Of a stretch of DNA of 64,000 nt, positions 1 to 64,000 are shown in pieces. This DNA comes from Apostichopus japonicus (lineage: Eukaryota > Echinodermata > Holothuroidea > Aspidochirotida > Stichopodidae): the NCBI RefSeq assembly GCF_037975245.1, contig NC_092569.1, positions 31,562,668-31,626,667 of the forward strand, written 5' to 3'. The notes below the pieces were generated by a model. The model saw nothing but the letters and a program-made list of their open reading frames with translations, ran no database searches and was not told the DNA's origin. Within the stretch, counting starts at the first letter, position 1; each line of letters opens with the position of its first letter. Made by a program: the position numbers and the translations under genes.

Positions 1-964
1 TGCTATAATTAACTGATCCAGCATATTCCAGAAATAAATTGGGGCACTGAGATTTGTTCACAAGAAGATGTAACCCATCGCCTCTGAAGCTAACCTCATA
101 GCTTATTAGTATACAATAGAGCAATGAAGGGGGTGTTAATTTAGATGATACAGTAAAATCTCTTCGTCTATTGCGACTTCAGTGTAGTAACGCTAATACT
201 ATAGTACTACTAGTGCTCGGCGCGCTACCTCCTAAGGATCGCCACTTGCCCCATTGGAGGTTTCCTGTTCCCCGATCTGGTCTTCAGAGTAGTTTTTTGT
301 GGATTACTTGACAGAAGAATGACTCTTTTATGTCGAACCGTTAAAGTCCATTTGTTTTATTTCATAACAAAAAGGAGGGATCGTAGTATGCTTCCGTGAA
401 GTGTTCGCTTCATTCGGAGCTGCATACTGGCTAGGCCCAGTGAAATCGGCGCTGGTGTTGTGCACTAACTTGGTCATAATCGCCGTGTTTTTTTTCGTCC
501 TTCAGCCATGGATGAAGGCTAATTGCATGGGTAATGATATTTATGCAGCCCCAACAACACAACGGACCGGCATTTCTCTCGGATAGTTTACAACAGTTGT
601 AAAACAAACTTGAAATTTCTAACGATATAGCGTAATACAGTGGTTGTTCTCTCAGTGTAAATGTGCGTGTACTGTATATGGAACGGTATGATCGTCGCGC
701 ATCCGATACATGCCTGAGCTTTGCACGTGTGTTCCTAACATGACGTCATCATTGTCTTGTTGTGAAATCGCATTCTCAGATATCTATTTTCGGATGCGAA
801 TATTAAAACGTTAATTACTAATTAGTCCTTGAGGTTTTCAAGGTGTTGAGGATAGTTTTGAACATAGATTTTCTCATAGATTCAGAGGAAGTTACTCTCG
901 ATGAGTTGGATTTTTCGTGTCATGGCCTCTTAAAGTGAATCGGTTTGCCTTTTTTTTTCATCAG
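1..964 (+). other. Probable intron or unassigned upstream sequence of the ATAD2-like gene
   Basis: No exon could be supported here. The stretch ends in a pyrimidine-rich tract and the CAG acceptor of the first recognised exon at 965. A 61-codon open frame at 401-586 has no family resemblance and no clear splice signals. Confidence 0.4.
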
Positions 965-2252
965 CTGAGATTCCCCTGAGGAGAGTGACGAGGAGGATGT
1001 TGGCCGATCACAATTCCACCCGGGCCGTGGAAATCCTGGACGAACCAGAACCAGATTTGATCATCGATAAACAAAGATTACAGGTCAGTCGTCAGGTTAT
1101 TTACATCTGCTCAACTTCTTCTAAGAGACTCTTGAGCAGGGGATCGGGGGTTGCCAATGGGTGGCCCGTGGGCCAAGTCGCATCAACATGTATAACCATT
1201 TTCCCCTGTACCCTAGAATCGTTCAAGTTACTTAGAACTGCAATTATCTATCAGGAATACCAACTGATGGGATTATTTTCTGTTTTTTTTCCTCTTGCTA
1301 GTGATCACTCAAACTGAGAGGTTGGTTTGTTTGATAATTTCATGTCCCTCTTCTGTTCACAGAGTAACCCTGTAAACTTGAGATAATTTCAACAACCACC
1401 CTTTTCTTCTCTCTTTAATGTAGAATCTGCTTGACAGAGCTGTGACTATCACATCAAACTGGGCGGTTTACCGGTTAGAAATGCTACACTGTAGGTTAAG
1501 TCAATGTATTTATAGACACCGGATGGAGTACAATAAGATCAAACTGATACAGGTAAGAATAAATGATTCTTGGAGCAAAAATCAAAGTTAAAAGCTTTAA
1601 TGAGACGCAAACAAACACTACCATCAATAACGGTCTCTATCATAAATGTATTAACGAACAACTTCCCCAAAAATTTGATTCCATTTAGCAGATATGATGG
1701 ATTTTGTGATCCTTAAGACACAACACGGAAGACTTGATCTATTGTAAAAATGTCATCATTTGAGATATATTTGCTTTTCTTATATTCATAGATTAGTTGG
1801 AAAGTCGATAAATTACATCAATCAACCCTTATTGGTAAATAGTGATTGTTTTAGGCCAACTATTGAACCAGTCACATGTTGCTTGATTCTTTCAAGTATG
1901 GAATAATTCCGTACAAGTTTTGTTGGACTGTTCCACTACAGTCGACATGAGGGGGGGAGAAAGGCATGGGGGTGGGGTGAACTTATGAGCTGCTCAAGAC
2001 TCATGTTGCCATGAGAGTGTGCAAGTCACTGTAGAGATCAGTGGTGCAGGTATCCAATGCTTTGGCTGTTCTGCACAGTGTGCATATGTGAAAGTTAATG
2101 AACGTATATGATCAAAGTTTCTCTGGTGGGCAATAGTAACACTTTATCATTTGTCTTTTCTTTCTACATTAAATCCATGTTTCCTTTTCCATCACCTTCC
2201 GCAGGAAATGGAGGAAATTTGCGAATCGACATTGACTTCTGCTAATCCATGA
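965..2252 (+). CDS. ATAD2: ATAD2/ATAD2B-like AAA ATPase-bromodomain protein, C-terminal three exons (5' part outside window)
   Basis: Three coding exons join in frame: 965-1083, 1424-1552 and 2205-2252 (stop TGA at 2250). Each has AG/GT borders and the phases agree. They encode the last ~98 residues. The segment LSQCIYRHRMEYNKIKLIQE, followed by MEEI, closely resembles the end of ATAD2 and ATAD2B (SQCIYRHRKDHDKT-type sequence and a short acidic tail). ATAD2 proteins are nuclear AAA+ ATPases with a bromodomain that bind acetylated histones. The AAA and bromodomain exons must lie to the left of the window; I found no convincing further exon in 1-964. The first exon begins inside a codon (two bases), so it is not the start of the gene. 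The identification rests on remembered family sequence. The C-terminal ends of other helical proteins are a less likely match. Confidence 0.78.
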
Positions 2253-3333
2253 ATATTTAACTGATTATTCATGAATATGTAACTGAATACACATGAATAT
2301 GCAACTGAAGAAGAGCTCTGCCGCTAAGAAGGTTCAACCTATGGATGCTTTTAATGACAATTAATATATTATCTCAACTTGAAACCCTTTTTGGAATGAA
2401 GGAAAAGGTCTGGTTCCTCACAAGTGGTTAACAGAAATGCCATTTCTGGTACACCATTGACATATTGAAAGCATAAATTATTCACTAACTGATATTATCT
2501 CATGCAGATAAGATATTGTTTAAAGTAGTGATCGGATAAATGACTCAAAAGGGACATTGAATGTGATGTGCCTTACCAGTCCAGTCCAATGTAAGAAAAT
2601 GAGGCATTGAATGTTGCTGTAATATTGGGCTTTTGTTTGGCTCAATTGTTAAGTTCCCACAGAGTTGGTTGCCGAGGTAATGCAGTTCCTGAAAGTTTTG
2701 TCGTCATCAATTTACCTCAGACCGTTTTATCATTTTGTTAATTTTGGTCTCTAGAAAAATTCAGTTTTGTGTTGTGATTTAATTTTGTTTTATTCTGTCA
2801 AGATTATCCAAGGCCCTCACTTGTTCTGTTTTCTTCTACATAACCTTCACCATTGTTAATATCTGTTTGCCTCCTCAAGTACAACAGTGTCTCTCATCCC
2901 CTCTATGACACAGTGTGATTAACGCAAATTATTTGGACGCTTGTGAAGGACTTCATTTTCAAATTTGGGTATTTTAACAACTACCTCTGTTGACTGATTG
3001 ATTATTTTTGTCTATGGCAGAGAAATATTTGTCTTTGCTTGAGCTTTCCAGTGATAATTTATGAAGTTTTAGGCAAAGGAGGGGGGGGGGGTACCCATGA
3101 TTAGGCCCTCAATGAAAGTGCTTGTAAGCTGTAACCAAAGCAATTATCCCAAGGATGGTACTCAATTTTAGCTGGTCACCTTAAAGTAACATATAAAGCT
3201 AGTTGTTTGATTGTGCTGTGTTTGTTACTGTAACTCTCATTCAGGAAACCATACTTTCATTCTATTGCCAGGTAAAAAAGTGAAATATGCTGCACATTAT
3301 CATCTGTATGATAATTGTAAATACCAAAACCTT

Positions 3334-3500
3334 TAATACTTTCTCTGTGGGGCTTTAATACTTTCTCTGTTGGGTTTTAATACTTTCTCTGTGGGGCTTT
3401 AATACCTTCTCTGTTGGGTTTTAATACTTTCTCTATGTGTGGCTTTTATACTTTCTCTGTGGGGCATTAATACTTTCTCTGTGGGGTTTTCATACTTTCA
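3334..3500. repeat. Minisatellite, unit about 22 bp
   Basis: About eight copies of a unit reading TTAATACTTTCTCTGTGGGG, with small changes (TTGGGT in place of GGGGCT in some copies), stand head to tail. No coding sense is apparent. Confidence 0.85.
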
Positions 3501-5156
3501 TCTAATGATCCGATCGATAGTGTCTTTTTGATGATATTAAGATCTTTCAGTATTTTGATTAGTTTTGATCAATACTTTGTTTCTGAACTTGAAAAGATAA
3601 TGAACTTTTGAAGTCCTTTGGAACAGTGGAAGTCGAGGGTTATTAGAGGTCACCAGTGACAATTACCGAAGACTTCTATTTGGGGAGGGTGGGGGGGGGG
3701 TGGGAATGTCATTCGAATTTTTTCCAAACAATTTTGCAATGATATGTAGTTAAAACAAGGGATATACAAGTCTTTATTAATGACAATACACATCCCATAG
3801 TCCAGATCTAATTGTTGTGTAAGATTGATCAAGTTAATAAGTGATGTTACTATCACAGTATTTATTCCCATTAAATGTCGGCTGGTTTGGTAAATCTAAT
3901 TACACGTATACAGGATACCTTTGAGTACCCTGTAATGAGCTTGCAGTCGTCTGGCGGTTATTGTGAAACAAAACCGGCAGATGCCGTCTTTAGGGATGAG
4001 CAGTAATCTCAAATTCCCGTTTCTACATTTTTCACTTCCCATGTGGCACCAGCTACTTGGATGACACAATTGTGTATTATTGTCTTTGCGGTAACTAACA
4101 TGGAATTGTACACTAGAATTAATGATGATACTACTACTACAACTTGTTAGGCAGTATGTTGATAACTACCTTGGTGATTACAGCCAGCCAAACTGGCTGC
4201 TGTGAAATGATTCCCTAAGGTTAAAACATATTCTTAGCTGGTTGAAACAAATTGTCATTATCCGATACATCGTTTCCCTCTTAAAAAGTGTTGAAGTCAT
4301 TTCTGTAAATATGAAAATATCTTGACTTTGTGCAGGAGTTTGCAATATGAATTGTTCATTGTGTAATATACTTTGGTACTTCTCTCCCTTTGAAATATTT
4401 GGTCCATGTCTTTTTCTTGGTGTTTTCTACAGTGAAGTAACTAGGCCGGTGCTGCTGGTGCAGTGGCACCGGGGCCCGGACACTTGGGGCCCAGTGAAAA
4501 GTACTAAAAAAAATATACCCACCCATTGAAGCAGACAAGGCCGGTGAAATGGCTAGTATTGATGTTAAAAAGTTTAGATCGTGAACCAAGCAGGCCCCAT
4601 GTAGGCCTATCTCGATGAGGGTCCTCCATTGTTCAATGCGCTGTGGGGCCGATAAAAATATAGTGTTCAGTAATATACGTCAACTTACGCCATGCACTGT
4701 TTAAGGTTCCTTAATTCATTGATAGTAGGATCAAACCTACAAAAGTGACTTTCCAATCCAGGCCCTTGCTATTAATATAAAGCAATTCCGATGTCTTGTC
4801 AAAATGGGCCCACAGAATAATCACTAATTATGATTATGTAAACTTAGTGTATCGAGTGGCGTAAGGGAAGGTGGTGTGTCTCAATCAAGGCGAACTAAAT
4901 ATAGTTAAATCGTGGCAATCACTTTGAAGGATATAAACATACAGGTATGGAAAACTAAAATAAATTTTGTTCGTATGTGCTGTTGGATGTTAGCATTTTT
5001 CCTGGAACCTTACCTTTTTTCACATAACTACTTCTTTTGAAACAAACTAATAATGTCCGTTAGATAGACCACAAAACTCTAACATGTACCAAAAAATTAA
5101 ATATTCAATAACACCTAAGGCTATGCTGCATGCACATTGTGCATATAGGTCTGTAC

Positions 5157-5650
5157 CAGGGCTGGACTACCTATTAGGCCCTGTTGAAACTTTACAAGCC
5201 TTGAAGGTGTGATATTCGGCGACCTATGAGGTATTTTTAGCCAAATATTATCTGTACACGACGCGCTAATCATGGCGGCACTTCGCTTAGATAGTGTCTA
5301 GAAATTTTTACTTTCAAGGGTTTGCAAACCTAAGGCGTACGTAACACTTTATCTGGCCCTGTTTATAAGGCCTGGGAAGTGTCATTTCCGTTGATCCAGG
5401 GGATATTTTAGCCAAAATTTATTTGTGTACGTTACGCGCCAACCTGTGGTGGTGCCTCGCTTCGATTCTGTCAGGTAGTGCGACAAAACAAGTAACCCAG
5501 CCAGGTTCTGTGCACTCACATACACAGGTTAGATCTGCATGCATGTATGTAGTGGTACGTTAGTGCATGCATGCACCCTAGTAAATCAAACGATGGTGTA
5601 TCCATCCTGCTGCTCACCCCAGGGCCCGTACCCTCCTAGTCCATCACTGG
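5157..5650. mobile_element. Degenerate hAT-like non-autonomous element with two copies of a dispersed core block
   Basis: The block starts CAGGGCTGGACTA and ends TAGTCCATCACTGG, an imperfect inverted pair of the CAG-to-CTG type seen at hAT ends. Inside are two related sub-blocks (about 5205-5300 and 5376-5475). Each carries a core that recurs elsewhere in this window: a TCATTTCCG-like start, then TTTTAGCCAAA, then ACGCGCCAACC or ACGCGCTAATC, then a CTTCG or CTTAG end. No convincing 8-bp target duplication flanks it, so the ends are tentative. Confidence 0.45.
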
Positions 5651-8600
5651 TTTTCTACTTTAACTAAATAATTCACTACATGACCACCACCAATACAACC
5701 CAGCCATCAATATTGATGATGTCAGTAGACATTACATCCACAAAAGCCTAGGACATCAGTTTGGACACACATCACATCTATAGTATATCTACAAAAACTC
5801 ATTCGGAGGAGGCACAAGATACATATTTTTGTCAAAAATTTATTCAAGATTCCTTCAAATTGTCAACAGTGAGTAAAAAGAAAATCTCCTGTGACCGTGA
5901 CAGCATGTTGTAAACTTGCATGTGTTAGCACATGTAAACATAGTACAAATATATCTTAATGTTCCAATCTCAATGAACACTTTGACTGAATAAGAAAAAT
6001 ATATTTGCATGAATTAGACATTTATTATCACCTATCAATGAATCTGACATGCTTAAAACCACTTGACAGCTGCCCCAACATAACTTGTAACCCAGCACAG
6101 AAAAATGTTCTCTAATGTTGTTAAGCAATTGTTTTTGTCTTAATTTTCATTATATCTGGAAGGGGTTTTTTGATGATGACATCTCAGCATGCATGCAAAC
6201 ATTTGGCCAAGCTCATTTAGTTCCTAATACTTTTCATGCACTGTATGTATCATCATACATCATGTTGGTCTATTCCTTTAAAATGCTACCTCACATTATA
6301 TTTGCATTGCTTTGTCCAAAATCTCTCCCAATATCAAATATCATCTGCAGTACAAAACAGGGCAGTTCAACTATCTCACTGACTGTTCACATGATTAATA
6401 TCTATGAATATTCATAAATCTTTCAAACTGAAAGAAAATTGTTTAATTCCTGTGACATTTCAAGAGCTCTACAAACATTAATTTCCATTTCCACTTCAGA
6501 ACAGATCTGTAGGAAACGTTTCACATAAATTTACATCGAACAAATTCTCTGATCATTTTGAAGCGAATGTCACGACAAGAACAAAGCAATATAGAGCAAT
6601 CCATCGACCATCTTCTTTCAAGGTATCCATTCCTCTGGATGTTGTCATGGCAACCTCCGACAGGGGAATCCAATCCTGTGAATGTCGTCTTCCTCACAGC
6701 CTGCATGCAGAATCTTGTACAATCAGCTTCACCTCTGTCTACGCCCTAAAACGTACAGAGGAAAAGACAAATTATTTCACTTATAATGATAAAACAAAAG
6801 ATCAAGTTTGCTGACAGGTATACATATGCAAGGATGACAAATAATAGTGACACTAAATATTTAGCTGCCTCGCAATCACAGGGGTGGTCAGCCCCCACTT
6901 TGGTGCATTCTGTGTTAACAAGCCTCAATTGCTCGGGAGTAGTTTGGAGACTATGTACACCAAGGGAATGTACTTTTGTGGAAGATTGATTTGGGCAATT
7001 CAAAGCATGTTGATCTTTAGAGGGACTACTTGTCCTGTAAGAAGTTCTCTTTTTGAAGACACTTTCCTGGCATACACGTTCTTACCACAGATTAATGCGG
7101 TAGTCCAGTGGGACATTTATCGGCTAATCAAAGCATAAACTGTACTAACTTTAATAAGCAATGCTGGGGAAAGATGTATGCTGTTACTATATTGCACTTT
7201 GGAGATAACTGACAAAGTCAGTTTGTACCATTACTGAACTTGAAGCAAACAGGTGTGATGTCACAGCTCCAAACATGCAATGTAATGAATTACTTTATTT
7301 AGTTTATTTTACTTTATTGTTTAGACCACAAAAAAATTCAAACTTTGCTTTTGTGATGTGAAATTATGAATACCCCCAATGAATGCAGTAGTAGTCAAGT
7401 TATAAACTTACTCATGCAACGGCTGTTATAAGGTGTGCACTTAATCATTGACAAAACCAATTTTCTGGTGTTTAGAGACTACAGGAAAGCAAAGGCTTAC
7501 CACTACAATGGGGTTGTAGAACCATGAAGAAGTGGGAAAAGTTAAAACGTTTAGATCTTGAGGTTTAAATGATTTCCAATTTTTCTCTTACAAATGCAAA
7601 TTCTCTGTTGTCCCACTTCTATTTGATACCACTCAGACAAGCAGCAGGAATGGAATTTGAAGAGAAAGTTTGCTGTACTGTACTTGTCCCCTCATTGATC
7701 TCATCCTTGTACCGTGGCTTCGGACCGGCACACCAAACAAACATGAATATGGATCATCTCCAACTTGTTACAACCCAAATATTCTTTCAGGGATGAGTCT
7801 GGGGGAAAAAATCACTGAACTTTGCAAAAATTTCGGTATAGGCCCCAGTTCGCATATGCTACAGTGTGTTAGGATAATAGTTTATTGTCCCCGAGGTAGA
7901 AAAGAAATCACTGATATTCCGCGAATTCGCGGAAAAAGGCTCATGCCTGTTTTTTGTTCTTAGCCATTTTTTCTAATTTCCTAGTCACTATTTTGTTGTT
8001 CATTGACTTAAACAATTATCTGTCAGAAAATCTTACCTCTGAGAGATATTTTGCATCCTCTTGTATGTATCATTACTGCAAGAAATTCTAACCAGTTCTT
8101 CGTGTATGGCTGGAAGATTACTCAGCTGAGGGAAGAGATACACATCAATATATTTTAATTCTTAATTTTAACAACAGACGGGATGGAATAACAAACTTCC
8201 TGTGATGTTACAGTTTATTTGGTACATTGGTTTATCTTGAAACAGACGATTTGAGTTCAAACATTTTACGTATTTTGTCGAAATAAAAAGGAATATTTAA
8301 TTTTTTATTCTAGTTTCGAATATGCAGCAATGTGTAGTATTTATTAAATTTCTTTTTTCTTTTATGAATGTCATTCTCGTTGTTGGTTAATTAATAGAAG
8401 AACCAGGATAAAAAAAATTCATGAATGGCAATATTCAAAATTTAGCAAACGATTTGTTTTAACAATTCGTTATTATTTGTTTTAAACAACTACGAGGAAA
8501 ATGTCACAAGTATGTTTAACATGTATTTCTAAATTCACATACTACAAAAGCAATTCAAGTTTTGATTTATATTAACTACTTTTAAAAACTATGAAACTAA

Positions 8601-11600
8601 AAATGATATTTGTTAATACTTTTATAGGCATGCTGTAATATAACACAATTAGTTAGCAACCCTTTAATGTTGATTAAACATGTTGATTAAAGTAAACATT
8701 TGTTATACATTGTTTTATGGGACAACTACCATGACACTGAACTTACTTCTTGTCAAACTTACAGATTTGGTACATTCCGGTATTTTAGCTGGTTTCCATA
8801 GGTTAAGGATCTCTCCCATTCTGGCTTTTAACTCCTCTTTCTCGATTTTGTGACAGGAAGGTTAAGGGACCTCTGCTGTTAGCTTCAATTCATCCGCCCA
8901 ATTTCCATTTAGTAATATTTTACAAATCTCATTTTCCAATATCATCAATATTCATGTGTTCACGAAATTGATTATTTTTAGCTTGCCTTTGACCTCACAA
9001 CTGCCACAGTGCGGGAATGAGCTTGTTCAAAGACTCAAAAAGTTTTTTAACCTGTTACCAACAGACAGATGGTAACAGAGGGTACAAAGTTGTACATTCA
9101 AGGGTGATTTATCCATAATTATATCATTAGTATCTTCAAAGCAATCTGAGCATGCCTCTGAGTTGTGTTTACCAAATATTTACGAAAGCAAGAATCACAA
9201 TATATATCGTTTGTGCCGAGGTTTCTTCCTGTCTCGACAGATTCTAATGAGTTAATTCTATCAAAACATCTTTATGAGGTATCTATACACTCAGAGGGTT
9301 CATTTCATGGGATTTTGTTACTCAAAGTGACAATGTGGCTTGACAGCTTCTACTGAGGTTCTATCATGAGAATCATCTTTATGAGAAATCAACTCTCAAG
9401 TGGGAGTCCGGCTTGAAACCCATGTTGTTTACTCTGCTACAAAATTTATTTACACAACCACTAAACAAAATCCTTTGATTGTGAGTTCTCATAAAATCTA
9501 AAATGGCATTGGTTATACAGGGAGACATGTTAAAGGTGAAAACAACATTTATATGAGTGCTGAAAGGTTGAACATTAATGTATCTTGCTATAATGCTATT
9601 CTTTGATAATTAATCAAAGGTTATAGAGTCTCTGAGGTACACTATAGATTAAAACAGTCCCCATGGATAGCATGCTACTGCTATCATGTTATACATATGT
9701 TTACATATACTGTAGTATGCACCAAACAGGCAATTATACTAGTGATAGTTTGTAAAATTAAAGAGATGTAAACTTGCATTTCTGGCTAAAATCTAGTGAA
9801 CTTGATGTAAAATCTTCCATTTGTTAATTTGCTATAAACCAAAGGGAATTTGGTCAAAATTTTCTGTATTAAAACATTTAACTCTCATTACTTATTCCTT
9901 CATACAAAAAGATTTAGAAATGGAGTAATAAAATGTTGTTTCTTAAATGTTTACTGCTGTTGCATCCCTGATGAGCTAGTGAGGTAATACTACACAGAAA
10001 CAATATTTGATTGCCCTGAAATCACTTGTAAGTGCCTACAGATATTGCAAATCTTATCTTACGTTAACCTTCGATAAAAATAAATTAAAAAGCTAAAACA
10101 GCCAGGTTTTTTTTAATGTCAAATAGCTCACTGGAGTATACAAATCCCAAGTTGGTGTTTCACTTCATGGCTCCTTCTGTAACATTTTTGTTATTGTTAA
10201 CATTTTTCAGCATTTTAATTCGTCTAGTAACTTTGCCCTTCACTAATAAACTCTGAAGTATATTACAACAGAGTGGTTCAGTGTTTTAAAAAGGAAAGCA
10301 AAATTGATTACTTTAAACAAATCACACAACTGATATACACGTGCATACTTCTTTCTACTTACCTACCATTTGAGATCCAGTTAAAAGGGAATAGGGAGTT
10401 TTTTTTTAACTTCATCTGGAGTTAAAAGGGTATCTTTATTCGGATAATTATGTCTTATGGCTGAGGAAAAGAAGTACTTTTGTCAAAGAGAAACAAAATA
10501 CAGTATTATTATATTTTTTTGTTTTTTCTTCATTTTATTCTAAAAACCACAGATTTATTTTAACTGGTTAACATCTACATATGATTAGGGTGTAATTCAA
10601 TGGCCTAAAATTAAACATGGAAAGTGTTTTTTTTTTTTTCCTTTTTTTTCAAGTGAAAAGTTGTTATGTTAGTTATATGAAAATATTAATGAAAACATAA
10701 CTACATTTACTCCAGTTGCTATTGAAGGACATATTTTGATATGGCTTGTTCAAACAGACATTAGCAGTACAAAAAAAATTGTGTTCTTATTATGTTTAGA
10801 TGATTTTCGTTATTTTAGTTAAAACGACATATTTTTACTAAATTTGATCAAAGTTATTGTTAACCCTCTCAGAATTTTTTAATAGAAATGACATTTTGAA
10901 TATCGATCAAAAGGATTTTTCTGCCATGTTAGGTTTTTCTTTTTCTGTTATTAAAATGCAACTGGAGTAACTGATTGTCACAATTTATGCTTACAATAAG
11001 AACAAAAAATTAACATTATCAAATAACAAAAAAATACTAATTATCATACTATCACTATTTCACTACAACTGGACATTTTATATGTGCTGCTGTGGTTAAC
11101 TAACTTCCATCTATCAAACCTCTGATTACCAACAGTCTGTTGAATTATACAGGTTGATAGCTGCTATGACCAAACAGAAGTTTGGGGATAACATTTAAAT
11201 TTATGGTAATCAAACACAAAGTATGTCATCTGTATGATTGCATATTCATTAGCTTTCAAACATGAAATGGAAATTTGGACCTTGGACCCTTTTATGTAGT
11301 GGATAGGGGCAGTTTCTTTTCTTTTTTATATTGGTTGATATCTTGTTAAAATGTGTTAACCTGGGTAAACAGTTTTCCATCAAACAGTTTCCAAAGTGGA
11401 AGAGAAAACTGATTGGCCTATACGTAATGAAAAACCGACCAATGGTATGATCACAGAATGATCTTACATGGCGGTTCTGATCATTGCTGATTAAGCCCAC
11501 GTTTGAAAACCCCCGGCAATATTCACCAAACCAGTGATTTATTATCACTACCATTCAATAGCAATGATTGAACTACTATACAAACCAATTAAAACATGAC

Positions 11601-12055
11601 AACGTTACTATTAAAAACTGTATATAGATCGTTTGATAAAAACCACAATGTGTTTTCTCAAAAGATGCACAAGATTTTACACTACAGCAATGGTGTATTA
11701 CCACAAAATGTTGATCCTTGATTTTAAACTAACTGGCAGCAAAACATTTTTTTCCTTTTTCTTTTTTTAATTTCTTACAGACTGTACAATACTTCTAAAT
11801 AGGGGAAAGAAGTTACTTAAACCGAAAACAAAAAAAATAATCATAATTAGGTTTTTGTACAAGGAATTACAGATATTAAAACATTAAGAATGTCTCCTTT
11901 TTTTCGGAAGGGGGTAGGGGGTGGATTCTCGTTTGGTTTTCCTTTAGGTTTTGATCCTACTACTCCTGTGAGTTTAGGTTCTTTAGTTTGATACAGGTAT
12001 TCACGGTTGTTCTTTGGTGTCCACCCAGCCCAATGAAGTGGCACAATAGAGGTAA

Positions 12056-15000
12056 TTAATACCGTGTGTATGGGTGTGGCCTGCTGGCAGGTTTCTGGGT
12101 GTACTGCGTAGGAGTTTTCATGGACTGGCGGCCACTGCCGGCAGCACCCGATGACCAACCAGACCCACCAGACGCTGCGGAAGAAAAAGAAAGACGAGAA
12201 TATTTCTTAACGGCCGTCTTGATCTTTTCCAACCTCTACGAGCAACAGATGCAACCCTTTGGGGAAAATTGTGAAAATCAACCAAGGAGCTAACTGTAGT
12301 ACAGAAATCTGAAGAAAGGATGGATATTCCCACTACACAATATTCAACTTGCAACACCTTTAGCTCACACCTTTAGCACTGTTCAAAGTTTCATTTCAAA
12401 TGGTTATGACAAATTACCTAGGGTATTTGACTCATCATTTTTGTATGGGTATGATTGTGATTAGTATTAGCAAACAAACACAAACGGTTGGTTTTTAAGC
12501 AAATTTCTTGTGTTTCCTCAACTTTTCTGTAGAGTATAATACTCTACGTACTCGACTCTACGAACCTGGTAGCTTGGCAAATTTTTGCAGAATAATATGA
12601 AATCACCTAGACAACAAGTAAATAGGAAATTCAAGCAGTGTTTTTAACCAAAAATGGCAAGAAGAGCTAAGATCTGAAGTAGTGAAGCAAGCAACCAAGA
12701 ACCCTGCCTCCGATGGCAGAATAATAAATCTTTACAAAGTTAAGCACTAATGGCTCTGTGTTACTCACAGTATCCTCCATAGCTTCCAGATGAGCTGCCA
12801 GACTGAGCGCCATAACCGCCACTCTGTGTGCTGCCACCGTAGCCGCCATAATCATAGCTTTGGTAACCATCACCGGCACCGCCATCACTGTAACCGTAGC
12901 TACCCTCATCAGCTGCCCTACAAATTTAAAAACAAAAGGTTAACATGTCACATCTACAAAGTGTTTTTCAGAAAACTAGTACATAACCGAATAATTTTAC
13001 CTGTATGTGATTATGTGTGTGTGTGTGTACGAATGTGTGTTTGTATGTGTTCATTTCAGTGTAAGCAGGGAATAAGACATTGTCTTAACAATTTGGAATG
13101 CAATGTATTGCTTCAGAGACTTGGGTACTGTAAGGTCTAATAAGAAAACGTCTTTATATAAATTTAAGACCTGACTCACCCTTCAGTATAGGAATCTTCA
13201 TAGGTTCCTTCATCCCCATAGGTCTCTCCATATCCATCATCATACTGAAAAGAGAAAGAAAGTATGAAACAAGCAGGACTCCTCAAATACCCTAGACAAC
13301 TCACCATGGGCGAGCAGAATCGAGAAAGAAACTATTACCACATGCAGGCATCATTAATTACCCTCTACAACTCACCATTTGGCGAGTAGAATTGAGAAAG
13401 AACCCATGACCACCAACAGGCCTTGTTAAATACCCTCTACAGCTCACCATTTGGCGAGTAGAATTGAGAAAGAAACTATTACCACCAACAGGCTTGTTAA
13501 ATACCCTTTACAACTCACCATTTGGCAAGTAGAATTGTAGCTTGCAAATAGAAATTGCACTTGGCTCAACATTTGGCGAATGAACCCCAATAATATTAAG
13601 ACTATCATTTCACAGTATGATCAAAGCAGTACCCCGGTTAACTAAAAGCAAATTTAAGTTGTAAAAGTAATTTGTGTCACTGGACAACCTCAATGGGAAT
13701 TAACTGTGTAAAAAATTTGCTATCTGTATGTGCAATGTTTACTGGAGGTTGTTCATCAATTTCACAGAGCACTAACTCAGCCAAAGTTGCTGTTCACACA
13801 ACAAGAGAAAAGCCTTAAATAAACTTTTCCTAATAGGAAAGACGCTATGATTCACACCAAAACACACATACAAAGACTACCCAACATACAATCCCAATCT
13901 TTGCCATTGCCTTTAAATTTATTTCTTTTTCTTCTTGTGGAGGAGGGGGGATGGGGGGGGGGTTGCAGAATCAAACTACTCACATATTCTTCTTCCACTG
14001 GGTAGGATAATGGTCTAGGAGCCACTCGGCCTCTTCCTGCTGGGGCACCGCGCCCACGAGGACCGCCTCTCCCAGTCCCCCTGGAACCAGGAACTGGTCG
14101 TCCTCTCGTGGAACCGAATGGTCTGGCCATGCCTAACAAATTAAAGATTGTATGAGCTTGTCAAAAAGTTTTCTCTACATCCACAAGTATTTTCACTTGC
14201 CAATAATGGAACCAACTTGAGTGTATGTCTCTTGCTATGCAATACTTATGTACATCCATGCAATGATGTACAAAGTCAAAACTTGAGTGAGGTTTTCCAT
14301 TTCCATAATACTTAACATTCATGAAGAAATGTATGTGACAGCGTACTTATGAGGATGGGATCAAAACTATACGCGCACATTAACCTTTATGTTGAGAATG
14401 GGATCAAAACCATACAACTGCGTGCACATTAACCTTTATGGGTGAAATAACAAAGATGCTGTTTTACCTTAATTAATTCATGATGATTTGGTAAATTTGC
14501 TGACTAACGGTTAACAAGCTGACATAGAGGAAACAAACTCTATTCATCGATAGATCAATTACGCATTAGTTACACCGACCACATGCAAACATTCCTGGCA
14601 CAACTCTAAGTGGGTCCCAAGGTTTTTTCAAGAGGTCAGAAAATTAATCAACAGTTAGTCCAAGCAAGTCCATTTGGATGGATTCAATTATTTTCTTGTT
14701 GACTAGTCCATGGTCCAAGCAAGGTTACATACAATCTGAGCAACCGCTCATTTCTCCTCGAAGATCCTTGGCCTCAAAGTTCGCAGACCGCTGTCTTACA
14801 CAACATGAAGACGTCAAATATTGACACTCCTGCTAACACAGTATATTGGTAAGCCTGATTGGCCTTCCATACATCCACACCACATATGGTACTTGAGCTC
14901 GGATAACCAAATGTGTACGTTTTGTTCTTGTCGATGTTTATTACAAGGGATGGGGTGGGTGCCTACTATAGTAGTACTTTATATTTCTTTTCTAATAATT

Positions 15001-18000
15001 GTTCAATTAATAACAATTTTTTATTATTCAACTGATAAGAAGACAAAACCAACCATATTTTTTTTTTCTATGTGTGATATACAAGGAAGGCTTTAGAGAG
15101 TTCAAACTTAAACTACAAGGACATTTGACTATTTTTCTAAAAAACACCAATGACAAAGGGGAGAAAATAGAAGTTACCTCTGGAAGGACCGCCTCTGCCT
15201 CTCCCCCTACCCATGCCTCCTCCTCCACCTCGTGGTGCTGGAGCCCCCATTCCCATCTCCATCATCTGGTTCTGCCTGATGTCGTCATTTGGATCCTGAA
15301 AAACATGAAAAGAACAACTAACAACAGATGCTTCAAATAGCTAGGGATCTTAGTGATGAATAATAGAGTTTCAAACTTAATGTGTCCAAGAGTATTTCAT
15401 TGGGTATCGCAATGTAAACTCCTATGCAAAATGGGAATTTGCTATTTTTTTTACACAGGTGGCACCATAGTACTTTAAAAGAGACAAAGTGCAGAGCGTT
15501 ATAAACCTACACAAAATGTGACCAGTTAAAGTTCTCCCTTCTGTGTACAATTATGGGACTAAAGTACATAAGGTGCAAGAAATCTTCCTAACCTATGTGT
15601 TTTACAGAGTTTTGTGTCTCACAATTACTACATATTTCTGTGTCATAATTACTACATATTTCTGTGTGTTGGAATTATTAAATAGTTCTGTGCGTGAGAA
15701 TTACTACATAGTTCTGTGAGAATTACTACTAGTTCTATGCGTGAGAATTACTATATAGTTCTGTGTGAGAATTACTACTAGTTCTGTGCGTGAGAATTAC
15801 TACATAGTTCTGTGTGAGAATTACTACTAGTTCTGTGCGTGAGAATTACTACATAGTTCTGTGTGAGAATTACTACTAGTTCTATGCGTGAGAATTACTA
15901 CATAGTTCTGTGTGAGAATTACTACTAGTTCTGTGTGTGAGAATTACTACACACCTTTACAAATGTGAATAAACACAACCTAGCTTCTCTTGGTTGTAGC
16001 AACAGGATGGGGAAGGGGGGGGTGGGAGTTGAACCTATAACTAAGGCAAATGATGATTGCTGGAGTTCCTTCCTTTGAAGAGAAAAAGGTCATCACCTTG
16101 CAAACCAAACCGTTGTTGGATCACTTACCGGAGTGAAGTACTTCTTCATTTCTGTTAGGGCATGACCGATCCTGCTGTAGGCCTCAGCAGCAGGACAGAA
16201 TGCTTCAATCAGGACATGGAGGTCTTTATGAAGGTGGGAGTACTTGGGACCTCCAGTATTTCTTTGTTCTTCTTCCTGGAAATTGACAAAGTTAATGAAG
16301 AATAAAAGGTATTATTCTCAAAATGGACACCCCTCAAATCTAAATAGCTGGACAATTCCACTGGATACAATGGGTCACCATGTAGCTTACACTGGGTATG
16401 CCTCATCAGAGATGATAGGAGACCTAAGGGGTCCAACTTTCTTTTCGACTAGGGGTGTTGCAAGGTAAGAGAAGAAACAAATAATTTACAAAAAAGTTTG
16501 GCACCTTTATAAAGTGAGAATAAAAACCATGGTTGGCTGAGTAGTCAATTTTTGGGTGGGGAGAGGGGGGTACTATATAATAGTATGTTAGCACCACTGA
16601 CTAATCTCTATATTTCGTCCTTTTAATCTCACCCCTGCCCTGCTCCTCTCTTAAAACTTGTCACAAATCTTTTATCCTCTGTGCTTCTCTGTATTCCTCT
16701 CTTTATTCCTCTGTAGTTTACATGTGAACTTCGTATAAAGATTTCAAAGAACACAACAAGAGGGCACAGCATATTTGTGTATATGTACGAGTGGGCCACA
16801 TTCTAGTACCTACCTTTGCCTTATCCCTGATTGAATTGCGACCCAGGATGGACATTCGAGTACCCGTGTCAAGCTGCAGCTGTTTAAGTGTGCTTCCTTT
16901 GGGGCCAAGGAGTTTGCCAACAAAATTATACTGAATGAATAAACAAGATGAGAACAATACATTCATAAGTAATCAAAAAATATCATAAATAATAATAATA
17001 ATCATAATCAGCATTTATTTTTACGATGCCTAGGCGACCAAATATTTGGGAGAAACCAACAAGATCTTATGGATTACAACTAACACTAATCATTTAAACT
17101 CAAATTTGGAATCTTTTTCATTTAGAAAGTTATTTCAGATTGGAAAACCGTAGATGAAAAACCCACCTTACTATGACCCGGCCGGGTATCAAACCTGGAA
17201 CCTCCCGATTGCTAAGCCTCATTGCTTCAAATGCCACAACTTTGTCCACTCGGCCAAGCAATGGTATATACATCATTTGAATATCAAAACCTCCATTCAT
17301 GAACAGAAACAATAATCGGAGACCATTATTTTATATGAATACCATTATTAAATATAAATATTGTTCACATTTGTTGGAGCGCACTGCAAACAATAAACAT
17401 GTTTCTTTTTCCTATAAGGAATCCACTAAGCACAAATGAGCAAGCAGGCTGCTACCTTCATTTTTCACACCCATTTCCATTAAACAGCTACCGACCACAC
17501 AGTAAATACTCAAAATAATCAGCATTGGCCCCAATTATTAGCATACTGGAGAGTCAAGTTATTGTTAAGGTTTATAAAAAAGAACTTTAATTAATAACTA
17601 GTAATTTAAACCTGCCTGTTTTGACCCTCTAAATTTGTTGTCTTTCATTTATTTAGGAAATTCAAGAGAGCAAAACTAGCCAACTGTCTTTCTCAGCAAG
17701 TGGAATGCTCAGACCTACTGCAAAGAGGCAGATTGAACCAAACTGGTTGACGTGTTTGAGCAGAAGAGACCTTAAGTAATCTTCAAGTAGCCTACTGTGT
17801 GTGTGTTTGTGTGTGTGGATCACACAATTCTTACCTTGGGATGTTCTTTTTCTGGTACCCTTACTCTACAGGACACTCTCGCAGGTTGAGATGGGACCAC
17901 GTTCACCAGGTCATCTTCAACACCATGGCCATTTTTCTTCCCACCTTTCTCATTCTCGATCGCTGAAAAGAAACCCACAAAATACCAACCGGTGATCATT

Positions 18001-19035
18001 ATGAAGCAAAATACTGCCAGTACTTAAGACTTGGAACGCATTATCAAAATAACATTGGCAAGGCACACAATGATTGAGTGGACAAAAAATAATTCAGCAA
18101 TTCAATTGTCAGTGAGAGAAGCGATTTTGCACTATGAATTCATTATTTAGGTTGGACAGTTATGTTAGGCTAGGAGTGTATACCACACACTGACTGATGA
18201 TTTGCTTGTTAGTATTGAAGTTAGAGCCTGCATTAGCATGCTGAGGGGACTTGACCTGGGCAAGTCCAGTCTGGATCAAGTCCAATCATATGCCTACCTT
18301 ATCTACAATATAATTCAAATAAATTGAAGTATTCCCACCAGTAAAAGATGAGAGTGGGAGTGAATTGGCATGCTAATGCCAAAGTGGGATTGTTCCATTT
18401 ATTTATTAAAATTCATGGTAAGTGCCTAACATTTGTTGCTACCTCAAACTGGGTTAGCCTATGCCCTATCTTTTGTTACAATCCCTTCCCCCCGTCCGAG
18501 TTTGTTACAGTGACAAGCTCAAATGATATATAAGGAGACCAATTGCCATTTCAATTGGAACAAGTAATGTCCAACTGAGTGCAGAGCAAAGTTAGAGTAA
18601 ATCTTATATTCTGGCCCTATATAACTGTAGTGTAAGTACTGTAAGCTAGGCAGGCCTAGGCTAAGCAATAAACTAAGTTACATGCATAGCCTAGGCTTAG
18701 TTTAGCCTCGGCTAATTTTAGCATGTGAAGAACGAACAGTTGGGACAAGACCTATGTTATATGTAAGAAGAAATTTATAGGAACGTTTAATACAGGCCTA
18801 GTAAAATTAGGTTAGGCATGTTAGCAATAAAAGTGTTAGTTTGACTTTTAAGCCTAACACTAGTAACAGTAACAAGTAGGCCTAACATAGTAACAATTGT
18901 TAACCAAGCCCTACCTTCACTCAATAATCTTCTCGCGTGTTCAAATGATTCATCGAGGCTGTCTTTTTCTGTTTTTAGAGCTTGAATCAAATCACCAGAT
19001 GCTTCAGATTTTTGCTCCTGCTTCATTAGGGCCAT
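12056..19035 (-). CDS. KHDRBS: KHDRBS (Sam68/SLM)-type STAR-family RNA-binding protein, complete, 9 coding exons
   Basis: Exons, in transcript order: 19035-18915, 17962-17835, 16930-16814, 16275-16129, 15295-15178, 14132-13984, 13244-13180, 12917-12769, 12174-12056. All have AG/GT borders and matching phases, giving 370 residues (vertebrate KHDRBS2/3 are about 350). Residues 22-40 ([18 protein letters not shown]) match the QUA1-like helix used for dimerisation. The KH domain (about 72-170) carries the GPKG loop at 92-95, RDKAKEEE at the next exon join, and a conserved [13 protein letters not shown] segment. Then come an RG/RGG-rich stretch (about 190-245), an acidic and glycine/tyrosine-rich region (255-331), and the tail RPHPYTRY, matching Sam68's HPYGRY end. 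Family members bind U(U/A)AA-rich RNA in the nucleus and control alternative splicing; the tyrosines are kinase targets in Sam68. Which vertebrate paralogue is closest cannot be said. Confidence 0.93.
13012..13048. repeat. GT-rich microsatellite in a KHDRBS intron
   Basis: A short, impure TG run lies in the intron between the exons at 12917-12769 and 13244-13180. Confidence 0.7.
13285..13545. repeat. Tandem repeat, unit about 70 bp, in a KHDRBS intron
   Basis: Four imperfect copies share TACCCTCTACAACTCACCAT, then a GGCGAGTAGAATTGAGAAAG-type segment and an ACCACCAACAGGC-type end. The array lies in the intron between the exons at 13244-13180 and 14132-13984, only 40 bp from the smaller exon. 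Confidence 0.8.
15612..15955. repeat. Minisatellite with a two-part unit, in a KHDRBS intron
   Basis: A half-unit of about 24 bp (GAGAATTACTACATAGTTCT, then GTGT) alternates with a variant carrying ACTACTAGTTCTGTGCGT. The later copies therefore form a dimeric repeat of about 49 bp; the earliest copies are more diverged single units. Confidence 0.85.
17150..17270 (-). repeat. tRNA-derived SINE head in a KHDRBS intron
   Basis: On the minus strand the sequence has a box A-like TGGCCGAGTGG followed, at about tRNA spacing, by a box B-like GGTTTGATACC. The arms do not close into a full tRNA cloverleaf and the sequence continues into unrelated DNA, so it reads as a SINE rather than a tRNA gene. Confidence 0.55.
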
Positions 19036-19589
19036 TTTATGACGATTCTGTATGACTATGAAAAGTTTAGTTTCCGACTTGGTATGAGCTGTGATACTAC
19101 AAAGGCGTTTGTACTGTATAACACACCTTCAGTGCTGTCGTAGTCTCAGTACTGCGTGTACATACTGTACAGCTTAACCATGTGTTTTACAGCGTGTGTG
19201 TGAATATGAAACAAAAGCTACCTGTGGTACGCGGCAATCTATCGTTGATTGGTGGTTCGGAGTCACATGTACACAAGCTGTAACTTTAAAATACTACAAG
19301 GTGTTTTGAAAGAGAGCCCTCTACTCCGTAGCCACTCACTGAGTCATATGGCTAGATTCTGTATAGACTCAATCATGACCAGTGTGACTCAGATCAAGGG
19401 GGGGGGGGGGGGGGTTGCGGGAGAGATCTTGCAGGCATGCAAATAATAAGATAACAGCAGACTAGCAATTGTGTGAACACCGGCTATGGAACACCAGGAT
19501 CTTAACAGAACCGGCTATGAAACAGTAAAGGATCTTGCGGGTCTTTTGAACAAGTATTTTGTGTCGGATTTTAGAAGTGAGATATGACT

Positions 19590-20440
19590 AGTATTCCAGA
19601 TTTTCAGGTGGGAAGTGATGGTCTTAAGCTGGACACGGTCTTATTTTCGGAAGAGGTTAACTTAAAGAAGCTGCGTTGTCTAAATGTTTCTTAAGCTCAT
19701 GGCCCTAATGTTATCATTCCGTATTTGGTGAAGACTTTTGCACACTATTTCTGCGTTCCACTCTCATTGGTCTTTAGTAAATTTATGAAGGTTATGTTCC
19801 TCAGGACTGGAGATGTGTTAATGTATTACCCCAATTTTCAAGAAGGGTGATAAGTCTAAGCCACGTAAATTACAGGCCTGTTAGTCTCACTAGTGTTGTT
19901 TGTATACTGTCATGGAGTCTGTTGTTAAAAACGTCTATGGTCAGTCAATTCAGTCAGTCAGTCTTTGCTGAGACAGTCTCAACATGGCTGTTGTAAAAAA
20001 AAGGGTCTTGTCTCACTAATATTCTTGAGAAGATGTAACAAGCTCTCTCAATAGGCAGAAGTCTGAAGATGTTGTGTTCCTGGATTTCCAGAAGGCCTTT
20101 GATAAAGTTCGGCACCAGCGTCTTTTACTAAGGCTGAAGAGTATGGGTGTCAATTTGCTTGGTACTAGCAACAGAGGGTGGTAAGGTTGTGCTTCTTCTT
20201 GGCAGGACGTTACTAGTGGGGTTCCACAAGGGTCTGTCTTGGGGCCCTTGTTGTTTGTTGCCTATATACATGGTATTGACGGAGATTTTTTGTGTACAGC
20301 CAAGAAGTTTGCTGATGACACCAAACCGTATTCTGAGGTCTCTTCCAAATGAGATTCTGAGACATTTTAAATGGATTAGGATAAGGTGTTTTCCTGGTCT
20401 CAGGGATGGCAAATGCATTATAATTTGCAAAACTTTGCAT
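19590..20440 (+). mobile_element. Non-LTR retrotransposon (CR1/Jockey-like) reverse transcriptase fragment, decayed
   Basis: Translated pieces in several frames give typical RT blocks in the right order: a YRPVSLTS-type segment (near 19870), VFLDFQKAFDKV (near 20080), VTSGVPQGSVLGPLLF (near 20215), and KKFADDTK (near 20305), the last holding the FADD catalytic motif. The reading frame shifts several times and there are in-frame stops, so it is a dead copy. It belongs to the same family as the minus-strand copy at 36.1-37.0 kb: both have LCTAKKFADDTK followed by EVSSK. Confidence 0.85.
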
Positions 20441-21165
20441 TGAATTCTATGCATGTAGCTCGGTTTTCCAATAAATCACAACCACGCAAAGTGCGAATGC
20501 AGTGACGCTTTAGACACTATTCTATGGTAGATTTTATTAACTATAACCATATCGAAAACTTGTGAAGACCAATCCGAATTCTGCTAAAGCCATATTTTGC
20601 TTATATGTTCCTATAATTTGGTGGTATACTAAACTTGGCCGTTTAAGGAAGATTGTGAAAAAGAAAGGGGTATTTATATAGAACGCTTTCCCGGTGGCTA
20701 GAGAACGATTTACCAGTGATACACATTGATTACAAATTTCAATTAATCCTAACCGTAATCACTTTACTCATGCCAACTTAACTAGACTATGCAAGTTTAC
20801 AACAATCTTTATTTGAGTTGACAATTATTAGAACAAGTGTCTGTGTTACATAATCCTAGTGCAGTATACCGCGCGCTTATGAATTGCTCCACCGTACACC
20901 TGACAGTGTTTCCTTCCTTAAAGGTATTGAAGACACGCCCCGAACCGCCACCCTCTGAAAAAGTTAACTTTCCGTTGCTTGCAAGTGAAGTTTGTTTCTT
21001 GTCGCTACAAAATGCAGACAGTAATGAAACGTGATACCTTAATATCTTTAATCTGGACCTGAGGTCAGGGAGTTCCATAACATCTCCCTGCCGAGATGTC
21101 CATCGCTGCTATGTACACTCTGTTGTGGGTATTGACCGTAGCTGTATGTATTGACTGTACACTAG

Positions 21166-21727
21166 TGTCTAATTACCGACGGTAGCAAGCTGTGTGTGTA
21201 TTTTCTGGGATCGATGGTGGTGTATAACACTTTTGTTACACTTCATTCGAAACTAGGTCAGATTACCGGCATGACGTTTCTTTGTGCGCGAGTCTTCAAA
21301 CCCTTTAAAGTTAATTAAATTCAAATTTCACGAATCTACAGTAAACCTAACGTTCGAGACAGCAAAAGAAAAACTTGAATACTATATTTTATTGTTTTAT
21401 AAATACATTATTCAAATAACGAATATCTTAAACCATAATGAGCATGTGTCTAATTACCGACGGTAGCAAGCTGTGTGTGTATTTTCTGGGATCGATGGTG
21501 GTGTATAACACTTTTGTTACACTTCATTCGAAACTAGGTCAGATTACCGGCATGACGTTTCTTTGTGCGCGAGTCTTCAAACCCTTTAAAGTTAATTAAA
21601 TTCAAATTTCACGAATCTACAGTAAACCTAACGTTCGAGACAGCAAAAGAAAAACTTGAATACTATATTTTATTGTTTTATAAATACATTATTCAAATAA
21701 CGAATATCTTAAACCACAATGAGCACG
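21166..21727. repeat. Head-to-tail duplication of a 281-bp unit
   Basis: Two nearly identical copies (about 21166-21446 and 21447-21727) begin GTGTCTAATTACCGACGG and differ at only a few bases near their ends. A more diverged partial copy is at 38159-38290. Each copy contains an identical 54-codon open stretch, but there is no sign that it is expressed. Confidence 0.92.
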
Positions 21728-22356
21728 TGCAAAGATTTCGTGCTAATTTTATTGTGATGTAAGATTGAACTACAAACCATAGCTAAGCGATTACATCACG
21801 TTACATCACCCCACAAGTAGGGCCCTACGAGTTAAAACAATAGGCTATGCAACGAATAATAAGAAAGCCTACACAATGTATCTAATACAGAGAATTGTCA
21901 ACTGTCATTGTGACGTCAGAACACCTGCTGGTGATGTCGCACCATGAGGTGTAAGTTCTTTATCGATTTACTGCATATTAAATGATTTTTATTTTTATGC
22001 ATAACGTGAGATCGACGAATCTCAATATAAGACTCGCTATTACCACAGCAGTGCTGTGCATTCGATGGAATGTTTGAGGGTTTGGATCCTACAAGCGAAC
22101 TTGCAGTATCACCAACTATAGTTAACGTGATCGAACTGGGACATTCAAAGTCACATACAAGACACTGAAAACAAAAAAACTAATCTTACATAAATTCGTC
22201 AAAAAAGGAAATAAGTTGACGTCATTTAATTTGATCACTGTTTTGATCCATTTGGATGTCCAAGTTTTGACCGCCGAACAACGATCAACTGGTGATCTCT
22301 GCACGAATCGTATAACTTCTGTGATTTCAGTATTACTATAGAGGAGCACTGGCAAA

Positions 22357-24501
22357 ATGGCGGACGATCTGGTACAGGAAATCAGTGAAGACCTTCTCAA
22401 ATGTGCCATATGCATGGACAGATACGAGCAACCCAAAATTCTACCATGTTTCCACACATTTTGTGAATCATGTTTGGATCTGTACGCAAAGAAGAAAGGA
22501 GGCATATCTTTCCCTTGTCCGAGTTGCCGGGCAAATGTAAATCTTCCTGGGAGCGGTGTGGCAGGGTTGCCGACAAATTTTTATGTCGGTAGTTTAAACG
22601 AGAAGCTAGTTCGTCTTGAAGAATTACAGAACAACGTCAAAGAAGAACAGGAAGTGACGTGTGGCGAGTGTCATAATTCTGAACTAAGAATTGATCAAAT
22701 CTGCGAAAAATGTGAAGAGCTATTTTGTGACGACTGCGCTGAAATTCATTCCAAATGGTCATTCATCAACGGTCATAACGTTTTGACGATCAACGAATTC
22801 AAAAGGGAGATTAAAAAGAAAGTTTTACAGAAGCCTGGTCAAGACGCCGAGATCGAGATGTGTCCAACACACCCTAAGGATCAGGCGAGTTTGTTTTGTG
22901 ACACATGTAAGACACTTATATGTTTCAGATGCACAGAAGAAAAACACTCACGTCCAGACCATGATTACAAAAGCTTGCAGACACTAATCGCCCGAACCAA
23001 CCAACTGCTCACACACAGTCTGACGCAGAGCGACACGATGTTGCGAGAGTGTACGGACATCGCTGGAGTACATTTGACATCCTTGCAACGCATTCGTGAA
23101 AGCACTACGCACCACAAACAAAGTATAAGGAATGAAACGAAGAGGGCCAAAGAAGCAATCGAAGAGGAAGAGAAAAAGTTGCTACAAGAGGTCGCTAAAT
23201 TTGAGAGTAGAGTCTTTCATTTTTACAAAGTACGTATAGATGAAATTTCCGACTGGCGAGAGAGTGTCGAAATTTCTCAAGCGGTTATCAAGCAAGTTTT
23301 AGGAAAAAGCTGTGGAAATGCCGAGTTTCTCACTGATGGTCAATACTTGGGAGAAACTTTGTCGAACATGCGCAAACATCACGCGCGATTCCACGAACAT
23401 CATGAAGTCGACCAAATTGCGTTTGCACCAACTTCCAAGAGCGAGCAGGCATCCCAATTGGGCAAAATTTGGGTACCAAAATGTATAGGTATAAAACCCA
23501 CAGGCAATGGGTCACGTGATGCTATAGTGGTATGTGAAGATGCAGCTTCTTTCAATATTTATATCGGGAATGTCCTCAGCGAGAACGGTCTCCACTTGAA
23601 GAATATCTTTTGGTTTGTTTCTTTCCGGTGGCCTCAGGGTCACGGTGCAAAAGAAAGAAAAGAAGGCAAACTGTGCTTCGCTGTGAATCCTGGCAATTGC
23701 GTCTTTCTAGGCCAAGAGAAGGGTGTGGCCTGTTTTGACATGGAAACTGGTACGTCCCAAAGAGCCGGGAGAGACGGTGATATATGCTATAAAACATATT
23801 CCATAATCAGATGCATGGAATTTGACGAGTCCAGTAAGTTGCTTTTCATTGGTGTATCAACAACTCGTATTGTAGCAGTCGACCCTGACAAGAATTGGAT
23901 ACTGTCTTTTTTCATTGAGATCCCCAACGACCTATATTCTCCACTCAGTATGTGTCCGCATAAATACGGTACTCTCTTCGTCTGCGAGTCCCAGTCGATG
24001 GTCTACGAAGCCAACTTCAAGAGGCAGTGCGGGTTCCTTACGTCATGTCCTACCGCAATTGGAGGACACGACTTCAAACCAGTGCACATCTTGCGCACCC
24101 CTTGCAAATATACAGGCAATGACCAAACGTCCGACAGTGAGCTATACCAAGACGGAAGGAATCAAGGCAAATACGTCCTCAAACGGGTTACTACTCAATT
24201 GGAGTTTGCTTGGTTCGTTTTATGGGTCGCACCTGGGCAGGCAACGGCGGGTTCTGATGTTACAAATTCCACCACCAGATGGGCTATAGCAGAATATAAT
24301 ACAGATAACACAAATGTTGTTGCAATCCTTCAGCAACCTCTGGGCATGGGAATTCCTGCTGGTATATTGCCTTTTGAATCTAACGGTTTCATGGAGATAA
24401 CTCTATGCGACAATGGGATGGGGTTTAAGAGTTTCAGGAGAAGTACATCAAGGACAGGTACACAATCAGATTCAAGTCCAACTTTGTATTCTGAAGTCTA
24501 A
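22357..24501 (+). CDS. Intronless TRIM protein (RING, two B-boxes, coiled coil), 714 residues
   Basis: A single open frame with ATG in good context (AAAATGG). Residues 16-57 form a C3HC4 RING with C16, C19, C31, H33, C36, C39, C54 and C57, so an E3 ubiquitin ligase is expected. A first B-box spans about 99-145 (CGEC...CEKC...CDDCAEIH) and a second about 168-208 (CPTHPKDQASLFCDTC...CFRCTEEKH). A charged, mainly helical region (about 210-330) is the expected coiled coil for dimerisation. The C-terminal half (about 380-714) shows neither the PRY-SPRY signature nor clear NHL repeats. It may be a diverged propeller-like domain, as in TRIM56-type proteins, but I cannot name it. Intronless TRIM genes with unusual C-termini are commonly expanded in marine invertebrates. 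The substrate is unknown; an innate-immune role is a guess from the family. Confidence 0.93.
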   Translation: MADDLVQEISEDLLKCAICMDRYEQPKILPCFHTFCESCLDLYAKKKGGISFPCPSCRANVNLPGSGVAGLPTNFYVGSLNEKLVRLEELQNNVKEEQEVTCGECHNSELRIDQICEKCEELFCDDCAEIHSKWSFINGHNVLTINEFKREIKKKVLQKPGQDAEIEMCPTHPKDQASLFCDTCKTLICFRCTEEKHSRPDHDYKSLQTLIARTNQLLTHSLTQSDTMLRECTDIAGVHLTSLQRIRESTTHHKQSIRNETKRAKEAIEEEEKKLLQEVAKFESRVFHFYKVRIDEISDWRESVEISQAVIKQVLGKSCGNAEFLTDGQYLGETLSNMRKHHARFHEHHEVDQIAFAPTSKSEQASQLGKIWVPKCIGIKPTGNGSRDAIVVCEDAASFNIYIGNVLSENGLHLKNIFWFVSFRWPQGHGAKERKEGKLCFAVNPGNCVFLGQEKGVACFDMETGTSQRAGRDGDICYKTYSIIRCMEFDESSKLLFIGVSTTRIVAVDPDKNWILSFFIEIPNDLYSPLSMCPHKYGTLFVCESQSMVYEANFKRQCGFLTSCPTAIGGHDFKPVHILRTPCKYTGNDQTSDSELYQDGRNQGKYVLKRVTTQLEFAWFVLWVAPGQATAGSDVTNSTTRWAIAEYNTDNTNVVAILQQPLGMGIPAGILPFESNGFMEITLCDNGMGFKSFRRSTSRTGTQSDSSPTLYSEV

Positions 24502-27429
24502 ATTATAACGAGCGCTTGTTCAACTTAAACTGAAATTGTCAACATATTAGATTATATACCTGGTTACTTCCACTGCATGTGATTCAGATTTTGGTATGTA
24601 AATTCAACGACGAAGAATTTCTAATTATAAATCAAGCAGAAAACATGAACATAGCGCAAATATAAAGAAAAACAGTGTGCAAAGTCGCGTATTATACCGG
24701 TCAGGTCTGAAAACAATGTAAAATGTCTTTATGTGATTTTTTGATGCAATTATATAAGAATTGGCAACCTACAATAGCATGTATGCCCCTTCTGTTCGAA
24801 GAGCAATATAAGCTGGACAGTACAATATAACCAGTTTCGTCAAATGTCAATTGTCCTTCCTGGCCAATACAGTATATACAGTACGATACTAATATTAAAA
24901 ACTTTATATGGGCAAGAATTAGGTGCAATATGCCATACATACAATATGACGTGTCCCTCCTTTCCAAAAGGGCATGAGACTTCTACTTACCTCCGTGCCA
25001 ATATTTACAAGATATGATAAATGTGCTACTGCATTGCTGTAGATCTATCTTAATTATTGATCTGGAAGCCATTGTCTTTTATGGAACTACACAGTCATAC
25101 TGCATTGACAGAAAAACAAAATGGCGTCGGGCTTAGATGATGTGACAATGCATGTCATTTTCTTTGTTCGTTTTCTGTTCTTAAGTAAGTTAAATTGAAA
25201 TATAAGTCATCTCTTACAAGTCTATTAGTTAACAACATATTTTATGTCATCTATTTTGTGAATTTTAAGTAAAACGATGCAATTGATATCAGATGCTTTC
25301 ACACTGATGCATTTTCAAAGTTTAGCAATTATAAGTTTTATTATCATGCTTTTTACATAATAGCAAGTACATTCAGACTGCCTTTTAGCAGTGGCGGAGC
25401 ATCCATACAGTCAAGGGGGGGGGGGGGTGGGGGGCGGACTAAAATGGACTGCTGGCGCCCTTTCCAGCTTTTTACTTATTGGCGATTATTGACTTTTGTA
25501 TTGCGCTCTCATCTACCTATTGACATTTGTCACATTTTGTTGGCGATGACACCTATTTATTCTTTGTTTATCTACAAATTAGCAAGGAAAGGGTCATTTC
25601 CGGCAATCTAGGAAGTATCTTTACTCAAAAAAATTTCTCTACGCTCCGCGCCAACCTATGGTGGCGCTCTGCTTAGAGAGTGTCGAAAGCGCCCCTACAG
25701 ACCATTCTCGCCCTCCCTGACCAATACCCCTAGCTCCGCCACTGCCTTTTATGCTTTCAGGAAACACAAACCCAGCTTTCATCATCGATGTAATGTAATG
25801 TAAATGTAAAGCGATCTTCATGAAAGAGATGAATGTGATGAACAAATTCAGCGAGCAGCTAAGAAAATTCTTATTTCAATTGAGAGATATCACAAGTTAA
25901 TCATTCCATAATGTTTTTCTGTTATTTATTATAATGTTTTATTTCCTATATTACGGAGATTGGTTTTGTAAATATTGAATCTAAAATATTGAAACTCTTA
26001 ACAAGAGATAAGAATGGCATTACTTTCAATTTCAACACTGTGACAATTCTACCTCCATACTAGGAAAAGAATTTGAACCTTTTTGGAATTTCACAAAGGT
26101 GTCTATCATATACTGTAAGTTGATGATGATCGTTGGAGTTTTATCTCCTTATAAATATCTGTTCATAGATACAGTACTCATTCAAGCCATTTGTTATTCA
26201 CATTTTTGCTATAAAGTTGGGTATTGGGCTACAATATCATATGATATATTATTCGATAATCATTTCATATTTCTGTATTTTATTAACACTAATACCTGGA
26301 TATGTTCCTTTATATTTCAGTATTTTCAAGTATTCAGGTTCAAATATATATTGAATATAAAGCTATATGTATTATGATATAATGTTGACAAGCAATCAGC
26401 CATCAAATATTTTCTACATTCATTATGGATTTCAAGATTCACCGGCTACTTAAATATACTTAAATAGTCTATTCCACGAATTACCTTCTGTAATGGGAGC
26501 TGATGTCTCAACCAAAATAGTGTCCGTACATGACTGAAGGTATTACGGGTGGCATAACCCAAATATAGTCCTTATCAATCCACTAACCAATGTTCTCTTT
26601 CAGGAAGAGTGCCAAAATGCAACAGGAGAAAAGCTTTTTCAAGAGTTTTATTTTTTTTGGGGGGGGGGGGGGAGGGGTTGAACAGCAATGTGCCATATTT
26701 ATGCAGCATAACAACAGAGGAAAATTAAGACACTTTAGAACCTTTTGTCATCTGGTAAAGAAAGTAAACATGGCCATGATACAGGAAATTGAAGGTCTCA
26801 TAAATGGCCAAACATGTCGGCCATCCAGTGTAGGTAGTTTTCACCTAGTTCCAACTTCTACAAAGCCTTAGAGACCACATCACTTTGAACATTTATATCG
26901 ACTTATTGCTACCTTACAAGCTGGTTTCTTCTAAATGTAGAAAATGATTTCTGATGTCGATGCAAATCACTATGGTTTAGACAGACCCATTACGGGCCAA
27001 AGCCAAAAATGGTCATCACTATACCAGGAATTTGAACATTGCCACTTAGGCTCATTTCACCCATGGTCATGAGAACAACTAACCAAAGTTCTGTAATCAT
27101 AAAAATAATTATGATAACTCGCATAACCATGGAATGCGGCCATTCTAAAATGGCGGTAGCACACTCCTGATGTGGTCTATTAAATTCCGTCCCACCACAA
27201 TCCGGTAAGTTTGGCTTTGGCCCTTACGTGAAGCTCTGCTTCTATCTGTCACTTGGCTTTCAGGCTCGTCTACAGTTTCCTCATCCACTCCGTTGATAAC
27301 GATCCAAATGAAATATTGCCTACATTCTCTGCTCTCCAATGCATAGTTACCACAACGTTCAAGCTAATTCAAGATTCTTTTTGTCAGGAGACTGACTCAT
27401 CTTGTGTCAGGAGACTGAGTCATCTTGTG
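24502..27429. other. Intergenic stretch between convergent TRIM and ATPSCKMT genes
   Basis: This contains both 3' UTRs and AT-rich DNA, plus one hAT-type miniature element (25389-25744) and a poly-G tract near 26660. I see no coding exon. Confidence 0.5.
25389..25744. mobile_element. hAT-type miniature inverted-repeat element with 8-bp target duplication
   Basis: The 356-bp element starts CAGTGGCGGAGC and ends GCTCCGCCACTG, a perfect 12-bp inverted pair. It is flanked by CCTTTTAG and CCTTTTAT, an 8-bp duplication with one mismatch, as hAT transposases make. It has no transposase. It carries the window's dispersed core block (25589-25690, ending CGCGCCAACCTATGGTGGCG). Confidence 0.85.
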
Positions 27430-27450
27430 TCAGGAGACTGACTCATCTTT
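27385..27450. repeat. Triplicated 23-bp unit overlapping the ATPSCKMT stop codon
   Basis: Three copies of a unit containing GTCAGGAGACTGACTCATCT stand head to tail. The copy nearest the gene supplies the last codons (ESVS) and the TGA stop of ATPSCKMT on the minus strand; the other two lie in the 3' UTR. Confidence 0.9.
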
Positions 27451-30400
27451 GTTCAATTCTGGAGTAAGACTCTGTGGCATCTGATACAACCATACTGTAT
27501 CTATACCTTCACCAATAGTTCTCGTTGGCGTCCAATCAGGGACTGGGAAGCGACAAGCAGCTACTAAACAACCATCTTTCAGCTCCTTTTCCATCTTTCC
27601 TCCAAGTGTTTCCATCTGAGTAAAAAGGACAGAGAAAAATAAAAACATGGTGATCATGCAAAAACCTACATTTAAGCTATGATGTACATATAGGACTTAA
27701 TTCAGTAACTACTAAATACATGACTCAACTCGTATCTTTCTTACATGAAATCTAAAACGTCATATTGATGGACATCAGTCAAAGTGTTTTCTTGTTCATA
27801 ACATACTTGAAATTATAGCTACTGATAGAGTCGTTAGTTCTGCTAAAATGTCACAGCCGAAGGCAAGAAGAGCAAAGTTGAGCCAGAGGGTCCACACTCC
27901 CCCACCCCCTCCCTCCCTTCCCCCACTTGGGCACTCTTCATTTTACAGTACAGTAATCTTTATTATCCCATACTGTATGTCCCTGGCACCCCTCTATATG
28001 TTTCTGGGCCTCCCTATCCTAACTGATTTAGGGCCCAGGGGCTATACTGTAGGCCCCAATGGACCCTTTCTCCGGGCCTGATCAAATCCAGAAAATGGAA
28101 AAAATATACTAGGATTAACACAAAAGTTGTCATACTTGAGCAGTTCACTGTCACACTCTGCCAAGTGTGACAAACATGATTAATCTTGCTGAATCCATTT
28201 TGACTTCAAATTTTGTGAAAAATCCACTATTCCACACCTTTAATTAAACCTCATCACAAAATTTACACCAATTTATGTTGTCAATAATATTTACTACAAG
28301 TACTGTACTATCGACAAAACATAATTTAGGGAAGAACTTTCAGAAAAATTTAAAAATTTTTCCAAAATGAGTATAAAATAATGCAATACATAACACATTA
28401 GCTAAATGTGTCATCATTATTATTTCTAGACGTTCTCCAAGTATATAATGCATATTAGAAAAAGACAAAATTATTGTTTCCAGGAACTGTATTTTATCAT
28501 GCAGGATCATTTAAAGAATGAAATCAGTACTACCAACCTACAGACAACGATCCTTCACTGGTCAAGCAAACTCTCATGTGCATGTAAGTCATGCCACAGA
28601 GCCAATGCCATTATTACTTCCTGAGTCCAACATTTTACATGAAAATATTTATTATTTAATAAAAAGCTCAACACACGATTTGATCTTCATTGATCCTGGT
28701 CCAATAATGGCTGACAAATGTATTCGAAAACCCTGAAGGTGTTTCCAAATATTACTAGGTTTTCTAATAATGACAGGATAACATGTTAGAGCTCACTAAC
28801 TAAATATTAACAGGTCTACCTACAGTAATTGCTTCACTTAAAAGGTCTGAAAAGTTAAATTGATCAGTACTAAATGGATGGTTCAGAGGTCAATTTTACT
28901 TTTGACAAAATGTCGCAAAAAGAGGAATATATAATCTAAGCATCCCGGTGCAAGGGTTATATTCAATTGCTACATGTTTTTTTTGTATTTCTCAGAATAG
29001 TTTGTTATAAGTTTATGATATTCTCATCAAATGTGAACTTGATGCAAACAGTGCCATGTAATAGATGCACAACTATGAAAGTTCATATTTGAATGAGTTA
29101 ACAGAATATAATATATGCACAACTGTTCACTTCACTTGTATTACATAAACGTCACACCACTGTAGCCATATATCTTACATCAAAGCACAATAGGGTGTGG
29201 AAACTAAAGAAAAACAAAATATCTGTCAGCACTCATCAATGTGCATCTATGACATCACACCTGCTTGCTCCAAGTCAATCTATGACATCACACCTGCTTG
29301 CTCCAAGTCTCCACAGTCTCCACATTGGGACAATTTTGGGGCTCAGAATATAAATATGCAAACTTCAAATAAAAATAGCTCGCATACTACAGGAGTTGCA
29401 TGAAACTTTTGCCCTGGATGCTTAACTGCAGTTTCAAATTTTGCTAGTGACCGATACATTTACCTGTATGCACTATTCATATAGCATCTTGTCATAAATA
29501 CTTAAGTACTGCATCTTTCCTCTAACTAGCGAAACAGTTTCAATGCAAGGAGTGAAGGGAAATTTGATCTACAGTGTTCTTCACATGATACCTGTAGATA
29601 CAGTACTCACCATTTGTGTTACCCCAAAAATCACCACATTATCATAACTGTGCAGGTTTGCCTTCCAAAGATCTTGCCTCCTGAATGTTGCATGAGAGCT
29701 GACACCGGCAAGTCTAGCCGATATCTTGGAATAAAGAACCAGAAATGAATTGAGCTCGATACCATGAGACTTGAAGCCATCCCTCGCGGCAGCTATCACC
29801 TGAAAGAACATGAAGTCAAAATACTCAACCAGCAGGAACAGTTAAAAAAACGATTCAAGTGTAAGCGCATGGACATCACATGGATGTTGGTGTCTTGGTC
29901 CAGTGTGAATGCATGGACATCACATAGATGTTGGTGTCTTGTTCCAGTGTGAATGCATGGACATCACATGGATGTTGGTGTCTTGTTCCAGATAATGCTC
30001 TGCAGTATTTATAGGTTACCAATGTACAGTACCTGTATTTATAGGTTACCAATGTACCTGTATTTATAGGTTACCAATGTACCTGTATTTATAGGTTACC
30101 AATGTACCTGTTGTCATGGGTCAATCAACTTTTACACCTTGGAAGGGTGATACCTTATCTCTCTCGTATACTAGAGCCCTTCTACACCCAAAACAAAAAC
30201 CCACAATAAAGATATTTTATTGTCTTTGCTCTACGTTTAATTACTTTAAACAATTAACCTATTAGTGTGGTGCATCACAAATTACAATTTTCCGACACAA
30301 AAATACCTTAAATTATCTTACTAAAATATACGCCGCGCCCTTATCATTTAACTTATGTCTCAATCAATTCTTGCACTCTTATAATATTAATCTCTTATTT

Positions 30401-33400
30401 TGTTATTCTCTTTCTTTTAATTCTTATTTCTTAATTTAGGCTTCCTTTTTAGTCGTTAAAAGACGCTAGGTTGTGGATCAACGTTCAATGACAAGTCAGC
30501 TTAAATTCCCAAAATATCACATGCATAACAACGTAAATATATCTTTCGTCTAATCATTTGTTAAAAAAAATGCATCGAGCTATTGGACTGTTCAGGAGCG
30601 TCTAGAAGTTCAGAAGTAATGTTCGGGTATCTGTCAGTTCGTTGAACGATTAAAACATCTGCCAATTATGACAAAGTCACGTGCTAATAATTCACGGTTC
30701 GCCAACACAGTTTCAAACCTCCATGAGAACCGGCAACGTCTCGATGTTCACCCGTCCTCGTGACCCGAGCGTGAGATGTAGACCAATAATCAAGCGAGCG
30801 ACGTCACTCGTGTCCCAGCCCAAAGTTAAAAGCCTGAAAACAACATCAAACACTAAAACACGATGTGATACTTGTCAAAACTGTCAAAATACTGTTTCAA
30901 GCCTGAACGTTCAATCGTCTTATGTTGACTTTGACGTTGCAACTCGAAAACGATAAATATATAAGGGATTTAAAGAGCAGTACTTCCAACGTACATTACT
31001 ACTCTATCACTAATCTCTCTATAATGCTCCCTAAATACAATACTCCTACAGGATGAAATACAGATGACATTTATTACCCTTCTTCGGCCACCGAATATTA
31101 AAACCACAGTGAATCAGTCTGTCGACCCGAATCACGACCCTAATTAACATACCAATTCACCCCATGTCAGGGATGACCAAAAACAACCCTATCAAGCTAG
31201 TGACAGTCAGTACACACAATAATCTTTATTGCTACTACACATTCCTAATATTGTAATACAGTATTTCTCTCTCTAAGGGAAAAGAAAACGTGTAACTCAC
31301 CATTTAGATGGAAAAATGGCTCTAAACACACAACAGGAAACTGGTCTCGACAAGCGTCTGGCGTCTCGACATCAGGCAGAAACTCCTCCTAATAAAGCTC
31401 TAATCTACCTTCGCTATACTCTGACGCCCTTGCTCAGATATTATATATAACCCTTGAAAGTGATTTTGGCAACGAGGCAGCTATCTAGCTGTTGCGAAAA
31501 CTAACGCAGTCAGACCGTTGGGGAAAAGACACGTTACATGGCAAAGGTCTACGATGGACTGTACCCAACTTTTCTCTGGTGTGGCTCCATACGACAATGA
31601 CACTATACCCGCACATACCTTGGTTCTTTCACTATCCTACCCCTTTTGTTACCAACGTCTTCGCGCTATACAAAGCAGGAAGCTAATTACTACCAGCCTG
31701 AAATTCAGACTACAAGACAATTACGTAACACGCCTAAAATTTCGTAACGCACCTATGCGTAGCGCTCATTCTTGCCCTACATATCTACAAACAAAAGCAA
31801 ACTACGGCGGACTTGTTGGACCGCAAAACACAACAACTCCCTAGCCTACGGAGGATTCAAATTTCCCTCAAAAACTTGACACCTGTATTTATAGGTTACC
31901 ACAGTACCTGTATTTATAGGTTACCACAGTACCTGTATTTATAGGTTACCAATGCACCTGTATTTATAGGTTACCAATGTACCTTACAGTATGGTCATGA
32001 CATATTGCTGGTAGGTAACTTATATAGTATGTACTGTGGGAAGTCCCCCCAGGGGACACGTGGATGTGGTGCACCGTGGTGCCCCAGGAGAGATCGATTG
32101 AATTGGTGTGGGTGTGACAAGTTACCAATGACCAAGGGTTAACTTGTAAAGTTGTGTGGGCAGGCCTAAGCCTCAAACAGGACTGTACACCTTCTAACAG
32201 TATTTATTTAACTTCTCTGCATTTAAATTGTGAAGAAACAAATATATGAAGTGAAAAACGTGTGACTGCAATCAAGCGCTGCATTCGTGTTGACAATAAT
32301 CTATTAGATGTCAGATTAGGGCAAGTGCTGTTTATGAAAAACAAAATGGGATAATAGAGTTGTAGAAAGTGCATGTTGTTGTAATCCTTATTCCTGATGT
32401 TAAGTTTGCCATGAATGTTATTGTTTCACCTTTTGTATGTCTTGTTTTATTATAGTAACTGATAAAGCAGTGACATGAATACAAGGAAAACACACAGTTT
32501 TGTCTGTGATTCACATACTGTAAGGTTGCCATTACTGTAATTACAATATAGTTGCATTTTGTAGTTCACACATTTTAACCTATGAATCACACAGGCTTTA
32601 GGAAACTAGAAAGTGGCTGTCATAACCATATAAACAGAGCTGTCATTATATGAAGCACCTTTTTATCATTTTAACAAGTAAAATGTAAGACCATATTGTT
32701 TGAAAGATGAAATGCTAGCTGTTTCCTCCAATTTCTGTTCATGAGAGGCCACTGTACAATAGACATCCCATCTAACAGATGAGAATATGAATATATCTGG
32801 ATGATCAGGAGTTAGGGCTCACTAGAGGGGAGGTAGAGGGGGTAGTTGAATACTGCACCCAGTCAATCATGGGTGCTGGGAATGCATGGGATAAAGTATT
32901 CTCATTATCATAACTATAAAATGTCTATGAGGAACAAATTGGCTTTCAATACCTCTTAATAGTTTGCTACATGGCTAACCCCTGTACCAAATCATTCTCA
33001 GTATAAATAATGAGTCGGCACAATTGCGGGAATATGTTCTAGAAAACTATTCCACTACAAAAAAACTACATGCACTGGCTCCGCCCTCAGCAAGGAGCCA
33101 CTATGCAAACTAAGGTCGTACAGTTTAGAAGAAAAGTTTTCAAAATATAATCTGTAAACGATGTTGAGTCGTTCTCAAAAGCATGCAATTTGTCGACCAG
33201 AGTGATTTTGCTAAGAAAATTTCCCTAGCATAGACTGACAGTGGCAACGAAGCCACCACTTAGTAAGGTGGGAGCAATTTAATACCCTGCAACTCACACA
33301 CTTCCAGCTTTTTTTAAGAATGGCTATTCTTACGACTAGTCGTAAGAATAATTTCCGACTACCCATGCGCAGTTGCTAATTTTATGACAAGGAGTACTAT

Positions 33401-34059
33401 TCTTACGACAAGGAGTAACAATAATTTCCGGTCAGGGTTAGGATGGAGGTTTAGGGTTATGTTTAGGGTTACCCCTACTACATGCGCAGTTGCTTTATTT
33501 ACTTTACTGCGCTTGAAATTTGCCTTTGTCGTAAGAATAGTTTATAAATAATTGTTACGACTAGTGGTAAGAATAGCCACGGCCTTAACTTACTACATCA
33601 TTGTGTATTGACTCCCGGTCATAACCTGTGAGATGCAAGGTTGCGGGAAATTATTCAGTTAAGCAGTCATGGTGTTGTTTGCCAGATGCCTGGTAATGTC
33701 TGCCAGTCTCATATAAGTCTAACTAGCAATACAACTAGCACTTCAGACTGTACAGCCCACTTTCAGTGTCATGCATTACATATACTTACAATCCTTCCAT
33801 CTCCGCTGCCCAGATCTGCCAACCTAGATCCTTTCTGACTATTATTCTTCAAGGCGGTTAGCACATTGCGAACTTGTTCATTAGTAGCGGGTATATACGG
33901 TAAACAAAACTTGCGAAAGGCTGGTAGGACAAACGGGGCTGAGATAACCGAAAGACCAACTGCCACAGCTCCAGTGAATCCGACTAAAAGCAAACCTGTT
34001 TTATTTGTCTGTTTATTTCCCTTGTTTGACAAGTCGTTGGTAGCTGTTAATTCTTCCAT
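27430..34059 (-). CDS. ATPSCKMT: ATP synthase c-subunit lysine N-methyltransferase (FAM173B type), complete, 3 exons
   Basis: Exons in transcript order: 34059-33790, 29799-29611, 27615-27430; phase 0 at both joins, 214 residues (human about 233). Residues 22-48 (LLLVGFTGAVAVGLSVISAP and beyond) form the N-terminal membrane/targeting segment. The class I methyltransferase fold follows: motif I DLGSGDGRI (82-90), GIELN (103-107), and NVVIFGVTQM (144-153). The last exon carries ACRFPVPDWTP and GEGIDTVWLY, strongly conserved in FAM173 proteins. The human enzyme sits in the mitochondrial inner membrane and trimethylates Lys43 of the ATP synthase c-ring subunit, which supports respiration. The paralogue FAM173A (ANTKMT, acting on the ADP/ATP translocase) is the main alternative, but PALRKVCLPF-type and HWTP-type sequences favour the B form. 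The first intron (4 kb) is swollen by repeats and a probable solo LTR. Confidence 0.93.
29225..29310. repeat. Short tandem duplication in an ATPSCKMT intron
   Basis: Two copies of a segment ATCTATGACATCACACCTGC followed by TTGCTCCAAGTC stand side by side in the second intron. Confidence 0.85.
29846..29992. repeat. Minisatellite, unit about 44-45 bp, three copies
   Basis: Three copies of GCATGGACATCACATGGATG, then TTGGTGTCTTGTTCCAG, lie in the first ATPSCKMT intron about 50 bp upstream of exon 2. Confidence 0.9.
30003..31985. repeat. 25-bp minisatellite split by an inserted element
   Basis: Units of ACCTGTATTTATAGGTTACC plus AATGT or ACAGT occur about four times at 30003-30111 and about four times again at 31882-31985. 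The array was evidently continuous before the 1.77-kb insertion between them. Confidence 0.9.
30112..31881. mobile_element. Probable solo LTR (LTR-retrotransposon kin), fossil
   Basis: The 1770-bp block begins TGTCA and ends TGACA, the TG...CA ends of LTRs. It is flanked on both sides by CCTGT, a 5-bp target duplication typical of Gypsy or BEL integrases. No internal coding region is present, so it reads as a solo LTR left by recombination between two LTRs. The family cannot be named further. The clean ends and intact duplication suggest it is not very old. Another kind of insertion with chance TG/CA ends is possible. Confidence 0.6.
33322..33582. mobile_element. Miniature inverted-repeat element, copy 1
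   Basis: The ends are a long inverted pair: GGCTATTCTTACGACTAGTC at the left and its near-complement at the right (one base changed). It carries internal partial copies of the same motif and a telomere-like stretch (TTAGGGTTATGTTTAGGGTT). TTAA occurs on both sides (33315-33318 and 33585-33588), a possible target duplication. It lies in the first ATPSCKMT intron. A second copy is at 35486-35761. Confidence 0.82.
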
Positions 34060-35485
34060 TTTGTCGATCTACAGTGGGAAAGCCCTAAATATCGTCGTAC
34101 TAAATTAGCCTAGCCTGCGCCAGGCAGAAAACACATGTTTTTAAACTTGTTCAAGTCAGTTGAGTACGACTTGAGGTGGCATACTCCTATAAGAGTTGTA
34201 TATTCATCATTCACGATAAGTGTCAAAAAGCAGCAGGAGAACATCTTTTTTGACCTGTCATCAATCATGATCTAGTTTTTTTTTTGTGGCTTGCACGTTG
34301 AAGAACATGAATGGAAGTACATGTGTTGAGAAAATTGGGTCAATTGAGGCAATTTTAGACCCCTTTAGGCCTCCTAGGAGCAGCGTAGGAAAATTGTTTA
34401 CCCCTGAGTGAAGAGGTTTGTTTACAAGTGACGAAAACTTCCGAATCGTATAGCAAAAATCTATAGAGTCATGATACGGAAAATTGATAGTGCCATGAAA
34501 GGCCAACTTGTCAGCTATTCGGTGATGGGCAGCGCTTAACCAGTGAAATGTTCTATCTAGACTTGGAGACCACATTATTTTTGTGATGTCATGTATAAGT
34601 CATTAGGGCTTTTAAAGGGCGTATGCTACCTTGAGGCGCAACATTAATTTTGATATACGGACCGTGAAAAGCCACTTACTACTGCCCAGGTGGTATATTC
34701 CTACAACACATTTTAGTTTTTGGAAACCGACCCTTTTAATTGTGGAGCTCCCATGGAGCAATTCTAACAAATAGTTACTCAGATAAAACACCAATCTCAA
34801 CCAGAAAACATGAGATGTATCTATCGTATCTTTGCAGTAGTAGCACCTTCTGTTTACTAGTAGCACCTCGAGTTTAGGGTAGTAACACCTCGAGTTTAGG
34901 GTAGTAGCGCCACCGATTTAGGGTAGCAACGCTACCTGTGGTCCTTATGTGATGACGAAATCGGGGAATTGTAGGAACTCGGATAATAAAATGTTTGTGT
35001 ACGTGTATGGTATGAAGACGTAAAGTCGTAAACATTAACGTTCAAACGGAAGTCAGTTAGTAAGTGGTCTTCCGGGATCGAGTGGCTCGTCAAGCGAAGA
35101 GGTAAGTCTCGTAGATACTGGGAGGGAAATGTAACATCCAACTCGACCATTGTATCGTAAAAAAAATACAAATAAGGTCACGAAGCATGGATAAATTACC
35201 TAGAGTTTGGTCAGCTAAATTTTAATTGTTGCACTTACAGTAGGCTGCTAACTTAGCCTATGCTAGTACTAATAGCATGCAGTAGTCATAAATTGCCACA
35301 AATGGAACACAACATTTTGATTAGGCCTAGATCATAACATATGACAAACCACAGCAATGCACAGACAAATGATAAGGCTAGTAAGACGTAGAGTATATTC
35401 ACAAAAATTCTCTGATTGCCACTGCAAAGAAGTTATCCTGAAGTAAGCCCAGGTAAGGCTGTTGCTAATGATCATAAACAACAAA

Positions 35486-35761
35486 GTGGCTATTCTTACG
35501 ACTAGTCGTAACAATAATTCCCTTTTGCGCATGCGCAGTTGCTATAACGTGGCTATTTTTACGACTAGGAGTACTATTTTTACGACAGGAGTAACAATAA
35601 TATTTGGTTAGGGTTAAGGTTAGGGTTGGATTGAGGGTTAGAGTTAGGGTTACCCCTACTACATGCGCAGTTGCTTTATTTACTTTGAATTCGCATGAAT
35701 TCGCCGATGTCGTAAGAATAGTTTATAACTAATTGTTACGACTAGTCATAAGAATAGCCAC
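35486..35761. mobile_element. Miniature inverted-repeat element, copy 2
   Basis: This starts GTGGCTATTCTTACGACTAG and ends with the near-complement (...ATAAGAATAGCCAC). About 30 bp pair with one mismatch. The interior matches copy 1, including ACTACATGCGCAGTTGCTTT and a TTAGGGTTAAGGTTAGGGTT stretch. CATAAACAA occurs close to both ends and may mark the target site. Confidence 0.85.
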
Positions 35762-36099
35762 GGCCCATAAACAAAATATGCAAACTCGATCACAACTTGG
35801 TTAAATTAGAATGTTAGCAAATGAAGTTGTGTAATGTTAAATCTACATCTTATGCAAGAATATGTTTCTGGGTTTTTATTCTTTAACTTAGTTAGAACTT
35901 AGACCTCAGTCCACTCCTCAATATGGACGAGTCAAAAAAAATAAAAACCTGCTGTTCCTACAGATATATAACTTAAAGGCCTGTGATGGACGGGCGCAAA
36001 ATGAAACGTCTAATAGTGTAGTAGAAAAAAAAAGATCAGGAGGGACACTCAAGTCCCCATCAAGGACCCCTATAGGAGACGAAAAAAAACTGAAGACGC

Positions 36100-37011
36100 A
36101 AACACTCAACCCCGGTTACAATGCTTAAAGTGCTTGTCCAAAGCATTCTTAAACCCATTGACACTACTGGCAAGTACAACTTTCTCAGGCAAACCGTTCC
36201 GCTTATTCACATGAACCCTATTAGAAAAAAAGTTATGCCGAATATTAATCCTACTTTGTGACTTTTGGAGTTTTTAACAATGACCTCTGTTACAACTACT
36301 ATTAGCAAACATGAAAAAGTCGGTAAAGGATAAATTGTCAAAACCATACACAATCTTGAAAACCTGAATCAAGTCCCCACGTAACCTCCTAAGCTCCAGT
36401 GTGGTGAGATTCAACAGTTGTAATCACCTATAATAAGGAACACTCTTTAAGGAACTAATCATCTTAGTAGCCCTCCTCTGGACCTTTTCAAGTACTTTCT
36501 TATCCTAAGCAAAATATGGGTTCCAAGCCTGCGCAGCATAGGCTACACCAGATGAAGCCTAACCAACTGCTTATAAAGCCTAACTATATACTATGTCCTC
36601 TTTCAGAAAACTGAAGTTCCTCTTGAACATACCTAAAACCCTACTACCTCTTTTTAGCAGCTTCAAGACAATGTTTAGAAGGTTGCAGAGGTGGGTCAAT
36701 GTAGATACCTACTGTACGTCTCTTGTAACCTGTAACTCCACACCATTAAGATTGTAGGTATACATTGGTTATGCACCTGTAACTGTAGGTAGTAGTAACC
36801 AATGTATACCTACCTTGCATAAATTTATCAATATTAAAAAGCATTTACCATCCCTGAGACAAGGAAAAAACCTTATCCAAATCTGTTTGAAACTTCTCAG
36901 AATTGCTTTTGGAAGAGACCTCATACAATTTGGTGTCATCAGCAAACTTCTTAGCTGTACACAAAATATCTCCGTCAATGTCATGTAGGCAACAAACAAA
37001 CAAAAATGCAG
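36100..37011 (-). mobile_element. Non-LTR retrotransposon (CR1/Jockey-like) fragment, C-terminal part of RT
   Basis: Reading the minus strand gives DIDGDILCTAKKFADDTKLY (FADD catalytic motif, near 36950). Downstream come LNLTTLELRRLRGDLIQVFK (near 36370) and LPEKVVLASSVNGFKNALDK (near 36150), the usual end of this RT type. Several frame changes and stops show it is dead. The remainder continues beyond the hAT element at 37012-38054, from 38063. It is the same family as the copy at 19.6-20.4 kb. Confidence 0.85.
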
Positions 37012-38054
37012 CAGGGTCGGCATTTTCCGGGGAAAAACCTGTTTTTCCCACTAAGCGGTAAAAACCAGGTAAAAACCGGGAAAAACTGGTAAATACCGGT
37101 AAAAACCGCCTCCGTCTCGAAAACTATTATTACTTGTCCGTAATATGCAGGGTCATCAGTAGGCATGATATTGTTTCATGACAGGCATATGTTATTGAAT
37201 ATGGGAGTTTCTTAGCTTCATTTTGAGCTATTTTATCACAACCTAATTCCACTTTTTGTGGAAAAAAAGAGTATTTTTCATATTGCACATGTATAGTTAT
37301 TATATATGTCACGATCTCTTTAGCAGTATGCATTGCCTATTGCCCAAACCATTATAGGTCTACACTGGGACACTCACCCCTCCTAAATTCTTCAGGCCTA
37401 TTATGTGCTCAGACAGTTCATTCAACTAATGCAGTATGCAACAGTCTATTGAGGTGAACTTCAATCCAGGGGGCTCAATAGAAACTGCTTTGAAACTATG
37501 TAAGGCATATGGGCCCAATTAAAGTATTCAACGCACAATCTACTTGGCGAGCGAGTTGTAAAAGTTACACTGTGAATATGTTTGCTCACTTTCCATGTTT
37601 TTGTGATGGTGTTGCATTATATATAAATGTAACAAGACAATGTGACATGTGTAATATGACGAACCATAGCCCTAGGAGGCACCAACAGTTTGATACTTGT
37701 CCATTCTCTAGATTATGGAATTATGCATCTCGATAGGAAATAAAGTTGGGTGATTTGAGCATCCAGTATATTATTTATTTGAATTGTTTATAATAGTCTG
37801 ATCGGTAAACTCACAAAGTTATAGATCATGGCTGTTCTTTGGATGTACCCAAACCCCCTACCATAAGATGCCATTTTCTTGTAGTTTCTATGCTCCTCCA
37901 CAAGTTTCACATGAAAATTTAGGAATTCTATATAATTTGAGGTTTTTCCCAGTTTTTCCCACTTATAGGTGGGGAAAACCTCCCAGTAAAAACCGGTAAA
38001 AGCCTGGTTTTTACAGGGCGGTAAAAACCGCCTGGTAAAAACCGGCCAACCCTG
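37012..38054. mobile_element. Non-autonomous hAT element inserted into a LINE
   Basis: The 1043-bp element starts CAGGGTCGGC and ends GCCAACCCTG (inverted match 9 of 10; CAGGGTTGGC-type ends are characteristic of hAT). It is flanked by a perfect 8-bp duplication, AAATGCAG (37004-37011 and 38055-38062). Both subterminal regions are packed with GGTAAAAACC motifs in either orientation, probable transposase-binding repeats. No transposase is encoded. Confidence 0.88.
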
Positions 38055-38099
38055 AAATGCAGGTAACCTGACTTTATCTGACCTAGTTCAGAACGAGGT

Positions 38100-38290
38100 G
38101 TAACAGAAGTGTTAGACACCACCATTGAAGTTTTCTGCTTGTCGCTACAAAATGCAGACAAAATTGATTGTACACTAGTGTCTATAATTTCCGATGGTAG
38201 CAAGCAGTGTGTGTATTTTCTGGGATTAATGGTGGTGTCTAACACTTCTGTGAGACGTTTCTTTGTGCGCGAGTCTTCACACCCTTTAAG
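38100..38290. repeat. Diverged partial copy of the repeat next to the TRIM gene
   Basis: TTGTCGCTACAAAATGCAGA (38137) and a GTAGCAAGCAGTGTGTGTAT-like segment match sequence at 21000 and 21180. A TTTCTTTGTGCGCGAGTCTT segment matches 21277 and 21558. The order of segments is the same but intervening pieces are missing. Confidence 0.75.
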
Positions 38291-38597
38291 CTAAGCGTGG
38301 GCAGGCTAGTAACTTAACTCGCAACTCTAACTCACAACTACTTCGGACTTGAGTAGTGACTTCAACTTTCACACATTTTTTGATCACTTTCCTTTCTCTT
38401 AAAATTCATGCACCAATGTCTATACTATCATTACACTACATCTGATCTCTATAAGTCTGTAGCATGATCTTATCTTTTCTTGCTCTTACAATACACTGCA
38501 CAATGTCTTTGTTGGCAACAAGTCTTGCATTTTGCTTTATTCTTATTAATAGTGTTAAACTGAGTACTCCCAATAATCAACCTTAATCTCTCACAAT

Positions 38598-41115
38598 AGT
38601 ACATTAAAAATTGTGACCCACATCATGTACACAATAGTACATTAATAGAACTTTGTGACCCACATCATGTACACAATAGTACATTAATAATTGTGACCCA
38701 CATCATGTACACAATAGTACATTAATAGTTGTGACCCACATCATGTACACAATAGTACATTAATAATTGTGACCCACATCATGTACACAATAGTACATTA
38801 ATAGTTGTGACCCACATCATGTACACAATAGTACATTAATAATTGTGACCCACATCATGTACACAATAGTACATTAATAGTTGTGACCTACATCATGTAC
38901 ACAATAGTACATTAATAATTGTGACCCACATCATGTACACAATAGTACATTAATAATTGTGACCCACATCATGTACACAATAGTACTGTACATTGCAGTT
39001 GTGACCCACATCATGTACACATTAGTACTAATAGTGACCTACTGTACATCATGTACATAATAGTGCATTTGTGACCCACATCATGTACACAAAGTGCATT
39101 AATAGTTGTGATTCACATCAGGTACTCAATTGTGCATTAATAGTTGTGACCCACATCATGTACACAGTAAGTACATTAATAGTTGTGTTGTGACCCACAT
39201 CATGTATTCAGTAGTATGTCATTAATAGTTGTGACCCACATTATGTACACAATAGTAAATTATAGTTGTGACCCACATCATGTACACATTAGTACATTAT
39301 AGTTGTGACGTACATCATGTACACAATAGTACATTAATATTTGTGACCCACATCATGTACACAGTAAGTACAGTACATTAAAGTTGTGACCCACATCCTG
39401 TACACAATAGTGCATTAATAATTGTGACCCACATCATGTACACAGTAAGTTCATTAAAGTTGTGACCCACATCCTGTACACAATAGTAAATTATAGTTGT
39501 GACCCACATCATGTACACATTAGTACATTATAGTTGTGACCTACATCATGTACACAATAGTGCATTAATAATTTTTACCCACATTATGTACACAATAGTA
39601 AATTATAGTTGTGACCCACATCATGTACACATTACTACATTATAGTTGTGACGTACATCATGTACACAATAGTGCATTAATGATTGTGACCCACATCATG
39701 TACACAGTAGTATATATGTCATTAATAGTTGTGACCCACATCATGTACACAGAAGTACATTAATAGTGGTGACCCACATCATGTACACAATAGTGCATTA
39801 ATAATTGTGACCCACATCATGTACACAGTAAGTACATTAAAGTTGTGACCCACATCCTGTACACAATAGTGCATTAATAATTGTGACCCACATCATGTAC
39901 ACAGTAAGTTCATTAAAGTTGTGACCCACATCCTGTACACAATAGTAAATTATAGTTGTGACCCACATCATGTACACATTAGTACATTATAGTTGTGACC
40001 TACATCATGTACACAATAGTGCATTAATAATTTTTGCCCCACATTATGTACACAATTAGTAAATTATAGTTGTGACCCACATCATGTACACATTACTACA
40101 TTATAGTTGTGACGTACATCATGTACGCAATAGTGCATTAATAATTGTGACCCACATCATGTACACAGTAAGTACATTAAAGTTGTGACCCACATCATGT
40201 ACACAATAGTAAATTATAATTGTGACCCACATCATGTACACATAAGTACATTATAGTTGTGACCTACATCATGTACACAATAGTGCATTAATAATTGTGA
40301 CCCACATCATGTACACAGTAGTATATGTCATTAATAATTGTGACCCACATCATGTACACAATAGTGCATTAATAACTGTGACCCACATCATGTACTGTAC
40401 ACAATACTGTAGTACATTAATAGTTGTGACCCACATTATGTACACAATAGTGCATTAATAACTGTGACCCACATCATGTACTGTACACAGAAGTACATTA
40501 ATAGTGGTGACCCACATATACACAATAGCACATTAATAATTGTGACCCACATCATGTACACAGTAAGTACATTAAAGTTGTGACCCACATCCTGTACACA
40601 ATAGTGTATTAATAACTGTGACCCACATCATGTACACAGTAGTACATTAAAGTTGTGACACATCATGTACACAATAGTACATTAATAGTTGTGACCTACA
40701 TCATGTACACAGTAGAACATTAACAGTTGTGACCCACATCATGTACACATTAGTACATTATAATTGTGACCAACATCATGTACACAATAGTGCATTAATA
40801 ATTGTGACCCACATCATGTACACAGTAGTACATTAAAGTTGTGACCCACATCATGTACACAATAGTACATTAATAGTTGTAACCTACATCATGTACACAG
40901 TAGTACATTAAAAGTTGTGACCCACATCATGTACACATTAGTACATTATAATTGTGACCAACATCATGTACACAATAGTGCATTAATAATTGTGACCCAC
41001 ATCATGTACACAGTAGCACATTAATAGTTGTGACCCACATCCTGTACACAATAGTGCATAAATAATTGTGACCCACATCCTGTACACAGTAGTACATTAA
41101 TAGTTGTGACCCACC
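38598..41115. repeat. 38-bp satellite array, about 2.5 kb, with higher-order structure
   Basis: More than 60 head-to-tail units of GTGACCCACATCATGTACAC plus AATAGTACATTAATAGTT are present. Early units alternate between ...AATAATT and ...AATAGTT, forming a dimer. Later units are more mixed. A run of about 12 units recurs about 460 bp apart: the rare variant ATTAATAATTTTT...CCCACATTATG is at 39560 and again at 40022, with the same neighbours. Confidence 0.95.
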
Positions 41116-41778
41116 TCATGTGCATCAAAATACATGCAGTACCAACATTGTTGGTCACAAAAGTGACCAAATGGCCAGTCATCCAACCTCACTTACATAC
41201 AGTAGGTGGCTGTGATGTGTGGCAATTTGTGTGGTGACGCAGATGCATGTACAATGACTAGCAATGTCCAGAGGTTTTTTGGTGACTCATACCAAGGAGT
41301 TGTTCCATATTAATAACTCCCTGCTCATACAAGTACAAACTTGTACATAAAACTGGTGAACTTCACACTTAGTATGTATATATGGGTCCACTACATTATT
41401 AATTAGCATAAGAACTACTGTAGCATAGCTGTGAAAAATTTGCAATTTTAAAAGTTCTCTTGTATCCCGGAATGTGGCAACAGTCATGTGAGTTGATTAC
41501 CTCATTGTTGCTGCAAACTATGGAAAGAGGAATAACCTTTCCAATAGAGCATACCAAGATTGAAGAGTTTTGGATTATCTTTGAATTTCTGACTATTCCT
41601 TTGCAGGTGGTGACTGCACAGATGGAGGATACTGTATGTAATTGATGGAATTGGCATACTTGATTTGAAAGGGGTTGGCATCTACTCATCTAGAGACTTT
41701 TCAATCACCTTATGTCTTCCCGTGATGATCAAACCTTGTGGGACTGTACTCGTAAGGAGATGGTTACTGAATTAGACC

Positions 41779-44700
41779 ATGGATCCGTAAGTGTTATTTG
41801 CAGGGGAATTAAAACAAACTCATCCAGGCGCGTAGGGGGCGAAGGGGGAGACCTCCCCCCCTTGAGCATATTTTTTTGTGTGTTTTTATGATATCGCTAT
41901 TAATTTCAAAGTTAGATGCAACAGTTTATAGGAAGTGCCATTTCCAGCGATCTGAGAGGCATTTTAAGCTAAAATTTCCTTGTACTCTTAAATAGTTTTC
42001 AATGCCGTATCTAGGCCTCTGATTGTTTACCTACAGGTTTGCCCCTTCCGTGGCAAATTCCTCGCTACGCGCCATCCATCACTAGCCCTCATTGAAGTGT
42101 TGTATTGACAAGAATATTTCATTTCCTCGTAATCTGTAATTCATATGAGTTATTTGCTCTGCTGTTCAAAGTGCTGCTTTGTAATTTTGGAGTATCTCCA
42201 AAATAAATCTTTGGTTTTCTTTAATAGTTTTATTAATTCTTTGCCATCTGAGGTGAAAGGAATCTATGCAAAGGTGTAGTTTGTCTCCTGTAGTTTCTGT
42301 TACTTGTCGTTCAGCCTCTGAAGAAGATCCTGCTAGAGTAGGATCGAAACGTCAGGCCCACTCATACTTTTACACATACTCTTACACAGGCTATTGAGTG
42401 GGATAAGCAGTTTGTTAACAGTGTTTGTTAAAATTTTGATTTTTGATTTAGAAATTGGTAATTATTAGATCTACAACAGTTAATTAAATTGCCATATCTC
42501 TGATTTAATCTACAGTCCCACCGAGTCGGACCTTCCTGCCAACGAATCTGGTTCCTCTACACGACCCATTCGGCACTATGAATCTGAACAAATGAAAGAG
42601 TACCGCAAGAAGATATATGACATTTGGACATTTCATTCACTTGAGGAGGTACAATACAGTTGTAATGCACATATGATTCTTTTATTCAGTTATTCTTTGG
42701 TTGGTTTTAAGTAACTGCCACTGTTTGCTTCAGTTTTATAAAAGTTTATATCTCATCAAATTAGAGAAGTATATATGCAGTTTTGAGTTAGTGTACATAG
42801 AATTTGCACATTTTGCAAAGCATTTTGCTATGCAATACCTGATAAATTATTCCCTGTATTTGAACTTCAGCATACTAAGACCAAGCTATTCACATGCTAC
42901 GACAAAAGAAAAGTGTATCTATAGATTTAACTAATTCAGTGTGTGAAGGTGCTGGGGTGAACAAATGATTGTATATTATTACTCAAATAATGTTGGTTTT
43001 TCTTGCAAGTAAGGTTACCAGCAATTGAGGATTCCTTTTCATTCTCTTATTTACACAGGATTCCTGTAACTTTATAAAATGGAAGAAATTCTTTCAAGGG
43101 TTGCCATCAACCAACTTTAAACAATGGGATAAATTCCTGAATCGATATCCTGATCTAAAGGTCAGAACACATGTATGTATTACTCTATGTGTGTGGGTGT
43201 ATGTATGTATGTATTTTAGATCCTCCTGCAAGCAGGAACTCGTGAAGAAGCCATCATTGGCTTATCAAATCTGCAAGCTGACTGAAGTCAGTCTCTTAGA
43301 TTCATATTTAACGTCCATGATTATGAATTGTCAATTGTCAACAAGTCTGTAACTGGAGGACATACGTTAATCTTGGAGTGCCTCAAATTGGGGACCTTAT
43401 GATTGAAAGGCACCTGAGCTAACACTCCTTAGTGTGCATGTATGTGTGTCAAATCTTAGGCAAAGATTGTATAATGCTACTTGGTCTGGTTCCCATAATT
43501 CTTGTCTTCCATCTGGAAGGCGTTTCTTTTGAAGCAGAGACAATGTATGATTTGAGAAATTTATGAGATATGCTTGGACATTACGGAGTACAGTAACAGC
43601 ATATAAATCTGTTGCCAGTGCCTATGTGTACTGCAGTGTTCACTGAAGCATTACTAGAGAAGCCAGACAGCCTGGGTATAATAAAATTAGTAAAGAGATT
43701 TATTGTGCTATAAAATAAAAGCTGTTAAAAATCAATGGTAGTGCCATACCCATTCATCTTTAAAGGTTCTGGATGATGTTGTTAAACGTACTGGTAAAAT
43801 TATTAGGAAAATTCTGCTGTCAGTGGCCTTGGTCTACAAGAATCGTGTACGATACAAGCCGCTGTCCATGTGGAATGATCAGCCACCCATTGCATAATCA
43901 TCTAACCAGCCATATCATTGCTCGTAGCAGTAGATTGAGGTCTCTGACGTCACACACAAATAGACATTGTTCTTCATTTATAGGCACTGCCATTAGTGTT
44001 CACAACAAGGACTTCACGAGGTAGGGGTGGCCGTTCCACTTAGTTGCGCTGTTGGAGCTAGTTAGTGCATATTTTGTATAGACTGCATATAATTGTTGAA
44101 TATTATCAATGTTCTTTGTATTTGTATCATTCATCGTATGGCTCTCTGCAGATATGTAAATTCCTTCTGGGATTCAATAAATTTTACTTACTAACTTACT
44201 TGCCACAAGTGCTTTATTCCTAATCTTCAATGAACCAATGTTTGGCATGAGGAATGAACAAACTCAGTACAAATTTCAGTTTTCGTCAGGAATATTAAAG
44301 TAGGACAACAAAAAGCTCTTCCAGAATCACTTTACAGTACAGTATGTGCTTTATTTATCAATAGAGTAGGGAATGAAGAATTATAAATGCATACTGGATT
44401 GCACATATTAATTGGACACTGAATTTCATTTTGTGAAAATAAGTTTGAATTATTTGTTAACTTATTACTATTTCACGATAAGTTCTATGTTCTGTTCCTT
44501 GTTACATAGAAACTATTGGAAAGCTTGAAAGATGAAGACGATGGCTCTTTCGAAGGTGGGATAAAAATACTTATGTCTGTTTTTATGAAAGAGCTTGAGA
44601 ATTATTAAATGACTCCAAAGGACTATTCTTTCTTCAGAGTAACATAAGCTCAGTTAAGTGTAAAACATGATAAATCAACAATGGCAATTTGGATTGAAGT

Positions 44701-47700
44701 CATAGTTGGTAAATAGATGTGCCATAGTGAGTAGATGAACCCTATTGATTTTGGTGCTCATCTCATGAATAATAATGAGGTCACTGGGTCAAACATGAAA
44801 ATCTTCTAATACTAATAACTCCGCAACCGAAAGTCAGAATTTATTCATACTTGGTAGTAATGTGTTGGTAGATAGTGGTTACATGGTAACATATGTTCAA
44901 GTTGATATTATGCATATTTATTAGGGGGTGGGCTTAATTTTACTTTCACTTATATAGCTTGTAAACACGGTAACTGAACAACGACAAGATGGATTGAAGT
45001 CATACTTGGTACATATATGCGCCATAGTGAGTAGAATAGCCTATTGATTTTGGTGCTCATCTCAAGAATATTAATGAGGTCAGAGGGACAAATGTAAACA
45101 TTTTCAGAATTGAATCTTTGTGTGAAGGTGTTAGTAGATAGCGGGTATGATAATGTATGTTCAATGTGATATTATGCACATTTATTAGTGGGCAGGGCTT
45201 AAGTTGATTTTTGGTAAAAATAGCTTGTAAACATGGTAAGTTAACATATTTAGTAGGTAGGTCCACAGTCAGTGAAAGAACCTTGCTGATCAATTTAATC
45301 AACAATGACAAAAGCTTGGGATTATAATCTCAATTGGCAAGGAATCACAATAAGCCCACTGGCTTTCTGGTTTTCTTTGGCCTTACAATACCCACCAAGA
45401 ACAATTGTATGTCCTAATGGTGAAGGCCTGATGTAAAGTGGTTAGAGGGTCATCCCACAACCTTAAGGTTCCAGGTTCATAACTCTACCAGGAGACTGAT
45501 CCTCTTGACCCTTTTCGTTAAAAATTGCTGCTGTTCTGCTGAGTCTTTTGTGAATTTTTGGGATTGTGAATCGGGAAATGGGCTTTGGGAGAATTTTATT
45601 CCCCTTGGCTGCACTCTAGTGATGATGAATGAGGTGATTTGAACCCTTCAGGATTTGAGGAAGTGGGACGTTGTTGGGGTACACTCCCATCAGTTGAAAA
45701 GGAACATTAAAAATGGTGTTCTGAGAGAAGAAAAGGATGCAACAATAACATGCACTTGCTCTGCATGTAAGTTGAGTTCAGCATAGGTGAAAATCTGAAA
45801 ACTTTTTAAACACTCTAACTCAAAGAAAGTAAAGGTTTGATTTACTTCTTACCTGGTATGTGGATCCACCTTATTGAGTAAAAGAAACAGATCATTTTCT
45901 ATTCAGGTGAAAAGGTCATTTGAAGTCAATAAGGGTCAAAGTCTGCAAACATTGTATACATGGTAACTTCAAAAGTAGAACTTGGATTTACATACATGTT
46001 ATGTGACTCAACCATATTGAGTGCAAGGTTGTTTTCCCTGGAGGTCAGACGTCAGTATGTGCCAAAAGAGGTCATGGTTTGAAAACTTTTTAAACAAAAT
46101 AACTCCAAATTTAAAGTTTGGATGAACTTCAAACTTGGTGTGTGGATCCACCTTATCAAGTATAAGACCTGTGCACAGTATACATTAGATTTGCTTGTAC
46201 AAAAAGTGTAATCTGGCAAGGAATCTCAAAGTCTCTTCTGGTCATGACAGGGTAAGGGTTTTACATCTTTGGCTTCTGCCTGATACAATAAGGTTTTCTT
46301 TCATTAACCGTAAGTATGATGCTCCAAAGGAGATCTGTATGTTTCATACCGAGGATTCTAAATTGCTCTTAAGGTGTACATCAATGAATGTTTTCAAAAA
46401 AATTGGTATCTCTTATTTTCTACTCGTAACAGATGAATATTCTAACGTTCAAAAGCAACTTCAACATGAGAGGGGAAAAGCCCAAACAGAGGCTAACAAA
46501 CTATTGACAGAGGTAAGCGTACTCCCAATATATGCATTAGCATTGAAAAAGCTGTAGTACTGTAGTAATTCTGTTTGCCACATAATGCCTTTCAACAATT
46601 AACTTGTGCTTCAGTGTAGAGTTCCACAGCAGACATTCAAGGGATGACTGTGTGCAGACAGGGCTAATTAGTGTACTTAATGTTGAATAAACTTTATACG
46701 AGTTACTATGTATATTGCAAGTGTAAAATATAAGACCCATTTTGGTTGTTGTAAATTTCAAAGTTCACCTTAGATGACCAGTTACCAGTGAGAGTGTGAA
46801 AACCCATCCCAATATCGCCCAGGTTCTTTACCTGTAGATATGTTTGCATTTAGCTAGATGAACCTCCCTTCTCCAGAAAGTGCATAATCATGGAAGCCAT
46901 CTTATGACAGATGTCTCGTAAAAGTTTCAATTCCTTGTACAACCTTGCTTTGAGGAAAATGTTACAATTGTGGTGTTCTCCTAACTTTGGGGCCTCATAC
47001 TGTAAATGCTTATGACTCTAAAGAACGTTTTAAGTAACTAGAGGAAAATGCACAATAAAAGAATAAGCAAGCACAATTGATTTGCTGTGATGATGTTATT
47101 CAATTTAGTGTTGCCAGATTGAACTAAATATATCTTCCAGATCAAACATACTATCAGCATTGTGTCTATTATACAGAAGGGCTACAAAAATGTTGACAAC
47201 TGAGTGTATCCCCTTAAGTCAGAGAAACTGCTAGTATAGTGAAGCTGATGGAGGGACTCATTACTACTCTCGCCATATTTCTTTTGAAGCTAATGAGAGA
47301 AAATGTTTTGTCATCATCTAGATCATTGCAGAAGCCTGTACTTACTCCAATAAGATGTTAAGAGTCAAAATTGGATTAGTACATCAATTCACCAACACAA
47401 ATATGAATGTTTCTCTTCTGTTTCTTTTCTCTACATTGGTAGAGCCTTGGAATGTGAAACTCTTTCATGGATAATAGCTGTAATCAAGACGTGCTACATA
47501 AGATAACATCATGCTATGACACACTTTGAATCTAACTAACTTGTAGTGAGAACATATTTATCACTTGTGCATCAGATAATTATTTTGTAATCTGTAATTA
47601 AATGATGAAATATTGTCATATTACATCTAGTTGAATGCAGTAGTCAAAGAAGGAGGAAAAACGTTTTGTGGACTAGAAACATCTCCATTGAACTTAGAGA

Positions 47701-49967
47701 CAAGGAAGTTCTTCAAAGAAGGATCAAAATATCAGTACCAGCCGAATGTACGAGAATATCTCTTGAATGGTTTCCCAGATGTATTGAAGAAGGATTATTG
47801 CTGTCCAGAACCTGTCACAACCAAAAAAAAGGATAAAAACAGGAACAGCAAGCATAATTTAACAGAAGATCAAGATAATGAGAGTAAAGGTGTCATTACA
47901 GTTGTCAGGATGTTCCAAGAATTATCCCTTGAGGGACAAACACCAAGCCCTATGTTTATCCTCACAAATTATCAATTTCCAAATATAATGAAATATGTCA
48001 AAGATGTTAAAGTTTCCAGTCAGATTGGTGAATTTGATATCATTGTTTTGAGCAAGTGGTATTCATGTTTTTTTATTGGAGAAATCAAGGCTTGTAAGAG
48101 AAGTGCTACCAATTTGACGAAGTGCATATTTGAAGCTAATGACCAGCTGTTCAAATACTACGCCATTATCCAAGAAACGTTTAGGGATAGGCCTGATATT
48201 TTAGAACTTCCAGTGTATGACTTTATAGTCATACCATTTGTGGATAGGTGTACTCTAAAAAAAACAATGTCAAAGGAATTTGATGATAGGAAGGTACTAA
48301 CAGAGGATGACTTACAGGACCAGGAAGCTTTTACAAACTGGTTGGGTCGTACCTTCCCACAAGTTAGTGGAGTTGGTCAGCATTCTTCTATGGATGATGA
48401 TCAGTATTACACTATTGTAGAAAGATTTGCTGGCATTGGCTCTGAAGTGGAAAAAACTCCACCACAAACGAAAACTAAAGAGGAAGGAAATTTTCTGTTT
48501 CGCAATCAGAAGCTAACTTGCGTACAGGAAGAACTTGTTAAAAGTACTCACCATCTTTTAGCGATAGCAGGTGATTATGGGACCGGCAAAAGTTTGACGT
48601 TAGTCAGAAGAGCTATTCGTTTCATAGAATGTGCTCAAGGCAGTGATATCAAGGTGGTCATGGTGTCCTTTGCTGATGTTGCAGTTAGTGGAAAGTATGT
48701 TGACAAATGCTCACCAGAACACATGGTCCATCATTTGCAGCACCTATTGCAGAAGAAAAATCATGAATATATTCAAGTGAAAACCTTTAGCTCTTTTGTT
48801 GGTAAATGCAATTCAGAAGCCAGTAAAGAAGATTCCCTAGAAAGCCAAGAAGCTTGTCTAAAGGTTTTGACTGATGCTGTGGAAACAGAGCTAAAAGCAG
48901 GCAACTTGTCATTACATTTACTGTTTGATGAAGTTCCTCATAACTTAGTGTCCCAGCAGTACTTCAAAGATTTCTTTAAATGGCTTAATGAAAAAAAAGA
49001 AAGAGTGTCTGTTTCGATGACCATTGCTACTCACTCTTACAGAGTTTTCAACAAAGATAATTCATTGGTCAGAGAAGTTCTGCCTAAAGATTGTATGTAC
49101 GGCTATCTAGGTAAAGTGCAAAGAACTCCCCGACGGGTATTCAATTTGCAGAAAGAAATCAGTAGTTATTGTGGTGATCATCATGAGAGTGAGCTGGATA
49201 ATTTATGGGGTGGATCTATGCCTCTCCTTTATAGAGTTCCAGACTGCTCATGTCTTACAGAAAATCAAGCCCCTTTCAAGCCTGAGCCCCTTTCAACTCC
49301 CTGTGTAGAAGGGAGATTAAAATGCACTTTGAAACAGCTATTTCAAGATCTCCAAATTATCGATGAAATTGGAAATGTTAAAAAAAAAGATTGGCCGGGC
49401 AAGGTTGTTATTATTATTTCTGCTGTTTCTTGTCCAAATCTGGAATCACAGATATGTGGCTTACTGGAACAATGTTGTCAGCAGCTCAAAATTAGAATAA
49501 AAAATGAATTGTCTGTTGACACTTCTTACAGTAATGGTGATAACACATCACAAGATGATGGCCAGAGAAGTGCGTCAGTAGGTGATGAAATTCTTCTCAC
49601 CAAAGAAACGTACTACATTGGTTGTGAAAGACATGTTGTCATCTGCATAGATCTAAACGCCATGAAACATTGGTTCAACGGGAGTAGGATTGCATATAGC
49701 GCTCTTGCTGTGTCTCGTTCTCTCTCAGACTATGTACATCTAACTTTTCAAGAGGAGGAAGCCTCGAAAATGTTTAAAACGAACCTTAAAGCGAATGAAG
49801 GTTTGATGTCCTCTGAAGAGATAAATGAGGCATTTCGTAAGAGTCAGGAAGGCAAAGGTTGTCTACAAACAGTACTTGATAAACAAGTCATCGAGGAGAA
49901 GAGAGTTAACAAACCTGCAGAAATATGTAACAGTAATCAATTGACATTTCATGCTGCATGCAATTAA
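41779..49967 (+). CDS. Predicted PD-(D/E)XK (NERD-like) nuclease fused to superfamily 1 helicase, 6 exons, 901 residues
   Basis: Exons 41779-41786, 42516-42648, 43059-43160, 44510-44555, 46433-46512 and 47631-49967 join with AG/GT borders and matching phases. The start ACCATGG is an excellent context. Residues 1-123 are charged and helical, with no domain I recognise. The nuclease core is GEFDIIVL (D259) ... FIGEIKACK (E274, K276), the D-x14-E-x-K pattern of PD-(D/E)XK enzymes, with the preceding GE as in NERD domains. The helicase has Walker A GDYGTGKS (437-444), Walker B LLFDEVP (D556, E557), a motif V-like YYIGCERHVVICID, and motif VI AYSALAVSRSL (R819). Nearly all the enzymatic part is in the single last exon. 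Bacterial NERD-helicase proteins act on DNA or RNA and some serve in phage defence; a nucleic-acid sensing or defence role here is inference only. Schlafen helicases are a distant alternative, but their N-terminal nuclease fold is different. Confidence 0.85.
41826..42074. mobile_element. Small inverted-repeat element in the first intron of the nuclease-helicase gene
   Basis: It begins GGCGCGTAG and ends CTACGCGCC. The interior carries a C-rich tract and part of the dispersed core (GTGCCATTTCCAGCGATCTG, then TTTTAAGCTAAAATTTCC). It is related to the hAT-type element at 25389-25744. The target duplication is unclear. Confidence 0.55.
42305..42352 (+). repeat. Conserved stem-loop motif resembling a hammerhead ribozyme core
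   Basis: The order is GCCT, CTGAAGA, A, a GATCCT...AGGATC hairpin, GAAACGTC, AGGC. The parts match the hammerhead consensus CUGANGA - stem II - GAAA, with the flanking GCCT/AGGC pairing as stem I. A related copy lies on the other strand at 52606-52652. Such motifs are known in Penelope-like retroelements. There is one extra A before stem II and hardly any stem III, so activity is doubtful. Confidence 0.4.
43740..44205 (+). mobile_element. Non-LTR retrotransposon 3' end in an intron
   Basis: The translated fragment SRLRSLTSHTNRHCSSFIGT, followed by AISVHN, is the usual C-terminal end of a LINE ORF2 protein. About 170 bp of 3' UTR follow and then a simple tail of ACTTACTAACTTACTT, typical of LINE 3' ends. 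It is 5'-truncated and lies between exons 3 and 4 of the nuclease-helicase gene. Confidence 0.75.
44690..45225. repeat. Tandem duplication of a ~300-bp intronic repeat
   Basis: Two diverged copies, about 44690-44960 and 44991-45225, share CCTATTGATTTTGGTGCTCA, AATGAGGTCA and GATATTATGCA-TTTATTAG segments. Looser relatives with TGTGGATCCACCTTAT occur at 45855 and 46140, so this is a dispersed family. Confidence 0.75.
45425..45690 (+). repeat. tRNA-derived SINE in an intron
   Basis: A box A-like AGTGGTTAGAGG is followed by a box B-like GGTTCATAACTC at tRNA-like spacing, then a non-tRNA body. Similar in design to the units at 17150 and 53357, but not identical. Confidence 0.5.
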
Positions 49968-50848
49968 GTGCCACAACCTTGGTGATCAGGAAGTCAATAA
50001 TGGTCAAAGTTTAAACAGACTTGTTTGCCTGTTCGATCACTAAGACCAATGGCGTTTTGCTGACTGCAGCCTTGATGAAAGGAAGCTACGACCCTGTAAA
50101 GTGCTACGTTAATATTGTTACTGACATCCCAGCCCTCTTCATCCCATTCTTCTCATCGTCTTCAAAATTGACTGCTGTTGTACATCTGAACTATTTGTTT
50201 TATGCAGATGTGTCTTATACTGTAGTCTTTTCACTTCATGAACTTAGCCAGTTATTATTCCACACCAGTTCTTTATTCATTCTACAAGAACAATTGTTGA
50301 ACATAAATAACATCTATGAAAGTACCTCAGGTAATTATATTTTAGTAAAACGGCCTACCTCTATTTTAGACTGGCAGTCTTGAAGTGGCTTTGAAATAGT
50401 TCTAACACATTATGTCATCGTCCACTTGTGTCTGCTGTTGAGATGTTTTGGTTAATCTTTCCATGCTTCAATTCATATTTATTTTCTCACCAGTGTTCGA
50501 AAAGTTATCTCAGGTGTTTGGAATTTTAAAATTACAGTAAAGTACATATGCTGATCGCTAGGAAAATGAAAGTCAAAGGTCGAATATCAAGCTAGTGACA
50601 AAAGAAAATCATACCAGAAGATACCATAAGGAATTTGAAACAAGAAACATTGAATCCAAAGAGGGGAACAAAGTGAAAAAAATGTTAAACACAATAGCAA
50701 TAGTTGTTTAGTAATAATTTACCATACATGTATTATTGTGTAATGTGTTATTGGAAAAATCATCTTCCTTAGATTTATTGTAAATTTTTTAGAATGCATA
50801 TAGAACAGTTAACTCTACATGCCTTGGCTGATTTTGGTATAAAACCTT

Positions 50849-51330
50849 GCAACAACTAATGGCCTATCCTGTGTGTTTGTCAACTTTAATCATTGATTCA
50901 GATTTAGGCATGGTTACTTGCAACAACTAATGGCCTATCATGTGTGGGTTTGTCAACTCAAATCACTGATTCAGATTTAGGTATGGTAACTTGCATCACC
51001 TAATGACCTATCCTTTGTGTGTTTGTCAACTCAAATCACTCATTCAGATTTAGGTATGGTAACTTGCAACAACTAATGGCCCATCCTGTGTGTGTTTCTC
51101 AACTCAAATCACTGATTCAGATTTAGGTATGGTAACTTGCAACAACTAATGGCCCATCCTGTGTGTGTTTGTCAACTCAAATCACTGATTCAGATTTAGG
51201 TATGGTAACTTGCATCACCTAATGACCTATCCTTTGTGTGTTTCTCAACTTGAATCACTGATTCAGATTTAGGTATGGTAACTTGCATCACCTAATGGCC
51301 TATTTCTAAACTTTAATCACTGATTCAGAT
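50849..51330. repeat. Tandem repeat, unit about 72 bp, about seven copies
   Basis: Units begin CTTGCAACAACTAATGGCCT and continue with GTGTTTGTCAACTCAAATCA and CTGATTCAGATTTAGGTATG. Variants with CATCACCTAATGACC occur at every second or third unit. The array lies about 0.9 kb downstream of the nuclease-helicase stop codon. Confidence 0.92.
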
Positions 51331-52605
51331 ATTTTTCTTTTGTTTAAAGATCCAGCATGTTATATCTCAACAGGTGGTAATATTACCACAATATTATTAG
51401 TAACAATAGAGCTGTTAAATAACATTTAACATTAATTGTTGTTTAACAGCTCTCTAAATAACAAAAAAAGCATGACTTGGAGTTACTTAGTATAGTAACA
51501 ACAAATTGGGAATACACTAAGTCTTGTGTGTTCCTAAATGCCACTCTATTTCTCCTTTCATTTATTATTTCACTCCATTTCTCCTATTATTTATTAATTT
51601 TCAGTGCCATACAGTGGAGTTTTTTTTTTCCATATATTTTCAGTAGTCACTTGCTTTGAACTTATATTCTGATGAAGCAACTCATTGTATGATAGTCTTT
51701 CATGTGTTACTTATTATTACATTTTTCTCCATATTTTTGTCTAGGTTCATTGCAATAAATATGATCCAGTTATGATGAGGTAGATACATTCGAGTTGCCT
51801 TTCATATTTTGCCTTTTTATATTTTGCCTTTTCATATTTTGTTGTCTTAGAAAGTGCTAAAATTGCACAACATATATGTGTGTACATGCCAATAGGTTTC
51901 ATATGTGAGGATTCATGAAATAGGTCACAAAATGAAATTGCAATTCAACCACTAATCCAGCCACACAAATGAATGAACAATTATTGTGTACAAATTCTAC
52001 TAAATACCTTACAGTACAGTATGTATATTATCAGAATAAATAGCCTTTTCAAGTATATTGTACTCTAAGCTTATGACAATTCACAAAAATACACACAGAA
52101 AACACCTTTACAAATCCAGTCACACAAAGACTAAACGAACATAGTTGAACAAGTTATTTTTCTACTTACAAGCTTTCTTTGTGTAATCCAAATATGTATC
52201 CGTTCATGTGCATACAGTAACAAAGCTGCTGATGTGGATATATCAAATGGTTTCAAGTGTTTAGTTGTAAGCTGCGCCTGGTTTGAGTTACATCATCGTT
52301 ATTAACAACAACTGCGGAGACGGCTCAGTGTATAAAAGCAAAGTTTTTGCAGTAAATATGTCGCAGATTGGGTACACATGGTATAGAGGGGTTGACTTGT
52401 TTGAAACTTCCGTCTACATTGTTAACATCACTAAAAGTCACAAGGTTACCCAATATGCAGCTTACGAATCATAATTCCTCTCTTATAAGTTATTGTATCA
52501 ATACTATATCTACTATAATATCTATATTTCAAATGGCAGGTATTTACTCTTTGCAAGGTTGAATAGTGTATAAGCTTTTTCTTGTGTAAAAAGTAAGTGG
52601 GCATG

Positions 52606-52652
52606 ATGTTTCGAACCCAGCAGGATCTTCTTCAGAAGCTGAATGCTTTTTG
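52606..52652 (-). repeat. Second copy of the hammerhead-like stem-loop motif
   Basis: On the minus strand: CTTCTGAAGAAGATCC, TGCT, GGGTTC, GAAACATCATGC. The stem II is partly held by G-U pairs and stem I is weak, so this copy is more degenerate than that at 42305-42352. Confidence 0.4.
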
Positions 52653-53356
52653 TCATGCTGATATTTGTCTGTAACATATTAGGTATTTCACAGTTTCGTT
52701 TTTGACAACCGCCTTTTGCTAAGTGTCTATCCTTCATGATTTGCATCTGTATGGCTACTTAATATTTACGATTAGAAAGGTTCATTGAATGATACAATGA
52801 CTGCAAATACCATTTTTCATCAGCAGTTTGATTAAAAAACATATATATTTATGGATTTATATGCCACATGTGATGTTTGTCTTAGATGTAAAAAATTGCA
52901 TGTGTTACATTTGAACATAACTTGGTATCATGATAATTATATTATTCATTATTTGATTCCTTCCTCGATTCATTGATTCACTATTTAACTTGGGAATTAA
53001 TTCATTAATTTTATTGATTGTTAATTCAACTTCTGTAATCATTCTTCTACTAATTCATCTGTCTTTCTTACACTTTTCGTGTCTTTCTAAAACATGTCCG
53101 TTCTTTCAAGTGTCATCTTAACTCAGAACTCAAATGCCTTTAACCTGTTGTTGTTGTTTTTCTAGGCTTTTCCCAAAGTAGTGCCTTTTTTCATAATTCT
53201 TCTCTTTGGGAATTTCCAAGTAACTTGACCTTTTACTTTGTGTGAAGCATTTTATTTATAAACATTTTTGCATTGGAAGAAAGAGATCCTTCTTAATTGT
53301 ATGAAATTTAAATATTTGCCAACATTCGTTATATATTCCTGTGCTATATATATATA

Positions 53357-53530
53357 TGGTCTAGTGGATGAAAGCTGTACTCAGGAGCTGGCGGGTTCGA
53401 CAACCCTCTGGCTCAACTGAGGTGGGATGTTCATCCAGGAGAAATCCAAGGTTTGCCCATCTGAAATGGTCTCCTACATTGTGTAAAATATCCAAATTGA
53501 GCTAAAACTGTAAAAAGTAGCCAATCAGCA
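53357..53530 (+). repeat. tRNA-derived SINE
   Basis: GGTCTAGTGGATGAAAGC (box A region) is followed by GGCGGGTTCGACAACCC (box B region with a near-perfect T-arm), then an unrelated body. The anticodon arm does not fold, so this is not a functional tRNA. It follows a short TA run. Confidence 0.6.
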
Positions 53531-55404
53531 CCCAGTTGAGACAATTTTTTCTATACTGTAGTGTCATGTCCCGCTTCAGAACACTTGTATTGTCATTTCG
53601 AGCATTATAAATATCATGTTTCTATCAGATCAAGGTTAGGAACTGTTTGTACTGACAATACCAGTGTTTTGAGTGCATGATATTGGAGTACAGTTTAGAG
53701 AGGTATTTAGCATTAGGAAATTGTCCCAACTAGCTGCAATCAGCTTCTAGCACATGCATATGTATATATGTGGCTGCTTGGGGTCGTAAAGCATAGGTGA
53801 CTTTCGGCCAACATCATTTCCACATTACATTACATACATTGCATTCCTTAACACATGCTTCATGCAAATTGTAGTTGGCTAGTATTTGAGGTGTCAAATG
53901 TTAGCACATTTTGATGAAGCAATATCGGAAGTTGGCAAGCTGACATTTTAGTGTCTTGTAAATCTGATTTTAATTTAGAAATAGTCTGAAGACTCAACAG
54001 CACTATTTGCTAGTTGATTAATCTAAGAAACTATAGCAACACCTTTACTGGATTTTTAGACAATTACTTTCTAATTAACATAAACTACATTTTAAGTTAG
54101 TAATCATGTATCATTGATTTTGTTAATGTATATGGTATGTCCAGAATTCACTTTGTTCGAAAGTTGTCCATCTTTTGTTGTTATAAATACATATCAGAGG
54201 TATTGTAATTTTTCAAAATTTAATACTAACAATTTGGCTATCCGGTTTGTTTTTATTTATTCTTACTTGACATTCATGCAGGGTTTCATTTGCAGGCTTA
54301 TTGCAATCATGTTGAGGTTTGAATATAATTTCATTTCGTTTCATTTTTTTATATATAATCTAAGTCAAAAAGAAAAAAATTGCTGACTTGTTTTAAACCC
54401 ATCAGTATATTTTTCACAGTATAGATATGCATGCATCCACAGTATTAAAGAAACAAAGCCACCGCTGAATTTGTCAATTAAGTTAAACTTAAGAATCCTG
54501 TGCTTTTATCAACGAATAAAGAAGAAAGTTATGTCAACGCTAAAATCTGCTTGTTACGAAAGCTAATCAAGTGCAAACCGATGGCTGCTTAAAGAGGTTG
54601 CTGTTTTGTTTTCTATGGAGAGAGATAGAAAGAAATATCTTAGCGATGATATTTTAAAAGAAATGTATTTTCCCAAACAAACTGAAAAGGCTCACAAATA
54701 TCAAAAAGTTATTCTTTGTTGATGGCACTTTTGTGCTTACGTAACTTGCAATTTTTTTTCTTTTTAGATACGATATTTTTATACTTTTTATGCTATGGTA
54801 TTATCATATATTTTGTTTTATCTAAGAGGGCTGAAAGTGATGTCTGAAATAATAGAAATGTTAATAGTTGAAGGAATGTTTAAAATTAATGAAATATATC
54901 GTGCCAATCTCATTTTAGTCGTCGCATCTTTTGTTTGTTTTCTACGCACCAAATGAACCCAGCGATCAGTTAGAACAATGGATAATAACCTCTCTTCCCT
55001 CACGGAAGAGTACATTCAAGGCTCATACATATAGTCTTTTCCGAGAGGCATTTATTCTGTTACTAGGGGTGTCCATTAAACCATTTCCCCAGGATAGAAC
55101 CACAAATCAGCCAAAGTATCATGTCAGCCAATCCACCCCAACCCCTCACCCCCATCACTAGCAAAACTTATACAGAGGAGGTCATATACGTTATACGCTG
55201 CAATTCAAGTTTAATTAAATCATGCACGAGAAAAATGTTTGAATTTACCAAACAAAGTAAAAAAAAATAATTAAATATATACAATCATTACTTCGGCTAT
55301 CAGGGGTTTAACTTTACCGCTTTACACATTTGTTTAGTCTCAATTGTTGACGATGAACAGGGTCGATCCAAGATTTCTAACCTGGGTGTGTGAATGACTA
55401 TAGT

Positions 55405-55490
55405 CTAAGCGGAGCGCCACCATCCGTTGGGGCGGAGCGAACAAGACAATTCTGGTTTTGACACCTCCCAGATCACCGGAAATGGCACAT
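55405..55490 (-). repeat. Copy of the dispersed hAT-like core block
   Basis: Read on the minus strand, it contains TGCCATTTCCGGTGATCTGG and GGAGGTGTC, then the GGTGGCGCTCCGCTTAGA end, matching the cores at 5.2-5.5, 25.6 and 57.5 kb. It probably belongs to a longer decayed element whose ends I cannot place. Confidence 0.6.
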
Positions 55491-56389
55491 CTTGGGCTTG
55501 AATATGACCAACTAGGTGTTCACTTTGCCTGAGTAAACCAAGTATTTTCCCAATATTTTTTTTGTCCATCCAAAACCTTTTTAAAGATTGTCACCAGTCA
55601 CTAGTCACACATCATGTTCGACCTCATCGCATCTCCTGTGGATCATTGCTTTTGTAGGTGATTCTATGTCGCGGCCCACAATACCTGTCAGCCCCACTTT
55701 CAAGCTTTTAGGCCCATTATTCGTTCAGAATTTGAAAATTCCTACTTCTCGTGAAATAAATTCACTTCAAAAGCATACCCATAATGTTGCACAAAGTTTC
55801 ATCTAGGCTATGGACATCCAATACAGAAAAACCTCCTTATACCCCTAACAGACTGGTCAAAATTGCACGAGAAATGGGAAGAATGTTGAGGAATGTTGGT
55901 CAGGGAATTTCGAAAATTCAGCCCCAGTTAATTTATTGGTGCATGGGCGCAGATCAGTCTTGGATAATGGTGGGGACGCGTGTCTGCTTCTGATAGTCTA
56001 TACTAAAACAACTGTGGAGGCCGCTTAACCTGTCATTTTATATCATGTCGTATTGCTGGCCTGGTGTAGGACTTACTGCTGAGAAGCCCCCAGCAACTGC
56101 AGTCACAGTCAGTGAATCTGATGTCACGTTCAGAGACTAATGTATGCCCATTAGCCTATATTTTTATTTGTAAGCCTAGAGTACATCTGCGTGTCGATTA
56201 GGAGGTAATCCAGTCTGTCTTTAAACAAGACTGGGTATATTAATATTATGGTGTGTTTTATAATTCCTCCATAACAGTATATATATGGAGTTAGTCTAGG
56301 CCTATGTGCAACTTAATCATCGGAAATTAGGTCTAGGACTAAGTCTATATAACACTAAGTTAATGCATAGCCTAAGTTGCTGCACTAAC

Positions 56390-56573
56390 CTGAAGTATGC
56401 ATTGCATTCATCATCGTATTATCTTCCAAATCGAAGGGGTCGTAATCATAATATTGGAATTCAGGGTTTGACGGTTTGTTGTAATCGTATAGCAACATGA
56501 ATTCGGCGTCGTCTAATAAATCTGTTAAATATCCAACAGTAATTGCTTCACGAACTCTATGAAGGTTTGCCAT
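56390..56573 (-). CDS. Lone first exon of a HARBI1-like (PIF/Harbinger transposase-derived) gene
   Basis: ATG at 56573 (context ACAATGG) opens 61 codons, ending at a good donor (CAG/GTTAGTG) after one base of the next codon. The peptide contains VREAITVGYLTDLLDDAEFM, then LLYDYNKPSNPEFQYYDYDP and FDLED. This resembles the N-terminal part of many invertebrate Harbinger-derived nucleases (LLYD-N-SKNP-FPYW-Y--FDLD pattern). Those proteins carry a DDE nuclease domain of about 200-250 residues further on. No such open frame is found downstream on the minus strand within this window, so the rest is far away, lost, or the exon is a relic. The assignment is from memory of the family pattern. Confidence 0.55.
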
Positions 56574-56789
56574 TGTTTCAAATCTTGCAGTACGGTCGTC
56601 TGCTGCAAAGTATTAGTGTATGTCGTCTGCTGTAAACTATTGTGCATACACCATAGCAACGGTTGCTATCTGTCACTGTGATATGATTGGTCACATGATT
56701 CTTCTTGGTTACATGATTCTTATTGGTCACATGACTGCCATCCCCCCCCCCCCCTTCGTACAGATCTAAAGCACAAAATCAACAGGACG

Positions 56790-57450
56790 TATGGAAAGCC
56801 GTTTTAACATTTAATAAGGAATTTCAGATATCTCGAAATAATTTCAGATATCTCAAATTAAATTACAGATATCTCCAATTTATTTAAGATATCTACAAAT
56901 AATTGCAGATATCTTAAAATCAATTTCAGATATCTCGAAATACCAGGGAATTTCAGATATCTGAAATTGAATTCGAGATATCTCGAATTCATTTTCAGAT
57001 ATCTCGAATTCAATTTCACATATCTCGAATTCAATTTCAGATATCTGAAATAGAATTTCAGATATCTCGAATTCAATTACAGATATCTCGAATTCAATTA
57101 GAGATATCTGAAAATTCTCGATTAAATGTTAAAATGGCTTTCCATACGTGCCATTTTAACATTTAATCGGAATTTCCGCATATGCATTACAGATATCTGG
57201 AATTCAATTGCAGATATCTCAAATTCAATTTCAGATATCTCGAATTAGATTTGCAGATATCTTGAATTCAATTTCAGATATCTCGAATTAAATTTAAGAT
57301 ATCTGAAATAGAATTTCAGATATCTCGAATTCAATTTCGGATATCTCGAATTCAATTTTAGATCACTGAAATAGAATTTTAGATATCTAATATAAGAAAC
57401 AATTTAAGATATCTGAAATTCCCGATTAAATGTTAAAATGGCTTTCCATA
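56790..57450. mobile_element. 661-bp foldback element built of ATATCT-centred repeats, with 6-bp target duplication
   Basis: The ends are TATGGAAAGCCGTTTTAACA and the complement of TATGGAAAGCCATTTTAACA, an inverted pair of about 34 bp with few mismatches. The block is flanked by AGGACG on both sides (56784-56789 and 57451-57456). The interior is almost entirely repeats of about 18-20 bp of the form TTTCAGATATCTCGAATTCA, themselves near-palindromic. In the centre (57125-57172) the terminal sequence recurs as an inverted pair around TACGTG, dividing the element into two halves that can each fold into a long hairpin. No protein is encoded. Confidence 0.85.
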
Positions 57451-57529
57451 AGGACGGGGGAGTCACTGGACGACGTACACTGTCGGTTAACTTCCCCGTT
57501 GCACTACTCTGCGTCGTGCAATCTAAAGC

Positions 57530-57632
57530 TCCTTAGTATCTAAGCGGAGCGCGACCTTGGGTTCGCGCGTAGCGTACAAGAAATTTTTGGCAAATATACC
57601 TCCCAGATCACCGGAAAAAACACTTCCCAGAC
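57530..57632 (-). repeat. Copy of the dispersed hAT-like core block
   Basis: The plus strand reads CTAAGCGGAGCGCGACC, GCGCGTAGCGTACAAGAAAT and CCTCCCAGATCACCGGAAAA; the complement matches the cores at 5.2-5.5, 25.6, 41.9 and 55.4 kb. Confidence 0.65.
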
Positions 57633-58299
57633 CCAATGATGCTCCAAAACCTCCTTAAGTTTTGGTCTCGTGGCTTAGAAATTTAGTTTGGGAAATGCAT
57701 GGGCATCTGTAGAAAAAAATCAGGAGGCAAATAATCCGAGTAGACTTTTGTGTACGATGGGTCTGGTTTCGTAACTCATCGGAAAGCGATTAGAGGGGTG
57801 GGCGTAGGTTTGTGGGGCGCGCGTTTTCATGCAGTTGGAAACAATCTCAAGAAGTGATGTGTGCGTCCGCCACCCCTCCCCCACACCCGCCAGCGATACA
57901 CCTTTGGATCCACTACATGATATTCACAGGAAATGTGCTCAATTCTCAAATCGCATGCAGAATCTTTTATTTTTATTTTTAGATTCATTGTATGAGTTAC
58001 GGTACTAGGGGTGGGGTAACTATTAGCATTCAGTTCAAGTTCTATAATATTTTATCTCTGGATGACAGTGTTTCATCGAAGGACATATGTCTAGTGCAGT
58101 TCGCATATAGATCCTGGGCTAATACCGAAATGCGTCATCATCCCCGACGACTCGGTCGAGTTCAAGACATAGCTTCATAGCTCAATTTTACACTCATTTT
58201 ACGTCATGATATATATACTAAAGATAGTAAATATGTATATACATTAGTGAGAGGGGAAACATGGAAACGTCAAATATGGAGTTGTCGGTGTAAGGGAAA

Positions 58300-58580
58300 G
58301 GCTGAGGCGCACGCCCCTTCCGAAATCCTCGATCCGTCACTGGCTACCATGTGTTTATAATAGGGATCAGCGCTGTAATTATGTCACTGTTCCTCTTTCT
58401 CTTCCCGGTGTCTTGGCGTATTTCTTCTGTTCCCTCCTTTTCTCCTTTTTCTTTTCCCTTCCTATGATCTCCTTTCTCCTCTTTTCCCATCCCCTTTCCA
58501 TTTTTTCTTCTCTCTTTTTGCTCTCCTCTTTTTCTTACCCGGGGGGCGCACCCCCCCCCCCCTGGATACGCGCCTGATGA
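58300..58580. repeat. Ends of two repeat elements around a pyrimidine-rich body
   Basis: CGATCCGTCACTGG (about 58328-58341) and CCTGGATACGCGCCTGATG (58560-58579) are the kind of CACTGG and GCGCC ends seen in small DNA elements of this window. Between them lies a long CT-rich, low-complexity stretch and a C-run. Open frames here (Gly/Lys/Glu-rich on the minus strand) are products of composition, not genes. Confidence 0.5.
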
Positions 58581-58918
58581 TTGGACAAGGGGAGGTGAGG
58601 GTGGGTTAGTTGTAACACACGTAGCCAATAACCCAAATGAAATACTAAAAATAAAAATTCGAATTTCCGAAGACCATTTATTCTCCCGTGATAATTAAAA
58701 TATTTAATATTTTCACAATTTAGTGGGTAAATGTACCTCGTTAAGATATTAGATGTGATTTTATATCTCAAAATCAACTCCATGAAATGAATTGGAACTA
58801 TACGTTTCATTTCCCCCCCCCCCCCCATCAACCGCAGGCTGTATTTTCTATTCAAGAAGTAAAAAGGAAGCATAATGAGAAAATAACTAAACTTTTGCCT
58901 GCACTGCTGATACAAAAC

Positions 58919-59196
58919 GAATTCTTTTCCCCAAACTGAACTGACACTGTAATTATTTCCTCGATTCTGATTGGCTCTCCGCGAGCACGTGATATACTAT
59001 AGTACTCAACATGGATCCCTCCATACTCTGAACTATGATAACGCAGTCACATGTTCAGTTGTTGCCACTTTATGACGTTAACGTCACTATTCCTGACCTC
59101 GGTAGCAGCAATCCCACTTCCAACTCGCTCCTCTCCACAAAACGAGTTTCCTATTCCAAACATGCTCCACATGATAGACTGTAAAATGTTTCGTAC

Positions 59197-59234
<38 letters not shown>

Positions 59235-59640
59235 CATCTAGCAGAGTACACGGAAAGCCGAGAACATGGTGAACAAGGTACATGGATAGCCGGGTAGCGA
59301 ATTCTGTTTCCCCAAACTGAACTGACACTGAAATTATGTCCTCGATTTTGATTGGCTCTCCGCGAGCACGTGATATACTATAGCATTCAGCATGGATCCC
59401 TCCATACTCTGTCGATATCAGTATGATCAACACGAACAAATTCAAGATATTCACATAAGCAACTTTCCAGAACTTTTGACGATAAATCTGTGTCTTTTGA
59501 CTTGTTAACTATAGCCTTATAACTCGGATTCATTGATAAACGCAGACTGCCATTCCGGTTTTGATCAGCCAATCAGAATCGAGGACATAATTTCAGTGTC
59601 AGTTCAGTTTGGGAAAAATAAATTCGCATCCGGGTACATG
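58919..59640. repeat. Direct and inverted copies of a ~115-bp repeat
   Basis: Two direct copies (58919-59034 and 59299-59412) share CCCCAAACTGAACTGACACT and CTCTCCGCGAGCACGTGATA, ending ATGGATCCCTCCATACTCTG. A third, partial copy stands inverted at about 59560-59626. A TA microsatellite lies between the direct copies. Confidence 0.88.
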
Positions 59641-62336
59641 GAATTAAGCCTGGTACATTTGAAGCCGGGTATATGGAAGAGTATGAACACTGGTTGGTTC
59701 CTATGCAGGGTTGAAGCCTTTGCAAGTAACTTTCATATACACAACTTAATTTCGTTGCTTTTGATCAAGGGCTATATGCATATACATTCAGCCAGGTTGT
59801 TACGTAATAATCATAAAATAAACAAAATATAAAGACACAGATAAAAGGAAAAAGAAACTTTTACCTTAATGTAATGAGAGAGAATGTGATGGTTGAAAAT
59901 TTCAGGAATGTTTTATTTGAAACTGTTATGGAATGGATTCATTTCTCAAAAACAAAATTTGAGTTTGGCAATGATAAGATAACTTATTGAAAACTGGGAA
60001 CAGTTTTACGCAAGTATAGGCAAATGTCAACTTGATTTCTCTGTATACGTTTTCAGTGATAGGTAAGTATATATACACTACTCTTTTGATTGTTAACGCA
60101 CTATTACCTCCATAACGTAAAACCAGCTGGACATTGATAATGTTATCCCCGTAAATCTCCACAAATATTATCAAATAGATGTGCTAGAGGTAAAAAAGTC
60201 GTAACTGTCATTTTGTATCAGTGTTGTATCGGGTAATGACTTGTGTCAATAAATGACGTTAATTATAAAGTTAGTTAATATAAAAAGTGAAATTAAGTGC
60301 CAAGTTTGATTTTTTGGTGAAATGAATCAGAAAAGAATTATTGGTAGTGACTAAGGGTATAACAATCATTTTATATTGAAGTAACTCCTTACCAAATCTG
60401 CTTATTATTAAGTAAAGAAACAATAAAGTTAGGAAGTCCGCCATGCCACTTATAGAAACTAAGTGAAATTTAAAGGTACTAGGAGAAACTTCAGTCTACT
60501 CGGACACAGCTTCGATAAACTTTGAGAAATAGTTATAGAACGAAGATCAGACTTGTTACAGTCTTTGAAAGTGCCGTAAAATGTCCCAACCTTTGTTTTC
60601 ACAATTGTATGAAAAAATGGAAGTATATATTCAACGTGGACACAGGTAAGAGAATTAGAATTCAAGCATTTTTTTTTGGTTTACTTATAATTATCATGGA
60701 AATATTACTTATGATATAGAATATGCCAAGCCACCAGAAGTTAATAGTTGTTCATGAATACACACCGCTAAATGAAAGTTCTACAAATAAGATGAGAAAG
60801 CATTAATTCAGAAAGTAAATATTAGAAATGTGAATCATGTTTATTAAAGATTTGGGATAGTTACCTATAAGAGAAAAGGAGTAGAAAAGCAACATTATTT
60901 GGTGGAATATGAAAAATGTTTTCTACGAAGTATTAGAAGTACCTAGTTAGGCAAATGCTTCATCTTTAAGCGATAAAATGGAAGAAAAATGACCAAAAAT
61001 ATCAACACCTCTGAACATGCAATGATATTTTACTTAATTAGATAATTTTATATTCAAATATAAGCTTCTAAATTATCATATTTTATTCCTTTGTGGAGAA
61101 GCTTCTGAAAATTCTATAAAATTTTAACATATTTTTCTTATTTTCATGCGTCTTTATGCTTTGGCAATAATTTATTAATTAATGATTTCCAAAATAGTTT
61201 TTTAACCTACACATATTTCATGCAGTCACTTTCGTCATTTATAAACACTAAACGAAAAAACCATAAAACCACATAAAACCCACGGAGTCAATCAAATTGC
61301 CCGAGTTCAAAGGTCAAGTTACTGTTATTGTCATATAAAGGCGCGTGCGTACTAATTATCCTAATATCGTTTGGTGTTAGAAATATATAACGGCAGGTAT
61401 ATGTATTACGCAAATATTACATTTCAATAAAGGCCAATTAAACACTCGTCTGGTGGTTTGATATTTACGAACGAAAACACTGACATATGTCTGTATAACA
61501 TATACACTTTATAGCCAACGCAATTTGGAAACATTGAAGAAATTGCGATTCCACTTCAAAGGTTACCGCCTCCTGCCAAATGTACCATTCTGAAGAACGA
61601 CACCTGCCCAAGTTGTATCCCGGATGTCGCTGGTTTTCCCTCTGCGGATCGAGTGAATTCTTTGGATCCAGTGGATTCTCTGTCAAGTTTTCACCGTCTT
61701 TTACAGCATTGCGTAGAATGTAGTCAGGTAAAACACGAGTTAATTAACGTCCGGTTTGGATTAATGAAAATAAATTTAAAAGTAATTTTGTCCTCATTGC
61801 ACAACCTCTACTTCCGGTTGAGACCACTTTGGAGAAACATTTTCAGTTCCAAGAACCTCAACGGGAGTTTCGTGGACTGCATTTTTATAGATTCACTATT
61901 TAAACTGTTGGTTCATTTGGGACAATATGTATATCAAAATCCAAATACCAAAATTATGTAAAATAAACTTGCGATTTCGAAGTCAAGGATAGCGATCGAT
62001 TTTTAATGTCGAGTTTAATTTCATATTCTCTTCCGGACACTTTTGTAGTGTTATGTATGATTGGTTCTCGACTGTATGATACTAATACAGGACACTTAAA
62101 TAGTCCAGTAAGTCACCTAAATCCTTATGAAATTTCAGTTTCCAAAAAGATCGAAAACATCATGAAATTAATTTCAAATAACAAAGTTTGTTTTGATTCG
62201 ACTTAACCTGAGATTGTACATACTGGTCTTGACTTATATTTGTTCTATTCATTAGCATCATATAGTTCATTAAAGATTGTATTATGATTTCTACCCGCAA
62301 CCATAAATAATTTGAAATTTCCTTCTAATCAAAAGT

Positions 62337-64000
62337 TTAATATCTGGGACCGCCTCTAGCCTTCTTGATCATTTTCAATCTCTTCTTAGCATCTTCTAGT
62401 TCCTTTTCTTTCTTCAAGATCAATTCCTGGGCAGCAACCTCTTTAGCGAAGATTCCCGTCAGTTTATAATCCTGCTTCTGCGCGACTTCTGCGTCTTCGG
62501 CTTGCGCTTCGTTTATCTGCGCAGCGGCGACGAGACTATTGGTAGCTTTTTGAACCGCGCTACCAGCCGTCTAAGGGGAAAAAGGAGAAAAACCAGTTGG
62601 TACACTATAGTAAGGAAACAAAACGTTTATTGTTGGAAATTTCTGTTGTCCTTATAAAACACTTTTTGTACTTGAAAATCCGAAATTTATATCGGAAAAA
62701 GAGAAACAAGTCGTTGACCGTGAAAGACACATGATTTTGAACCGTGATGATGTATGAACGATTCTATAACTTCCAAGAATAAAACGTTTTAGGAAACTTA
62801 AGGTATATAAAAATCAAGCCTAACTGCAGAATGTGTGTGTTAGTATATGTTTCTTCTCCAACATTGACTCCATCACACAGTAAAGTGCATTCCTAGTCTC
62901 ACAAAAACACCATTGCTGCAAGACACACTCCCTGTCACAAAGTATCTTACTGATAGCCACAGCCTACATCAGCGCCGACTTGTTGGTTTCTCTTTCAGAA
63001 TTTCATTAGAAGGCGATTGCACTTGGACCCGACCCGTTTATTTCCAGCTTAATACAGTCACAGCCAACATAATATGCAACAATGACGAGTTTGCCCAATA
63101 GTAAAGAGCGCCATTGATATATATCGGTTACATTACATCATCACATCGTGCGATAGTGTACTGGTTATTTTATGAATACATATAAGACATTGTTAAACCA
63201 TGCACGTACCAATAGGTAATGGTTCTCTGTTTGTTATGTTTCTCTATATATATATGTCCCTATACAAAGTATGTGTGTGTGTTTGTGACCATTTTGGTAG
63301 ACTATATTTACCTCCAGTCGTCGCATTCCGTCTCCAAATATTTCCTTCTTAACCTTACAGGAAGCTAACAACTCCGTAGTCGAAATGGAAACCTGTCTTG
63401 CTGACGTCACTAGTTGGGCCTGTGACGTCTCTCCCTGGACTAAGTTATGCGCTGACTCGCACATGCCCTGTGTTGATTGGGCAACTTTACGAGCTGACGA
63501 AATCAGCCCGCGAGTCCAAACGCCATCTTCGCTGTTTTCTGATACTGCAACCTGGGTATCGATAATAAAAGGTTTTTGTTCAGTAGTGATTAAATCAGAC
63601 TTTGAAATGTAAAAAGCATACTTTAATTAATGACACAAAAAAGATGTAACATCACAGACAGATCAAGTTGGCTTCGAATGAATTAATGCTATGCACTTTG
63701 GTTTTCTTTTCATTTGCAGCATACAAGATTGCAGGATAAGATAAGCTATGGAGAGTCATTTAATACCCCCACATGAGAATTTTAAAGAGCAATGACTCAC
63801 ACCCCACCCCCTCCCTCCAACCCTCTCCTTTCTACACGAAGAGTAAAAAATGATGAAAGCAAAAAAAAAAAACTAATAAAAGGATAAGCTTTATTGAAAG
63901 CCACTTGGATAAAGTGCTCATACTTTTCCTTGGTATTCTTGCTGCGCATTGGAGGCTATCTTAACCAACACACTGGTGGCATTAGCGATAGCTTTCGTAG
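62337..64000 (-). CDS. TLN: Talin, C-terminal three exons (I/LWEQ actin-binding region); 5' part beyond the right edge
   Basis: Exons in transcript order: 64000(partial)-63924, 63551-63312 and 62570-62337 (stop TAA), with correct splice sites and phase 0 joins; 182 residues in the window. The segments TKAIANATSVLVKIASNAQQ, then DGVWTRGLISSARKVAQSTQ, then ASCKVKKEIFGDGMRRLE, and KKEKELEDAKKRLKMI match, in order, the last ~180 residues of vertebrate talin (SIAAATSALVKAASAAQ; GQWSQGLISAARMVAA; VACKVKADQDSEAMKRLQ; RKERELEEARKKLAQIR). This is rod domain R13, the I/LWEQ actin-binding module, and the C-terminal dimerisation helix. Talin is the cytoplasmic linker between integrins and actin. The short tail GGPRY differs from the vertebrate end. 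HIP1-family I/LWEQ proteins are a poorer match. Confidence 0.95.

Follow-up and report, generated by a model that had tools for sequence, protein, structure and literature searches.

The gene analyzed here occupies positions 41779-49967 on the forward strand of the window, the 64,000-nucleotide stretch of Apostichopus japonicus DNA that was studied as a whole. Six exons were predicted, with AG before and GT after every inner border, and the spliced reading frame encodes 901 residues followed by a stop codon, with no frame break across the joined exons. This agrees with an initial annotation of the same DNA, which had described six exons whose phases join; the motifs that it had named (D259, E274, K276, GDYGTGKS, LLFDEVP, and AYSALAVSRS) are all present in the translation. 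The predicted exons are as follows.

41779..41786, forward strand: exon 1, 8 coding bases, ATGGATCC, with the start context gaccATGG and a GTAAGT donor
42516..42648, forward strand: exon 2, from its splice borders; codon score best in the frame used
43059..43160, forward strand: exon 3, from its splice borders; codon score best in the frame used
44510..44555, forward strand: exon 4, 46 bases, from its splice borders; codon score best in the frame used
46433..46512, forward strand: exon 5, 80 bases, from its splice borders; codon score best in the frame used
47631..49967, forward strand: exon 6, 778 codons plus stop, with predicted NERD nuclease, linker, and SF1 helicase

The frame of exon 6, termed P0001, supplies the residue numbers used below; D136, E151, and K153 of P0001 correspond to D259, E274, and K276 of the whole protein. 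It has 778 open codons, whereas in 100 first-order Markov windows the longest frame averaged 143 and never exceeded 204. Exon 6 reads open straight from the acceptor AG and has no Met before residue 93. Because this Met lies inside the nuclease domain, the limits of which come from a MAFFT alignment for this argument, the whole domain can only be encoded with the help of some exons further upstream. In exons 2 to 5, the best codon score fell in the frame used in four of four cases, a result favored by stops in the other frames and obtained with scoring trained on exon 6 and the TRIM-like frame listed below. Residues 1-346 of the spliced protein gave no Pfam match at E≤10.

Overall, the gene looks intact. 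The predicted model is weakest at exons 1, 4, and 5: they are very short, lie amid long introns, and were predicted from the sequence alone. It is conceivable that some of the short exons are chance matches and that the true protein start lies elsewhere, but we regard such an error as unlikely, given that the phases join and that the codon scores of exons 2 to 5 favor the frame used. Exon 6 by itself carries the main claim.

Surroundings of the gene

The window reads as animal DNA. Outside the gene and within its first intron, we observed the following.

21165-21729: tandem duplication of 281 bp that precedes the TRIM-like gene, with 99% matches
22342-24501, forward strand: TRIM-like one-exon gene, open over 719 codons, with one RING match and two to B-boxes
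38592-41121: minisatellite just upstream of the nuclease-helicase gene, with 66 copies of a 38-bp unit
42318-42353, forward strand: in intron 1, CTGAAGA, a hairpin, GAAAC, and GTC, an arrangement that we take to resemble a hammerhead ribozyme core
56388-56612, reverse strand: acidic open frame of 75 codons, coding-looking by eye, with no Pfam row at E≤10; it may derive from a transposase
62340-63626, reverse strand: talin C-terminal (I/LWEQ) exons, by Pfam

The hammerhead-like pattern, which was written after the sequence had been seen, matched once against 0.01 matches expected and was found in 1 of 100 shuffles; the Rfam hammerhead model gave no row at E≤5 in 41700-50100.

Repeats around the gene, with the minisatellite upstream and the hammerhead-like core in intron 1, would suit a nuclease-helicase that belongs to a mobile element and not to the host. 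We consider this origin very improbable. A tblastn search with the protein showed no second copy in the window, the gene is divided into six exons, and no transposase or reverse transcriptase was found among the four frames outside the gene that were scanned with Pfam.

Single-sequence searches hardly place P0001

Searches that used P0001 as a single sequence could barely assign it to a family. Pfam returned three rows, all below threshold, led by UvrD-helicase (E = 8.3e-4, residues 299-400) and followed by AAA_22 and UCH; there was no direct row for NERD (PF08378) at E≤10 with either P0001 or its nuclease segment. Among the five rows returned by PADLOC, the top one was GajB (6.1e-6, residues 294-391), and a candidate defense protein, PDC-M47B, matched residues 104-224 at 0.0031. 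A search for PDC-M47B in 12 and then 247 genomes yielded no match, but its controls were equally silent. Neither RTasNERD-Hel (PDLC03813) nor NERD+UvrD (PDLC01087) of PADLOC matched P0001 at E≤10, and the same was true of the Nhi and AbiO models; across Pfam, NCBIfam, PADLOC, and PHROGs, P0001 matched no NERD-helicase model. A sequence search of the PDB gave one row at chance level (E 1.6). No relative was found by tblastn in phages and plasmids at E≤1 or E≤10, by pattern and tblastn searches in viral contigs and genome contigs, or by single-sequence search in 249 genomes of the phylum of genome G007, and a viral-contig search with one NERD-helicase as the query returned nothing. Titles and abstracts in the literature searched, outside which most subscription journals lie, contained no animal NERD-helicase.

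The GajB row was followed with a five-row GajB profile, which scored P0001 at E 1.6, amid shuffles. GajB was dropped as the closest family because this profile does not separate P0001 from shuffled sequences.

Homology to bacterial NERD-SF1 helicases

NERD domains (PF08378) were found in 118 of the 149 genomes searched from the phylum of a Lentibacillus (G001). The long frames among these NERD loci join NERD to an SF1 helicase, and the two that were scanned have PF08378 together with UvrD-type helicase models. The set was enlarged by searching 247 and 249 more genomes and viral contigs. From 91 ORFs of at least 480 amino acids in loci L086 to L195, 45 were kept; the other 46 were dropped for having no match at E≤1e-10 or for not covering both profile ends.

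The resulting 45-row NERD-helicase profile recognized P0001 at E = 5.4e-12, and none of 99 decoys, consisting of reversed P0001 and 98 shuffles, was recognized at E 1. With hhalign, the same profile gave a probability of 97.7% and E = 1.4e-12 in a single colinear alignment of P0001 residues 128-394 with profile positions 52-306, and the reversed query and three shuffled queries gave E values of 0.18 to 0.46. The aligned span runs from just ahead of the catalytic Asp, through the linker, to the segment past Walker A. These results bear out the reading in the initial annotation of a PD-(D/E)XK, NERD-like nuclease followed by an SF1 helicase, linker included. The predicted features of exon 6 are listed below.

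47883..48365, forward strand: NERD-type nuclease domain, P0001 85-245, start from MAFFT; hhalign E of 2e-6 to 4e-5 against the 45-row profile
48036..48089, forward strand: catalytic core D136 ... E151-x-K153, the same in all 9 rows of alignment A5 (described below) and in all 46 of the larger alignment
48366..48512, forward strand: linker; by hhalign, it aligns with bacterial NERD-helicases too
48513..49745, forward strand: SF1 (UvrD-like) helicase domain, from profile searches; second half by itself not clearly recognized
48570..48593, forward strand: Walker A, GDYGTGKS, kept in the alignment
48918..48938, forward strand: motif II, LLFDEVP, with D and E invariant across the rows
49029..49043, forward strand: place of motif III, THSYR, with the family Asp and Gln replaced by Thr and Tyr
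49611..49652, forward strand: motif V, YYIGCERHVVICID, with IG in place of the family KG
49692..49721, forward strand: motif VI, AYSALAVSRS, with its Arg on the family Arg in A5 and shifted in the 46-row alignment

Recognition of P0001 varied with the composition of the profile. When the 45 sequences were split by group, the two strongest scores were obtained with groups of 21 rows (6.2e-7) and 15 rows (1.3e-4), and six small groups scored weaker; the strength of the full profile thus depends on pooling. A nine-row NERD-helicase profile failed on P0001, with E 0.32, amid shuffles, and E 0.2 for the nuclease segment; in a MAFFT alignment with the nine-row set, most motifs were nevertheless placed in order. 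At an earlier stage, a set of 70 UvrD sequences had outscored a 13-row NERD-helicase set on P0001 (2e-5 versus 3.5e-4).

P0001 is 12.8-18.1% identical to members of the NERD-helicase family over 464 columns of the 46-row alignment, in which all 46 rows agree at D136, E151, K153, G317, G319, K320, D433, E434, and G664. In a FastTree tree that carries no support values, P0001 has a long branch next to L161, L183, and L146. Homology of P0001 to NERD-SF1 helicases along much of its length is well supported by these comparisons. The domain order of bacterial NERD-SF1 helicases, with a homologous linker, was recovered in the one hhalign alignment of residues 128-394, and because the linker is common to both, the fusion probably descended as a whole and did not arise by two separate joinings.

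The nuclease domain

The nuclease segment alone matched the 45-row profile at E 1.8e-5 or 4.1e-5, compared with 0.0014 for the top scorer among 120 unrelated, length-matched segments; before these decoys were drawn, 123 helicase-like ORFs had been taken out of 362. The HMM-HMM comparison with PD-(D/E)XK families that the initial annotation had proposed as a check came out in favor of NERD. With the nuclease part of the 45 NERD-helicases the segment reached 2.2e-6, and with 28 NERD domains 0.0012, versus 0.051 against Mrr_cat (27 rows) and 0.44 against PDDEXK_1 (28 rows), where a reversed control scored better (0.029). Sequences with cut ends or stops had been skipped in these family controls (2 of 30 PDDEXK_1, 3 of 30 Mrr_cat, and 2 of 30 NERD loci). 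On these values, RecB-type and Mrr-type identities for the nuclease were dropped, and the predicted domain prefers NERD over the profiles of these two other PD-(D/E)XK families. For comparison, the nucleases of seven bacterial or viral-contig NERD-helicases scored 1.6e-6 to 0.021 against the 28 NERD domains, and that of L161 matched Mrr_cat (0.004) better than NERD (0.0081).

The D, E, and K of P0001 are presumably the catalytic residues, as judged from the PD-(D/E)XK fold. Q172, the Q that follows E-x-K, is the residue found in 96% of rows. The predicted active site is kept, and we infer nuclease activity from the retention of these residues.

The helicase domain

The helicase segment alone (residues 295-778) matched the NERD-helicase profile at 4.3e-8. 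Its second half (359 residues) reached only E 0.015 by itself, and 2 of 120 shorter decoys (161 residues) scored better, at 0.0014 and 0.01. Under the motif names that we take to apply to P0001, the invariant columns of the nine-row alignment A5 show that Walker A, the DE of motif II, the Arg of motif IV, the Gly of motif V, and the Arg of motif VI are kept. Lost are the Asp and Gln of motif III, replaced by T467 and Y470, and the Lys of motif V, replaced by I663. We expect the predicted motor to bind ATP and are less confident that it would also travel along nucleic acid.

Structure models

An AlphaFold2 model of the exon 6 sequence on its own had a pLDDT of 35.6 and was discarded. A second model was based on A5, an alignment of P0001 with eight viral-contig NERD-helicases that are 14-17% identical. 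It had a pLDDT of 53.3 and a pTM of 0.41, with 111 of 694 residues at 70 or above. In its nuclease part, helices and strands are ordered as expected for a restriction-enzyme core; since A5 contains NERD-helicases, this order is not independent proof of the assignment. Foldseek ranked human SLFN11 first (8e-10 and 9e-10), followed by SLFN14 (2.8e-8) and then UvrD, and in a viral library giant-virus UvrD-like helicases led; TM-scores were near 0.3 in both cases. When the A5 profile was compared with solved chains, SLFN11 scored 4e-13 and human F-box DNA helicase 1 scored 2.8e-11. The Foldseek result fits an SF1 helicase and nothing beyond that.

Schlafen 11 and 14 consist of a nuclease followed by an SF1-type helicase, and their nuclease family differs from NERD. 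That Schlafens supplied the top three solved Foldseek matches, together with the SLFN11 score against A5, raises the question of whether the animal protein might be a Schlafen-like RNA-targeting factor composed of a nuclease, a linker, and an SF1-type domain that serves as a clamp instead of a motor. The losses in motifs III and V would suit a weak motor of this kind. We nonetheless find such a factor doubtful. P0001 has no Schlafen row in Pfam at E≤10 (HMMER filters drop most rows above 0.1), whereas UvrD-helicase reached 8.3e-4; its nuclease is NERD-type; and the model behind the structural matches has a pLDDT of 53 and TM-scores near 0.3.

Relatives and known defense systems

Seven NERD-helicases, chosen from the 45 or from those found later in viral contigs, were scanned with PADLOC together with three chosen neighbors. 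All seven had a NERD-helicase model as the best row, at 4.4e-43 or better: RTasNERD-Hel in five and NERD+UvrD in two. Bacterial NERD-helicases also matched the Nhi and AbiO models of PADLOC. The initial annotation had left the family unrecognized. This stands insofar as no model in the four libraries places P0001 itself; it does not stand for the kind of protein, which is modeled in bacteria as RTasNERD-Hel and NERD+UvrD.

The upstream neighbors of the viral-contig NERD-helicases L132, L133, and L134 are DrmB-like in three of three cases tested. DrmB is a component of DISARM. These DrmB-like genes adjoin the NERD-helicases of the relatives only; none was seen in the animal window. At L133, the frame downstream reads, by eye, like a DNA methyltransferase.

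The RTasNERD-Hel and NERD+UvrD proteins have the same domain order and linker as P0001 and share with it the catalytic D, the ExK and the Q that follows, Walker A, the DE of motif II, and the Arg of motif IV. Unlike these bacterial proteins, P0001 is encoded by a spliced animal gene that adds about 200 residues at the N terminus, carries a 14-residue insert at residues 349-362, and has lost the residues of motifs III and V noted above. Nhi combines nuclease and helicase in a single chain, as P0001 does, but P0001 lacks a match to the Nhi and AbiO models. Gabija offers a further parallel: GajB has a UvrD-like ATPase domain, the PADLOC match of P0001 to GajB covers residues 294-391 only, and the nuclease that works with GajB is a separate protein, GajA (PMC10822852). 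Passages of PMC10952713 state that GajB binds DNA ends and give NERD for Mokosh type I and Nhi-like systems. In PMC11084316, a part of the text describes Nhi as an enzyme, with nuclease and helicase in one chain, that detects and degrades phage replication intermediates, and a passage of PMC12839542 presents the NERD domain of BREX PglW as a possible backup nuclease.

Proposed role

We put at about 0.5 the probability that the gene belongs, as a diverged member, to the prokaryotic lineage of NERD-SF1 helicases (RTasNERD-Hel, NERD+UvrD), with the N-terminal region as an addition and intracellular defense as its most likely use. The published roles of Nhi, NERD, and GajB suggest how such an enzyme might work, with the motor finding an end or single strand and feeding the nuclease. 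The SF1 motor would bind foreign or damaged nucleic acid at a free end or where it is single-stranded, DNA being a likelier substrate than RNA. It would then spend ATP on loading or movement and hand the strand to the NERD nuclease, which would cut it as presented. The N-terminal region, partly coiled-coil-like by eye, might recruit partners or restrain the enzyme.

The use in bacterial defense does not transfer to the animal protein by homology alone. By analogy with its relatives, the most likely use would be intracellular defense against viruses or mobile elements. A bolder reading, which we hold to be less likely than not, takes the protein for an animal immune factor, so far unnamed, that unites nuclease and helicase in one chain, descends from or shares ancestry with the bacterial Nhi-like or reverse-transcriptase-associated NERD-helicases, and has gained a regulatory region at its N terminus along with changes to its motor. 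It would then be a further anti-phage module that serves innate immunity in animals.

The same chemistry could instead be directed at intermediates that arise when the animal replicates or repairs its own DNA, as is the case for Dna2 and FBH1. Human F-box DNA helicase 1 matches the A5 profile, though this profile consists mostly of bacterial rows, and nothing within the window ties the gene to immunity. Set against a genome-maintenance enzyme is the finding that all seven relatives tested score as PADLOC defense proteins; the strong divergence of P0001 and its loss of motif III would also be unusual in a conserved repair enzyme, a point that is suggestive only. We regard a maintenance role as unlikely and favor the diverged NERD-SF1 helicase with a defense use.

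Several animal immune genes have relatives among bacterial anti-phage genes. If the protein should prove to be a maintenance enzyme, it would still be an animal case of a domain order otherwise met, in the collections searched, in prokaryotes and viral contigs. Should it turn out to be expressed and active on invading nucleic acid, a direct-acting nuclease-helicase would join the animal immune genes that have anti-phage relatives, as a defined protein whose active-site residues are named and open to experiment.
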